Shown one piece after another: positions 1 through 64,000 of a DNA stretch of 64,000 nt (positions are counted from its first letter, which is position 1; every line of letters begins with the position of its first letter). Made by a program: the position numbers and the translations under genes. A model generated the notes under the pieces. The model saw only the letters and a program-made list of their open reading frames with translations, did not search any database and was not told the DNA's origin. Source of the stretch: Allomyces arbusculus (Eukaryota > Blastocladiomycota > Blastocladiomycetes > Blastocladiales > Blastocladiaceae); contig JADHYV010000077.1 of assembly GCA_027604705.1 (NCBI GenBank), positions 1 through 64,000 on the forward strand, written 5' to 3'.

Positions 1-661
1 TCGCCGTCCGAGAAGAGCGTGCCGCGGAACTCGCCCGTGGGGCGGTAGTTGCCCCAGTTGTCGGAAATCGCGTACTCAACGGTCCAGTCCTTGGTCCAAC
101 CGTAGAGCGACAGGAACCCGCTGCCCTGCGGGCTGAACGTGCCCGAGTACCCCACGGCGCGCGTGAACGAGCCCGTGGGCCAGCCCTTGCCCGCAACAAC
201 GTCGCCGACGCCGTTCCACGTCGTCTTGTATTGCCCGCCCGGGCCCACCATCAGGGCCGCATGCCCGGGACTGTCCGTCCAGAGCGAGTACCACATGCCG
301 CTGTCGGTGCCGACGCCGTTCTTGGTAATGGTCTTCCATTGGGCAGCTGTGCAATGTAGTCACGAGCGAATCAGGGCGTTTACAATAGTAGAGATCGCGA
401 GGAAAATGACAGAGGCGACGCGGTGATTGTAAATAGAGTGGTGAGGCTCTTAGCGTCAGTGGGAGGAAGTGTGTAACGTGGCATGGACGGAAGGGCATGG
501 CCCAAATTGGCGGCAAGGATGCGGAATTTAGCGGGAAAATACAAACCCTTTTGCGCCGAGGTCGTTGGAGCCGCGAACGCTGGGTTGACCAGGGCCGCCA
601 CGAGCGTGACGATCGCAAGGAAGAGAGCAGCGGCGGCTGTGAAGGGAGTGGTCGAGGGCAT
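1..661 (-). CDS. GH11 endo-1,4-beta-xylanase, 3' end outside the window
   Basis: Secreted enzyme that would cleave beta-1,4-xylan. Exon 1 is about 661-547: ATG, then a signal peptide (MPSTTPFTAAAALFLAIVTL and a hydrophobic run ending near AFA|APTTS). A 200-bp intron (donor gtttgt, acceptor cag, about 546-347) joins in phase 1 to exon 2 from 346 down to base 1. Exon 2 shows the GH11 start (AAQWKTITKNG), the GxWYSLW strand, and the nucleophile block WTVEYAISDNWGNYRPTGEF, whose Glu is in place. The acid/base Glu and C-terminus lie beyond the edge. A complete paralogue with the same intron and signal peptide is at 29285-30216. In the nucleophile block this copy has VEYA where the paralogue has VEYY. 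Family call is firm; activity is inferred. Confidence 0.88.
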
Positions 662-1180
662 CGTTGCAGCCGGAGCGGAGGTGCGATGACTGTCATCGAG
701 GCAACGGGGGCGGCCCGAATTTATGGAGAGGACGCGAGCTCTGGGGGCGGCAATCAGGGACGTGTCGAGCTGCTGATCGTGCAGCGCCTGGGGCGCATGC
801 GGAGATGCGCGGGCGCGGTGACTAGTCAGGCGCAACTGAATGCTGTCGTCGTATGCAACGTTTCATTTTCATTAGATTCGGGTGGTGGTCATCTTGATCG
901 CGCAGGATATGGAAGGCTGTTTACTCACTCTCCATGCGCGTGTTCCTCAGCAGTCGTGCCTAGTTCGCCGCTCTCTGCCTTTGTCCGTTATTGGCGATGC
1001 CCTGTGTGGTTTGTCGTGATCCGGAGCACTCGATCTGTGTGTTTGCTTGAGGCGTCCGTTTCGCGCCCATGCCGGATCTGCGAGACCGAGATTGTCGTAT
1101 TGATTGTGGTTGCCTGCCGGATTGTTCCATGATTCGGCAGTCCTGCCAACTCCCCTCGAACCATGAACACCCGCCCACGC
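662..1180. repeat. Duplicated upstream region of the xylanase genes, copy 1
   Basis: Patches of this stretch match 30217-30775 in the same orientation. Examples are the block around the TATA-like box, a run containing tttcattttcatta at about 866 and 30490, and gaggcgtccgtttcgc at about 1050 and 30645. Together with the two xylanase genes this marks one segmental duplication whose non-coding part is diverging. Nothing in it looks coding. From 1181 to 1377 I see no supported feature. Confidence 0.7.
717..725 (-). promoter_or_regulatory. TATA-like box upstream of xylanase copy 1
   Basis: On the minus strand this reads CATAAATTC about 60 nt upstream of the xylanase ATG at 661. The equivalent site of the second xylanase (30274-30280) reads TATAAAT at nearly the same distance inside otherwise similar flanking sequence. 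The first base of this copy has drifted from the consensus. Role as core promoter is inferred from position and conservation. Confidence 0.45.
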
Positions 1181-1377
1181 CACACTCCATAAATTACACT
1201 TCGACGTGTATGCAAGAACCCTTCTCATGATTCAGCTCTCCTCCATGGTAACATTATGAGACCAGCCCTCTGTGATTCAAGTTTCATTCGTTCCGAGCAC
1301 GGCTGGGCCGGGCCATCTATCTCACCGAATGGCGGCACGTTCCCCTCGATGTTCTTTGAGAAAAAAGAGCCCAATAA

Positions 1378-1778
1378 GAGCATCTCCCACGGTGACGACT
1401 CAAACCAATGGTCAAACCCATTTCCAGCAGTCATAAAACCCCACGGTTTGGTCATTTCCAATTCTCGAGCCAAGTCTGCCAGAAACGCTTCGAGCCATGG
1501 TGCAGACGAAAACTTAGTGATGCCAACCTTGTCGGTCGTGCTGGCCGAGGCTGTGGAATGGTGGCGTCCTCGACCTTGGCTGCAGGTGGGACTCGTCGAG
1601 GCGTCAGCGGCGCCCGGCCAGGAAATTGCACGTAGTGCTTTTGATCGGTGCTATCGGGTCATCCAAAATGGCTCGCTCGATGACATTTGAGTCGCCCGGA
1701 TGGGTGGTGGATGAAAAAAGCCATCCATTCTCACCTGAAGCCAAATTAACCTTTGAGTCGGCACCGTGGGAGTTGCTC
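1378..1778 (+). mobile_element. MITE-like non-autonomous DNA transposon, copy 1 (401 bp)
   Basis: The left end reads GAGCATCTCCCACGGTG and the reverse complement of the right end reads GAGCAACTCCCACGGTG. The similarity continues into GACTCAAA, so the terminal inverted repeats are about 27 bp. The element is flanked on both sides by TAA (1375-1377 and 1779-1781). A 3-bp TWA target-site duplication is the known habit of PIF/Harbinger transposons. No transposase is present. A related, inverted and longer copy lies at 30961-31895. Family assignment is inference from ends and target site. Confidence 0.75.
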
Positions 1779-1781
1779 TAA

Positions 1782-2469
1782 CACGTTATTTAATATCGCA
1801 AGAGATGTTTCACTTCCTCAATTGACTTGCGAGGCTCAATCAAGAATAATCAAGCTTCTGTATCATTCATTTTCATCGAGCTCTTGCCAACAAGAGTCTC
1901 ATTTTGATCATCGCAGTTTATGCTGGCGCGGCGAGCACAAATGGACAGAGCTTGCGCGCACAAGGACGTGCAAAATTTATATAGTGTCAAGGCCAAGCGA
2001 GAGCCAAAGCCAGAGTCATGGCTATCTGGATTTGTAACTGACACTGCGATTGAAGTTGAACACAAAGCGAAGTCTTTGTCGCATGACACTTTTGACGAGC
2101 ATTTCCTGGATTCGCCGCGGTCCTCAACAATGCTGAAGCTGGCAATATGTCGAGCTAACTCTGCTTATCTTGTTCATTTACGAAACCGATGCGCAGAACC
2201 CGTCTTGTCCATGCTTGCCCGTTGCCAGGCCGCCGCAAATATGCATCCTCAGAGTCTCTTCAATCGCGGGTCTTGTATGAGGCTGCCCTCCATTGACGAT
2301 GCCTTGCCAAGAAGCGACGTCCATGAGCGATTCCTGCTGAACAATGCACAAACCGATAAACCACGTCCACGGGAGCTGAAGCAAGCCAACAAACCAGGGA
2401 TAGTAACAACTTGATTCCACTAAATCATTTAAACACAACGACAGCGAAATCAAATAGGTGACGGGCAAC
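1782..2469. other. Gene-poor intergenic stretch
   Basis: AT-richer than the neighbouring genes. Open frames on both strands here are short and show no recognisable domain, and I see no tandem or inverted repeat. Confidence 0.5.
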
Positions 2470-4739
2470 CTACGCTAAAAGTCCTCGTAACATTAGGACG
2501 GAAAAGCCCGGGCCAAAATACACCGCGCCACTAACGTCTCCATCCTTGAGAAGCGACGAATGCCCATGAACAGAGGCCTGCGACGAAAATAGAGCGCGCA
2601 ATTTAGCGTCGGAATCGATGCCCGAGTGGGGAGGAACATCAAGCAGGATGCGACGCGCGCTCATGGGATCGCCGAGCTGGAAATGCGCCTCGATCAACTA
2701 CATAAACAAATTGGTGTCCAAAATTCACGGCGGTCAACCATAGCACGCCGAAGAATACGTCATGCAGCGTCTCCACGTCGCCAAATCGACCCACGGGGTA
2801 GTCAACAGCCTTGTGCTGCTTGATGTGTGCGTGACGGGCCGGGTCGGAAAGCAAGTGGACATGTCAGGCATGCCACTCTGCAAACAGACGCTTGGCATCG
2901 TTCTTGCACACAAACGTCGAAGCTTCTATGTACCGAACGCCCCACCAAAATGCAAGCTTGGAGGACAAGAAGACTGCATGAGTGCATTGAGCATTTTGCG
3001 CGCTCGCTGGAGCTGTTCAGCTGGAGCTGTTCAGCTTAATCGAAGGTACCCTCGTGCCTTAAGGCTAACAAGTCTTGGTTGGAGAAGCGCATCTCCAGCT
3101 GTGACTGTGGCCCATTACCAGCACGCGCTGCCGAAATCTCTTGAAACGGGACATGGCAGGCCCGCCACCATGCCGGGCAACTTCCGCTTGAGGACAATCT
3201 TGTCGCTCAGTGGCAAACCGAGCGCGAGCATTTCCTCGGTGTAGCCAAGGGCGCGATCAAGCGCAGAATTCCCGAGGCGCGTTGTTCGCGCAATGAGGTT
3301 CAGGTAATAGCGAGGTTCACGCAGCATTCCAGACCGAATCATGTCGTCGTGAAGGTCACACATGACTTGAAACTTGCCCAGGGCTCAAAGGGCCTTAAAA
3401 TGGACTGTGTAGAGCCGCCAACCCCGCTCAGCCGATGGGACCTTTTCAAGATGCAGGCCAACAAGGGCAAGCGCCACTTGATCTCTGCCCGAAACATACA
3501 ATCGCTGGACAACCAAGGCTCGTGGAAACTTTTCGCCAGTTCGTGCGTAAACGAGCGCAATCAACGCTTCTGCCTGGTCATACACAAGACACTGTGCAAC
3601 TTGGCGACGAGCCCGGTCAATGATTTCATATCAAGGTCAGCACCTTGGTTCATTATGGCCTTGACCACGGCGACTGCAGCGAGTGGGCCATTTTGCGAAG
3701 TGGCTGCGCGGATGTATGCCCCGTTCATAGCCTGGTGGGAAAATGGCGACGGAATGAAACCAAGCCGGGCGGCGTCATTCATCACAGCGCGAATAGCTTT
3801 CACGCGATCTTTGCCCCACCGCCCACCCGTGGGTGCGCCCGAATAAGCAGCAGCATTCGCCAACAGTGTCTCAGTCATGCCAAACATTTTCCAAGAGACA
3901 CAATCCGTGGTCACAAGCGCATAGTAAATTTGCTCCGACTGTTGCAAGTATTCCACACCACCGGCGTTCATGTACGTCATGAGAAGACCCTCGAGAGTTT
4001 GCGTGGGCAACTTTTCCATGACTGGGACAATCATGTTGGCCAGTCTCTGGAGCGGATCAAGCACCGCCTTTGCTCGACGGCCCCCCACAGTAAATGCGGC
4101 CCGTTGCACCAAATGCGACGGGTCAAGGCAGTGAACAAAGTACTGAATCATGCCCTTGGCGCGAGCCAGACGACGAAGTAGGGCGACAAGCATTGCGTTC
4201 CAAGCATCCCACGAGTCCTCGTAGACTGGCGGAACAATGGTGAGGGCAATAGCAACTTCGTCGAGGCCATAGTAATGGCTCGTGATTGTGCGAGACTGGC
4301 CACGGCGAGCACCGCGCGGTGGGCGAGAGAAGACCAGCCGGTCAAACGGAATCTCCTCCACTGCAGAGAGTGCACGGGCCGATCCTTATTGCGTAATGCC
4401 GCAATATGCGGTGACCAAGCCAAATGCGGACCAAAGTCAACGTGCGTTACGGGTCGATGCAGGTGGCGAGGGCGCCGAGGCAAGCGCCAGTAATACATCA
4501 ACTTTGAGTGCACGCATATTCGAGGCAACATATGGATGGCTATTGGCGGCTGCCCACCGCAGCAAATGGCTCTTCTTGGCTGGCGCGAGACGAAACGCAA
4601 ACGCTGTCATAGGCGTCAAACGTGTGGTGTGAAGTTGACGGGGCGGCGGAGGCAGACAAGCATGTGCAGGGCTCGTCCGGGTCGCAAGTCGAACAAGCGG
4701 ACGAAGCATTGTTGATGGCGAGAACGGCAATGATAACAC
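2470..4739 (-). pseudogene. Decaying PPR-type mitochondrial protein gene
   Basis: Reads from 4739 downwards. The start looks like a mitochondrial presequence (MLRPLVRLATRTSPAH). A clean intron follows (gtaacg...ctgcag, about 4444-4367), then a long exon of helical repeats to about 3620. The frame then changes, through either a 45-bp intron or a shift. An in-frame TGA lies near 3383-3385. The last third is scattered over several frames; 2470-2697 reads LIEAHFQLGDPMSARRILLD. That tail matches LIEAYLRHGDAHSARRILVD of the intact gene at 59812-62367, and the piece at 3115-3363 (YYLNLIARTTRLG...LDRALG) matches YTTLIAITAEFIGLDRALAL there. A former PPR-like organellar RNA factor is the best reading; the 5' half could still be expressed. 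Confidence 0.68.
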
Positions 4740-4813
4740 TGTTTTGCTACAACTGGCGTCGGTTGTTAAGAATGTTTAGAGCGCTGTTGAGAAGTGCGCC
4801 GGAGAAGTGTGGT

Positions 4814-4858
4814 CACAGGACAAGGGTGGACACAGGACAAGGGTGGATACAGGACAAC
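4814..4858. repeat. 17-bp tandem repeat, about 2.6 copies
   Basis: The unit cacaggacaagggtgga occurs at 4814-4830 and again at 4831-4847, with a partial third copy to 4858. It lies just upstream of the decayed PPR gene. No function is apparent. Confidence 0.8.
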
Positions 4859-6073
4859 TGTTGATCAGAGCATGCACTTCGATGTGTTGCGCAGCGCATG
4901 GCCCACAGTCCGACAACACTGCAACCCACGACAGACCCTCCATCCATTCGGTTCAGCGCACAATCGCGACCCAGATGGCGATGCCGTCCGACCAGGCTGA
5001 CCAAACTTGATTTTGAATGTGCTGCTCAGTCATGGCGTTTGACGGCCTCACCCCTGCCCTCCGCTCCGCGGTTGCCTTGTGGTCGTTTTGGTCTTGGAAT
5101 GGCGGCACGTCATCCAATTGCACTCGATTTCCTATCAGTAGCCGATGTGCTTCAGTGCGTGAGAAATACACCTGAGATCGTGTTGCCTCCACAGGAATGG
5201 AGAAACATGGCGAGGCATGACGCTCCTGAATCGCACGAAGAGTAGGGACGACTGTAATCCTCACCGCTGATACTTTCCCGATGCCTCGAGACATGACGCA
5301 CGCTGTCAGACTGTGGCCGTCCTTCAGCGCCCTCTGGTGCAGTCATGTATGTGGTCGCATCGCGAGCCGCGACGCCTGGGTATCATCCGATATCGGTCGG
5401 CTTGGGATCGTGGTTTCCCTCCAATCCACTGGCCGGCGCATCCAACGCGCCGCCGCAGTTTAGCGGCCTCGACACCGATGCGACCGAACCGAATTTGATG
5501 GCGCGCGCTCACCAGCATGCGTTCACCGGACGGCTCCTCTACAATGCAGAGCGGCCGTCGTGTAAGAGTGCCCCTTGATGATTGAATTGCCCTCGATATT
5601 TTCACGCTTCTCCGCCTGGACAAGTCTCAGTAACAGTTGGTTTGGTGCCCAGAATGGTTGGACTACCTTTGCGTTCGACGACCAACGACCAAACGCATCG
5701 CCCCAGTGCCGCACCCCTCTCTTTTTCCAGCAAAAATGAAGCCGAAACCATAGCCAAATGTATGTACGAGCGTGGAACTGCACCGCAACGCCACCAACGA
5801 ATCCAACCACCGAAACCGAAACCACAAACCATAAACCGAAACCGAAACCGAAACCGAAACCGCAAACCAACCAACCAACCGCCAAACGAACCGCAACCAC
5901 GCGCGCGCGGGGCGATCCGCCGCCAGCGTCAGCCGCCGGCCGGCCGACGCGAACCGGCCTTCGCCGCCCCGAGTCTCTCGCTCCACACCAACCCTCAACC
6001 GCCAAGTCCGACGAAAAAAAAAATACTCAGTTTGCTCTTCCTACCCCATCCCCCTCCTTCCCCCGCATCCTTG
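4859..6073. other. Intergenic region with a CCGAAA simple repeat
   Basis: No supported gene. About five units of ccgaaa stand at 5834-5862 and are followed by ccaa repeats. The open frames crossing this region encode biased Arg/Pro/Thr text created by the repeat and end without a recognisable domain. The stretch lies downstream of the PP2A gene. Confidence 0.5.
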
Positions 6074-8869
6074 TCACTCGCTAGCGCCGGGCCCGCCCGG
6101 CACCGATCCGCCGGCATTCGCCTTGGACTGAATCACGTCGTCGAGCGACTTGTGCCGCGACAGTTCCGAGAGCACCGTTTCGTCCACGGGCAGCACCGAC
6201 TTGCGGCGGAACCGCGGCGGCGTGATCTTCCCGCCGGGCGCGTCCTGGATCGCCGTGTGCAGGTCGTCGGCCTCGCGGTCTTCGGGCGCGTCGGCGTCTG
6301 GCGACATGGGCAGCGGCGAAATGGCTACATGGGCGGAGGTGAGCGAAAGGTTGGAGGGGAGCGGCGGGGTAGGGCGGTGGGTGGGGTGGGGGGACGTACA
6401 CATGGGCGTGGTCGGCGACGCGTCAAACTCGCCGTGGTGCTTGGCGAAATGCGGGTTGGCTGCCGGCACCTTGATGGCATTGGCTTGCGCCATGTGCTCA
6501 ATCTTGACCCAGGCCTCTTCGCGCTCCTTTTGCTTCTTGCGCTCGCTACGTTGCGGTGAACGCCGGGAGGAGAGTGAGCACGGGCTCGTGCGCGTCGGGG
6601 AGGAGAAGAAAAGGACTTACATCTGGCGCTGCTGCTTGTACTTGTTCGTGCACTCGTCGAACAGTTTGGGACTGATTTCCATGAACAGCTTGAGTGCGTT
6701 GTAGACGAGCCCGTGGATGGTCCTATCCGACGACGACAAGAAGGAGCGAGAACGCAAGTCAACCGACCGAAACGCGCACTACCAACAATAGCGCCGCCAA
6801 GACGTACCGGTTCCAGTGCGACTTGGAGTTGCGGTAGAGCGACGAGAACATGAGCGGCAAGATGACGGCCACGTTCTCCGAGATCAGGTTCACAATATAC
6901 TCGTTGTTCCAGTAATACAGCGCACGCTCGGCCACCTGGAAGTGCTGCGACGAGACGCACTTGGCGATGTGCGTGAAGAGCGGCACCTGCACCTTCTGAA
7001 ACTCGACCGGGTCGATAATGTCGAGGATCTCCTCAATCTCATTCAGGAACATGACTTCCTTGGGCGAGTTCATCTTGGGCCAGAACCGCAGCAGACCGAG
7101 CACGACCTCGGACGTGAGCGACGGATCCTTCTCGAGGAACTGCACGACGCAGTACGCGAGCTGCGGGTGGTAGAGCCCGAGCGACTTGGCTTTGTGCAAC
7201 GGAATCAGGACCTTCGACAGGAACACCTTGTGCTCTTCCTTGAGCGGCACGGCAAACCCGTTGATAATCGACCCGAGAATCTCGAGCAGTTCGGCAATGC
7301 CGTTGTGCTTTTCGTTCTCGTAGACGAAATGGAAAAACACGTGGTTGATGGACCGCCGAATAAACGCACGCAGGTTCAAAAACTTGCCGTAGACGCGGTG
7401 CAGCGTCGTTTTCAGGAAATCGCGCTCGCGCGGGTCCTCCGAGTCGAAGAGGTCGAGCAGCTGCAGGACAAAGTGCTGGTCAATGTACCGCTTGGCGAAC
7501 GTCGGGTTGAAGTCGGGCGACTCGATGAACCGCAAAAAGAACTCGTAGACAATTTGCAGGTGCGGCCAGGCGGCTTCCAACACGGGCTCGTCCTCTTCCG
7601 GATCGAACGCATCGCCCGACGGGTTCACTTGCGGGGGTATTGTGCGGAACAAGTTGCAGGCAAACTGAACAAGGCGGTGCGTGAGGAAGTGGGTGAGTGC
7701 CGGTGCAGGGGGTGGCGCTGGAGTGAGAACACCAGTGGCCGGAAAATTCAGCAACGAACCATCGAGAACACGGCAGGGTATACTTCCTCGGTGATGACGC
7801 CGCGGTTGGTCGTGATGTAGTCGACGAGCTCGGTGAGCGTCACGCGCTTGACTTCCTTGCCCTTGAGGTCGCTCGTCGCGTCCGAAAAATCAAACATGAT
7901 GTGGCACTGCTGCAGCTTGCGCACAAACAGGCCCGTGCGCTCATGCGCGAGCACCTCTAGATGATCGATCGATATGAGCACTTCCGGATCCCATCGATGA
8001 TCACCACCTCCCGCCATCAGTTTCAACGTACCGCGGAAGTTGGGCAACTTCTCAAACTCGACATGCTCGGAGGAATGGAACCTCGATGACCGCTGCCGCT
8101 TGGGCAGTTTCGACACGGGGATCCCATCCTTGCTGGCGTTGCCGGCCTTGAGCCGCGAAATCGGCCCGGCGCGCGGCACGTCCTTTGGCGCCGTCTCCAT
8201 GGGCATCAGGCCACCACCACCACCTGTCGTGGGCGACGCGAGTTTCTGCTGCTGTAGAACGGGACCGGACGCGGACGTGCCGGCAGCCGTATAGAGCGTC
8301 GGGACCGGGTGCGCGGGCGCGCCGGCGTGCCCGAGGGCCACGGTCTTGAGCGAGTTGGTGGTAGGCGACTAGGTCAGTCTCCAGTGTCAGCAATCGTCCG
8401 CACAATGTCGCCCAATTCGCGGTTATGAGGGTAGGTACCTCGAGGTTATTCTTCCCGACGGGCGAGTCGAGGTCGGTCGTAAGCTGCAGTCCAGCCGCGC
8501 GCTTATCCGCGGCAACACCGACAATCCCGGCGACCGATGCGGGCGGGCCAGCGACAACGGCGCCCTTGACAACGGCGGGCGCCGGGTGCGCGAGCGCGCT
8601 CGCGGCCGCGGCCGAGGCCTTGGCGAGCTGTTGCGCGTCGGAAAAGTGCTGCGGCGCGTTACCGACGCTCTTGGCGCTCGTGGGCGACGGCGCGGGCGAA
8701 CTGGATGAGGACGAGGTCGAGTCGGCAGACGAGTTGCTCTTGCTGCGGTACAGCTTGGCGATCGAAAGGGGACGGTCAGTCGGGGGGGGGGGGGGGGAGA
8801 GGGCAAACGCGACGGATCAGGGGAGTTTGATGAATTGGTACTTACGACACGGTTCTTCAGCCCTTTCAT
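6074..8869 (-). CDS. RTS1: PP2A regulatory subunit B56 (B') family
   Basis: Directs protein phosphatase 2A to substrates. About seven exons: 8869-8846, 8753-8439, 8368-7760, 7664-6808, 6722-6621, about 6547-6400 and about 6310-6074, with canonical GT-AG ends and matching phases for introns 1-4. The N-terminus is Ser/Ala-rich and low complexity. The B56 HEAT-repeat core is plain: [95 protein letters not shown], then [10 protein letters not shown]. The exon 5/6 junction does not keep phase with canonical sites; a GC dinucleotide near 6540 is the likely cause. Intron 1 carries a 16-base homopolymer (8782-8797). The last intron is stopless and in frame. Divergent from the gene at 9994. Confidence 0.95.
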
Positions 8870-9993
8870 GATGCTTTAGGCACGCGTCAGGCGGGCACGG
8901 ACGAGCACGGCAGCGGGCAGTGCGCTCGACACGAGCCAGCCGAGGCGGGGCGAGCGGCGGGGGGCAGGCACCGACGTGAGGGCGGGTCGCAGGTTGCGCG
9001 CGATCAAGCGCACGGATCAGGGCGACGGCACGCGAACCGACCGCGCAAACGAATTACGACGAAATAAAGCGGAGGGGTGCGGGCGCCGGATTGGATCGCG
9101 TGCGCACGGCGTGCAGCGGTGCGAGCGGCCACGGCCTCGGTTCTCCTTGGCGCGGAGGCGGGCACGGGGTGCGCGCGGCGCGGATCCGGGTAGACACGCT
9201 GCTTGCGCGCCGAATGCAGGAAGTGGGCGGGCGCGAGCTGGCCGTGGTGGGCCAGGCGAGTACGCGGCGTACGGGACTTGCGTGACGACGACTTGGCCGG
9301 CGAGAACAGAGCACGGCGGCCAATGAGGGGGGGCAGGCGCGATCGAACGGGTGCACCCGGTGGAGGGCAGCCGTAGCAACAGCAACAGTGGCGGCGGCAG
9401 GGGCAGGAGCGTTTCAACGAGCCCCGAGCGGAGATGCGCGCGGCGACGGGACGGACGGTCAGCGTGGTGGCCGACGGCAGAGGTGACGGTCGGACAAGAG
9501 TAAATCGCGGGAGACGTTGCGTTGCGCCCGAGCAGCAGGCAAGTGCTGGAAAAGGTCGAAAACACCGGCCGAAAGAGAAGCCATGGGCGCAAGTGGCTTG
9601 ACCGCACTGGCGGAACCGCCGGTCACGGGACCGCGCCAGAAAGCACCTGGGAAAGCGGTGCAGAAACAGCTCTGAAAAGCGCGCTCCACTTCGCTGGCGT
9701 CAGCGCATGAGACAGTCCACGATATGGTCAGTCATACAGGATCATTTACCGTGATTTACAGTCGCACTGGTCGCGCTGTCCCCGCGCATCGCGACCGGCT
9801 ATCCTCCACGACCTGGTCGACCTGCCCGCCGCCAACTTGCTGCAATCTGCACAAATTGATCTTGCGCACTGTCTCCACCCGCCAACCCGCCGCTACGGCT
9901 CCCCGGAAGGGCTGCTTGGCTGGCACCAACTCGCTTGGCCGGCACCATCTTGCTTGGCCAACTTGCACCTCGACGCATGGCCCGACCGTGACC
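8870..9993. promoter_or_regulatory. Shared region between divergent PP2A B56 and C11orf65-like genes
   Basis: 1.1 kb of very GC-rich DNA between two head-to-head start codons (8869 minus, 9994 plus). The open frames here on both strands are Arg/Pro-rich and lack domains, so they look like high-GC artefacts. I see no convincing TATA box. The 3' part is probably the 5' UTR of the plus-strand gene. Confidence 0.4.
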
Positions 9994-11557
9994 ATGGCCA
10001 CCAGCTTTCTTGCCGCGACAATGCCCGCGCACGCCGTCGCGCAGTCGTCGCATTCGCTGGCCACTACCGCGAGCACCGCGCGCGCCGCTGGCGTGCCCAT
10101 CCCCGACACGTCGAGCACGTTCGGTAGCGCCGACACCGACAGCCCCAGCACCGCCCAAGGCCGCGATAGCCCCGACGTCAAGCACTTGATCCGGCTCTCG
10201 ATCCGGACTGCGCGGTCGGCCCTGTCGCCCGAGCATCGCACGCGCCGCAGCACGCTGGGCTCGGTCCCGTCGTCAGCGGCACCCACTCGAGGTCACCCGC
10301 ACGCCCTGGCGACCGACCGCGGCAGTTCGGCTGGATCGGCGAGCGGAGGATGGCGCGCGGCGTTGGGTGCCGAAGGCGCCGCTCATGGATTGTACGCGTC
10401 TCGGCTCTTGTCAACTCGCGGCAAATGGCTTGATGTGACCTATTTCCCTGGTCTTCAAAAGCTAGCTTCTACGCTGACGATCGTGTCCAGGCGTGCCGTA
10501 CGATCTGGCGCGCGTGGGTTTCGTTTCGCAACCGACGCATCTTTCAGCGGCTCACGAACTTGCTGCTGCGCTCGGTACGCTCGCTACCGGTTGTCGGATA
10601 GGGTTGGGCGTCCAGTGCTGACAATTTCTTGTTCTGACGCGACAGGAAACCTCGCTCACGCTGCACTTGCTCAAGCGGCTCAGCCCCATGGAAGCGCAGC
10701 TCCTGCGCGACCCCGTATCCCACGCGCGCATTCGCTTCCGGTACCCCATTTCGGTTCCCCATCCCCACACTCACCACCCCACAACTCACCCCCCTCCTTC
10801 TCCATCTAGTTTCGGCGGCCCCACTTTCCCCCCGGACGTCATGTACAAAGTCTCGACCCGCGGAGTGGCCGTGCACTACCTCAGTGGCCAACAGGCGCTC
10901 GCGCCCGACACGCAGGCCGCGCGCGACGCCTGGACCCTCATGGGGAATCCGCGGTACCAGGCGACCGCCGTCGCCGACGACTTGGCCATTCACTACCACC
11001 GGTCGCCGCAGTCGCTCGTGATTTCCGACCCGATGCAGATCACTTCGCGCCGCGACCACGTGCGGTACTTGGCGGGACTCGATACGCGCGCGCCCGAACT
11101 GGGTGGGCGCGCGAACGGGTGGCGGAGGTTGGATGGGGTGCATTCGTGGGCCGAGGCGGTGGGGCGAGTGCGGGGGAGGGGGAGGGGGAGGGTGCGCAAA
11201 CCGCGGCCGATGGGCGACGCGCCGCGGGCGGTCGAGGAGGACACGGCGGTTGTCGCGCGCGTCCGGCCAATGTCGCAGGGCGCGAAAGTCGTGTCTCGCG
11301 CGGACCGCGAAAAGCAGCGCCGGATCAAGCAGATTGAGCGGCTGCGCGCGCTGTACATGGCGGATGGCGCAAGGGTCGTGCGGGACGCGCACACGCAGCC
11401 GGTCGCGACGCGGTCGGTGAGTGCGGCGTTGCCTGGTGCAGAATTCGAAGACGATGACGATGAGGAGGGCGCAGAGGGGGACGGGGTGGGCGAGGGCGCG
11501 TTTGATACGCTGTTTGCGTGGTCGAATACGCTCGATATTGACGACTATAACTTTTGA
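9994..11557 (+). CDS. C11orf65-like IQ-motif protein (MFI family)
   Basis: Four exons: 9994-10391, 10466-10574, 10646-10740, 10810-11557, all GT-AG with matching phases; the start is in good context (accATGg). After a Ser/Ala/Thr-rich N-terminus, exon 2 gives an IQ-like helix (VQACRTIWRAWVSFRNRRIF). Exons 3-4 give LLKRLSPMEAQLLRD...HARIRFRFGGPTFPPDVMYK, then GRANGWRRL, a basic coiled region and an acidic tail ending in DTLFAWSNTLDIDDYNF. Order and motifs match the animal C11orf65 proteins, which are linked to mitochondrial fission and are widespread in ciliated eukaryotes. Family call is from memory of these motifs; role here is unknown. The third intron (69 bp) is stopless and in frame. Confidence 0.72.
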
Positions 11558-12021
11558 CTTGGGCGGTGGGTGGAGAAGGTGGAGGAGATTGGAATGGAAT
11601 TGGAATGAAGTGACGGGTTGCTCGTGACTTGTATGGAGCGAAGTGTATTACCAGCGCACGCGACAGCTGGGGTATCGATCGTTCTCCACGACATGGGCAG
11701 TCACCCAGCGTGATGATCCTCTCAACGGTCGCGGCCGGGCCGTGAAACACGTTCGAGACACGCCGGATTGATGTTCGAGTGTAGGCCAAACGGGAGCCCC
11801 CGAGCGAGCAAGTGTCGGTCGAGCAACTTGCCGATTGCACAACAAATCCAATGGACACGCGAAATGAATATTGAAAAATGATTGCGAAGCAGAGATGCCA
11901 TCAAAAGAGGATCCGACCATCAGTCTCCCTCCTCCTCCTTCCCTCTTTCCATCAAAACCAAATCAGTCCCGGCAGTCAGTCCCTCTCTCCACCTTTCCAT
12001 CCTAGACCTTTCTCTCTCCTC
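11558..12021. other. Intergenic space between convergent genes
   Basis: Separates the ends of the C11orf65-like gene and the mucin gene. It contains a CT-rich stretch at about 11925-12015. No supported gene. Confidence 0.5.
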
Positions 12022-15000
12022 TCACACCATCATGCATTCATCTAACGGCACCTGCTGCCGCTGGCGCACGCGCATCACCGCCAGCGCAACAGCGCCACCA
12101 CCGATCGTCGCAAATACGGCAACCCTGACAAACGGTGCCCACGCTGTGCCCGCCGGGTCGGTCACGCGGTCCGCGTGCGGCCCCTCCGCGACGACGCCCG
12201 CGAGCGCGATTGCGCGGCGATGGAGCTGCCGCGCGGTCACGGGTGTCGGCTGGGGTTTCCGTGCGGGCGCGGCCGGCTGCGTGGGCCCCAGATTGCGCGC
12301 AGGCGAGGCCGGCGGCGGGGGCACCTGTTCCTGAGCACGTGCAGGCGGTACTGGCCGCGCGGGAACTTGCTTGCGTGCAGGTGGAGCCGGCGGTGGGGGC
12401 GGTGGGCGACGCACGGGCGGTGCGGGCACCCACACCTCGACCCACCGGCCGGGCGTGTGTCGGGTGCCGGGCACCCACACGAGTTGCAAGCGGCCGCGGT
12501 TGCGGTCGTGCCCATGCCCGCGACCCGGGCCGTGCCGCAGCGGAGTCGGTGTCGGCCGCGCCGTGATAGTCGTTGTCGTTTTCGCTTTCGTGGTCGTTGT
12601 CGTGGTCGACTTGGTGGTGGAAGGCGTCGACATGTTTGTACTCGTGCTGGACAGCGTCGGGGCTGCAGTTGTTGGGGGCACGCTTGCGGTCGTCGACGAC
12701 GTGACGGTGCTTGAGCCCGTCGTGAGCGTGCTCGTGACGATGCTGGTCGGTTCCGTGGTCGTGGGCGTGCTCGAGATTGTGCTGACAGATTCTGCGGTCG
12801 TGAGCGGGCTCGAGACGGTTTTGGCCGATTCCGTGGTCGTAAGCGTGCTCGAGACTGCACTGGTCGAGCCCGTAGACACAGGCACGTCTGAGGACGTGGT
12901 GCTCGTCACACTTGCGGTCGTAAGCGGCGTCGAATTGGTGGTTGAGAGCGTGCCGCTCGTCGAGCCCGTGACCGTCGTTTCGGTCGGCTCGCCGCTGGTA
13001 CTAGCACTCGTTGAGAGCGTGCCGCTGGACGTGCTCGTGGTAGATTCGGTCGGTTCGCTGCTGCTCATGGTGGTCACTGTGCTTGGAATTGAGCCGCTGG
13101 TGGCGCTCGACGTCGTAGTTTCGGTCGGCAGCTCGGGACTGATGCTGCTAGTGGTGCTCGAGACCATGCCGCCAGTTGGGCTCGCGGTCAGAGTTTCGGT
13201 CGAGGGCGTGCCGCTGGTCGAGTCCGTCGTCGTGCCTTTGAGCGTTTCGGCTGTGGTCGTAAGCGTCGTCTCGGGCGCTTCCGTCGAGCTGCTCGTAAGT
13301 GTCGTTTCTGCGGCCGTGGAGCTCCCGGTGCTGCTGGCGGTCGTTCCGGGCGCTTCTGTCGAGCTGGTGCTGGTGAGCGTCGTTTCCACTGCAGCCGAGG
13401 AGCTGGTCGCGAGCGTGGTTTCGAGCGCTTCCGTCGAGCTGCTCGTAAGTGTCGTTTCTGCGGCCGTGGAGCTGCTGGTGCTGGTGAGCCTCGTCTCGGC
13501 CTCGACCGTCGGGGTATTCGTGAGAGTGGTGTCCTGCGCGGTCATTGAGGTGCTCGTAAGCGCTGTCTCAAGTGCAGTCGTCGACGCGGAAGTCGAGCTC
13601 GCCGTATCGGTCGCGTCTTCCGAAGCGGCCGCAGCAGTCGTCGTCCCGGCACTCGTTGTACTTGGCGTCAAGTTGGACTCAGTCACCGTCGGTGGCGCCA
13701 TGGACACGCCAGTCGCGTCGGTGGTCGTGGACGGATCTGCCGCGGTCGCAATGATGATAATGGCTGTGGCGTGGGCGTGACGGTGCTGTCGCTGGTCAGG
13801 TCCGCGACCGTGATGTCGTCTCCCGCCACGCCACCGCCGCCGCCACTCGCGGCCGAGGTTGTCGTAGGTGCGACGCTGCTGGCCTCGAGCGTGGTTGGCG
13901 CGTCGCTGGTGGCCGTTGCTGTACTTAGCGCGTCAGCGGTGCTGGACGTGCTGGTAGTCGAGCTTGCCGTGTCTTGCACTGTCGAAATCGTGGTTGTCGT
14001 GGCACTGCTGAGCTCCGGGTCGGTGCTGGCCGTGCCTGTCGTCAGGGCTGGGTCCGAATCGGTCGTCGACATCGCGGTGCCAGTTTCCGGAGTTGTCAGT
14101 GGGTCAGCCGTGGTGCTCGGCGCGGCCGTACTCGCCGTATCAGCAGCACTTGTCGACGCCGTTGATGGCGATGCAACGCTGCTGGTCTCAATCACCGTCG
14201 GCAAGTCGGTACTCTTCACGTCAGCGCTCGTGGTCGTCACGGTGGAAGAGATGCCCGATTCGGTGGTCGAAACCGTTTCCGATGCGTCCATGCTCGTAGC
14301 CAACGCGGTCTCGGGCGTGCTGGTAGGCGCTGCCGTGCTCGTTTGACCAGCAGCGGCCGTAGACGCCGCGGTTGACGGAGCTGCAATGCTGGTTTCGGGT
14401 GCCGTTGACGAGCCGCTGAGAGTAGTCGCGCCGGTTTCAGACACCGATGTTGAGTCGCTACTGCCGGTGCTCGGCGCGGCCACAATCGTTATGTCTGCGC
14501 TGGTGGCCGTGGTGGGCGAGCTGCCCGGCGCCGTGGTCTCGACCGTGCTCGTCGTCTGCGACTCGCTGATGCTGGTCAGCGTGCCGGTGCTGGCCGTTGA
14601 GCTGGCCGAGCTGGTCGTCGCCGTCGTCTCGGGCGCAACCGAGGTTGTGCTTGGTGTGGTGCTGCTGCTGCTGCTGCTCACGGCCATTGTAGTGGTCATC
14701 GCGGCACTGGTACTTTGCACGGCAGTCGTCGACGCCGTCGTCGATGCCATGCTGCTGCTGCCCGTCGTCTCCGGAGCCAGCGGGTCGCCCGGATCCGTCG
14801 ACACGTCCTGCGCTCTGCATCCTCCCGCCAGCAATTGCACTTTGACCGACTTGTCGCTCCCGCCGAGTTTCTCATACACTTGCGGGAACACCAGAATGCC
14901 CGCCGTTGTGCCCTTGATATCGTAGACGCCCGCGACGCGCAGGAGCGCAATCGACCGCGAATTATCCTTGGTGTTGACGACAGCCGTCAAGCACTTTTTG

Positions 15001-15329
15001 CAAAACTGCTCGTTGAATAGGCCGCCGAGTTCGCGGCCGACGTCCTTGGACAGCCACACGACAGGGTCGGTGGGGTTGTACGCGACCGTAGCATTGCGAC
15101 ACGGCGCGTCTATCAAAAGAGGTGGGGAGAGGAGGTCAGAGCATGCGGAACCGCGACGTGATTGCACCCCCCCCTCCCGGCGCGAAAACGGGTAAAACGT
15201 ACAGTACGACGCGGCGTTGGGCGCGTGCAGCGGTGCAACTGTCGTCGTGTAAATCACCTTGGCGGCTTCCGCGGCCGTGAGCGCCGTGAGCGCCAGGAGC
15301 GCGACCACGGAAAAGAGTGCGTTTGTCAT
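12022..15329 (-). CDS. Mucin-like membrane glycoprotein with a DPBB-like N-terminal domain
   Basis: Starts with a signal peptide (MTNALFSVVALLALTALTAA). An intron with donor gtacgt and acceptor tag (about 15209-15113) joins ...ASYY to APCRNATVAYNPTD. The next 100 residues (DPVVWLSKDVG, FCKKC, AGVYDIKG, FPQVYEKLGG, LLAGGC) resemble the double-psi beta-barrel of RlpA/expansin-like proteins. Then about 800 residues of Ser/Thr repeats that would be heavily O-glycosylated, a basic patch, a Pro-rich stalk, and a transmembrane helix (FVRVAVFATIGGGAVALAVM) with a short tail. Near 13690-13780 the reading frame must shift to continue, because the first frame stops at 13683 and the second is open to 12022. 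A single-base error, a real frameshift or two adjacent genes are all possible. Likely a wall or surface protein; function not recognised. Confidence 0.7.
13275..13473. repeat. 49-bp exact repeat, 150 bp apart, in the mucin stalk
   Basis: The same 49 bases occur at 13275-13323 and 13425-13473, starting gcgcttccgtcgagctgctc. They encode the Ser/Thr stalk on the minus strand and sit among looser copies. This is recent minisatellite-type expansion within the mucin coding region. Confidence 0.85.
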
Positions 15330-18105
15330 GGTGCACGTGTCCTTGGGCTAAAGAGTAATACCGGCCGGGATCACAAGAAGCGTGAATTTTCGCTTGATGA
15401 AATCAACGAACTGCGCCGCGAGCATGATCCCACCTCGATTCGTCGTACCTACCGTTGCAAAGCTGCAGGGGAAACGAATATGGATGTCGCGGGCGCGGGC
15501 GCGGGCGCGGTTCCACAGCGCGTCGTGGATCGCGCTGTTGGTGCGTGCCGAACGCTGGGGAACTTTGCCGCGGTCGGTTGGTGGGGCAGAGCAAGAACGC
15601 GTCGAGGAAGCAGGAACAGTAGTCGAGTGCCGTGAGCTTCGGGAACACGTCGTTTCCGGGCGCACCGCTTCACCGGTGAGCTCGGCGTGGTGCTGGTGCG
15701 GGTCCGTGTCGTGGTTGAGCGCCAGAGCCCGAACTAGCGCGCAGAGGAGCACGCGAATTTAATCAGCGGCGGAGGCCGATCCCTGCCCGTGCCCTCTGAA
15801 GTTGAGCAAAGTCATTGATTTCGTTTTACGGGCGCGGCGTGGTGGGCCGTGGGAACGGCGAGGGTCCCGGTGTTGGGCCCTTGTTGGGTCGTCGCGCGAG
15901 AGCACGGGGGGAGGGGGGGGGGGGGGCGTGTGAACGTCGCGTCGACAAATTTCGCAGGACGTCGACGGCGACCAAGCGTTGTTGGTGGGTGACAGCGTAG
16001 AGGGCAAGATCGATCAGCGACGCGTCTCCCACTGGAGTCGGCAAAGTTGGGGTCGTGGCGAAGGAGACAGGGACGAGTCGAGCAGGCGAAGCGCATTGCG
16101 GACAGGACAGATTGCGCTGGCGAAGCCCTGCTCCGAGCCCTTCTCCGACGATTCCGACGCCAGAACAGGGGCCGAAATCTGAAGAGAGCAAGGAAGCGCG
16201 GCCGTGCCGGGAGACACAGGTCGGCCGTGGCCGGCTCGATTCGAGTTGCTGTCAAGTTGCTGACAATGCGCCCTGCACGTCTTCCTTGATCGAATCAATG
16301 GTTTGCGCCAAGTCGCGACGCATCGTTTGGTCATGTATCGCGAGGGTAACAGAGCGGCCGGCCGGGTCCCGCCAACCAAGAACAAACGGCGGTTACACCC
16401 AATTGGTGCTCTTGGTGCGACAGAATAGAGACCTGTCGCAAAGTCCCGAGATGATTTTTTTCCCGAGGTTTAGACATCCCCTGCCTCGAATCAAATTTAC
16501 AGCAATAAACATGGAATTTTATGGGAGCTCGCACACAATTCACACAAGGAGAGTGATCGCGAGGCAGATCGCTCCGGTTGCATTCAATCCACATCAACGC
16601 GCACTGACGCTGCCGGGCCGCCTTCGTGCATCGTCGCTCAGCGAGTCGCGGACCAAGGTCAGTGCGGTGGCTAGTGGCATGAACATGAGCGAGTAGAGCG
16701 CCGACTGCCGTTTACGTTCCATTGCCACGGTCTATGCAAATCCGCCAACTGCGAGCCCCAGCACAGAGCGCGCATGTTGCGAACTTTTTGCGCTTGCTCT
16801 GGTGACGCCATTGTCTTGCTCTCAACCACGGTAAAGATGCCAGCAGTCAGCGTCAACATGGACGGTGCATGCCGTGTGGAGTGCCTTGTTACACCAGTCT
16901 TAGTGGCAGCGAAGTGAATCCATCAAGCTGCATTGCAAAAACCTCGAGTCGGCCCCACCACGAGCAAAGGGAAAACTCGGGTTCTGTATTGACGTTCCTA
17001 AGACAGAATCTCGGCGAGACGTCTCGCAGAGATGGGCTATAACGTTGTGTTTAAGGCCCACAAAAAACCTCGGGGTCAGGATTTTGCGAAAAGTCTCCAA
17101 TGACGAAGCGAATGGCGAAGAAATACGGCCCCAAACAAATTTTTTGGTGGAGAAGGCCCGGAACGACTTTGAAATTATTTCCAAGCGGCGAATGGCCAAC
17201 AGTATAGCTGGCAGACTTGCGACGGAGGCACTAAGCAGATGCCGTTCCATTCCTCGAGCAGCCGCACGGTCGCGCCGCGCGTGTCCATCTCGACTGTGAC
17301 AAGCGCTTCGGCTTGCGACAGTCGTCTTGACACGCAGACTATTGGCGGGGTATGGGCGCAGTGACGGCAACTTGCGCGTCATTGGTCGCCCCACAATGCG
17401 TGTCTAACTGTGCTTGGCCCTCATGCGGACTTGCCAGGTCTCGGTGGGTGATAAGGCAGGCAGGCCATGATGTTGCGCACAAGGCCGATCGCTTTGGCAG
17501 AAATGATCCTCGTTTAAAATCAATGGATGCATAATGGGCGGAGAGCACTGGAACGCGATTTACGATATGCAGTCGTACTCAAACGCATCTATCTGGTCAT
17601 GGGCAAGGTCGCGAGTGAAACCCACCTGCGAGGTGAGCCGAGGCCTGATGCGATGCAGATTCGACTGTTTGCTTTTACCAATGCGACGGATAAGAGGTTG
17701 ATTGACCAGGTTGTGCTCCGTCCTGTTACGGGTGAGAATTACTCTGAAGGCAGTGCTCATTGCTCAGAACCCAGCCAGAACATCTTTTGTGTTGTGTCAA
17801 ACTTCGAGCAGCCGTGCTGCCACATCAAGTTGCCATGCCATCCGATTGATGGGTACGTATGGCCATTGTGACAAACAAAAGTTTGCGAGGGGAAATAAAA
17901 CGCGTGAATAGGGGTCATTCAAAAATGGGGAGAACGGGAATCAGCGTTAATGGTACAGAACAACAAACTAACAGCGTAGGTTGGATGGAAAACAAACAGA
18001 TTCACAGACGGATTTCGGGTGGAGATGGCCTGGATCAGTGCTACAATGACGGTCGGCCGGCAAAACCCAGTCGATCCGTCGCGGAGTCTGGACCAGGAAA
18101 TCCGC
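15330..18105. other. 2.8-kb region without a supported gene
   Basis: The part next to 15329 is the promoter side of the mucin gene. A G-rich homopolymer stands at about 15906-15926 and resembles the C-tracts seen in coding-strand introns elsewhere in the window. From about 16.4 kb GC falls. Open frames of 60-210 codons exist on both strands; a 28-codon patch on the minus strand near 17.25-17.33 kb looks gene-like but ends in stops. I recognise no domain, tRNA or repeat. Confidence 0.45.
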
Positions 18106-19947
18106 TCACGGCGACGGCACGACCAGACCAAATCGTTCCTTAAGCAGTCGCGCGGCCGCGTCACGTGCGTCTTGCAGAACCGCGAGCGTGCGCTTTTCGT
18201 CGGTAGCCGTCGGCCCCACACGAAGGGCGGCGCTCGCGTCCGTTGCTTCACGGTACGACGGTGGTGGCGTAAGCGACCCAGTCCCATCATCGCTCGACCA
18301 AATACCGTCGTCGCTCGCAGCCGCACTCGCAGCAGCGACCGCAACACGCACTTGACTCGCTTCTAGCTCACTGGCCATGACATGCGGCGGGACAAACTCG
18401 CTCAACCACGCCACCACTTCGCCCGCGCCATCCTCCCTCGCGATCCTCTCCTTCGCCGCGATCGCCGCCGCCTGGTACTTGCCCACTCGGTCCACGAGCA
18501 CCTCCCATACCAATTTCCCCAATTTCCCCGGCGTCAACTTCGTATACCGCACAGGTTTCGGCGCACACCCGAGCTTATGTACGCGGTCCGCCCAGAACGG
18601 CTGGTCGACGGCGCACGGCGTGATGACCGCCGGCACCCCCGCGGCAAGCGCGGCCATGGACGTCCCCGCGCCACCGTGGTGCACGATCACTCGACACAGC
18701 GGGAAAAGGACCGCGTGCGGTTCGGCGGTGACGGGGATCAGGTCGTCGGGCGCGATTTCCGCGAGTCGGGCGAAGGCGGTGCCGTAGGGAGTCGTATCGG
18801 GAGCGATCCCGCCGGCGTAGACGACGAGCCGCGGCGTCGGGGATCCGGCAGCGGCGGAGCGCGAGACGAGGGCCGCGTGCAGGCCGCGAATCAAGGGCAG
18901 GAACGACGGGAGCGCGCAGACGGGCATGCTGCCGAACCCAACGTAGATGATCGGCCGGCGACGGCCGCGGGCGTCGCGTGTGGTCCGACGCAGGAACGCG
19001 GCGAGAGTCGGGGACAAGGTCGCGTGCGCCGACGTGGTACGTGCAGCGGAAGCGGGCGCCTGGTACGTGAGATGTCCCTGGAACGCGGTCGCGTGCGGCG
19101 GCCAGTCGGTCGGGACGCGGCAGAGTGTGGGTGACATGGCAAAGAAGTGCGGCATCTTGCGCAAGTCGCGCCAGTAGGCCCAGAACGATGGCCACATGCG
19201 CACTTGTGCGGTGCGACAGCATCCTTGGATGAGCGAGGCCAGGAACAGCCAAAAGAGCAATTCGCGCACGAGGAACGAGATCCAGTGCAGCCACCCAAAC
19301 ACGAGTGTCGGGCGACCGGCCAGCGGCATCGGGAATTGCGTCGTTGGGTGCACGACCGGGAACGTGGCGAGCGAGACGACGGTCGGTGGTGAACGGCGGC
19401 CCGGCGGGACACGGCGCGCGAGGAGAGCGCCCTGCATGTTGCTCAACACGCCGCAGACGACGAGATCCGCGTCGCGCGTGTGGTCGAGAATCTCATCCAT
19501 CTGCTCGACGAGCGGCGGCGTGAAGCGGCGCATGATGGCAAGGAGAGCGCGCGGGCTGCTGGACAGGAGCGCCGACGCGAAAAACGTGGAAGGCCGCGTG
19601 CTGCTTTCCTCGGGCGCGCGAATCGAGCAGAAGTGGATGCCTTGGTGCTGCGCGATCCATGGCGCAAAGTCGGGCGGGGCCAAGATGGAGATGCGGAGCG
19701 TGCCGGGAACTGCTGCATCACGCAGGGCCAACGCGGCCGCAAGAACGGGTTGCACGTCCCCACGCGAGCCGAGCGCGAGGAACGCGACGTGGTACGGGCT
19801 TGAAGCGCGCGTTGCGGTAGTCGCGCCAGCTCGAACAGTTTCGTCGGCAAGCGTGCGCGATGGGCGTGCCGGGCGGGCAGTCGTCCTCGCGGCGACAGCA
19901 GCCGTTGGCGGCGTGTGCGGCGCTCGAGCGCGGTCGTTCCTCATCAT
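18106..19947 (-). CDS. UDP-glycosyltransferase, GT1 sterol/lipid glucosyltransferase type
   Basis: Single exon of 613 residues. Start chosen at the ATG pair at 19947. The N-terminal Rossmann fold of the Glyco_transf_28 type is marked by FLALGSRGDVQPVLAAALAL. The donor-binding half has IIYVGFGSMPV and the C-terminal signature VHHGGAGTSMAALAAGVPAV followed by DQPFWADRVHKLG. This layout is that of sterol 3-beta-glucosyltransferases and related lipid glycosyltransferases using UDP-sugar. A hydrophobic stretch mid-protein (FLVRELLFWLFLASLI) suggests membrane contact. The Ser/Asp-rich C-terminus looks disordered. Head-to-head with QTRT2, 517 bp apart. Substrate cannot be read from sequence. Confidence 0.9.
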   Translation of the reverse strand: MMRNDRARAPHTPPTAAVAARTTARPARPSRTLADETVRAGATTATRASSPYHVAFLALGSRGDVQPVLAAALALRDAAVPGTLRISILAPPDFAPWIAQHQGIHFCSIRAPEESSTRPSTFFASALLSSSPRALLAIMRRFTPPLVEQMDEILDHTRDADLVVCGVLSNMQGALLARRVPPGRRSPPTVVSLATFPVVHPTTQFPMPLAGRPTLVFGWLHWISFLVRELLFWLFLASLIQGCCRTAQVRMWPSFWAYWRDLRKMPHFFAMSPTLCRVPTDWPPHATAFQGHLTYQAPASAARTTSAHATLSPTLAAFLRRTTRDARGRRRPIIYVGFGSMPVCALPSFLPLIRGLHAALVSRSAAAGSPTPRLVVYAGGIAPDTTPYGTAFARLAEIAPDDLIPVTAEPHAVLFPLCRVIVHHGGAGTSMAALAAGVPAVITPCAVDQPFWADRVHKLGCAPKPVRYTKLTPGKLGKLVWEVLVDRVGKYQAAAIAAKERIAREDGAGEVVAWLSEFVPPHVMASELEASQVRVAVAAASAAASDDGIWSSDDGTGSLTPPPSYREATDASAALRVGPTATDEKRTLAVLQDARDAAARLLKERFGLVVPSP

Positions 19948-20464
19948 GCTCGTCAAGCGCAGCTCGGCGTGCGGCAGGGATCGAACCGGATGGGGAGAGC
20001 GGGGGGAACGGGGACGGGACCTGGAGGCACCACCTCTCCTCTCGCGGTCGGTAGTTCAAGTGCAGCGCTGTGCAACGCAGCACCGCGGCGCGGCGCCGCC
20101 TCGGGGCCAGCAATGCCAAGTTGCCACAACGGCCAGGCACCTGCCCTGGCCGCACCCTGCGCCACACCGAACCGCTGTGAAGCGTCGGCTGCTTGCGGCC
20201 AAGTGAGGTGGACTGGCGTGGTGCGGTGCCACATACGTCGCCGACATCAAATTCGGCCAGAGCGGTGATCACGCCCAACGACGCGACGACACGACCTCCG
20301 CGACGACGACGACGACGTCGACGCTGGCCGCCATGGCATCACGCACCTCGCCGGAAACTTGCTGCAACGAATCAAGCACCAGCACTGCAGCGCCTGCGGG
20401 CCCCTCGAGCGCTATCGACTTGGCATCCTCGACAAGCTCCGATCTCGCGACATTTCCGCCGACC
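19948..20464. promoter_or_regulatory. Shared promoter region of the glycosyltransferase and QTRT2
   Basis: 517 bp between divergent start codons. No TATA box is obvious. The frame upstream of the QTRT2 ATG stays open from 20333, but its text is low-complexity Ser/Thr and I treat it as 5' UTR. Confidence 0.4.
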
Positions 20465-22149
20465 ATGACCTCCATCTCGTTTGCACTCCGCTCCGCCCAA
20501 GGCACATCGCCTCTACGCCGTGGCACCTTGACGCTCACACGGCGCGCAGTCCCTGGCCCGCCTCCTGTGCCCACGCCGGCGCCCATCTCGGCCAAGCGAC
20601 GCGCGAATCCCGAAGCGGGCAACGCCGGCACTCACGACCCAGCACTCGCTGCGGACCCAACAGGCACCCACTTTATCGCGGAACGCGAACGCGCCTTAGC
20701 CTCCCTATCCACGACGATCGAGTGTCCCGCGCTCCTCGTTTCGTCACGCCGCCTGCTCGTGCCGCACCTGACCATGGACGTGCTCGCCACCGTCCTCCCC
20801 AACTCAACCATCGCCGACGTGCCTGTCGAAGCTAGCTTCCGTGACTTGCCCTCGTCCACTTTCCCGGGGACCCTGCGGTCGTTCGCGAATTGGGGCAGCC
20901 AGTTTACGCTGTGGTCGGCGCGCGACGTGGCCGTGCCGTTCCCAACGACCGCGCGCCATGGCAAGGACTTTGTGCAGATGCGGACCGACGCGGGATTGAT
21001 CAAAGTCACGGGCAAGGAGTTTATGGAGGCGGCCGCACGGTGGCGGCCAGATATGGTCGCGGTGCCCGCGCATGTGTTGAATGCCAAGGGATTGTCGAGC
21101 AAGGCGGCGTCGCGCGCAGTGGAGCGTACGGTCGCGATGCTCGATGAGTGCTTGGCGGTGCACGATACGTTATCGGTAAGCGTGGTGTATGTGTGCAGGA
21201 TGTGGAGCCATTGCGACTGATCTCGTTGGTGATCTGTGCGCTAGAACCCCCCACCGGTCCTCGCCACCATCACCGGCACCTCCCCGACTCTCCTCGAATC
21301 CTGCGCCCAAAAAGTGGCCTCGCGCGCCGCCGACAAGGTCGCGGGCTACGTCTTCGACTCTCCCGTCGCCGACCTCACCATTACCGCCGCATCCCTCGCA
21401 CCGACCGCATGGCGGTACGCCGCCAGCTGTTTAACACCCGACGCCATGGTGCGCAATCTGCACGTCGCCGACGCCTTCCCGAGCGCGCTCGCGTACGTGC
21501 TCGCCGGGCACGGGTACGCACTACACGTCGATTGGGCACAGCCCGAAAAGTGTGCGCTGGACCACTTGGTCGATGCCGAGAGGCACCGCACGAGCAAGGC
21601 GCCGCTGCGCGACGGGTGCAGCTGCTGGGCGTGCCAGCGGCATAACCGCGCGTATGTCTACCACTTGCTCGATTGCCACGAGATGCTCGGGTGGACGTTG
21701 CTCACGATGTACGTCTAAGTTCGTTCCTGACGCTGCTTCATGAGGACTCTGACACTCACTTTGTTCGCCGAGCTAGCCACAACCTGCACCAACTCGACCA
21801 CTTCCTCGCTGCGATCCGCACCACAATCGGCACGCTCCCCGCGGCCGAGGTCGAGCAACAACGCTCGCATTTCCTTACCACGTGGGACGCGACCGTCGCG
21901 CCCCAAATGGCCAAGATTCTCGAGTCCATTTGGACTGACCGTGGACGGTCGGCGGCCCCGTCGCTCGATCATGGAAGTATGCCATCGCTTGTCATGGGTA
22001 AGCCCACGGCGGGCTCGGTCAAGCTCGGCACGACCGCAGCAAATGGGGCTGGTGTGGAGAAGGAGACAAAGAAGCGGCCGCGGTCGCCGGGGCGGGGGGC
22101 GGAGGTCGAAGGAGAGAGGCCGGCCAAGAAGCGGCAGGAACAGGAGTAG
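20465..22149 (+). CDS. QTRT2: Queuine tRNA-ribosyltransferase accessory subunit 2
   Basis: Non-catalytic partner of QTRT1 in the enzyme that swaps guanine for queuine at the wobble position of GUN tRNAs. Three exons, 20465-21175, 21245-21708 and 21777-22149, with GT-AG ends and consistent phases (0, 2). The protein has the TGT fold opening (FALRSAQGTSPLRRGTLTL), VPHLTMDVL, and the zinc site DGCSCWACQRHNRAYVYHLL, followed after intron 2 by IHNLHQLDHFLAAIR. The C-terminus adds a disordered, strongly basic tail with KKRPR and RPAKKR clusters, unusual for the family and possibly a nuclear signal. No QTRT1 is in the window. Convergent with the gene at 22324. Confidence 0.92.
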
Positions 22150-22323
22150 GTTAGCAAAGAGTGGAGTGTTTTTGTGTGACGATGCGGTGGGGTGATGAAT
22201 TTTTGCACAATTTTCCTTGACACGTCTGGACTTCCCGTTCGATCTGCACCAGTCAATGCAGTGCAAATACCGATTTCTATCCTCCAGTTCCACGACCCTC
22301 CAGTCCACTCAGTCCGTCACTAC

Positions 22324-23279
22324 CTACACCCCCGCGCCCGTCCCACTCCATCCCAATGCCGATGACGACGACGCGCTCCCCTCCTCCAACCCACCCGCAT
22401 AACTCCCGCCCGCCGTCCCCGGCGGCGTCTCCCCCAATCCCTGCATGCCCGTGTACCTCTCCTTATCAAACACGAGCGGGGACGGCTCCATCCCCGCCAT
22501 TGCCGCCGTACTCGTCGCGATCCGCAGCGGTACGGTCGCGGACCCGGGCGGGCTCACGAACACTGCACGCGCCGACGCGGTATTGTTGTAGTTGACGAGC
22601 GATCTCGGACGACGGTCGAGGACCGTTGGGCGGGATGCGAGGGGGATTCCGCTTGGGGCGCCGAGTGCGGCGCCGACGGGGCCGGGTAAGAGCGGCGGGT
22701 CCAACGCGGCGAGGGGGGAGGTGGGTGGCGAGAGGAGGTAGGCGAGTGTCATTTGTGAGATGGCCGAGAGGGAGATGTGCCGCCACGGGATCGGATCGTC
22801 GAGGTCGAGTGCTGCGGTTGGAGGAAAGAGCGTCAGGTGTGCCATGGGGTGGAAGAGCCAACGAGCGCGTACCGTGCAGGAGATCGTTCTTCACGAGCGT
22901 GCGGCCAAGGATGGCGACGAGGTAATCTGTTGCGCGTTCTTTTTCGGCCAACTACACTCACCGCCACGAATCGCGATCAGTCCTTCGTGGCTCCTGACAC
23001 CAGAATCCGCGAACGCGATACCTCCGGGCACACATCCTCGCACGGGAACACGTCCGCGGGCATGACGCGAATCTCGCCGCGGGCATTGGCAAGCTCGAGC
23101 ACGACCAACGTGCGCGGACGGGCAAGGACGGCGCGCACTTGGTTTTTGGCGACAGCCGCCTGCGCATCGATCATGGCCTTGGACCATTGTGCCTTGGCGG
23201 CGACGGCACGGTCGAGCACATGGGTAATCATGCAGTCGGTCGCGGAAACGGAGAGGCCGGAGGAGTCTGGGTCGGCCAT
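22324..23279 (-). CDS. Unrecognised protein, three exons
   Basis: ATG at 23279 opens a frame with an alpha-helical start (CMITHVLDRAVAAKAQWSKA) and a beta-rich block (RTLVVLELANARGEIRVM). A 53-bp intron (gtgcga...gag) is the most consistent link to a short exon ending IAIRG. A strong donor gtgagt and acceptor cag then lead to DYLVAILGRTLVKNDLLH. A third intron (gtacgc...cag) leads to ALDLDDPIPWRHISLSAIS. The last 150 residues are Pro/Gly/Ser-rich. Phases agree across these joins, which argues that it is real. I do not recognise the family and propose no function. Its 3' end faces the end of QTRT2, 174 bp away. Confidence 0.55.
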
Positions 23280-23652
23280 ACTGGTGGCGGGTAAGGCCGA
23301 CCAATGGGTTGCATAACAGATTCGGCGGTTGGTCGGCCCTTGGCAGGGCAAACGGCACGGAGAGCGGTTGGCGAGCGGATTGCCAGTCGTTGCGAGTACT
23401 GCTCAGCGATCACGGGTGAGGAGAGTGAGGAGGGGCTGAGTTGCTCACGATCAGAAAGACTTGAAAGAGGCGGGACAAGAGCGTGCTGAAGTGGGGTGGG
23501 GGAAATGACACGTGCGACTGACTCAGACAAGCACGACTCGAATGCCTCAACAGCAACTCGACACCATGCTCGGCGTGCATCACCAACCTGGAGCACGGCC
23601 GCACCCTTGACACGCTACCAGATGCGGTCCTGCACGAGAATTGTCGCGACCC

Positions 23653-23938
23653 TTCATGCTGTGAACTACGGCGCCCTGCTCAACCTCATTTTTGCCGCTC
23701 CAGGACGGTATGGACCATGTATCCGCACTGCGATCCAACATGTCGACCTGGATTATGCAAATCTGTTTGCCAACCGGCTGCTACGTCGCTCGCATTCGGT
23801 GACGCTCACACTGCCCGTGGATGCCATGGGCACGTTTGTCAGGACGAAGGACGGAGTTAATGGCCGTGGCGTGCAGTGGTTTTTCGTGCTTCCATTCCGC
23901 GACAGCATGATGGAATACATGTGGTTTGTGAACGTTTG
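23653..23938 (+). pseudogene. Fragment of an LRR/F-box-like protein
   Basis: About 95 codons open to a stop at 23938, with gene-like text (ALLNLIFAAPGRYGPCIRTA, VDLDYANLFANRLLRRSHSV) and no start or partner exon that I can place. Style resembles the LRR-like fragment at 55.3-55.8 kb. Could be a short gene; a relic is more likely. Confidence 0.35.
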
Positions 23939-24237
23939 ATGCTTTCAATTGTTCGATTGCTTTGCTTTCTGTTGTGCACTCGGATTATACAATGCAAGCT
24001 ATTGTTTGTGATTGCGACTCCACGTGTTTATAATGAGCGATTGAGGTCGCACACAGATCGCCAGTCGCCCCAATAGGTTGTTGCGTGTCAAGAGCGGCAA
24101 TAGGACGCATTCAATCAAGCTGACAATTGCATGCGGCAGGTTGGTTTGGGCTCCAGACTTCGGGGTTTGAGAAATGGTAGACCGTGTCTCGACAACGATG
24201 CCTGCAAAGAGGCGTCATGTTGCTCGTGTTGCCATGA

Positions 24238-24435
24238 TTGCTTGACGTTGATGCCAATCGAGTCATTGAACCAAGTGTCTGGCCAGTTGCTGCCTTGCGG
24301 CAAGACCTGGTCGAGATGTTGATCAGCCTCTGTGCAGCTAAGTATTTATCTCTCGTCATTGACTGCCTAGTGACTCTCTCCACCTGTTCACGGCTGTGGA
24401 GACGCGCAGTGGGCATATTAAAAAGCTCTTCTTGA
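24238..24435 (+). pseudogene. F-box-like fragment
   Basis: 65 codons reading LRQDLVEMLISLC ... LVTLSTCSRLWRRAVGI, which has the helix spacing and the closing CSRLWRR of an F-box. No downstream substrate-binding domain remains in frame. The rest of 23280-25534 holds only short frames without recognisable domains. Confidence 0.35.
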
Positions 24436-25534
24436 TACAACATCGATTTGAAAGAAACGTCACGTCCAGACTACTTTCCAACAAAAAATTGCTGGCCAAA
24501 ACAGCATCACCACAAACGCAAGCCTTGGGTAATGCTCCAGAAGCATGCACACTGAGTGCCGTACTTTGGGCATTTGTCCCACATAAACTAGCACCTCGAT
24601 GCCACCAACGGCATGCTGTTCCACAGCTCAAAGAACTGCAATCAAGATCAGGCTGTGGTCAAATGAACGGCGCCGCCCGGGATGGTAAGCCTGCAAACGA
24701 ACAAAGCCCCATCCAGAATCGAATTTCCTAGCACAGCTCAAGGTGCGTGGTTTGCAATGCAGCGTCTGAGTTGCTCTGTGGGACAAGACAGCAGAGCATG
24801 ATCATGCCAATTTCGAGGCGCCTCATGGGTAGGAATCGATTCAGGTACGCGTCAACCTGGTCCAGGAGTTCATCTGCGTGCCACATCCGTTTCGACAAGC
24901 GTAGGGCCATCAGGCTCGAGGCCAGTGCGAGGAACCGCTGCATGGAGTGCGCGAGGTGCGTGGAGACAGAGAGAGCAGCAAAAGGCAGTATGTGCAAAGA
25001 ATTCGGAGCCATTATTCATGGACCCCACGAAATATATGTCGATTATGTGGAGAGCAAGGCCTTGGAGGTCGACGTGCGATTGCGGTCGTACTGGTCGCAA
25101 AACGGTCACACCCGCGGCTGTAGAATGTGGGTGAGTAATCAGCGGTGGTTTCGTCGCTGAGCATGGTCTCTTGGTCAATCACACAAGTGGTCTTGAGCAA
25201 GTTGTTGTCTGGAGCTGCTGCTGCCGCCAAAAATTTTCTGGATATGGCTGTCGGGCGGAGCTAATGGTTTCGTCGAGCATCGAGCTCATTGTTGCCAACG
25301 TTGCGCTTGTGATGTTGCCTTTACGCACTATTGATTTCACCATAACAGCATGCGTTTGACGTGGACTATTTGACCAAACGCTTTCTCACTTCTCACTCGC
25401 GCCAGTTGAGATCTGAACGTCGTCGGCAACCACAGCCAGCATCATCCATCACCCATTCTCAGCACACGACTTGGCGCACTGCGCTCGGCCCCATCTTCGA
25501 CGACCGATTCCAGCCAGCCACGCCCATTTCCGCC

Positions 25535-27138
25535 ATGCAGGTCGGCAGCACCGGCGACATTCGCAACCTGCTGATGCGACTCTACCGGGACCTGCGCGCC
25601 ATCAAGTACCCCGGCCGCCCGGAACCCGCAGAGTACCTGCCGCCCATGGCTTTCCACCCGGTCACGCCACGCCGTCGCTGACCCCCTCATGGCGCGCGGC
25701 TCCCACTAGCCTTTGCGCGGGCCTGTCCGCCGTCTACCTGCCCATTATCCACTACGTTCTGCTCGATGCCTTCCCGCGCGTCGCGCAGGACCTTGTTGGC
25801 AACAACCAGTATGCGATGCACGGCAAGCGCGACCGCCGGTTCCTCGACGCCGTCTACCGCGTGTTACGGGACCTGTTTGCCTACAAGCCGGCGCTCACGC
25901 GCGACCAGGTCCGTTCCTGCTCGTTCCCCGCACCACCGTCGCGCACACCTAGCATCACACCTGACGGCGCGCCAGCTGTCCCTCCGATCGACCTAGTTCT
26001 TCCACCACGGATTCGCCGCGCGCAAACTGCTTTTCCTGCTCGACATGATCGAGCTCGTGCGCAACCGCGCGCGCGACCTTGACCGGCTCGCGAAACTGCA
26101 CGCGCCCGTCTCGGCGGCGACCGTTGCGGCCGCGACGTCTACGTCGGCGCGGTCTGGGACGACCGGTGCACGGTCCACGTCATCGTCGGCACCGTCCATG
26201 ACGCACCTCGCGCACCAGATCGAAGCCGCGACCGCCGCTGCCGCCGCGGGAGCGCGCGGGGACGATATCTCGTACACGTTGCCGGTGCCCGCAAAAGACG
26301 CACCGGCGCCGTCGTCACCGCCACGCCGCGGCACGCACGTGGCGAGTAGCAGCGACGAGGGCGGTGACGAGGACGAGGACGAGCGAGATGACGAGGACCA
26401 CGTTGCGGTGCGACACCGCGTGGACCCGTTGTTTGTGACCGCCGACGAGTTGCGTGAAATGGATGCGGTGGAGCCGAGGCCCGATGGTGACGGGATGCGG
26501 TGGAGTGACTTGCACAAGGTGCTTGCGTACGTGCAGACGTCGCTGACAACGCTCGAGGCGACGCTGCGTGTCATGCAGGGGAGGCTGGATGCGGTCGAGG
26601 GTGCGCAGATGAGTGCTGAGGAGAGGGCGAAAGCGGTCGAAGCCGAGCGGGAAAGGTTGGTCGCACAGAATGAGGTGCGTGTGATGGTTCCCATTCTTTT
26701 CGAAGGGAGCGAACGACATTGACCATTGCGATTGGCCTGCAGGCGCTCAAGCTCGAAAACGAGTTGCTGACCAAGGAAGTGGCCACGCTCAAGACGGCCA
26801 TGCAGCGGCGCGAACCCGTCTTCTCGGCACTCTCTGCCCGGCCACCGCCAACGGCAACAGCAGCAACGGCAACAGCATCCGCATCTGCGCCTCCACCGAC
26901 CCGACCATCCTTCTCATCCGCCCCGCCTTCCCCGCCCGCACCAGCACGACCGACTGTTCCCGCACGATCCACCGCTCCCGCACGTTCCGCCGCTCCCGCA
27001 CCCACCGCATCCGTCCAATCGCAACTGAACGACGCCAAAGCGATTCGCGATGCGATCGCGCACAGGCTGCAGTCGACGCAGGCGCTCATGCAAGGACTGC
27101 AGCGGCTGTCGTCGGACACGACCAGTCCCGTCAAGTGA
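25535..27138 (+). CDS. CEP44: Centrosomal/centriolar protein CEP44
   Basis: Four exons: 25535-25632, 25710-25908, 25997-26674, 26743-27138, all GT-AG with matching phases. Residues 1-120 form the CEP44 domain: GDIRNLLMRLYRDLRAIKYP, VYLPIIHYVLLDAFPRVAQD, RFLDAVYRVLRDLFAYKPAL, GFAARKLLFLLDMIELV. A long acidic/Ala-rich linker follows, then a coiled coil (DLHKVLAYVQTSLTTLEATL onward) and a Pro/Ala-rich stretch with repeated APARS/VPARS units. In animals CEP44 binds microtubules and helps centriole-to-centrosome conversion. Its presence fits a fungus that builds basal bodies for zoospores. The stop is 44 bp from the end of ISCA2 on the other strand. Confidence 0.88.
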
Positions 27139-27182
27139 TGACGACTCTCGTCTTTATTTATTGGCAACAAATACACTTTGAT

Positions 27183-27935
27183 TACATTTTGACCTCGAAT
27201 GACGTGCCGCACCCACAGCTCGACCCGGCGTTCGGGTTATCGACGAGCTTGAACGCACGACCAATCAGTTCGTCGGTGAAGACGAGCCGGGAGCCGGAGA
27301 TGAGGCCGAGCGAGACGTCGTCGACAAGGACCTTGGCGCCTTGCGCGTCAAAGTATCTGCATGCAAAATATTGAACGTGAGCATCGGCTTATAGTGCGAC
27401 GGTGCGACGAAAACGCAACGCACACGTCGTCGGGCGTCTGCGACTTGAGGTCGGTCAAGTCGAGCTTGTACTCGAACCCGTGGCACCCCCCGGCATCCAC
27501 GGTAATGCGCAGCGCCTGCTGGTCGTTGCCGTCACGGTCGTAAATCTTGCGCAGTTGCTGGTGGAGCCATTTGGTCAGGTCCATTCCGCATCGTATCGGT
27601 TACAAAGCTGCACAGCAAGTGCATCAGCTTACCTGCACGGCCGACTCGTCAATCAGCAATACCAGCGGCATTCCTTGATCATTGACGGGCGGCGGGTTGG
27701 GCGCCACGATGCGCGTCGCGACCGTCGAGTAGCTGCGGCCGGCTGCGAGCCATGGTCGCGGGGCATGTGCATGGGACGAGGGTGGACGAGCGGAAAATGG
27801 AAATGCGGGTGCTCTCCTTGCTGGTGCCGTGGCGGTCGCAAGGAATCGTGCCAGCGCGGTCGCGCGATGGATTGAACGGGAACGAAGCATTGGGGAGTGC
27901 GCGGCCAATCGCAGCATTGGCCTGGCAGCGAACAT
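27183..27935 (-). CDS. ISCA2: Mitochondrial iron-sulfur cluster assembly protein ISCA2
   Basis: A-type carrier needed for late mitochondrial [4Fe-4S] assembly. Three exons: 27935-27633, about 27557-27424, about 27356-27183. The N-terminus is a long Arg/Ala-rich presequence (MFAARPMLRLAAHSPMLRSR). After the first intron, which ends ccaccag, the HesB fold appears: QLRKIYDRDG, ALRITVDAGGCHGFEYKL, AKVLVDDVSLGLISGSRLVF, and the closing SSCGCGTSFEVKM. All three cluster-ligand cysteines (GGC, CGC) are present. The GGCHGF block has His where many homologues have Ser or Gly. Tail-to-tail with CEP44. Confidence 0.93.
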
Positions 27936-29284
27936 GGTGGTAATGGGTCGGAATGAGCTTGCAGCGTTGCTTGCGGGTGCTTTCTTGCAGTCGCGATGCG
28001 GGTGGAGGTGAGGTTGGAGAGGAGCAACAGGAGCGGAAGGGATCAGCGTTGATCAACACACCAACAGGCGCGCCGCGCGATCACATTGTTGCGGCATTTC
28101 ATTTGTCAGGTTGGGGCCCTGCCAAACCTGTCCTGCCACACATATCGTCAACAGGCAGACAGTGGTTTTCCGCCGAAAACTGGCGATAATTTACTGGGCG
28201 ATCTCCATCAGGGTAGCTACTCCCCGAATGGAACCGATATCAAAGTCGATGTTTACCAATTATTGGACAGGGTCGAAGGCAGATCTCCTCAGTACAATGT
28301 GCCAGCTCACACGAGATGAACATGCTGGTCGATTGCTCATATTTCAAGGCGAGAAATCGTCACGCCAACAGATCTGGGCTTGCAAACATGCCTTGGGGCT
28401 GGCGCAGCGCGCTGAGCTTTATCTCTGGCTGTAATCACGCTTGCAGAACCGTATTTCTTGAAACCTGCTCCATCAGTTTGGACTGGCAGTACGTCAAGCC
28501 ATACCTAAGTCTGAGTTATAGGAAGCAGTCATTCTAAAGCCCATCTAACACATGCTGGCCGCATCCATGCGTGGCTGCCATTGCGTTGCTCAAGAGCGAG
28601 TTTGTCACGTCAGGCTCACAGAACTAATGGAGGCCTCAAACATGCACCTCTGCATCCTGCACATCGTGCGTGGGGGCAGCCGCATCATTGTGGACTGCCA
28701 GACTCAAGGACCCAGCTTGCAAGGTCACATCCAGGGCTGCTAGGCGGCGAATCCTTTTGTTTGTCGCCTGGTGCTAAGTTGCTGGTCGCGATTCCATGCG
28801 GTCGAGGCGATGCATCACGACGCTGCGTTTACGACGTTGCTGCTGCGATGCTGTTGCAACATTCCTGCCGCAACGCTGTTGTGGGCTGCGACAGGGGCGG
28901 TGCGTTGAATGATTTTTGGCCTCTGTGTCGACCTCGCACCAGACCTGTCAAAGTCACTGGGTCAAATCGCCAAAGTGTTCCACAGAAGCTGTCAGATGTC
29001 AGTGTTTCTTCACAAATGCTTGCAAAATTGACAAAACCCTGGAATTGTGGAGGACGTCCCACCACCAATGCCGTTTGTGAGACGTCTGGTGACAGCCATT
29101 TTGTTGAAGCCAGGGAGGAAAAAAATTCCCAAGGGACGACTGGCTTTGCAGAGAACCCTGTTCTATCTAATAGACCTCGCTTGCACAACAGAACCTGCCT
29201 GCTCCGAAACAAAGCAATGGGAAAATAATGGCGCAGCTGGCGGCGCCGTGACTGCATCCCTCTCAGGCCACAGACCGCGTCAAC
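27936..29284. other. 1.3-kb gene-poor region
   Basis: AT-richer. Contains only short frames without recognisable domains. The proximal part is the ISCA2 promoter side. No repeat or RNA gene seen. Confidence 0.45.
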
Positions 29285-30216
29285 TTACGCGTGCACCTCC
29301 CAGACGTTGATGTTCGACGAGCCGGAGCTGTGGTAGCCCTCGGTGGCCAGGAACTGGACGCCGAGCGGGCCCAACTTCATGCCATGACTGGCCCAGGCCT
29401 TAAAGTGGTTGCCAATCGTGATCGTGCCCGACGAGCGGCGGTTGCGGCGCACGCTCCAGTACTGCTGGAATTTGCCGCCGGACGGCGACGGGTCCTTGCG
29501 GAAGACCTGGTAAATATCGTACGTGTCGCCATCCGAGACCAAGGTGCCGCGGAACTCGCCCGTGGGGCGGTAGTTGCCCCAGTTATCGGTGATGTAGTAC
29601 TCGACCGACCAGTCCTTGGCCCACCCGTAGACTGACAGGTACCCGTTGCCCTGCGGGCTGAACGTGCCCGAGTACGACACTACGCGTGTGGGCGAACCCG
29701 TCTGCCAGCCTTTACCCGCAACAAAGTTGCTGACGCCATTCCACGACGTCTTGTACTGGCCGTCGGGCCCAACGGAAATGGACGAATGGCCTGGGACGTC
29801 GGCCCAGAACGAGTACCAGAGGCCGCCCTCGTAACCGGACCCGTTCTTGGAAATGGTCTTCCACGCTTGAGCTGCGGAAGTGGGGAACGCGGGCGCCAAC
29901 AAAATCAGGGCCGTCACAACGACGGAAGCCGTGAGAAAAGGGGCAACGATGGCACGGTCATGGTGGGGGCAGGGTGGGGTGGACGTCATCGTTGTCAGCG
30001 AAATGAACGTAATGGGAATAGAGTGGAAGCGAGGGGATGGCCCGAATCGCGGATTGGTGGAATGGACGCGCAGTTTCTGGCGGGGGAACACAAACCTTTG
30101 GCGGCTTGCACTGAGGTCGTCGGGGCCGCGAGCGCCGGGTTCACCAGGGTCGCCACTAACGTGGCGATCGCGAGAAAGAGGGCAGCGGCGACCGTGAAAG
30201 GAGTGCTGGAGTGCAT
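29285..30216 (-). CDS. GH11 endo-1,4-beta-xylanase (complete)
   Basis: Secreted xylan-degrading enzyme. Exon 1 is 30216-30096 with a signal peptide (MHSSTPFTVAAALFLAIATL ... ALA|APTTS). A 224-bp intron joins in phase 1 to exon 2, 29871-29285. The mature jelly-roll has SGYEGGLWYSFWAD, the nucleophile block KDWSVEYYITDNWGNYRPTG, the thumb region around FRKDPSPSGGKFQQYWSVRR, and the acid/base block ATEGYHSSGSSNINVW; both catalytic Glu are present. Length (about 235 residues) is normal. The intron is stopless in the xylanase frame and itself encodes a second hydrophobic leader that could start at an internal ATG near 29991. Paralogue at 1-661. No carbohydrate-binding module. Confidence 0.95.
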
Positions 30217-30775
30217 CGTTGCAGGTGGCGAGGAGGTGCGATGGCAGTCATCGAGGCGAGGGGGACGGCCCAAATTTATAGGAGAGGGCGCACGACGCTC
30301 TGACAGAGGAACGTGCCATGGGAGCGGCGAGCAGCACATGTGTGATCCGGAAATACTTCGAGCCCGCTGATCCGGGTCCCGAAAAACGCCTCGCGCAATC
30401 GGAGATGCGAGGACGACAATTCCCTCAAATTGCACGCTGACACGAAAGGCTTTGCTCAGAGACTCTTGCCGTTCGTGGTGCAAAATCGTTTCATTTTCAT
30501 TACGTTCAGGCTTTGGTCGGCGGCATTGCAGGAAATGGAGGGTTTGTCCGAATGAGCTGCACGTTGCTCGGCACTGCGCTTCTTGCCGATCCGAGACTTT
30601 TCAATTGGGAGACCCCCTGCGTGGATTGTTCTTGTATCTAAGAGGCGTCCGTTTCGCTCTCCTATGCCGAATCTCCTGGGCCCGAATTGGCATGATTGAT
30701 CGAGGGTTTGTGACTTCAGTGGTGACTGGTGTCAGCTGCTATCCATGCACATTCCCCTCGAGCTATGAAATGCGG
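30217..30775. repeat. Duplicated upstream region of the xylanase genes, copy 2
   Basis: Direct-orientation counterpart of 662-1180, best conserved over the first 100 bp upstream of the gene and again near 30485-30510 and 30640-30680. It holds the TATA box of this xylanase. Confidence 0.7.
30274..30280 (-). promoter_or_regulatory. TATA box of xylanase copy 2
   Basis: TATAAAT on the minus strand about 60 nt upstream of the ATG at 30216, within a block conserved with the other xylanase copy. Confidence 0.55.
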
Positions 30776-31225
30776 TCCCCGCCCCCCATTCCTTCCCGCC
30801 ACGCATTGCCTGATATTTTCCCGCCAAAAATTAAGGACTTGCCCTTGCCATTCGCTACGAGCTTTCTTGGGGTTCCATTTTTGCACATGCTCCATGTCAT
30901 GTGTATTTTTGACGCTTACCTCAAAGTTGACTGCGACGTTGGCCCAGGTTGCAAGCATTAAAGCATCTTCCACGGTGCGACTCAAAGGTTAATTTGGCTT
31001 CAGGTGAGAATGGATGGCTTTTTTCATCCGCCACGGTGACAGCAATTTTCGAAAACCACCCATCCGGGCGACTCAAATGTCATCGAGCGAGCCATTTTGG
31101 ATGACCCGATAGCACCGACCGAAAGCACTACGTGCAACTCCCTGGCCGGGCGCCGCTGACGCCTCGACGAGTCCCACCTGCAGCCAAGGTCGAGCGCACC
31201 ACCGTTCCACAGCCTCGGCCAGCAC

Positions 31226-31740
31226 GACCGACAGCAGATCAACCCACACCGGCCACACCCACAACGAGAAACGGCTGCAGGCCGAGCGGCGGGGAACAGT
31301 GAAGGTTCAGCACAGCGCGCACCACGACAAGCTTGCGCAGCGCAAACATGGCGCACTACTGTCGACGGTTTGTCTCGATGATCGAACAGTTGTGCAGCAC
31401 CCCGCGTGTCGGTGAATGGACCATCAACAGCGTCGATATAAAAGCACCAACTCCTCACAAACGCAGCAGTCACAAAAACAACTTCGTTTGTCCCACCATG
31501 CCAAACAACAACTCGGGAACCTAAGCGGCGCCAATTGGTCGTGGTGGCAGGAGAGATGCTGCCAGCAACCGGCCAAGAGCGCGTGTATTTTTATCAAGCG
31601 CATCGTTGGGAAGTGTCAACATGAAACGTTTGTGTCGATGTGCATGGTGCACACGATGTGGGCGTGGAAGGACGTCGAAGGACGCGTCGGTGTTGGTTGT
31701 TTAATCAAGTGACGTGGAAGGGCCATGGAGAGGGACCAAG
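31226..31740. other. Internal segment unique to MITE copy 2
   Basis: At the junction, copy 1 reads ccaaccttg directly followed by tcggtcgtg, while copy 2 has 515 bp between these two motifs. The segment has no clear inverted ends or target duplication of its own. It may be original element sequence lost from copy 1, or an insertion. Confidence 0.6.
31437..31443 (+). promoter_or_regulatory. TATA box inside the MITE-specific segment
   Basis: TATAAAA followed about 55 bp downstream by an ATG in the context caccATGcc. That frame is only eight codons (MPNNNSGT), so if the box works it drives a short or non-coding transcript. Confidence 0.3.
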
Positions 31741-31898
31741 GTTGGCATCACAAAGTTTTCGTCTGCACCATGGGGCTCGGCTCGCAGCGTTTCTGGCAGA
31801 TTTGGCTTAAGAAAAAATGACCAAACCGTGGGGTTTTATGACCGCTAGATGTAGGTTTGACCCTTTGGTTTGGGTCGTCACCATGGGAGATGCTCTTA

Positions 31899-32478
31899 TG
31901 GAACGGCCAGCCGTTCATCGTGGGATGTGAAGCGGTTGCCTAGTGCAGTCTCAATGGCGTGGAGGAGATAGACAGGACTGCAGCAATAGGAGCGAAGCAG
32001 ATGGGCGATGAGGGTCTTTGATGAACAGGAGCGATCACAATGACTGCTGCCTCGCTGTCACTGTATTTCAACTGTCAGGTTATGTCCTCCTCCCACAGCT
32101 CTCTCGCCGCAAGCGTTACAACACAGGCGGACCATGAGTAGGTAGGTCTTTCTGCGGTATTTGCTTCTCTCGCTTCTGTCATTGGTGTCACAGCTCCGCA
32201 TGCTGCTTTTAGGGCGGCCATGAGAATGGAAGAAGGCGCAAAGAACAAAGCATTGGAAAGTCTATGGACCATCCAAGCACCACAGACATCAATGACGGCG
32301 CAAAAACTGGACTTCGTCATCCCCTTAGCGCGGCCAACATTGAAACGGCATGCCAAACCGTTCCCAGTGCGATATGCCGTCCAAGGTATGTGAACCAGAC
32401 TGCTCCATGGCCGGCATGTCTCGGTCCAGCACAGCTACTCGTCATCACCCTCAACCCAATCTCCAGACGCAAATTGAG
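31899..32478. other. Gene-poor stretch
   Basis: No recognisable coding domain or repeat. May contain the decayed 3' part of the minus-strand F-box/ankyrin relic. Confidence 0.4.
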
Positions 32479-33061
32479 CTACAAGAGTGTCAACGTTTCG
32501 CAACCGAGTTGACGACCAGAGTGTTTGGGGGAATTTACAGAAGTCAAATCTCCTTGCAGAGTCTCACGCAGCATACCGATGTGACAAACATGCATGCACC
32601 CGTGCCAGGTTTTGGGCCCGATTGCAATGGATTCGACAAGAAGACGCACGACTTGGTCACGGCCAAGACCACATGAAGCATTTATGATGTGATGGAGCAG
32701 GTTGTACCATTCGTCAAACTGGTCGGGAGCGTGATGAAGTGGTTCAGAGAAATGTTGCGAGAGCAAGCGCGGCAACAAGATCTGGGTCGGCAGCATCAAT
32801 GGCCATGTAGAGACGACTTTGGGGAACCCATCCCGAGAGAGCGTTGAGCGACGTGGCGGGAAATCAGGTCGGCGGAGAAACGAGAGCACTGTGCGTGCAT
32901 TGGGCAAGAGCAACATCGTAAAGGAAGCGGTCGAATTCCTCCGCGGGAACTGGAAGCTGGGACGAGGTGCGGCACGTTGCCTGCAAGCGTGCCGTGCTCT
33001 GGGTGTCGAGGTATATCTCCATTGTGGCCAACACCACGTCAGGAAACCTGGCGAGTTCCAT
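32479..33061 (-). pseudogene. F-box/ankyrin-type gene relic, copy A
   Basis: From the ATG at 33061 the text reads LARFPDVVLATMEIYLDTQS then an F-box-like close (LQATCR). The frame then shifts to LYMAIDAADPDLVAALALAT and again to DQFDEWYNLLHHIINAS and VVRLLVESIAIGPKTWHGCM. The plus-strand copy at 53506-55050 gives the same order (FLDTQSTPRPQGTCR, YMAINATDSDLVAWLLPQHF, EWFCLLHRVLIAP, ALVEHVYADPKSWHKCM). The two are paralogues, each broken in several places. Ancestral role (substrate receptor for SCF ubiquitin ligase) is inferred. Confidence 0.62.
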
Positions 33062-33348
33062 GGTTCTCAAGATACGAGGGTCGCCTTGTTGTAATGGCAA
33101 TCCATCGGGCGAGCTGAGGGCACAAGAGAGAGTTAGAGAGAGAGAACACGAGAGAAAAGGCCCAGGATGTGTCGATTTGAAGCACGCACTGTGAAGGAAA
33201 AGTAGATATCGAGCGAACAAGCATCAAGCATTCTCGCAGCCGCCACATCCATCGCAAACGGGCGGACCGTGATCTGCCGTTTGGCTGCGCCTTGTTCCTT
33301 GCACTTTTTGGCGGACGGGTCTTGATCAGCCAGCACAGCGCACCGACA

Positions 33349-36300
33349 ATGATATCGCTGGCCAACCAACTCGACAACCTTCAACTCGGCGCAACAAACT
33401 TGCGCGCCACGGCCAATGATGGCGATGTTCTCGACCACCTCCCGTCGCCGCAGGATCGTGCCGTCAGCGCCTTTTGCGCTGCCATTTTCCAGGACAAGCG
33501 CATCGCCAAGCAGCTCTTTGCCTCATCGGCCGGACCGTTCAATGGCAGTACCAGTTCCTTGGCTTCGGCCCCCACCCGCGCAAACACGCTCAAGAGCAAG
33601 GATGCGACCACGGCTGCGGTCGACCCGGACACGGTCGCTGACGAGATTCGAAACGTATGATGCACGGAACAGCGGGCAATGGGTGTATTCGGCTTTCGGA
33701 ATCAACAAGACCAATGATCGATATGCATGCTCAGATTGCCTCGTTCTTTGCGGCCATGGACCGACGCGAGCGCTCGTCAAGAACGTCACCAGCAACCCCC
33801 GTCAGCGGTGGTGCGCGGCGCCGCATCCAAACGGCCATCGAGGAATTGCCTATGGCATCGCTCGACCTTCCGCAAGTGTTTGACCTGAGCCCGATTGCTC
33901 TCCACGTCTACACGTACGAGCAAGCAAAGTACGATCGTGTTACTTCGTGCTGATTGCCTCGGTGCCGCTCGCTCATAACACTCACAACACTCGCGCGCAA
34001 TCCTCGGCCACCAGAATCGACCTCATCATCCCGAAAAGCGGTACTCTCTCGGGCCGCGGCGCTGCACAACCGTCGCTCCGCGAGTACCTCGACGAGCTCG
34101 AAGGGCTCGACCTTGATGTGGAGCCCAAGGAAGTGCCCGAGGACCTGTACCGTCCATCAATTCTCGACGTGTTTGAAGTGCCGACCATGGCGTGCGATGC
34201 GTCGGGCCATGTGCAGCTCGCGCGGCGGCGCAACAAGGAGATCACGGACCTGTTCCGCCACACGCACCTGCGCCGGCCGTGCGCCATGCTGCATCTCCTG
34301 AACCACGTGCTCGTCGCCTACCCGCTCCTGCCGCGGCTCAACGATGTGCTCGCATTCGCGCCGCACAAGGCCAACTCGTTCCAGCTGCAATTTGTCGCGT
34401 ACCAGCTTGAGGTGCTTCGCAAGCACTTTGTGCGCATGGGCGCGCACTGGGTCACGTCGGTACTCTTTGATATTGTGCTCAGCCGTTTCCGGTCGCGAAA
34501 CTGACCTGGAGCACCCGCGCAAACCAGGCCAGATTACCGCGACGTCAACGTGACGGACCGGTGGTGGATGGAGTGCCAGCTGCCGATGGTCGGGCTAAGA
34601 ACGGTCGCGAACCGCAGTCAGCAGAGCTTCGTGTTCCGTGGCGATGATGACACGGAGCCCTCGTCTCCGTTCCGCGCGTGGGCGCAGGGCGAGCTCAGCA
34701 ACTACGACTACCTGCTCTACCTGAACCGGCTCGCGGGCCGCACGTGGAACGACCCACACTTCCACCCAATCATGCCGTGGACGACCGATTTCACCATGCA
34801 CTCGCACCTCGACGGGTGGCGCGACCTGGCCAAGACCAAGTTTCGCATGGTCAAGGGCGACGAGCAGCTCGACATGACGTTCCAGAGCGACCCGCCGCAC
34901 CACGTCACAACCTTCTTGACGGACTTGTCCTACTACACCTACAAGGCGCGGCAGTCGCCCAAGGCCGTGCTCGTCCGACACGTGCGCGGGAAATGGGCGC
35001 CCAACGAGTACCCGACCTCGCTCGAGCAGCTCTATCAGTGGACGACCGACGAATGCATTCCGGAATTCTACGCGAGCCCGGACTTGGTCCGGTCGCTGCA
35101 CGAGGACATGGGCGACATGGCGTTGCCGCGGTGGGCCAACTCGCCCGAAGAGTTTATCGTCAAGCATCGCGAAGTGCTCGAGTCGCCACACGTCTCGGCA
35201 CAATTGCACGCGTGGATTGACTTGATGTTTGGGTACCGGCTCACGGGCGCGGCCGCGGTCGACGCCAAGAACGTGGCTCTCCCGCTGTCGCACCCGACGT
35301 CGGCGTTTGTCTCGCCCTTCCACGGGATCCGGCAACTGTTCCGGCACCCGCATCCGCGCAAAATGGTGCTCGCGCGGCCGGGCAACGACTCGGCGTCGGT
35401 GCGGCTCATGCAGGCGTCGGCTGCGCCGGACGTGACGCTGGAAGACTACGAGCGCGTCGCTGCATTCGACGCGCTCTACTTTGCCGCGCCCGCACCACGG
35501 CTCGACCCGGCGCTACCCGCCCCCGTCCACCCGTCATTGCCGCACTTGTACGCGGCGGTGCTCGCGAGCACGCAGGGCCAGCTCGCCGTCTGGCCGTCAG
35601 TTCCGCTGTGCACCGAGGCGTACGAGATCATGCTCAACCATGCGTTGCCGCTGTGCTCGGTCGCGGAGCTCATGGACCGCACGTGGCTCAAGATGGAGCA
35701 GCATGCGTTTGTTGCGTTTTTCGCGCCACGGATCGTGCAGGCGCCGATGGCTGTACCCGTCGCGCTGATTCGCAAGTTTATTGGCGTGAGCGGGTTCTTG
35801 AGTGACGTATGGCCCGCTTACTCGCGGTACTGTCTCGAGAAGTGGGAGGCCGGGTTGATTGCACCGCACCTGGTTGACGTTTGGTACGTCCCTCGCCTTT
35901 ACGACGCGGAATCCATTGCCCACCTTCTAACCGCCGTCAAACTTGCAAAGTGGATTCCTCGGCCCCGCGCACGTGCGCGACAAGGTCCTCCCGCTGCTGA
36001 GTCTCGTCATCAAGCAGGCGTCGCTCGCCGACGTCTTTGTCCAGATCGCGCGGCGGTTCGCGTTTGAGTGCACCGAGTGCCTTCTCCTACCGCACCTTTT
36101 CAAGGAACTGGTCACGACATTCCAAGAGGCGACATTTCACCGCGTCGCCGAGGCTTACCGCGCCGTTTTTGCGTACGCGGCCACGGTCATGGATGAGCAT
36201 GAGACGGTCAAGGCAGTTGCCGATGTGGTGGTCGCGACCAAGGGTCGCCAGCGGCCCATGTTGTTTGGCGTTGCGCTTAAATTAGTCGAGGATCTGTGCC

Positions 36301-38277
36301 GAACGGCGGAGATGCGCGATTTGGAGCAGCTGGTGCGTCCGACTTGTATTGTCGACACTTCCTGTCAGCTCAGACCGGGCCGCTCCGTGTAGATTTTGCC
36401 GCTCATGGAACAAGTCTGCGACGAGGCCGTCCGTAACCCGACCCGGCCGCTCTCGCGCGACGACCTGCTGGCCATGGCGTTCCAGGTCGTGCGGTTTGTT
36501 GTCGGCACCAATGCCATGGCCGCCAAGTACACATGGGCCGCCGATGCCGAGCACCGCGTGCAGCAGTGGCGCACACAAGCGATGGAGGATGGGAGTGGCC
36601 GCGAGTACCCCGGGTCGCTTTTGACGCGCGCGTCGCGGTCGTTGACGTTTATGGTGCAGGAGATTCCGAGCTCGTACGCTTCTCAAATCGCTCCGCAGTC
36701 TGAATTTTGGTCCGCAGACTCATTTCAACGGAAATTGGTCCCAGGCGGGCAAGGTCAACGACGGTCCCGGCATCGTCGAGTGCATCGACGTTGTCTGCGC
36801 GGTCGACGACGTCTTCAGTCAAGTCAATTCGCGCGTGGACTACGTACTTTGAGCACATGAAGCCACGGTTCCCGGAAATCAAGAATGCGCGATTGTGGTC
36901 GGCCTCGGGTACGCGATTTTGCTGTTCCGCTTCGCATTGGACCATGGTCGTGCTCTTATACGCGCTTTCGTTTCGGCTTTCCAGCACATCCCAGCATGCA
37001 GTGTCTGGCCGCTTTCCCCGACTACCAAATAGTCGTGACCGGCGGCCGCGACAAGACCGTCAAGATTTGGTTCGTCACCTCTTTGCTCGACCGCGGCTCG
37101 CTCACAACCTCCCCTTCTGACTTGTGCACATGAACAGGAACTTGGAAACGGCCATGACCAACCAAGATGCGCGGCAGATCCAAGTGCACCCGCCGTATAC
37201 AGCGCACCAGGAACCCGTGGCCGAAGTAACCGCGCTCGGTCACTTGGTCGCGTCGTGCGACGGGTCGATCCACGTCTGGGACTTGGAGACTGTGCAGCCG
37301 CTGTGCCAGGTGCGCGCGCCGTGGAATCTCGGGCTCGTGCAGTCGTGGCCCGCGGCACGGTTGCTCGTTGGGCGCGCTGCGAACGGCACTATCTTGTACG
37401 TTGCCTGCTGTTTGCTGGTTCGGCGGTGGCGATGCGAGTGACGAATGTTTTGGCTAGCGTCGACGACATTCGCACGCGCGCGAACCCGATCTTTTTCCAC
37501 ATGGGCGCCGGATTCTCCGGCGCGATCACGAGTACCGCCGTCAGCACCAAGCACCGGATCGTCGCGGCTGGGTCCGCGGCCGGGTCGGTCGGTTTGCTCG
37601 ATATGCACGTCGGGTCGCTGCTCGCGTGCTGGCGCGCGCACGACTCGCCCGTGACCAATGTACGTTGTAACTCATTTCGAACCGAGCCGGATGGTTGATT
37701 CTGAAGTCTGTTCCACGCGACCAGCTCCTGTTCGTCGAAGACCTGCTCGTGAGCATCGCGCAGGGCGACCCGATGCTCTACGTGTGGAACACGGCCACGT
37801 TTGTCCTCGAGCGCGCGATCAAAGGTCCGTCCTGGTCAATTCACCCTTCCCCTTCCCCCCCCCCCCCTCTCCCCGACCCGATTCCGACCTCCGCACTCAC
37901 CGCCCTCCTCTCACACCAACGCAGTCACCGGCATTGCCGAACCCGTGCACCTGACCGCGATCTCTTCGACCCGCGTCCTGCTCATCGACGGCCACGGCCA
38001 TATGGCGCACGTGCACCTGACATCCGACCAGGTACCTACCCTCTCCTCTCGGCGCAGGTCGTGGCTTCTTCCGTGGCGGCGCCCGTCGGCTGCGACCGTG
38101 AACTGTCTTGTACCGAGCTCACGCGGTGGTGGTGGTCCGGCACAGGTCCGCGTCACGCCGCGCGCCAAGGATACGGTGATCAAGGGCGGGATTGTCGGGG
38201 TGGGGTACATCCATGATGGCGGAGCGGCCAGGGTCGTGATTGGCGCTGGGGATGGCGCGTTGCATTGTGTGTATTGA
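33349..38277 (+). CDS. WDR81: WDR81: BEACH and WD40 repeat protein
   Basis: In animals WDR81 works with WDR91 on endosomes to restrain PI3K activity and promote maturation, and in aggrephagy. Multi-exon; the clearest exons are about 33349-33654, 33741-33931, 34014-34453, 34525-35893, 35950-36332 and 36393 onward. N-terminal helical part: LRRPCAMLHLLNHVLVAYPL. BEACH domain: ELSNYDYLLYLNRLAGRTWN, GWRDLAKTKFRMVKGDEQLD, PPHHVTTFLTDLSYYTYKAR, DECIPEFYASPDLVRSLHED, WIDLMFGYRLTGAAAVDAKN. A helical middle follows, then WD40 blades (IVVTGGRDKTVKIW, LVASCDGSIHVWDLET, RIVAAGSAAGSVGLLDMHVG, PMLYVWNTATFVL) and the last blade VVIGAGDGALHCVY. The join at about 34453-34525 can use a 72- or 36-bp intron. One late intron holds a C homopolymer (about 37855-37867). 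Convergent with NUP42. Confidence 0.92.
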
Positions 38278-38617
38278 AAATCAGTGGGAAGGTGGAGAGT
38301 CATCGTTTTGAAGAGTTCATTTTGTATCTCACATGAGTCGGTGTTGGGCTGTCGTGTTGTTTTGACCTGATCGTGGTGTCTAGTGCCAATGTGGCTATGT
38401 CAACGACGCATGTTGCTTGCACAGAACTGGTCCGCTGCGAGTGCAACCAAACCGTGGCAACCGACGAAGGAGTGGGCAGCACCAACAGTTTCGCGCCAGA
38501 TCGGCATGGCCAAAAACTGACCACATTCACTCAACACTCGCGTCCAAATACACGCCCGAAAATCATCATATTCAAAAAAACCAACTCCACACCAATCTCA
38601 CCCACCCAGGCGCACAT
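38278..38617. other. Intergenic space between convergent WDR81 and NUP42
   Basis: 340 bp, AT-richer at the NUP42 end. No supported gene; presumably 3' UTRs and terminators of both neighbours. Confidence 0.45.
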
Positions 38618-39228
38618 TTACGAACAAAACTCCGGCGGCGGCGGGACTTCCGGAACCTTACCCGGCACAAACCGGTCTGCGGCAAACGCGGCCGCGTCCT
38701 CGTCCGACAGACCCGGGAGCGACACGGCCGGCGCCGCCGTTGGTGGCGGCGCGGGGGCGGCAGCGAACGCAGCAGAGGGCCCACTGAACGGTGCGGCTGC
38801 GGCGGGTGGTGGTGCGGCAAATGGTCCCGTCGACAGGGCAGCAGCAGCGGGAGCGCCGAACGCGGACGCAGCGGTACCAAACGCGGACGCTGCGGGCGCG
38901 CCAAATGGTGTCGCGGCGGGTGCGCCGAACGAGTTCGCCGGTGCGACGGTTGCGGGAGCAGGCGCGGGCGGCGCGGCGAACGGGGTCGGAATCGCGGCGG
39001 CAGCGCCGGGGAAGGGCGATGGCACGGCAAATGCAGAGGGTTGCGAGGCAAACGGCGATGGTTGTGGTGGCGGTTGCGCGAAGGGCGAAGGTTGCAGTTG
39101 TTGTTGCGGCGGCCGCGCGAACGGGGATGGTTGCAATTGTTGCGGCGGCTGCGCGAATGGGGACGGCTGCTGTTGTTGCAGGACGCCAAACGGGGACGGT
39201 TGTTGCTGTTGCGGCGCTCCAAATGGGA

Positions 39229-39263
<35 letters not shown>

Positions 39264-40353
39264 GGGACTCCAAACCGCGACGCCTGCTGAATTGGCTGCG
39301 CGCCAAACGCCGTGCCCGGTGCCGCGAACGGCGACGGCTGCTGCTGCTGCTGCTGCTGCATTGCAAACGGCGACTGCTGCTGTTGCGGCATTGCAAACGC
39401 GTTCGGTTGCGGCGGCGGCGGCGGCAATCGCGGCAGTGGGATTGGCGGGTGCGGCCACCGCGGCGGGTTTGGGTCGCGCTCGCGGATGGCCTGGTTGGTC
39501 TTGACAATCGCGAGCTGTGCGGCCTCGACCGGGTGCTCGCGCACCTTGTCGTACGCGTGCGCCGCGGTCTGGATCAGGTTTGGGAGCTCGGCAAACTAGT
39601 GAGCGTAAACCGCTGGTGAGATTTTGGGAGGAAGTGGAGAGAACGGGCGCGGCAGCGTGCGCGTACGTATTGCTGCTGGTTCCAATAAAATTGGTACCGC
39701 AATTCCTCGGGCGACATGTCGAGTCCCGCGAGAATGCATGGGCTCGAGTCGGGGCCATAGCTCGATAACGGCCATTGCGGCTTGTCGGTCGTGAAGTCAT
39801 TGCGGATCATATCGGCCAGGTCGCTACGGACGGATGAGAGCGAACAGTGTGAACGCGCGAAACCGCGAAATGACGAGAAACGAGAAGAGACAGCGACGTA
39901 CCGCACTTCTCTCGAGTTACGGTCCGGGACGCCATTGTCATCGACATATCCCCCGCGGTCGTTTGCGTATCCTCCACCCCGACCACCGCCGCCATGACCG
40001 CCACGGCCGCCGCCGCGACCTCCACCTCGTCCACCACCGCCATGGTACTGATTGCCGCCACCGCGGCCATCGTACTGGTTACCGCCACCACCGCTGTGGT
40101 ACTGGTTGCTGCTGCTGCTGCTACTCCCGCTTCCGCGATATGATTGGTACCCAAACGGCGAGGCGTTGTACCCCTGCGACGACGACTGCGGGTTAGGGTG
40201 CAGGTTCTTGCAGTTGGCGCCGAACCGGCAGTTGCCCTTGAGAAAATATTGGCTGGGGAGAAACGGGGTCAGGTTGGGGTTGTGTCGCGCGCAAGAACTT
40301 GCATGTGGTGGCTGGTACTCGAGGGCCTACCAGACTTTTCGGCCGCCGGACAT
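38618..40353 (-). CDS. NUP42: Nucleoporin NUP42 (CCCH zinc finger, FG repeats)
   Basis: Cytoplasmic-face nucleoporin that binds Gle1 and assists Dbp5-driven mRNA export. Four exons: 40353-40331, 40252 to about 39901, about 39830-39663, and about 39597-38618. The 23-bp first exon splits the first zinc-ligand Cys (TG|C), giving MSGGRKVCQYFLKGNCRFGA then NCKNLH, a textbook CCCH finger. It is followed by a Gly/Arg-rich RGG region, the conserved block ISPEELRYQFYWNQQQ-like (here LDMSPEELRYQFYWNQQQ), a helix (FAELPNLIQTAAHAYDKVRE), then Gln-rich SPFG/SPFA repeats and a Gle1-binding-type end (LPGLSDEDAAAFAADRFVPG). A run of Gln sits at the CAG tract 39232-39263. Confidence 0.9.
39232..39263 (-). repeat. 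CAG/CTG trinucleotide tract coding for polyglutamine in NUP42
   Basis: About ten uninterrupted ctg units on the plus strand, read as CAG (Gln) in NUP42. Shorter tracts follow at about 39340-39360. Confidence 0.85.
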
Positions 40354-40860
40354 CGCGGTTGCTTGCGGTTGCTTGCGGATATGAGTTGGTCCTTACTTGA
40401 TTGCAGCAAGTTGGGCGCTGGATGTGGTTGCGCTGGGTCGGCGTCAACGCTGCTGTGCAGCAAGTTGGAAGAAGGTGAAGAAGACCAGAAAGAGGGGAAA
40501 AGGAAAGGAACGACAGGGAGATTTGATCAGGTCACCACGAGATGACTTGGATTAATACGCGGTTCTAATTGCTTCATGTCTGGCGCTCTTCCCGGTTCTT
40601 CCCCAAACGAAGCTCCTCAACGCCGCGCGTTGCTTGACGGTGACGAATGGTAATGTTGACGAAAAACGTAGAGGATCAGACGGGCGCAGGGACGGGCGCG
40701 GGCGGTCGTCACCAGCATCAATGCAAAATCATTCATTTTCTTGGTGTGAGTATATATATATATATATTTTCTGTACAAAACATAGCTGCGAAAGCGACAT
40801 CAATCGCGCCCAATCCGACAAGACAGGCAGGCAGCACGACCCAGCAGCACCCGTCGTCGT
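40354..40860. other. Region between NUP42 start and GNA1 stop, with a TA repeat
   Basis: Both neighbours are on the minus strand, so this holds the GNA1 3' UTR and the NUP42 promoter. A (TA)8-9 microsatellite lies at 40751-40767 close to the GNA1 stop. No supported gene. Confidence 0.5.
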
Positions 40861-41717
40861 CTACGACTTGTTGTGGTACAGGACCATTTCCACCTCCTTT
40901 TTCGTGAACCCACACTTTTCGTAGAAGCCAATGTTGCCCTCGGAGCAGTTGAGAATAGTCTTGTAGTTCCCAAGCTGCTTGGAGATGAACACGAGCGCGG
41001 CGATGACCCTGGTAAACAAATCGCCAAAATGAAGACATTAGGAAATGAGCCCTGAACGCTATTCTGGGCGGGAATAAGGAAACAAACCGCAAGCCGAGCT
41101 TCTTGCCACGCTGGTTCGCGTCGACGACAATGTCCTCAATATGACCCACCTGTTTGAGTCAAAGGGTGGAGAAGCATCAGTCAGTCACGAGCAACGGCTG
41201 CCGTCGCGATCTTAGGCAAGATAAAAGCCGCACCTTGCCAAGCTCGTGGAGAAACTTGTGCTCGATCACGACAGTGCCGGCGCCTACGACCTTGCCGACG
41301 TTCGTGTCCTCGATGACGAGCGGGCAGTACGTATCGTTGTGCTTTTGGAAGTAGGCAAATCGCGCTAGCGTTTCAATGAGAAGACGAGGTCAGCTTCAGT
41401 CATTCTCAATCAATCCAAAAGAGGCGATACGAACCGTTGAACGCGTCGCGCTCAATCGATCCAACTTCGGTCAGCTCTGCCAGCAACTGCAGGTAACCCT
41501 TGTCGAAATCGGCGGCCTCGAGCGGGCGAATCACATAGCCATCAGGCAACGCGGCCTGCACGTCCGGGTCGATGAGGTTGGGCGGGAAACATGCGGTTTC
41601 GACGGGCGCTGGTGCAGCAGCATCGGCCGGCGGCGCGGGCGCCTCAATGGCCAGCTGACTGGTGGAGCGCGACTTGGGCTTGCTGCCACCGAGGATCTTG
41701 GACGAGGCGGCGCCCAT
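40861..41717 (-). CDS. GNA1: Glucosamine-6-phosphate N-acetyltransferase
   Basis: Makes N-acetylglucosamine-6-phosphate from glucosamine-6-phosphate and acetyl-CoA on the way to UDP-GlcNAc and chitin. Four exons, GT-AG joins with matching phases. GNAT fold: GYVIRPLEAADFDKGYLQLL, NARFAYFQKHNDTYCPLVIE, VVGAGTVVIEHKFLHELGKV, GHIEDIVVDANQRGKKLGLR (acetyl-CoA loop), VIAALVFISKQLGNYKTILN, NIGFYEKCGFTKKEVEMVLY. The N-terminus is extended by about 55 residues and begins MGAASSKILGG, an excellent N-myristoylation motif, which is odd for a cytosolic enzyme. Head-to-head with CYRI. Confidence 0.95.
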
Positions 41718-42928
41718 GGTGCTGGTACTGTTCGATCACGTTGAAGCGTGTCCGGAATCGGGTACGTTGTCGGCGGCCAAGTTGCTGTGGGTGCCGAAAG
41801 GTGGAGGGATGGGTGGAGAGAAAGAGAGCCCTCGGCGTCAAGCTGGGCCATGTTGAACTCGGGTGCGCGTTGGCGTGCCCGGTGCGCGCGCGCAGCGAGG
41901 ATATTGTGCGCGCCACAGCCGCGCCGCCGCAATGCGGTCGACCGACTGCGCGTGCATCGGCATGGCGAGCGAGGAGAGATGGAGAGACGCGGCGGGCCAC
42001 GGCAGCGGCGGCGCGAACGAAGGCGTGGACGGGCCGCGGCGCGCACACGCCGTTTCCCTCAGCTCGGCACACGTTGTTGGCGCTGGCTGTGCGCGGTGCA
42101 GGTCCCTGGCCGCTGCAGCACGTGCCGGACTCTGAGGGCCCGCACGCCTATGTTGATTCTTGCAGCGCAGCGGAGCGAAGACAGCTCGCCTGCGTGCCGT
42201 GCCGTGCGGTTTGCCGCGGTCGACACTTGCCTTTGCTTCCTCGAAAATGAAAAGGCCATTGCTCGACGCTGTGGACGTGCGCCGTTGGCGGGGCGCTGGT
42301 TGGCCTGCGCAGTTGATTGAGCTGGATTTGGCATCAAGGGCGACGTTTTTCCTGGGCAAACCACCGTGCGTCGCCCACGGAAAAGTCGCCCAACGAGTCG
42401 CCGCGGCCGACCAACGACGCGCACGAGCAAATTACCGATACTGTGCCGTGCCAACACTGCACCGTCGCCGTCCTGCCCGCACCAAGCAAGGCACTTGCTG
42501 CATTCGCGCCGCCACGACGCTGCGACCCTCACGGCGCGCGCTCTGCTCCGCTTGGACCCGCCCGACCCCGCGCTACCAAGTGCCCAGGTCGGAAGGCATC
42601 GCCAGCTTGCCTGCACCAACGCCGCCCGGCTCTGCCGCGCAACGCCACGCCCAACGACCCGTCCGGCCGCACCAGTGCCCCGCTCCGACCGCCGCCCGGC
42701 CACGCACCGACCCGCATCCGCCACCGCCGCAGTAACCCCTGGTGGGAACCCCCCACGCGCGCGCCATCTCGCCTTTCAAGCAACTGCGCGGCTTCTGCAC
42801 CGGCACCACCACTCGTCGAGAGCCGTCCGACCCGGCTCCTGTCGCTCCCCTGCCGCGGCGACTGCTCGCGCCCATTACGGACCGCCCCACGCTTTCCATC
42901 GCGACCCCAAACTCCAAGCTCAATCGCC
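41718..42928. promoter_or_regulatory. Shared region between divergent GNA1 and CYRI
   Basis: 1.2 kb, very GC-rich. The overlapping frames on both strands are Arg/Pro/Ala text without domains. No TATA box stands out. Confidence 0.35.
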
Positions 42929-44343
42929 ATGGGCCAACTGCTCGCCCTGCTCCTGCACCCGTCGGTGCCCGCACCGCCACCGCTTGTCGCCGTCGACCTG
43001 CTCAGTGCGTGTCCGCTGTGTGATCCACCCCTTTCTGCCCCCGCTGCTGGGCCTTCGATCCCTGCATCTGCGTCCATGGCTGATCGCAGGAGACCTCTAC
43101 CTCCACTCTAGACCCCGCCGTCACGCCCGACGAGCAGGAGCTCTTGGTCAATGTCCAGACGGTGCTCGACGAGGCCAGCACCATTTTGCGCGTGCTGAAG
43201 AACTACCATGGATGTGAGGACGTGATTCGCTCGGTACGAGTTCTGCTCCACAGTACTCTGCGCGCTGGATCGGGACACTGACCGCAATCTTCATCCGACC
43301 AGGCCATTTCATCTCCGGGGCAACAAACCGAGTCGGCCGCGTGGGATGCGGTCGTGCCGTGCGTCTTGCAGTTGCGCCAGATTTACGAGTACGCGCTCAA
43401 GATTGGTACGTTCTGCACTTTTGCTACGAGCACCCCAGGGCGCCAAACTGATCCGGATTTCGGGGTTACCAACTTGATTAGAGCAAGTCCTGCCATCGAT
43501 TCTCGAAGTGTTTTGCCGCGCGGGGCCTGACGGCCAAGTGGACGTGCAAAAGAACCTCGAGACCAACCAGGCCACGGCCAAGGCGTTTGCCGATATCGTT
43601 TCGTTTTCGTGGGAGTTTGACGACGTCAAGGTGCGTCGCGCGTCGCTATTTCCCGCCCATTGGCTGGCGCTCCACCGCTTCCGTCCTGGTCCTTGTCCAT
43701 TGCTGACGTGTCACCCCCACCCCTGTCGTTCAGATGAGCAAACCGGCTATCCAAAACGACTTTTCGTACTACCGGCGCACGCTGCAGCGCACGCGCGCGC
43801 TGATCCCCGGGGCGCCCAACGCCACGGGCCCCGGCCCGATCCCGGTCGGCGACGAGCTCGCGAACCGCATGTCGCTGTTTTACGCGTACCCGTCGCCGTT
43901 CCTCAAGTTGATCACGGACACGGTCACGCAGCACGTGAACCAGCACCACGTGCAGGTAGCCGTCGCTAATTATTTGATGCTGATTGCGGGCGTGTGCCAC
44001 AATGCCGTGAACACGCAGTCGTCGGTCCCGGCCTTGTTTGCGCTGCGCGTCATGACGTCGTGCTTGGTCATGTATGACCATATTCATCCGGTCGGACTGT
44101 TCCCGAAGAACTCGGAGGCCAACGTGCGTACTGGAATGCGTTCAAGTGGGTGGAGGCTCGAGACGGACGATGACTGACGCGTAAAGCATGGTGTAGGTGC
44201 GGCTGTTCATTCGTACGATCCAGACACACGGCGGCGCGTCGTCGGCGACGCTGCTCAACTCGCTGCGGTACTCGAGTAAAACGTTCAACAATGCCGACGT
44301 GCCAAAGGCGACCAAAGCGCTGTTTGAAGGGTCGTTGGCGTAA
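42929..44343 (+). CDS. CYRI: CYRI (FAM49) family Rac1 interactor
   Basis: CYRI proteins bind active Rac1 and dampen SCAR/WAVE-driven actin branching. About six exons; the first is 42929-43004 and the second starts at 43112. Motifs in order: MGQLLALLLHP (Gly2 conserved, the myristoylation site in animals), DEQELLVNVQTVLDEASTIL, AAWDAVVPCVLQLRQIYEYA, NQATAKAFADIVSFSWEFDD, MSKPAIQNDFSYYRRTLQR, ELANRMSLFYAYPSPFLKLI, ALRVMTSCLVMYDHIHPVGL, LLNSLRYSSKTFNNADVPKA. Length (about 320) matches the family. Dikarya lack CYRI and SCAR/WAVE, so this points to actin-based motility in an early fungus. Confidence 0.94.
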
Positions 44344-44989
44344 AACCCATTTCGTTTGCTTGTTGTGCTGGTGTTATTGTTTTTAAGCTTTCTTCGCGTC
44401 GTCGGCCCCTCGGTGGACTTTTGGTGGCGAGGGAGGGATGGCTTTCTGTTCATTCTGGTTCGTCATTTGTTTTCTCTGGTTCCTTGCGCTGTTTCCCGAC
44501 CTCGCGACCGACGGCACCGTCTCCTTTCCTCTCCTCCCACTTCTGCGACGCGGTTTGGCGCGCGCATGCTTTTCGTCGACACCGTCGTCTTTCGTTTCGA
44601 TGTTTGGGTTTGGTCGCACGGTGCCTGCTCAGCGCTTCTGTTTTCCACCAAGAGTACCTACTTTCATTGCCCCGCTGGCCGCCCTCGTCGACTTGCATGG
44701 CCGTCGCGTGTCTCCCACTGGCCTTGCGAGACGCGCGGCGACGCCGTGATGCCACCCGGCGTGCTATCCGCGTGAGTGCAGGTGATCTCGTGTTTCTGCA
44801 AATCATCGTTTGCGTTGGCGATCTGCATCGCGGCCAATCACCATCCACCCCATCGCCGGCAGCGACCGCGACGACGCCAGCGACGCCAAAGACAACGAGC
44901 ACGCCGACCCGCACTTGCTGCATCCGCGCCCGCGACGCACTCAGGAATCGACCCTCTCTGTATTTGCACGACTAAGCCCAACACTCGCC
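44344..44989. other. Intergenic region between CYRI and ETFA
   Basis: Charged or Pro-rich short frames exist on both strands but show no domain. The final part is the ETFA promoter/5' UTR. Confidence 0.4.
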
Positions 44990-46222
44990 ATGTACTCGCT
45001 CGCTCGCCCCCTGACCGCCGTTGCAGCGCGCTCGGTACGGTCAAGCATGCGGTGATGCGTGGATGGGTGAGGGACTGGATGCGCGCTGCGCTGGTTGTGG
45101 AGACGCGCGCCAGGACGACGGCGGCGTGGACGTGGACGACCACGATGCAGCACCGCAAGCCCTGCCGCCATCCCTGCTTTGCTCACCCACGAGCACACCC
45201 ATCGCGACCACCCCCGCTAACCCCGCCCCCTTCCCTCCCACCAGGCCGCCCGCACCTTCGCCTCGGCCGCCGGCACGACCCTCGTCGTTGTCGAGCACAA
45301 GAACGGCGCCCTCCTCCCGGCGACCCTGCACGCCCTTACTGCCGCCAAGCAACTTGGCGGGTCGATCACCGCCGTGATCCCGGCCGCCGACTCTGCGTCG
45401 GCTACCCCCATCGTCGACGCCCTGCAGCAGCACGCGCCGTCGGCGATCCTGGTGGCGACGCACGCGGCGCTCGCCAAGCCCGCCGTGGCCGAGATTGTCG
45501 CCCCGCTTGTCGCCAAGGCCGCCGAGTCCTCGGGCGCGACGCACATTGTCGCGGCGCACTCGAGCTGGGGCAAGAACGTGCTCCCTCGTGTCGCCGCGCT
45601 GCTCGACGTGTCGGCCGTGTCGGACGCGGTCGCGATTTTGGGGGAGGATACCTTCACGCGCCCGATTTTTGCGGGGAATGCGCTGGCCACGGTCAAGGCG
45701 ACCGATAAGGTCAAGGTGGTCACGGTGCGCCCGACGGCGTTTGAGCCGTCGGTCGCGACGGGGGCCGCCGCGGGCGCGCCCGTTTCCGAGATCTCGGCGG
45801 ACGCGGCCACAGCGACCGAGTTTGTTAAGGAAGACATTGTCAAGTCCGACCGCCCCGAACTGGACGCGGCCAAGATCGTGGTCGCCGGTGGCCGCGCGCT
45901 CAAGTCGGCCGAGAACTTCCAGATCCTCTACGACTTGGCCGACAAGTTGGGTAATGCCGCGGTCGGTGCGTCGCGTGCTGCCGTGGATGCGGGCTATGCG
46001 GACAACTCGCTGCAGATTGGCCAGACAGGCAAGGTGATTGCGCCGCAGCTCTACATTGGTGCGGGGATCTCGGGCGCGATTCAGCATTTGGCGGGCATGA
46101 AGGATTCGAAGGTGATTGTCGCGATCAACAAGGACCCGGAGGCGCCGATTTTCGCGGTCGCGGATTACGGGCTCGAGGCCGACTTGTTTGAGGCGGTGCC
46201 GGAGATGACGCAGAAGCTGTAA
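44990..46222 (+). CDS. ETFA: Electron transfer flavoprotein subunit alpha, mitochondrial
   Basis: Carries electrons from acyl-CoA and other dehydrogenases to ETF-QO. Exon 1 (44990-45034) codes only for the start of the presequence (MYSLARPLTAVAARS). A 210-bp intron precedes exon 2 (45245-46222). The alpha/beta N-domain (TTLVVVEHKNGALLPATLHA) is followed by the FAD domain: VVAGGRALKSAENFQILYDL, GASRAAVDAGYADNSLQIGQ, and the signature LYIGAGISGAIQHLAGMKDS KVIVAINKDPEAPIF. Total about 340 residues, as expected. Confidence 0.96.
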
Positions 46223-46970
46223 GAGCGCGAGGAGGGAGGAGCATGCTTGTCGGTTTGTTGTAGCTCGCGCGCTAATCGTGGGTGCAGGTGGGGTCGTGGA
46301 GGCTCGTTGACGTGCTGTTGCTTGGCGACGGCGGGTTGACGAGCTCGACGGGCCGCGCGGTGCGCTCGCGTGGGTGTCGTCTTTTTTTCTATACAGTCTA
46401 CATAGTCGTTGCTGGATCGCTTTTGCCGTCGTCGGCGTTGACAACCGATGCCAGGTCAACGGGATGCGAAGACGACGGTTTTGTCGTGCAAGTGTGTTTT
46501 GTCGTGCAAGTGTGACGAAGTCATGATGCCCTTTGCAGAGCACAAGGCAAGAAAACTCTGGATCGACATCTAACGTCAGCTGTCGCCCAGCTTCCTCCTC
46601 ACCACCGTCGTCCTTGTCTCCAAAAGCATCAGCGCGGCGTCGACCAAAGCTCGCACTGCCCGCAACACTTGCGCGGGCACGGCGGCAACTGTCGCCAGCA
46701 TCGAATTACGAGTGTCGACTAGCACAACGTCGAGCAATCCCGTGCGCCACCCTCCAGCACCGACTCCACCACGCCCAAGCACCTGGATTGTTCGAAAACA
46801 ACCAATTATTACGCCCCCCTCGATTCCCGTGTAACCCCAAGGCCGTGCGCTCATTGCTCCGGCTCAACGAGCCAACTGGATCACTGCTCTGCTCTGCTCG
46901 CCGAACCAACGGCACGACACTTGTCGATTGTAAACCTCGCCCCGTCACCCATTTCAAAAAACCAACCGCC
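46223..46970. other. Intergenic region upstream of the membrane protein
   Basis: The frame of the downstream gene is open from 46533, but the text before 46971 is Arg/Ser/Pro-rich and I treat it as 5' UTR. Nothing else seen. Confidence 0.4.
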
Positions 46971-48245
46971 ATGCCTGACGCGGACGATACCTCGTCGGGT
47001 CTGTCGACGACCATGATCATTGTGATTGTTGCCGTGGCCGTCGTGGTCGTGGCCGGGGTACGATCCTGCCCTGCTTTCCTGCAACTTTCGTGGTGGACAC
47101 CCATCGCTGACCTCCCCTCTTTTCTACTGCAGATCACGACGCTCGTCTGCATTCTCCGCCGGAGACGCCGCCTGCAGCGCGCCAGACCGATCAAAGACGA
47201 CCACGAAACCGCTCCACCATCACTCACGCATCTCGGCGCGGTCAACGCATCACAATCGAACCTGCACCTCGTCGCGCACGACCACGCCGCCGTCACCACC
47301 CCTCCTGTCCACGACGACCCCAACCCTTCCACCGCTGCGGCTCCACCCGCCGAACCCGCTAACGACGACGACCAGTCCTCGACCCACACCGAATCCGCAT
47401 CCGACCTCGACCCACGACGCATTACTGCTTGGTCCGTGCCCTTGTCGGACCTGGACGTGCTAGCGACGCACGGGTACTCGGCCGCCACCCTCACGACCGC
47501 CCTCGCGCAACACGCACAGCGGAGTAAATCCCTTGGCCAGATGCTCGTACGGCACGCGACTCGTCGCAGTCTTCTCGAATCCGTCACCGCCTCCGCCGTC
47601 CGAGACGTCGCTGCGCTCTTACCGACAGCCACGGCGCGGCGGCGACTGCGTTCCGCATGGACGCCAGCGGAAGTCGCGGCGTACCTGGGAGGCCGGACCG
47701 CGCAGCGCGTGTTCACAACGTTGAAGGACCAGTCGCCCGTGACGAAACCGCGGCCCGGGTCCGGCGGCGGGTTCGACGATGTACCTGCGGGCGCCGCGTC
47801 GATCGCACGCGCGGACTTGCTCGTGTTCCACCGCGCGACGGCTGAGTCGGAGGCTGGGGGAGTACTGCCGGACAGGTGGGCCGCCGTCTTGGACCCACTG
47901 CACTCAGCGATCCTCGCCGACCTCGAGGGCCTGGGCGTGCCCGTGAAACCTTCGGCGGAGACGGCGATCCGCGCCTTGGCGGTGCACGCGGTCTACGTGC
48001 ACCTGGTGCATACGGTCGTGAACCGGCAGTGGGAACTGCGGTTTGGAGCGCCGGGGGAGGTGTTTGATCCGCGCCGGATGGTGCGGGAGGCGAGGTTGGT
48101 GAGCGACGACGGTGAAGTGAGCGTGGTGGAGACGGACCGATTGCGGGTCGCGTTTGCGGTCGCGCCGGGGATCGATGAGCCGTGGGGCGCAACGGGGGAG
48201 GCGTTGGTCAAGATGCATGTCGTGTGTTATGACGAGCTGGTGTGA
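46971..48245 (+). CDS. Unrecognised single-pass membrane protein
   Basis: Start chosen at 46971 (accgccATGc). A short acidic N-terminus is followed by a hydrophobic helix (TTMIIVIVAVAVVVVAGV), then, after a 75-bp intron (47058-47132), ITTLVCILRRRRR, a classic stop-transfer. This suggests N-out, C-in topology. The 370-residue cytoplasmic part has a Thr/Asp-rich linker and a helical domain (ITAWSVPLSDLDVLATHGYS, VTASAVRDVAALLPTATARR, ETAIRALAVHAVYVHLVHTV). I know no family with this pattern. The intron is stopless and in frame, so retention would add 25 residues beside the membrane helix. Convergent with SCAMP. Confidence 0.7.
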   Translation: MPDADDTSSGLSTTMIIVIVAVAVVVVAGVRSCPAFLQLSWWTPIADLPSFLLQITTLVCILRRRRRLQRARPIKDDHETAPPSLTHLGAVNASQSNLHLVAHDHAAVTTPPVHDDPNPSTAAAPPAEPANDDDQSSTHTESASDLDPRRITAWSVPLSDLDVLATHGYSAATLTTALAQHAQRSKSLGQMLVRHATRRSLLESVTASAVRDVAALLPTATARRRLRSAWTPAEVAAYLGGRTAQRVFTTLKDQSPVTKPRPGSGGGFDDVPAGAASIARADLLVFHRATAESEAGGVLPDRWAAVLDPLHSAILADLEGLGVPVKPSAETAIRALAVHAVYVHLVHTVVNRQWELRFGAPGEVFDPRRMVREARLVSDDGEVSVVETDRLRVAFAVAPGIDEPWGATGEALVKMHVVCYDELV

Positions 48246-48486
48246 GAGTGATGGAGGAGTGTTTGTACAGCTCATTTGTGCGTATTTCTTTGCGATTGGT
48301 GCCCGATTTAGTGGTTTCCCAGTTCCCAACTCTTTTGTGCCCTCTTCACTTGCTCTCTCCTCTCGATCTTGTTTGCGTAGTACATTAATCATATACCAGT
48401 GCCATTTCCACCAAATGGTCCGCCAGTCTCGTCCTCCTCCATCTCAGTCCGGCGCCCATCGAGTCCACCCTTCCACCTCGTCCGCA

Positions 48487-49773
48487 TCACTTCCTCAGCG
48501 TCGGCACGACATTCGGCGGCTTGTTCAACGACGGCACATTACTCGGCGATTTCGCCAGCGTCGGAACCGTCAACGCCGCCGACTTGTTGGCAACAAACGC
48601 CTGTTTCGCGCCTTCCTTGAGCACTTCGCGCCCGAGTTCTGACTGCGCCGCGTCGCGAATCGCTTCCGTGCGGACCGACCGCATCGACATGCCCTTCGAC
48701 CGGTAGTACGAGGTGACTTCCTTGAGGACCCACAGCCCCGCGACGGCCTCGAGTCCAAGACACGCGGCGGAAATCAGACAAAAGACGCCCGAGACGACGT
48801 TGGTGCCGAACATGTCCATGGCGACGATGACGCCGGCACCGCCCCACCCGGGCATCCCAATAGCGAGCACAACCATCGCGCCGAGGTGGAATGCAAAGCT
48901 AGCCAGGCGGGGGTCAGTTGGGAGCACTTGGTGTGGAAACGCGTCGGGTACGTACTTGAAAAAGAAGAAAAAGAAACGCAATGACTTGTCGTCCCGCACG
49001 CCGTCATAGAGCTGCTTGTACCAGAAACTCCACGACACGGGAATCCCAATCGACATGATCAGGAAGGACATGCCGAATTGCGACCCGCCGTTGGCGCCTT
49101 TGGTCACGAGCGTCGTGAAGCACGCGATGCTAATGGAATCAGGGGGGGGGGGGGGGAGTCAATGCGGCGCACCAACCGGTGGAGAGAATCGAGACCACTT
49201 GGTACCAGTTGAAAAAGTAGGTCCAAACGCAAAAAAGCCAGAGGAAATACGCGCGCTTGACTACATCCCATCCTCGACTCGTCAGTCCTGGCGCCTCACA
49301 CGCGTAACACGCCAACAACGTACCGAGCGGCTTCCCGGCGTCCGGAATCTCCTGGTCGATATCATGGTAGACGAGCGGGCGGAATTTCGGGAAATTCGGC
49401 TGCCGACCGAGTAACTCGCCAATCTTGTCTTCTTGCACCCGTAGTTGCGCTTCGCGCGCGGCCAGTTGCTGTTCGCGGCGCTCGAGCTCGTGCATGCGGT
49501 ACCGCAGCGCGGCTTCGGCGGCTGACTAGCATCGAGAGAGTGGGCATGAGGATCAAGGGGAGGGAGAGGAGGGGGGGGGGGGGGACGAGTGAGCTAAGAA
49601 GGTACCTCTGCGGGGGCTTCAGTCGACGCGCCGCCCCATGGGATCGTGTTCTCGACGGCTTGGCCGTAGCCCTACGTGGAGTCGGTGGAACTCGGTCACG
49701 GAAAGACCCCAATAGCAATGGAGTGAGGGCGAAGGACGATACGAACGGCGCCAAATGGGTTCTGCAGGGCCAT
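48487..49773 (-). CDS. SCAMP: Secretory carrier-associated membrane protein
   Basis: Four-helix membrane protein of post-Golgi and recycling vesicles. Exon 1 starts at 49773 with MALQNPFG, containing the NPF motif that binds EH-domain proteins. A later exon gives YGQAVENTIPWGG, then the coiled coil (HELERREQQLAAREAQLRVQ), the conserved PNFPKFRPLVYHDI, and four hydrophobic segments (AYFLWLFCVWTYFFNWYQVV; FLIMSIGIPVSWSFWYKQLY; FAFHLGAMVVLAIG; MFGTNVVSGVFCLISAACLG). The cytosolic loop WYKQLYDGVRDDKSLRFFFF is the SCAMP hallmark. Two introns have C14-15 homopolymers on the coding strand. Head-to-head with the channel gene at 50281. Confidence 0.94.
49142..49156. repeat. G/C homopolymer in a SCAMP intron
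   Basis: About 15 consecutive G on the plus strand, hence C on the coding strand, placed as the pyrimidine tract shortly before the acceptor ccattag. Confidence 0.8.
49571..49584. repeat. G/C homopolymer in another SCAMP intron
   Basis: About 14 consecutive G on the plus strand, C on the coding strand, within the intron upstream of the coiled-coil exon. Confidence 0.8.
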
Positions 49774-50280
49774 GTTTGCTGCGCTGGATGCGGTTGCTGA
49801 TCAAGTTGATGGAATTGTTCTGGCTGCACGGGGATCGGGTGACCGTGCAGTTTGCGTGTGCTGTAACCAAATCCAGTTGACCGATCTGCTTCAAAGCTGG
49901 GCCACCACGATCGGACGTTGCGCAAGATCAAGGAAGCGCCGAGGCGGGTTGATTGCAGATGCAGAGCCGGACGGAACGTGGCGATGGGCGTCAGGCGTGC
50001 CGGTTGCGGGCAGATCACCTGCAGCGCTGGGGAAGCAGATCGCCTGCAGCGGCGCTGGGGAAGTGGCGATATGGAAATGCTGCAGAAAGAGCCGCAGAAG
50101 GAGAGAAGCAGCTGCAGCGAGCCGGTTGATCATTTGCGGTTTCCAGCGAGCACGTGAGCGCGTTTTGGCGGTGGAGCAACGTCGCTCGACTGGTTTGACG
50201 ATCCTCGCGTCGAAGATCCAACGACGCGCGCGACACAAGAACCAGCAGCACCGTCCACTCCCAGCAAATGACATGCCAAC
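49774..50280. promoter_or_regulatory. Shared promoter region of SCAMP and the CatSper-like channel
   Basis: 507 bp between head-to-head start codons. It contains two near-copies of agatcacctgcagcgctggg / agatcgcctgcagcggcgctggg at about 50020-50065. No TATA box. Confidence 0.4.
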
Positions 50281-52825
50281 ATGGCTAATTCTAAGCAACC
50301 CGACCTGGCCGCCGCCCTGCAAGCGCGCTCGAGCGGCCCAAGACCCAACCACTCGATCCTGCGGTCCTCGCTCGAAGTCGAGCTCACCTACCCGGCCTTC
50401 CGCCTGGTATTATCCTCGACTCTTCAAGAATCACCGTCCAACTGCGAGTCCTCCGGCGCTGATTGTCCAACAACGTCATCGTCGTCTAGCCGGGCGTCTT
50501 TGACCGCAAATTCGAGTCCAACTTTCTCTATGCGAATGCCGACTCGTCGGCACCGCGCCACTTCCACCGCGTCTTCTACCAGCACTCGGGCTTCCCGACC
50601 AACCGCAAGTACTCGCTCATTGGCGACAAGTTGGCGTCGGTCGCGGCACGTTACCCGCTGGCCGGATTGGCGGGCGGTAGCGAGGATGGCGCTCGAAGTG
50701 ATGGCGGAGTGGACGAACCCGGGGTGGGAGGGAACGCCGGCGCGAGTCCGTCGCACCAAGCGGGCAGGAAAAGGGGGGTCTCGGACCTGATGCTGATTGG
50801 GATGGGCGGGATTGGCGGGCGCAATGTGCCCGCTGACGATGGCGATAATACGTACGTACTGATTGCTGTTTGTTGCCGGAGGGGCGAGGGCCGGAGCTGA
50901 CGCGACGGGTGGACGTGGATTAGGGACTCGTACTCGATGGTGCGCCGCATCATTTTCGGCAACGCACGAAAGATGGTTTGTCTTGCTGTACCTCCGTTCT
51001 TGCGTTTGTCAATTGCAAGGTAATCCGCCATTGATTCATTCGAACAGAACGTGTCGCGATTGGAGCGCAAGGACGTCAATTTTTCAACGATCGTCGACAT
51101 TGACGACGAGGCGTTTGAAAGCTACGTGACCGACGATCTTGCCGGACGGCTTGGCGAAGGCGATTTTTTCCGACTCGTGATGCTCATGGTCATCATTCTC
51201 AACTCGATCATGATCTCCCTGCAAACCAACACGTTTCTGGTACGGTTGTCGCTTCCGCGAACTCATCGGCCATGCGGGCGCTGATGATGCCTTGGCCTAT
51301 GTTATCCCAGCGACAACGGTACTCGGGCGTGTTTGCGGCCATGGACTCGATATTCCTGTCGATCTTCATCATGGAAGTGCTCTTCAAGTGGTACTACGCG
51401 TTTGTGACGTTTTGGAAGTCGCCATGGAACTGGCTCGACGTAGGCCTGATTGTCGTGGCGCTGCTCGGCCCACGTAAGTCGTCTCTGATTATCCTCTTAC
51501 CCCGCGGGTGACCGGAACTGATTGCTGTCGTGACTAGTGATCACGTTTTCGTCGTCGTCGCGCATTCTCAAGATGCTGCGCATGATCCGCGCGTTCCGAA
51601 GTCTGCGCGGGGTCAGCGCGCTCGCGGGCATGTATACGGTGCTGCAGACCGTGTTTCAAAGTATACCAGGTACGCTGGCATTCCCTGGCACTGCGAATTC
51701 GGGCGCGACACTGACTTGGGCTGCCGGCGGCGTCGCAGATATGCTCAACATCACATTGCTGCTGCTTATTGTCATGTTCATCTTCGCCGTGGTCGGCGTG
51801 ACACTGTTCTCGTCGAGCTACCCGGAACGGTTTGGCGATCTCGGCACGGGCACGCACGCACCTCCAAGGTCTCAGAGCTATTGATTTGGCGTCTGACTGA
51901 ACGGATGTGTTGCACGTAGCCATGATGATGCTGTTCATTCTCGTTTGCCAGGACGGGTGGGTCGGGCTGTTCAACACGATGGAGGTACGCGTTGTTTGCT
52001 TATTCCGCGGACAATCATCTTAGGATGCTAACAACAAGTTTTGCGCACGGTATCGAGTCCCGCGGTCTCTTTGGCACCGCGTCCATCTACTGTGTCATCT
52101 TTATCACGCTCGGCGGGTTCATTTTCCTAAACCTGATCACGGCTGTTGTTGTCAACAACCTGGTGCGCTTCCCCCCCTTTTCTTCTCCCCATCCCGACCC
52201 ACTCGGCAATCTATCTGACTCCTCTCCGTGCACCCCGATTTCAGGAAACGACCTACGACAACATCAAGAAACAAATGCGCCGCAAGTACCGGCAACTCAA
52301 GTCGGCCGTGGGCGGGTCCGGGACGAGCGGGTCCAGCACACAGCGGCCACTGGCAACCGTTGCCGAGGGCGACGCGTCCGTATATCTCGGCCAGATCCCA
52401 TACGAGTTACCGGAATTCGACCGCATCACCGAGTCGAAACTCGAAAAGTACTACTTACTGCTCATGGTGATCGAGGAGAATCTCAAGGAGTACGTGCAGA
52501 TCAAGCAGTCGCTGAACGAGGTACGGTACCGCCCGCGCTGTCCATTCGGCGGGCGCGGATCCTGACAGATGTGAGGTGGCGAGTGGACAGATTTTGCGCG
52601 AGATCAAGGAGATCAATGCGGACCGGGACGACGACGAGGAGGATCTGGATGCGGATCTGGAGGAGGACGAGGAAGAGCCTGATATGGTGCGTGCAGCGGT
52701 TGCCTGGTTTGTCGGATGCAGCGCGATGTGCAGGCGCTCACGATTTCGCTTGCCGTGCTCGTTTTTAGAACGCGGGAGATGCTTTGACTCGACTCATCAA
52801 CCTGCAAAACTCGCGCAATGGGTAA
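50281..52825 (+). CDS. CatSper-type single-domain voltage-gated cation channel
   Basis: Starts MANSKQPDLAAALQARSSG at 50281 and ends after a last small exon (NAGDALTRLINLQNSRNG) at 52825; about a dozen short exons. After a long cytosolic N-terminus come S1 (FFRLVMLMVIILNSIMISLQ), S2 (MDSIFLSIFIMEVLFKWYYA), S3 (PWNWLDVGLIVVALLG), an Arg-rich S4 (RILKMLRMIRAFRSLR), S5 (MLNITLLLLIVMFIFAVVGV), a pore helix and filter ILVCQDGWVGLFNTM, and S6 (FGFIFLNLITAVV-like: GGFIFLNLITAVVVNNL). One six-helix domain with a QDGW-type filter and a C-terminal coiled coil fits CatSper subunits, closest in style to CatSper3/4. These calcium channels serve flagellar motility. The acidic C-terminus (EEDLDADLEEDEEE) is unusual. 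Exact subunit identity is open. Confidence 0.8.
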
Positions 52826-53505
52826 GATTTTGGGAAATACATGATCGTGATTTCGTTGGATGGAAGGTGGATTGGGAAGGAGGCAACGCAGGATGGTTGA
52901 CAGGGGAACATCGCAGAAAGCGACAAGGACAAAGGGCTCAAGCGCGTAAAGGAGTGATCGAACCGCAAAGCGGCCGTGGTTGTGTGTTCTGGGTTCCTCC
53001 GTGCGGCGGTCATGTAGTATGGTGGGAAACGATGACGATTCAGTGTATTTACGGCGCCGTACGACGCCTCCTGGCGGATTCCCCGTCGTCTTTGAACTGC
53101 TGCGCGATTATGCCGAGACGGACGGCTTATACCCACCCATCTCTGACGTGCATGCTCGCAACCGTGGGAGGAAAAACAGGCTCTTGTCACAGTCGCCGGT
53201 GAGCGCAACAACCCCGAGTAGGGAGTTCGCGTGAGTGGAAGAGCAGGTAAGCGTGGGCGGAATGCAACGAGGACTCGTGTACAATTTGGCGGCTGCCATT
53301 GACCGGAACTCAAAGGTGTCGTGTAATGGATGCTCGGTTGGTCGTTGTTGTCAGTTCATGCATGAACGTGCCGCAATTCGGCATCTCCTTCTGCCCATTC
53401 CGTTCCACTGTTTCCAACTCCGATCGCGCTGTCGTGAACCTCTTCCTTACAACCCTCATTACTGGCCACTCTCGACCGCATCACTTGGCGCAACTTGAAT
53501 CTGCA
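52826..53505. other. Gene-poor stretch
   Basis: No recognisable domain. Marks the change from the GC-rich block to the relic-bearing block. Confidence 0.4.
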
Positions 53506-55050
53506 ATGCCGCTTGCTCAAATGCCCGACCTGGTCCTGACCGCGCTGGCGTCGTTCCTCGACACCCAGAGCACACCGCGGCCGCAAGGGACTTGCCGTGC
53601 TCTGCACATGTTCCCAGCACCAGTGCAGAAGAATGAACGCTTTCATCTCGCCGTTGCGCTTGCCGATGCACACATGGTCTTTTCATTCCTGCGCCGACGC
53701 AATTTTCCGCTATGCTCTTCGGTGCTGGTTCGCGACGGGCTCCCAAAACGTCGTGCTCTACATGGCGATTAATGCGACCGACTCGGACCTCGTCGCGTGG
53801 TTGCTGCCACAGCATTTCCCTGTCGCAATTCGACATGTGCCCAACAACATCAATGAATGGTTTTGCCTTCTTCATCGTGTTCTGATAGCCCCACGCGGCC
53901 CTGCCCGTGACCGGATTGTAAATGCGCTTGTCGAGCACGTCTATGCTGACCCCAAGAGCTGGCACAAGTGCATGATGCATGTTGGACTGTTGGGATGTAA
54001 GACGAGACCCTGCGGCAGAGCTCACGTGTCACGTCGCCCATCATGGACTTCATTGAACGCTCTGATCATGAATTTGGTTTGGAACAACACGGAAGCACTT
54101 GCAACACAATTGCTTCTACACCATCGGCCCAAGGTCACAGCCAGGTTGAGCTGATTGAATCAGTTGACAAACTTCTGTCTTGGCTGGTCCATTCTTACTT
54201 GCATCGAATCACTGTCCGTTTGGCTCGTGCAGCACCTACCTTTTCTGACCGAGACTTCACGCCGCTTTCATGGTGGACGACGTTGACTCGACAAAATGTG
54301 CAGCTGATACGGCCATCTTCATGCTGTTGCGCGACCACGCCCGGCGCACGACTCTCCTGCCAATGTCTCTGCCGGGCTGACGTGTCTGCTCGCAGCTGTA
54401 CATGGAGACGCTGGAGCCGTGTTGCACTTACTTTGTGATGACGCAAGGTCGCTCAGTGGGATGTGCGCCCTGCCATTCATCGCAGCCATGTACGGTCATA
54501 TCAAAAGTGCACAGAGGCTCATGCCTGAGATCTTTGATTTTTCGATCAAGTCGCGGTGGCAAGGGGCCTGTGATGATGTAAAGAGGTCCCTCAATGACAC
54601 TGCGATGTTGCAGTTCCTAGTGCCCCAGCGACCCATCAACCCACTGCGCGTAAACGGAATCGTTCGACAGACAGTATGCTGGATCGGTGGCCGTCATGGC
54701 CTCCGTTCTTCAGCATGTCTCGCAACTCGACATTCTGGGTCGTTTGAATGATCTTTTCTTGCGCCTTGGGCCAAGCAATCTTAGGCTGTAGAAGCGAAGC
54801 CGAACTCGAGGAGCATATGGTCCCATGCCTGATTTATATCTTACGCACTGCCGGACTGACCCAGAGTGGCATTGGCGATTGGCCGCTGGTGGATACGCTC
54901 CATACCTCAAGTCTTGGTTTGGAACGGTCTTTTATGGCTGTCCAAGTCCTGCGTTATTGCGTGTTGCTCTTTCGCACTGGCATATCGCGTGCGTCGTTTG
55001 GAACAAAATCCCTCCGGCTTGCTGGAGGGGTTGTCAAGGGTGATGGAAAT
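53506..55050 (+). pseudogene. F-box/ankyrin-type gene relic, copy B
   Basis: ATG at 53506: MPLAQMPDLVLTALASFLDT then QGTCRALHMFPAP (F-box-like) and an ankyrin-like ADAHMVFSFLRRRNFPL. The frame shifts near 53740 to NVVLYMAINATDSDLVAWLL and continues to about 54000. Further shifts lead to TCLLAAVHGDAGAVLHLLCD and LPFIAAMYGHIKSAQRLMPE (ankyrin helices, about 54380-54530), and on to about 55045. Paralogue of the relic at 32479-33061. Confidence 0.6.
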
Positions 55051-55321
55051 GCTTCTCAGCGACCCACACGTTGCTGCCATGGAGAAGTCGAAGAGCCATG
55101 TTGTGGATGGCATATGACAGCGACGATTCGTGTTGGACCAATTTCGAACGACACGGAGTTGAGAACGTTGATTTGTGGAACTTGGCCAATTGATGAGTGG
55201 TGACAATGATAATCCCAGTTTTCCTCATTCGGAGCGTGATGACTAGTGTATAGAGCAGCCATTCGCTTGGCATCGCCGATTCGCGGGCCACGACGCGGCT
55301 AATGTTTGTTGATGCTGCCTG

Positions 55322-55762
55322 GTGCAAGATATGGGCCTCAGGCAAGGGAATTCGTGGTGGTATGGATGGGCCAATGTTGTGTGCGTCTTGCTGACTTGCG
55401 CGTCACAAATGGGCTCCCCTCCCACAGTTCCCATTTTCGACGAGCTACCGGCAACACTTGTGGCAATCCAACGATCACAAGTCGAGTATTCGCTGCGACA
55501 GATTCAATTGGGTACCGGGGCGCCCGCCGGGTGGGTGCAATGCACGTTGCGCGAACCCAGCATTGCGTTGCGATTGCTCGAGCTTGAGTTTGCCCATGTC
55601 GCTCCCGAGGATCTGGCCTGGCTGGCGAACATGTAGTTGCGACGCTTCCTTGGTCTGACCACGCACCTCGAGGTGCTCCAGATCACAACACCCGTTGAGT
55701 TGCTGAGGTGTGTGCTTGCTCAAGTTGATTTCGATGCAGAAGTCCTGCAACGATTTGCGTGA
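55322..55762 (+). pseudogene. LRR-like gene fragment with an in-frame stop
   Basis: Reads VPIFDELPATLVAIQRSQVE ... IALRLLELEFAHVAPEDLAW, a TAG at about 55634-55636, then in the same frame LRRFLGLTTHLEVLQITTPV. The Leu spacing is LRR-like and continues across the stop, so this looks like a recently disabled piece. Confidence 0.4.
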
Positions 55763-57201
55763 ATGGAGTGTGTACTGCTCGGTGCACACATGTACTGTCA
55801 ACTCGTTCTGACTTGTGATTCCAATGCTGTCTTGTGCATCTGGCATTTGCGCCTGGTTGCCGACATTGGCATGAGCCTCCCGATTCCGTCGCATTGGCTC
55901 GACTCCCTGCCCAGTGGAAGTGATGGTGGCGAAAATGGCGTGAACTGCAACCTACAAGGCGCCCAGTTTCTGGCACTGGTCTTCACGAGATCTTCGAGAC
56001 CCCATTTCCACCTTCTCCACCACATCACACTCCCGACCTTTTTCCTGATCAGGGGATGGGGAGCCGGAATGGCGACTCGCCTGACCCTTGGGGGGGTCGG
56101 CGTGAGCCCGATTACCACCGATCACCAGCCAGGTCCGCGTGTGGGGCTCCAGCCCTTTCGTTTTCTTTCTCTTTCTGGTTTTGCTCATTTCTTTACCTTT
56201 CAGTTATTTTCTGAGGACGCGGAACGGAATGCTTTAAGGAACCAATACATGGAAAGGCACATGAGCACCATGGTGCGAGCTCGCGCGCAGCAGCGCCTCG
56301 TGCAATGAACATATACCATGGTTTAGTTCCCCACTTGATCTTTGCATCCCCACCGACTTGAATCAAGTTCATGCGAACGATCGGCCAGGACATCCTGTCC
56401 AATAATACATTCGTGATCCACAGCCCACCCTTATGAGGGTATTCTTGGTGTCAGGTTCCCTCCAAGCACAAGCTCATGTATTTGTCACGTTGTTTGCCGC
56501 GAATTGCGCATTACGTCGGCTCGATGCAGCGTGCCTGAATTGTCAACATTGGAGGCCGACATGCGCACTGTACGTCGTGCGAATCCGTGCGAATTGTTTC
56601 CAAACTGCGCATGTCACAGCATCCGATCTGATCCGCCAGTCGGCTAACAATTTTGCAGACCGTAAACGCATGCTACTCCACTTCTCTGGACTGATGGCAG
56701 TGGGCTAGATGTTGTCGGAGGTACCGACTGGACCGTCAGCCAGAAGGAATTGGAATTGACAGCGAACTGGTTTACTTTGGTTGGATCAATCATGATTGAT
56801 GCTCCCAGGTCTGAAAAACCCGTTGGTGGTTTGATCTGCAGCACAAGTTTGGCGTCGTTGGAGCGGTCGTGAGCGTGTTGTGCGAAAGTCACGGCGGCAG
56901 GCACGCTGGCAACCTCAAGATGCAAAAGCGTAAGTCGCCGCGGCAGACGTGCGCGTCGTCGACCCTTCTCGCGCACCAACCATCGACTGTCTCTCCATCT
57001 TGCCCCGACTTGGCGCATTCGACATCCAACGGTCTAAGAACACTCGACAATTTGGATTCCAGACCGCTGCGCTGCATGATCAACGACGGCGAGTGAGGGA
57101 CTTCCGCTGGCCACCTTGACCCTCTCGTGCCGTGCCGTGCGCCACACGCCGTAACTCCGTGGTTCTCGACGTTGGCCCCAAATCCGTGCCGCGAAGCCGC
57201 C
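55763..57201. other. 1.4-kb region without a supported gene
   Basis: Short frames only; no recognisable domain, repeat or RNA gene. The last 200 bp are the promoter/5' UTR of the MFS transporter. Confidence 0.4.
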
Positions 57202-59388
57202 ATGCCTGCAGCGACCATTGGCCTGGCGTCGGCGACCAGTCGGGCCATGAGCCCGGCCCGCACGCTCGCACCCGCCGGCACTGTCCCCGCCGTCCTGCGC
57301 CGCTGGCAGGCCACGACGCTCGCCGTGCTGATTGCCATGTACACTGGCTACTACTGCTGCCGCACCGACTTTTCCGTGGCGCTGCCGGCGATCCTTAAGG
57401 CGACACACATCTCGAAGGGCGCGTTTGGCGCCGTCATTTCGTACGGGTATGCGTTTTACGCCTTTGGTACCGCATCTTTCTCGCTCCTGCTCGCCGCGAA
57501 GATTGGGTAAATTGCGAAAACTAATCATTGCGCACGCTATCCACCGCGGTTCCGTAGGCAAAATCGTCAACGGCCTGCTGATTGACCGGTTCGGCGGCCG
57601 GCAGCTCATTTTCCTATGCCTCTTCGGGTCGATTTTGTGCACGATTGGACTCGGTGCCGTCTCCGACGAGAACGCGACCGTCGCGCATTTCACGTGGCTG
57701 TGGAGCGCGAACCGCATCTTCCAGAGCGGCGGGTGGCCGGCATTGACCACAATCATTCGGACGTGGTTCCCGCCTATGGAGCACGGGAAAGCCATGGGGA
57801 TTGCGTCGCTGTCCTACTCCCTCGGCGATGCCGGAATTCGACTGTTTTTCGGCAAGGTCATGTCGGCGGGCTTGTCGTGGCAGCGCCTGTTCTTTCTCGC
57901 TGCCGTGTGCGGACTCTTGCTCTTGATTCCATCCTTGTATTTGTTGCACAGGTGCGTGATCTCGGGTTTGTCGTTTCGATGTCCTTACCGTGCCATTTGT
58001 GCTGCTGACACGCTTTTCTCGTGCATAGTTCGCCCACCGACTTGGGCCTGCCGTCTGTGGCCAAATTAGACACTGATATCCCGCTCGTCGCGACCACCAC
58101 GCGACGCGGCCGCACGACGCGCGTTGCGCCCAGCACGCTGCGCAACCGCAGCAAGAGCCGCAGCCCAACGCGTCGACCCGCATCCACGTTGCGCAGCCCG
58201 AGCCCTGGCCACGGCACAAGCGCGTTCCTCGATCGTTCGCCCTCTCCCGTAACAGACCGCGACTTACTCAAGGCCCCGCGGCCGTGGTGGCGGTGCTGGG
58301 GTCCATCGTTCTCGTCGCCATCGCTCCTGACGCAACCCAAGTACATTCTCCTGCTGCTGCAATCGCCGCTCTTCACGTGGATCCGCGAAGTTTTCAACTC
58401 GTGGGCGATTGTCTACCTCGCCGAAGCGTTCAATCTCGATGACGGCCACGCGTCTGTCGTCTCGCTCGGCCTCCCACTGCTCTCGGCCCTCGCCTCGGTC
58501 GGCGGTGGATTCCTCGTCGACAACGTCGCGCGCAACCGCCGCGGTTTTCTCTACTTTTCGCTCGTGCTCGGCACCACGCTCGTCCTGTCCGTGTTTGCCC
58601 TGTTCGCATCGACCCATGGCCACTCGGGGATGCACGTGCCCGCGAGCGCGACGGCCCCAGCCGCGGCCGAAACGCCCGAGGCCGATCCAAAATTGGGCCA
58701 CGCGCATGTCGCGCCAGTGGCTCCACCCGTGCCGGGTCTCGCCACAGCAGTCCTTCTCATGTCGCTCTCGTCGCTCTTCTCGACGGCACCCGCATCTTGG
58801 GCGGAGGGACTGTTCCCGCTCGAACTCGCGAGCGCATCGAACGCCGGGATCGCCGTGGCCGCAGTGCACAGTGCGGGCTATGTGGGCGCGATTCTGGCAG
58901 GACAGTTTGTGGGCACTGTCGTCGAGGCAAAGGGGTGGCCTGCGCTGTTCGTGCTCATGAGCGGCGCGTCGCTGTTGAATACGGCGTTGGCCGCGATGTA
59001 CTGGTCGGTCGACCACGCTGCGCTCGTACGGTCGAGTAGTGCTGTGGCTGGGATCGATACGATCGCGAATGGTGGTGGTGGGGTGAGCGCGCGGCGGTTG
59101 ATTGCGTTGGCGGCGGCGCGGGGTGCGAAGCGTGGGACAGCCGAGTATGTGGGGGTGCCGGCGCAAGATGAGGATGAAGATGAGGACGAGGATCGCGATG
59201 CAGGCGACGACTTGCCGATGCGCGCGCCGTCACGACGAGGACGTGACCGAAACGATAGCGATGTGGACGAGGCCGAGGATGAGGCTGAGGGCGGGCGATC
59301 AAGCGCGCTCGCGAACCGACCGCTCATGGCCGCCACGGCCTCAACCTCGGTGTTGCGATCGTCCTCGCCACAGCTGAAGTGCAGCTGA
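57202..59388 (+). CDS. MFS transporter, organophosphate:phosphate antiporter (SLC37/GlpT-like) type
   Basis: Three exons: 57202-57466, 57558-57951, 58029-59388, phases 1 and 2 matching. The N-half reads WQATTLAVLIAMYTGYYCCR, DFSVALPAIL, FGAVISYGYAFYAFGKIVNG, LLIDRFGGRQLIFLCLFGSI, the helix1-to-loop2 pattern of the OPA family (GlpT, UhpT, SLC37), including the CR near the phosphate site. Then NRIFQSGGWPALTTIIRTWF and SWQRLFFLAAVCGLLLLIPS. A long Arg/Ser-rich cytosolic loop (RSKSRSPTRRPAST) separates the two halves. The C-half has REVFNSWAIVYLAEAF and AGYVGAILAGQFVG. The tail is acidic (EDEDEDEDRD). Substrate (sugar phosphate, glycerol phosphate) is inferred. Confidence 0.85.
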
Positions 59389-59811
59389 GAAGGTGGCAAT
59401 CAAGACGCATCATTATTTGCATCGTCGCTTTCGTGGAACTCCATCACCGCGATCAGTGTAACAGCATCCGTCACTGAATACAATCGCATGCTGTCGGCGC
59501 TCTGAATAACGCCATGTTAAAGGGTTAGTCGAATATCGAATTCGTTCAAGGAGCATAAAGCCAGCAAAGTAGAGGACGTTGCTTCAGGAAATATGTTGGA
59601 ACAAATGTTTTTCTCTCATCCTTTTTCGGAGTGAGCTGAGATGTGTTATCATCACTGCAACGAGCTAAAGTAGCAATCCACCGAATGGCTAGACGGTTGT
59701 CGGCCAAGAGGATGAAGTTAGGAAGAGGAGGTTGCGATCAGATTTTGACGTAAGAGCGTCCTAGTCATTCCATATCACCTGACCTGTTGGCACTTCGCAA
59801 CCGCCTCTCTC
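59389..59811. other. Intergenic region
   Basis: AT-rich 420 bp between two plus-strand genes. No supported feature. Confidence 0.45.
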
Positions 59812-62367
59812 ATGCTCACGCACAGCGTTGTGATCAACATCATTCGTTCATTCCTTCAAGCTTTCACGATGCACAGTATTGTCGCTCGTCGAGTAACCAG
59901 CAGCACCACAATACGACGGCCGAGCTGCGCCAGACTGCCCGCCCATAGCCCGGCGCACCTGCGCCCAGCTGTTGTCTCCATTGCACGAAATTCCTCGAAC
60001 TGCAGCCCGACCAACCGAGGTGCATTCGCTTCACGACCAACTATCTCGCGTGCGTCCGTTTCAACACATTGGGCCTCGGCATCGACCCGTTCTCGACCTT
60101 CTCCACCGGCTCGCGACAAGCCGGCTGTGAAACTGCGTTTCCAGGACCCGACTCCGCACCTCGTTCAATTACGCGACGCTTTGCATGCCGAGGACGTGAC
60201 CTCCGCGACAGCAGCAGTTGCTCAAGTGCCGTGGGACCAAGTTCTGCTTCACACGGTTGATTCCAAGGACCGTCGCGCGCAGTACCATCGTGCGCGCCTC
60301 CTTGGCTTCTTGCGCGCGCTCAATCGGATTCCGACAACCACGGAGACCCCAAATGACCAGTGGACGACTGTCACGGTGGAGATTGCGCGCGGATTGGCGC
60401 GGGTGCGCAACCTCAAGTTTTTGATTGCGACCGAGCCGTACATTGTCATCGGCGAACTCGCCAAGGCCATTGCCAAGCGTCGAGCGGCGGGTGCAGTTCC
60501 GCCGTTGCTCGCCGTTCTTGATTTGATTGACGTGGCGAAACCGGTCAAGGTCCCAAGCAAAATGTGGGCCCACGTCCTGCGTGCCGTCGCACGTGCTGGG
60601 ACGCCAGACCATCTTGCCATCATTGATCGCGCTTGGGCACATCTCGTCGAATTGCGCGACGCTCGTCCGCTCCATGCTCTCATGTCTGCCCAGGCCCATG
60701 TCGAAGCTGCACTGCGAGGCGGCTCGGGCGGCCACGCTGCGCAAATCGAGGCCATTTTGGGCAACGCGCGAAACCTGCAGCTCGAACTGACGCTGGAACA
60801 TGTAGCCAATTTGAACGGAATGCGTGTATGGGCAACGCGCGCGGAGCGCGGTTCTCTTGCAGCGTACGAGATTGCGTTACCTCTTGTCCAGGTCGACCCG
60901 GCTGCACTCTCACCGATCGCCGTGTCGGGACTCGCGAGCCATCTCGCCAATGACGGATTGCACGGGGAATCTAAGAAGCTCCTCGCTGTGGTGGGAAATG
61001 CGGTCGATGACAACCCACGTGCGTTTCATGCGGCGATGCTGGCAGACTTGGCCGCTGATAATCCAGCGGGACTTGTCGAGCGCGTCGGTGCGCGACTTGA
61101 GCGCGCTCCTGCCGCGTGCCGGACCGCCTACGCGTACGAGACGTTGTACCGCGCGCATCGCCGACTCGGCAAGCACGCGCTCGTGCTCGAGATCCACGAC
61201 GAGCTGCGCCGCACGGACCCGGAGCTGGTCCGGTCTGGGCCGTACTACACGACGCTGATTGCCATCACTGCCGAATTTATTGGCCTCGACCGCGCGCTGG
61301 CTCTTCTCAAGGAGTCACTGGATTCGGGAGTACCGCTGTCAACGCACGCCATGTCGCACATTCTCCGGCACGCCGTCGAGCGCAACAACGAGGGCGTGCA
61401 AACCGCTTTACGCGCCCTCGTCGCTTCCACTGGCGCCGGCGACATCATGAACCACCCGGACCTCGTCGTCGCGCAACACGTGCACCCGGCGTTGCGGCAA
61501 CTCGATCGCGACCTGAACCTAGACCAGGCGGCCAAGGTGCAGCTCTTGCGATCGGCGCGGCAATGGCTTGATCGCGCCGTGGCCGCGCACGGCACTGACG
61601 CGTGCCAGCTCGACCACTGGACCATGTACATCCACGCACACGCGGCCGTCTACCCGCCATTGGAACTCGTCGACCAAGTGCGTGCCGCGCACGCGCATGT
61701 CGTGCACGATCTCGGGTACGGCCCGCGCGCGGCACAGACCGTCGAGTACTTGACGGCACTGATCGAGGTCCTCTCGTACGCGCCGCGGAACGCGTCGCAC
61801 CACTTGGTTCAAGCACTCTGGGCGCGGCACGTGGACGGGGTCGACGTATTCACTCTCGGCGAACACATGCTCGATGCCACGTGGCGAATCATGCCGTCTG
61901 TACTCGCGGTGGACTTGCCGCGGATCGTGCCTGACGACGCGCTGATCTCCGTGATCCTCGACCACTTCGGGCACAATGGCACGCTCGCGGAATTGCGCGA
62001 CTTCGACTACGAGTTGCGGCGGCACTTGCTGCCGCACGGCGCTTGGCGAATGGGCACGAATGCGTGGACGTCATTGATTGAAGCGTATTTGCGGCACGGT
62101 GATGCGCATTCCGCGCGCCGTATTCTGGTCGACGAGTTGAAACGGTACGGCGTGCTGCCGAATGATAAGATGCGGCGGACGGTGTGGTTCATGACGCGGA
62201 ATGAGATGGCGTGGTTGGTACGGCAGTACGATGTGGTTGCGGTGCTGGGTTCGGTGGCGTCGTGGCGCTTTTTGAATGAACCGGTGCGAGGGGGGAGGAT
62301 GAACCAACCCTTAAATGGGGTGGCGGTGGGGACCTGGTTGGACGAGGAGGGCCAAGGGGCGAAGTAG
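59812..62367 (+). CDS. PPR-type mitochondrial protein (intact paralogue)
   Basis: Single exon of 851 residues from the first ATG. The ATG at 59869 (MHSIVARRVTSSTTIRRPS) gives a better mitochondrial presequence and may be the true start. The rest is a helical-repeat solenoid with pentatricopeptide character: ACRTAYAYETLYRAHRRLGK, YYTTLIAITAEFIGLDRALA, LSTHAMSHILRHAVERNNEG, TNAWTSLIEAYLRHGDAHSA. Such proteins bind organellar RNA in processing or translation. It shares collinear motifs with the decayed gene at 2470-4739. Closest named family uncertain; the repeat units are divergent. Confidence 0.72.
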   Translation: MLTHSVVINIIRSFLQAFTMHSIVARRVTSSTTIRRPSCARLPAHSPAHLRPAVVSIARNSSNCSPTNRGAFASRPTISRASVSTHWASASTRSRPSPPARDKPAVKLRFQDPTPHLVQLRDALHAEDVTSATAAVAQVPWDQVLLHTVDSKDRRAQYHRARLLGFLRALNRIPTTTETPNDQWTTVTVEIARGLARVRNLKFLIATEPYIVIGELAKAIAKRRAAGAVPPLLAVLDLIDVAKPVKVPSKMWAHVLRAVARAGTPDHLAIIDRAWAHLVELRDARPLHALMSAQAHVEAALRGGSGGHAAQIEAILGNARNLQLELTLEHVANLNGMRVWATRAERGSLAAYEIALPLVQVDPAALSPIAVSGLASHLANDGLHGESKKLLAVVGNAVDDNPRAFHAAMLADLAADNPAGLVERVGARLERAPAACRTAYAYETLYRAHRRLGKHALVLEIHDELRRTDPELVRSGPYYTTLIAITAEFIGLDRALALLKESLDSGVPLSTHAMSHILRHAVERNNEGVQTALRALVASTGAGDIMNHPDLVVAQHVHPALRQLDRDLNLDQAAKVQLLRSARQWLDRAVAAHGTDACQLDHWTMYIHAHAAVYPPLELVDQVRAAHAHVVHDLGYGPRAAQTVEYLTALIEVLSYAPRNASHHLVQALWARHVDGVDVFTLGEHMLDATWRIMPSVLAVDLPRIVPDDALISVILDHFGHNGTLAELRDFDYELRRHLLPHGAWRMGTNAWTSLIEAYLRHGDAHSARRILVDELKRYGVLPNDKMRRTVWFMTRNEMAWLVRQYDVVAVLGSVASWRFLNEPVRGGRMNQPLNGVAVGTWLDEEGQGAK

Positions 62368-62852
62368 AAATGGTTGGAGCAGAAATTTGCCTGTGTGTTG
62401 TTGCATATTGCGATGGTTGGGCCAAGCCAGATCGTGGTGGCATTTTTGCGGGGTGTGCACGACGTTGTCCCTACACTTCCGTGCATGTCTTGCATGGCGA
62501 GAGGCTGGTTGCTGTCTGTTGATAGCTGAATGGTAGACGGGAAGCAGGAATATAAAAGTTGTTGATGCCGCGTGACGTACGAATATGATTCAGGCACGAA
62601 CAGCGCGAACCACTTAGACTGAGGACTCGCATGCGCAGCACCACCGAAATGGTAAATACTTTCAAAGACTGGGGTGTTGTTGCAGATTTGGACAATGGTT
62701 CTTGCCCCACGCAAGTCTGGTCACCTTGAAACTGTGACGATCAGGAAGGCACTTGCATGGTTCATTTCTCACAGCATACATGACTCCCCTGACATCCACA
62801 GACAACTGCCGCGCTGCACGCAAACAGAGCAAACAGCACTCGCACTCTGCAC
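62368..62852. other. Intergenic region
   Basis: No supported gene or repeat; GC drops here. Confidence 0.4.
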
Positions 62853-64000
62853 GATGCCAAATCGAGACGAATTGATCAGACATCTTTATTTGCTGCAAAC
62901 TGACCTCTCTCTGGTTGTCGTCAACGTGATCACTTCTGCATCCATGTTAACGGACGCGACCCAACCGCTCGTTTTTGGTCTCCCCGACTTGGCCCTGAAC
63001 ATAATTGTCGATCAACTCACGTAAGAGCCTTTCTTGGCGCTCGCTCGCATCTGTTGGCCGCTTCGTGTCGTTGCGCTCAGGCGCTTGTTCGTAACTTTCC
63101 AAGCATCCTCACTTGTGGAGATGAGAGCTGGGAAGGTCTTGCTTGATGTAGTGCACCCGCTCCCACTGTCTGATAACAAACTTGTGCGCGTGATCTATGC
63201 GTTGGAAGTGTTTGCCGACTCCAACGACCCGCTCGTCGCTGGCCGATCTCGCCTGCGTTCGTTCTTGCCACGTAATCCCAAACTGCCATTATTGCTCGCT
63301 GTACCTGCAAGCTGGGTTTGCTCTGCCTTGGTGCGCTGCCCAGACATTTTCCCTGCTGGCGCCCCACAAGTCCTACCACAAGCGTCGATCCCACTTAAGA
63401 TCATCTTTGGCTCTCTCCCAGTCCAATTTGGCCGTGACGTGACAAATGGCTGGGTGGAGAGAATCTTGACTGTGCCCAGCATTACGAATACAACTTGACC
63501 GAGGTTGAAATTGAAGAAGTTGAGGGCGACCTGGTGTTCTAATCCAACTTGACGTTCCCCGCCACTCGTCATTCTCTATGTACGCGCTCAATCCGTTTTC
63601 CTTAATTTCTGGCCTTCCTGGCCTTTCCACAATGCCCGTGTGCTCTCGCGTGTGGATTTCCGGCTACTCGCTCCAAATTACCACGGTTACGCTGCCTGAG
63701 CGGTTTCTCGTGCTGACGTCGCGCTCCATTCCATGTGTATCGAGAATGCACTTCAGTTTCCGACCGGTTCTTGAAGCGGATTGCACTTGCCGACTTTCCG
63801 AACCAGGTCCGCAACTGGAAATTACGCAACGCGTTGGTGAGTCCGGCCTGTCTTCACGATCCTTCGGCACTTTTTGGGGATCAAGACGTCCGGACTGCGT
63901 TGCTTTTTTTTTCCGGGGCTTACACTCTGATAAGTTGCAGAAGTCAGAAGTCGTCGGTTTGAATCGGCGATCAAAGCAACATTCCAACGTGTTCTACTTC
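62853..64000 (+). pseudogene. F-box-like gene relic running off the right edge
   Basis: ATG at 62853, then VFGLPDLALNIIVDQLT (F-box helix 1). A TAA follows at about 63022, yet the same frame continues ALARICWPLRVVALRRLF, which completes an F-box. Alternatively gtaaga...ctcag would splice out 65 bp there with correct phase. The frame runs to 63498; from about 63430 another frame reads YNLTEVEIEEVEGDLVF, and near 63780 another reads RIALADFPNQVRNWKLRN before a gtgagt. Frames change too often for an intact gene, although introns may explain some of it. Substrate-recognition LRRs are suggested, not proven. Confidence 0.42.

Follow-up and report, generated by a model that had tools for sequence, protein, structure and literature searches.

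A predicted CatSper4 pore subunit and its channel partners in the genome of a zoosporic fungus

We present a gene of a zoosporic fungus that very probably encodes CatSper4, one of the pore subunits that make up a heteromeric CatSper channel. The gene lies on the forward strand at 50281..52825 of the window, that is, the whole stretch of 64,000 nucleotides that was analysed. Its product is a CatSper4 orthologue as judged from similarity scores, a shared C-terminal tail and reciprocity of the searches rather than from a tree. The same genome is predicted to encode CatSper1 (three copies), CatSper2 and CatSper3 together with beta, gamma and epsilon/delta-type subunits. Flagellated fungi are already known to have CatSper; the present case comes with two unusual details of the pore subunits and one testable link to zoospore phototaxis.

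The gene consists of 12 exons that join into one open frame of 578 residues, from the ATG at 50281 to a sole stop codon ending at 52825, with coordinates exact to the base. There are 11 introns of 64–83 bases, ten with GT-AG boundaries and one with GC-AG boundaries. The GC-AG intron (51850-51919), which the frame requires, sits in the pore loop. Searches with the gene used a 579-residue version, which differs from the 578-residue model by one extra residue in the N-terminal region; for this longer version, the GC content at third codon positions is 0.775 versus 0.57 in the introns, and Pfam finds a single Ion_trans stretch at residues 221-442 (E 4.7e-38), with a weaker overlapping PKD_channel match inside it. 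A preliminary description, made from the sequence alone, had claimed a single six-helix domain, an arginine-rich S4, a CQDGW filter, a coiled-coil tail and a very acidic C-terminus, and each of these holds in the spliced model: the Ion_trans stretch is the only one, S4 (RILKMLRMIRAFRSLR) carries six R/K residues, the filter is encoded at 51946-51960, the helix that follows S6 and aligns with CatSper4 occupies residues 502-536, and D and E account for 17 of the final 42 residues. The acidic C-terminus falls outside the part aligned with mouse CatSper4, and a lineage-specific origin is therefore possible. The features of the gene are as follows.

50281..52825, + strand: predicted CatSper4 gene, whole coding span (12 exons, 578 aa; Ion_trans; CatSper4 matches)
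50281..50406, + strand: exon 1, N-terminal region (spliced model)
50490..50851, + strand: exon 2, N-terminal region (spliced model)
50924..50975, + strand: exon 3 (spliced model)
51048..51239, + strand: exon 4, pre-S1 and S1 (spliced model, mouse alignment)
51311..51473, + strand: exon 5, S2-S3 (spliced model, mouse alignment)
51538..51669, + strand: exon 6, S4 and S4-S5 linker (spliced model, mouse alignment)
51561..51608, + strand: S4 voltage sensor RILKMLRMIRAFRSLR, six basic residues (sequence; mouse comparison)
51739..51849, + strand: exon 7, S5, followed by the GC-AG intron 51850-51919 (spliced model)
51920..51984, + strand: exon 8, pore helix and filter (spliced model)
51946..51960, + strand: selectivity filter CQDGW, TQDGW in mouse CatSper4 (sequence; alignment)
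52058..52162, + strand: exon 9, S6 (spliced model)
52245..52520, + strand: exon 10, cytoplasmic tail with most of the conserved tail helix (alignment, spliced model)
52440..52614, + strand: C-terminal helix (coiled coil) common to CatSper4, split by the intron 52521-52590 (alignment)
52591..52686, + strand: exon 11, end of the tail helix and acidic run (spliced model)
52627..52677, + strand: acidic run DDDEEDLDADLEEDEEE (sequence)
52769..52825, + strand: exon 12, C-terminus and stop (spliced model)

Among the best 60 of 143 PDB matches to the gene product, mouse CatSper4 is the top single-domain match, scoring 170 bits over a single stretch (query residues 205-543, mouse residues 53-389) at 33% identity. 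Lower in the same best 60 are CatSper3 (92-93 bits), the bacterial Nav channel 4bgn (90.8 bits) and CatSper1 (87 bits), and CatSper2 is absent from them. Four-domain Cav and Nav chains in this set total up to 197 bits, above the 170 of CatSper4 and with Cav3 at the top, because the scores of their repeats are added; the best single four-domain repeat among the matches listed reaches 63 bits. With the query limited to the segment from S5 to the C-terminus, CatSper4 ranks first at 105.2 bits, followed by Cav3.2 with 98.7 bits summed over six pieces, and the CatSper4 alignment spans the filter, S6 and the tail helix up to mouse residue 389. In the reverse search, the mouse CatSper4 stretch was compared with gene models and six-frame pieces of at least 25 residues from 20 loci. 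The window gene came first with 99.8 bits, ahead of the CatSper1 copies (55.7, 46.8 and 35.8), CatSper3 (34.8) and CatSper2 (26.9). In a tree of 14 rows, which included a complete and a partial reference from mouse, the window gene is nearest by path to mouse CatSper4 (1.88 versus at least 2.27), with no supported fork. The CatSper pore-subunit identity proposed in the preliminary description is thus supported by the CatSper4 score, the tail match and the first place in the reverse search. Relatives of the gene were also sought in viral contigs, where 370 pattern matches yielded none that was confirmed.

The higher summed scores made a four-domain channel a candidate identity; the scores of single stretches, the alignment of the tail and the reverse search led to its being dropped. 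A fragment of a four-domain Cav/Cch1 channel, or a two-pore channel (TPC), would share the Ion_trans superfamily with the window gene, and Cav3 does have the highest summed score among the matches listed, but the ATG-to-stop frame holds one Ion_trans stretch, TPC1 scores 45.6 bits against 105.2 for CatSper4 from S5 to the tail, and the mouse CatSper4 query finds at most 20.3 bits in the four-domain pieces tested (loci L028 and L029); we regard this explanation as extremely improbable. Slightly more credence, though still very little, is due to a one-domain sodium or calcium channel of the NaChBac or EukCat type, forming a homotetramer and merely resembling CatSper. Bacterial channels score up to 90.8 bits, near CatSper1 and CatSper3 (best 60 of 143), whereas CatSper4 scores 170 bits in a match that takes in the C-terminal helix, before which the bacterial matches listed end, and the genome also has further CatSper subunits, auxiliary as well as pore-forming; on the side of one-domain rivals the comparison covered bacterial channels. 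Judged by score, the affinity check suggested beforehand, against bacterial sodium channels, TPC and the four-domain pieces tested, sides with CatSper4.

The genome contains 40 Ion_trans matches, two of which fall in the window gene. We examined 19 Ion_trans regions and the beta locus, 20 loci in all, and seven of the 20 contain pieces similar to the core of the window gene at E < 1, namely two four-domain channels (L028 and L029) and five genes spliced by hand. Twelve of the 19 Ion_trans loci had no similarity to the core at E < 1 in a single-frame comparison. A second four-domain gene, on contig C14, is known as locus L002 and from rows of the Ion_trans table. The preliminary description had called for a search for three partner alpha subunits, and putative CatSper1, CatSper2 and CatSper3 genes were recovered. 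L013 (C156) matches CatSper2 with 150-152 bits, compared with 52-54 for CatSper3 at that locus. L026 (C139) matches CatSper3 with 146 bits, tail included, and joins mouse CatSper3 at 92/92 in the 14-row tree. L017 (C34) matches CatSper1 with 147-148 bits. Two further genes, L020 (C23) and L015 (C69), are 49% and 52% identical to L017, and the three copies are mutually 41-52% identical; the assignment of L020 and L015 to the CatSper1 type is based on this identity, on the TLDDW filter and most intron places that they share with L017, and on their grouping with it at 99/99 in the tree. In the PDB searches with CatSper2, CatSper3 and CatSper1, summed four-domain chains again stand above the CatSper chain.

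The auxiliary subunits named for the same search were found in three kinds. A beta gene on C7 matches CATSPERB_C (PF15149) at 5.1e-28, improving to 1.2e-46 after splicing. A gamma gene on C75 matches CATSPERG_C (PF22846) at 5.0e-21 and mouse gamma 2 at 5.8e-19. An epsilon/delta-type gene on C15 matches CATSPERD-E_C (PF22850) at 9.8e-12, and its spliced end scores 79 bits with epsilon and 65 with delta. The CATSPERD and CATSPERG beta-propeller profiles have no match in the genome, a null that does not show absence. The models of L013, L015, L027, L033 and L034 are incomplete at an end. According to the portion of PMC5362262 available to us, epsilon dates back as far as CatSper1-4, beta and gamma do, delta arose later, and zeta is found in mammals only; the single epsilon-like gene fits these ages of epsilon and delta.

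The selectivity filters of the predicted fungal subunits are TLDDW in all three CatSper1 copies, TLDNW in CatSper2, TSSGW in CatSper3 and CQDGW in CatSper4. Mouse CatSper1 and CatSper2 each have a filter aspartate, and the mouse CatSper3 and CatSper4 filters (TVDGW and TQDGW) have one as well. An aspartate in all four fungal pore subunits was not found, the exception being TSSGW of CatSper3 (L026, C139). This filter spans an intron boundary, and both of its serines are the first codons past an intron in a predicted splice. The TSSGW filter lowers the case for a mouse-like pore and leaves the CatSper membership of the window gene intact. Compared with the consensus [T]xDxW given for CatSper pore subunits in the accessible text of PMC5558725, CQDGW retains the aspartate and tryptophan and replaces threonine by cysteine. 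The S4 segment of the window gene presents R, K, R, R, R and R at regular spacing. In hand-chosen stretches of 25-30 residues, S4 of CatSper3 contains five R/K residues, that of CatSper2 six and that of each CatSper1 eight, so that all four kinds of pore subunit in this genome have a well-charged S4. The charged S4 segments and the three-aspartate filter are natural variants on which the determinants of voltage dependence and calcium selectivity could be tested.

The preliminary description also placed CEP44 beside the gene. This was not borne out by Pfam in 30 ORFs of the window, none of which matched CEP44, although an exon-by-exon reading of this kind could overlook it. On the left the nearest recognised gene is SCAMP, and on the right it is an ORF with weak ankyrin similarity:

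43478-44174, + strand: CYRI Rac1-binding domain, left (Pfam)
45221-46219, + strand: electron transfer flavoprotein alpha, left (Pfam)
48490-49525, - strand: SCAMP, left neighbour (Pfam)
54308-54748, + strand: ankyrin-like ORF, right, below the Pfam cut-off (weak Pfam match)
57332-59385, + strand: MFS transporter, right (Pfam)

Elsewhere the window contains a PP2A B56 subunit (6762-7889, -), glycosyltransferase family 28-type domains (18109-20055, -), a queuine tRNA-ribosyltransferase domain (20207-21217, +), a glycosyl hydrolase family 11 domain (29288-30247, -; E 4.5e-60) and a BEACH domain (34505-36064, +).

What this analysis establishes is how the gene is built, its orthology as judged by score and reciprocity, and the presence of the partner genes. 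In the mouse complex, one copy each of CatSper1-4 makes up the pore and beta, gamma and epsilon-type subunits lie outside the membrane; the channel admits calcium in the flagellum, which changes the beat. By orthology, the fungal CatSper1, 2, 3 and 4 would assemble into one four-subunit pore, capped outside the membrane by the beta, gamma and epsilon/delta-type subunits. Such a channel would be situated in the membrane of the zoospore or gamete flagellum and would open upon a change in voltage, perhaps also in pH, and the entering calcium may alter the flagellar beat and thereby steer the cell. A different fate of the gene would be retention for another use, for example as a non-flagellar calcium channel, with the flagellar role lost. 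The CatSper3 partner has no filter aspartate, which leaves room for such a change of use, but CatSper1-4 and three auxiliary kinds are retained together with frames open wherever modelled, and we consider a non-flagellar use unlikely and a CatSper4 subunit of a heteromeric channel the preferred reading.

A flagellated, fungus-like source, as had been proposed from the sequence, agrees with two markers that very probably identify the genome as that of a zoosporic fungus. One is a LYS2-type aminoadipate reductase on C2, found as three adjacent pieces on the same strand (855.6, 603.2 and 63.8 bits), none of which passes the cut-off of 1,030.1 singly while their sum is 1,522.6. The other consists of two rhodopsin-guanylate cyclase fusions, with a type I rhodopsin followed by the cyclase, at C7:515350-516887 (backed by reading frames) and C15:369892-371433; fusions of this kind are reported from Blastocladiomycota, Sanchytriomycota and Chytridiomycota in the part of PMC9616733 that we consulted. 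As to the phylum of the present genome, Blastocladiomycota is a tentative guess. The CatSper beta gene is located ~53 kb from the fusion on C7, and the epsilon-type gene ~190 kb from that on C15.

In the accessible portion of Avelar et al. (PMC4046227), cGMP is proposed to open a potassium-selective GYGD CNG channel in zoospores, possibly with voltage-activated calcium channels acting next, in the manner of Arbacia sperm; the pore signature given there for BeCNG1 is GYGD. When a threonine was required before GYG, a regular-expression search matched only channels read as Kv-type; with this requirement lifted it matched two CNG-type genes, at C26:181411-182795 and C35:166190-164880 (-), which contain Ion_trans, GYGD and a cyclic-nucleotide domain in this order. 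Since the cyclase fusions, the GYGD CNG genes and the CatSper set co-occur in one genome, CatSper becomes a concrete candidate for the calcium channel that the model leaves unnamed, and we hypothesize that it fills this place in the published scheme of zoospore phototaxis. The four-domain channels of the genome (C14 and C37) are rivals for the calcium step. A more ambitious proposal, possible though rather doubtful in our estimate, is that fungal zoospore vision has its missing calcium channel in CatSper, with a sperm-steering cascade common to animals and fungi and with a fungal pore that is more voltage-sensitive and has three filter aspartates. Among the exchanger places found in the genome there was no evidence of a sperm-type sodium/proton exchanger with a cyclic-nucleotide domain; the only place with such a domain within a few kb, on C19, was read as an exchanger and a separate CNG-like gene. 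Should CatSper act in zoospore phototaxis or chemotaxis, the sperm steering cascade would predate animals.

CatSper subunits have been listed among proteins specific to flagellated fungi, with retention that is not universal (PMC13358043, Sci Rep 2026), and the Allomyces macrogynus genome was searched for CatSper by Chung 2017 (PMC5362262), both as stated in the portions available. Fungal CatSper thus being in print, the window gene adds a member to a known kind. In other zoosporic organisms, an oomycete review (PMC4820453) mentions multiple CatSper homologues in two oomycete genomes, and the annotated calcium channels in the accessible part of a Phytophthora zoospore proteome (PMC12223298) include no CatSper2-like protein. 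We found no paper on a role of CatSper in fungal zoospore phototaxis in the part of the open-access literature that was examined. The available text of PMC5362262 describes CatSper as having no functional heterologous expression. Most work on CatSper concerns sperm, and a fungus that swims freely and has the core subunits provides a system apart from animal reproduction.

Compared with known channels, the predicted fungal CatSper4 agrees with mouse CatSper4 (7eeb chain D; 9ubw chain D) in its single domain, with an alignment that runs from S1 as far as the C-terminal helix, and in the filter core QDGW, whose first residue is cysteine in the fungus and threonine in mouse. It differs in its longer N-terminal region and in the 42-residue end with 17 acidic residues. 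At the aligned S4 positions mouse CatSper4 has A, Y, R, R, H and M, that is, two arginines against six R/K in the fungus. This charge excess and the aspartate-free CatSper3 filter, TSSGW compared with TVDGW in mouse, are the two unusual, less expected details. Bacterial one-domain Nav channels (4bgn, 5hvx) have the same six-helix fold, S4 and pore loop as the window gene, but their matches score 87-91 bits versus 170 for CatSper4 and stop short of the CatSper4 tail helix (best 60 of 143). The published CatSper genes of flagellated fungi are of one kind with the window gene and come from organisms of a similar kind; the reports, in the portions of PMC13358043 and PMC5362262 at hand, concern presence and absence and give no details of filter or S4 for fungal subunits. 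In relation to the solved sperm complex (7eeb, 9ubw), CatSper1-4, beta, gamma and the epsilon/delta type all have predicted counterparts in the fungal genome, which unlike the sperm complex has three CatSper1-type genes, and in which one epsilon/delta-type gene was found where the sperm complex contains both epsilon and delta.
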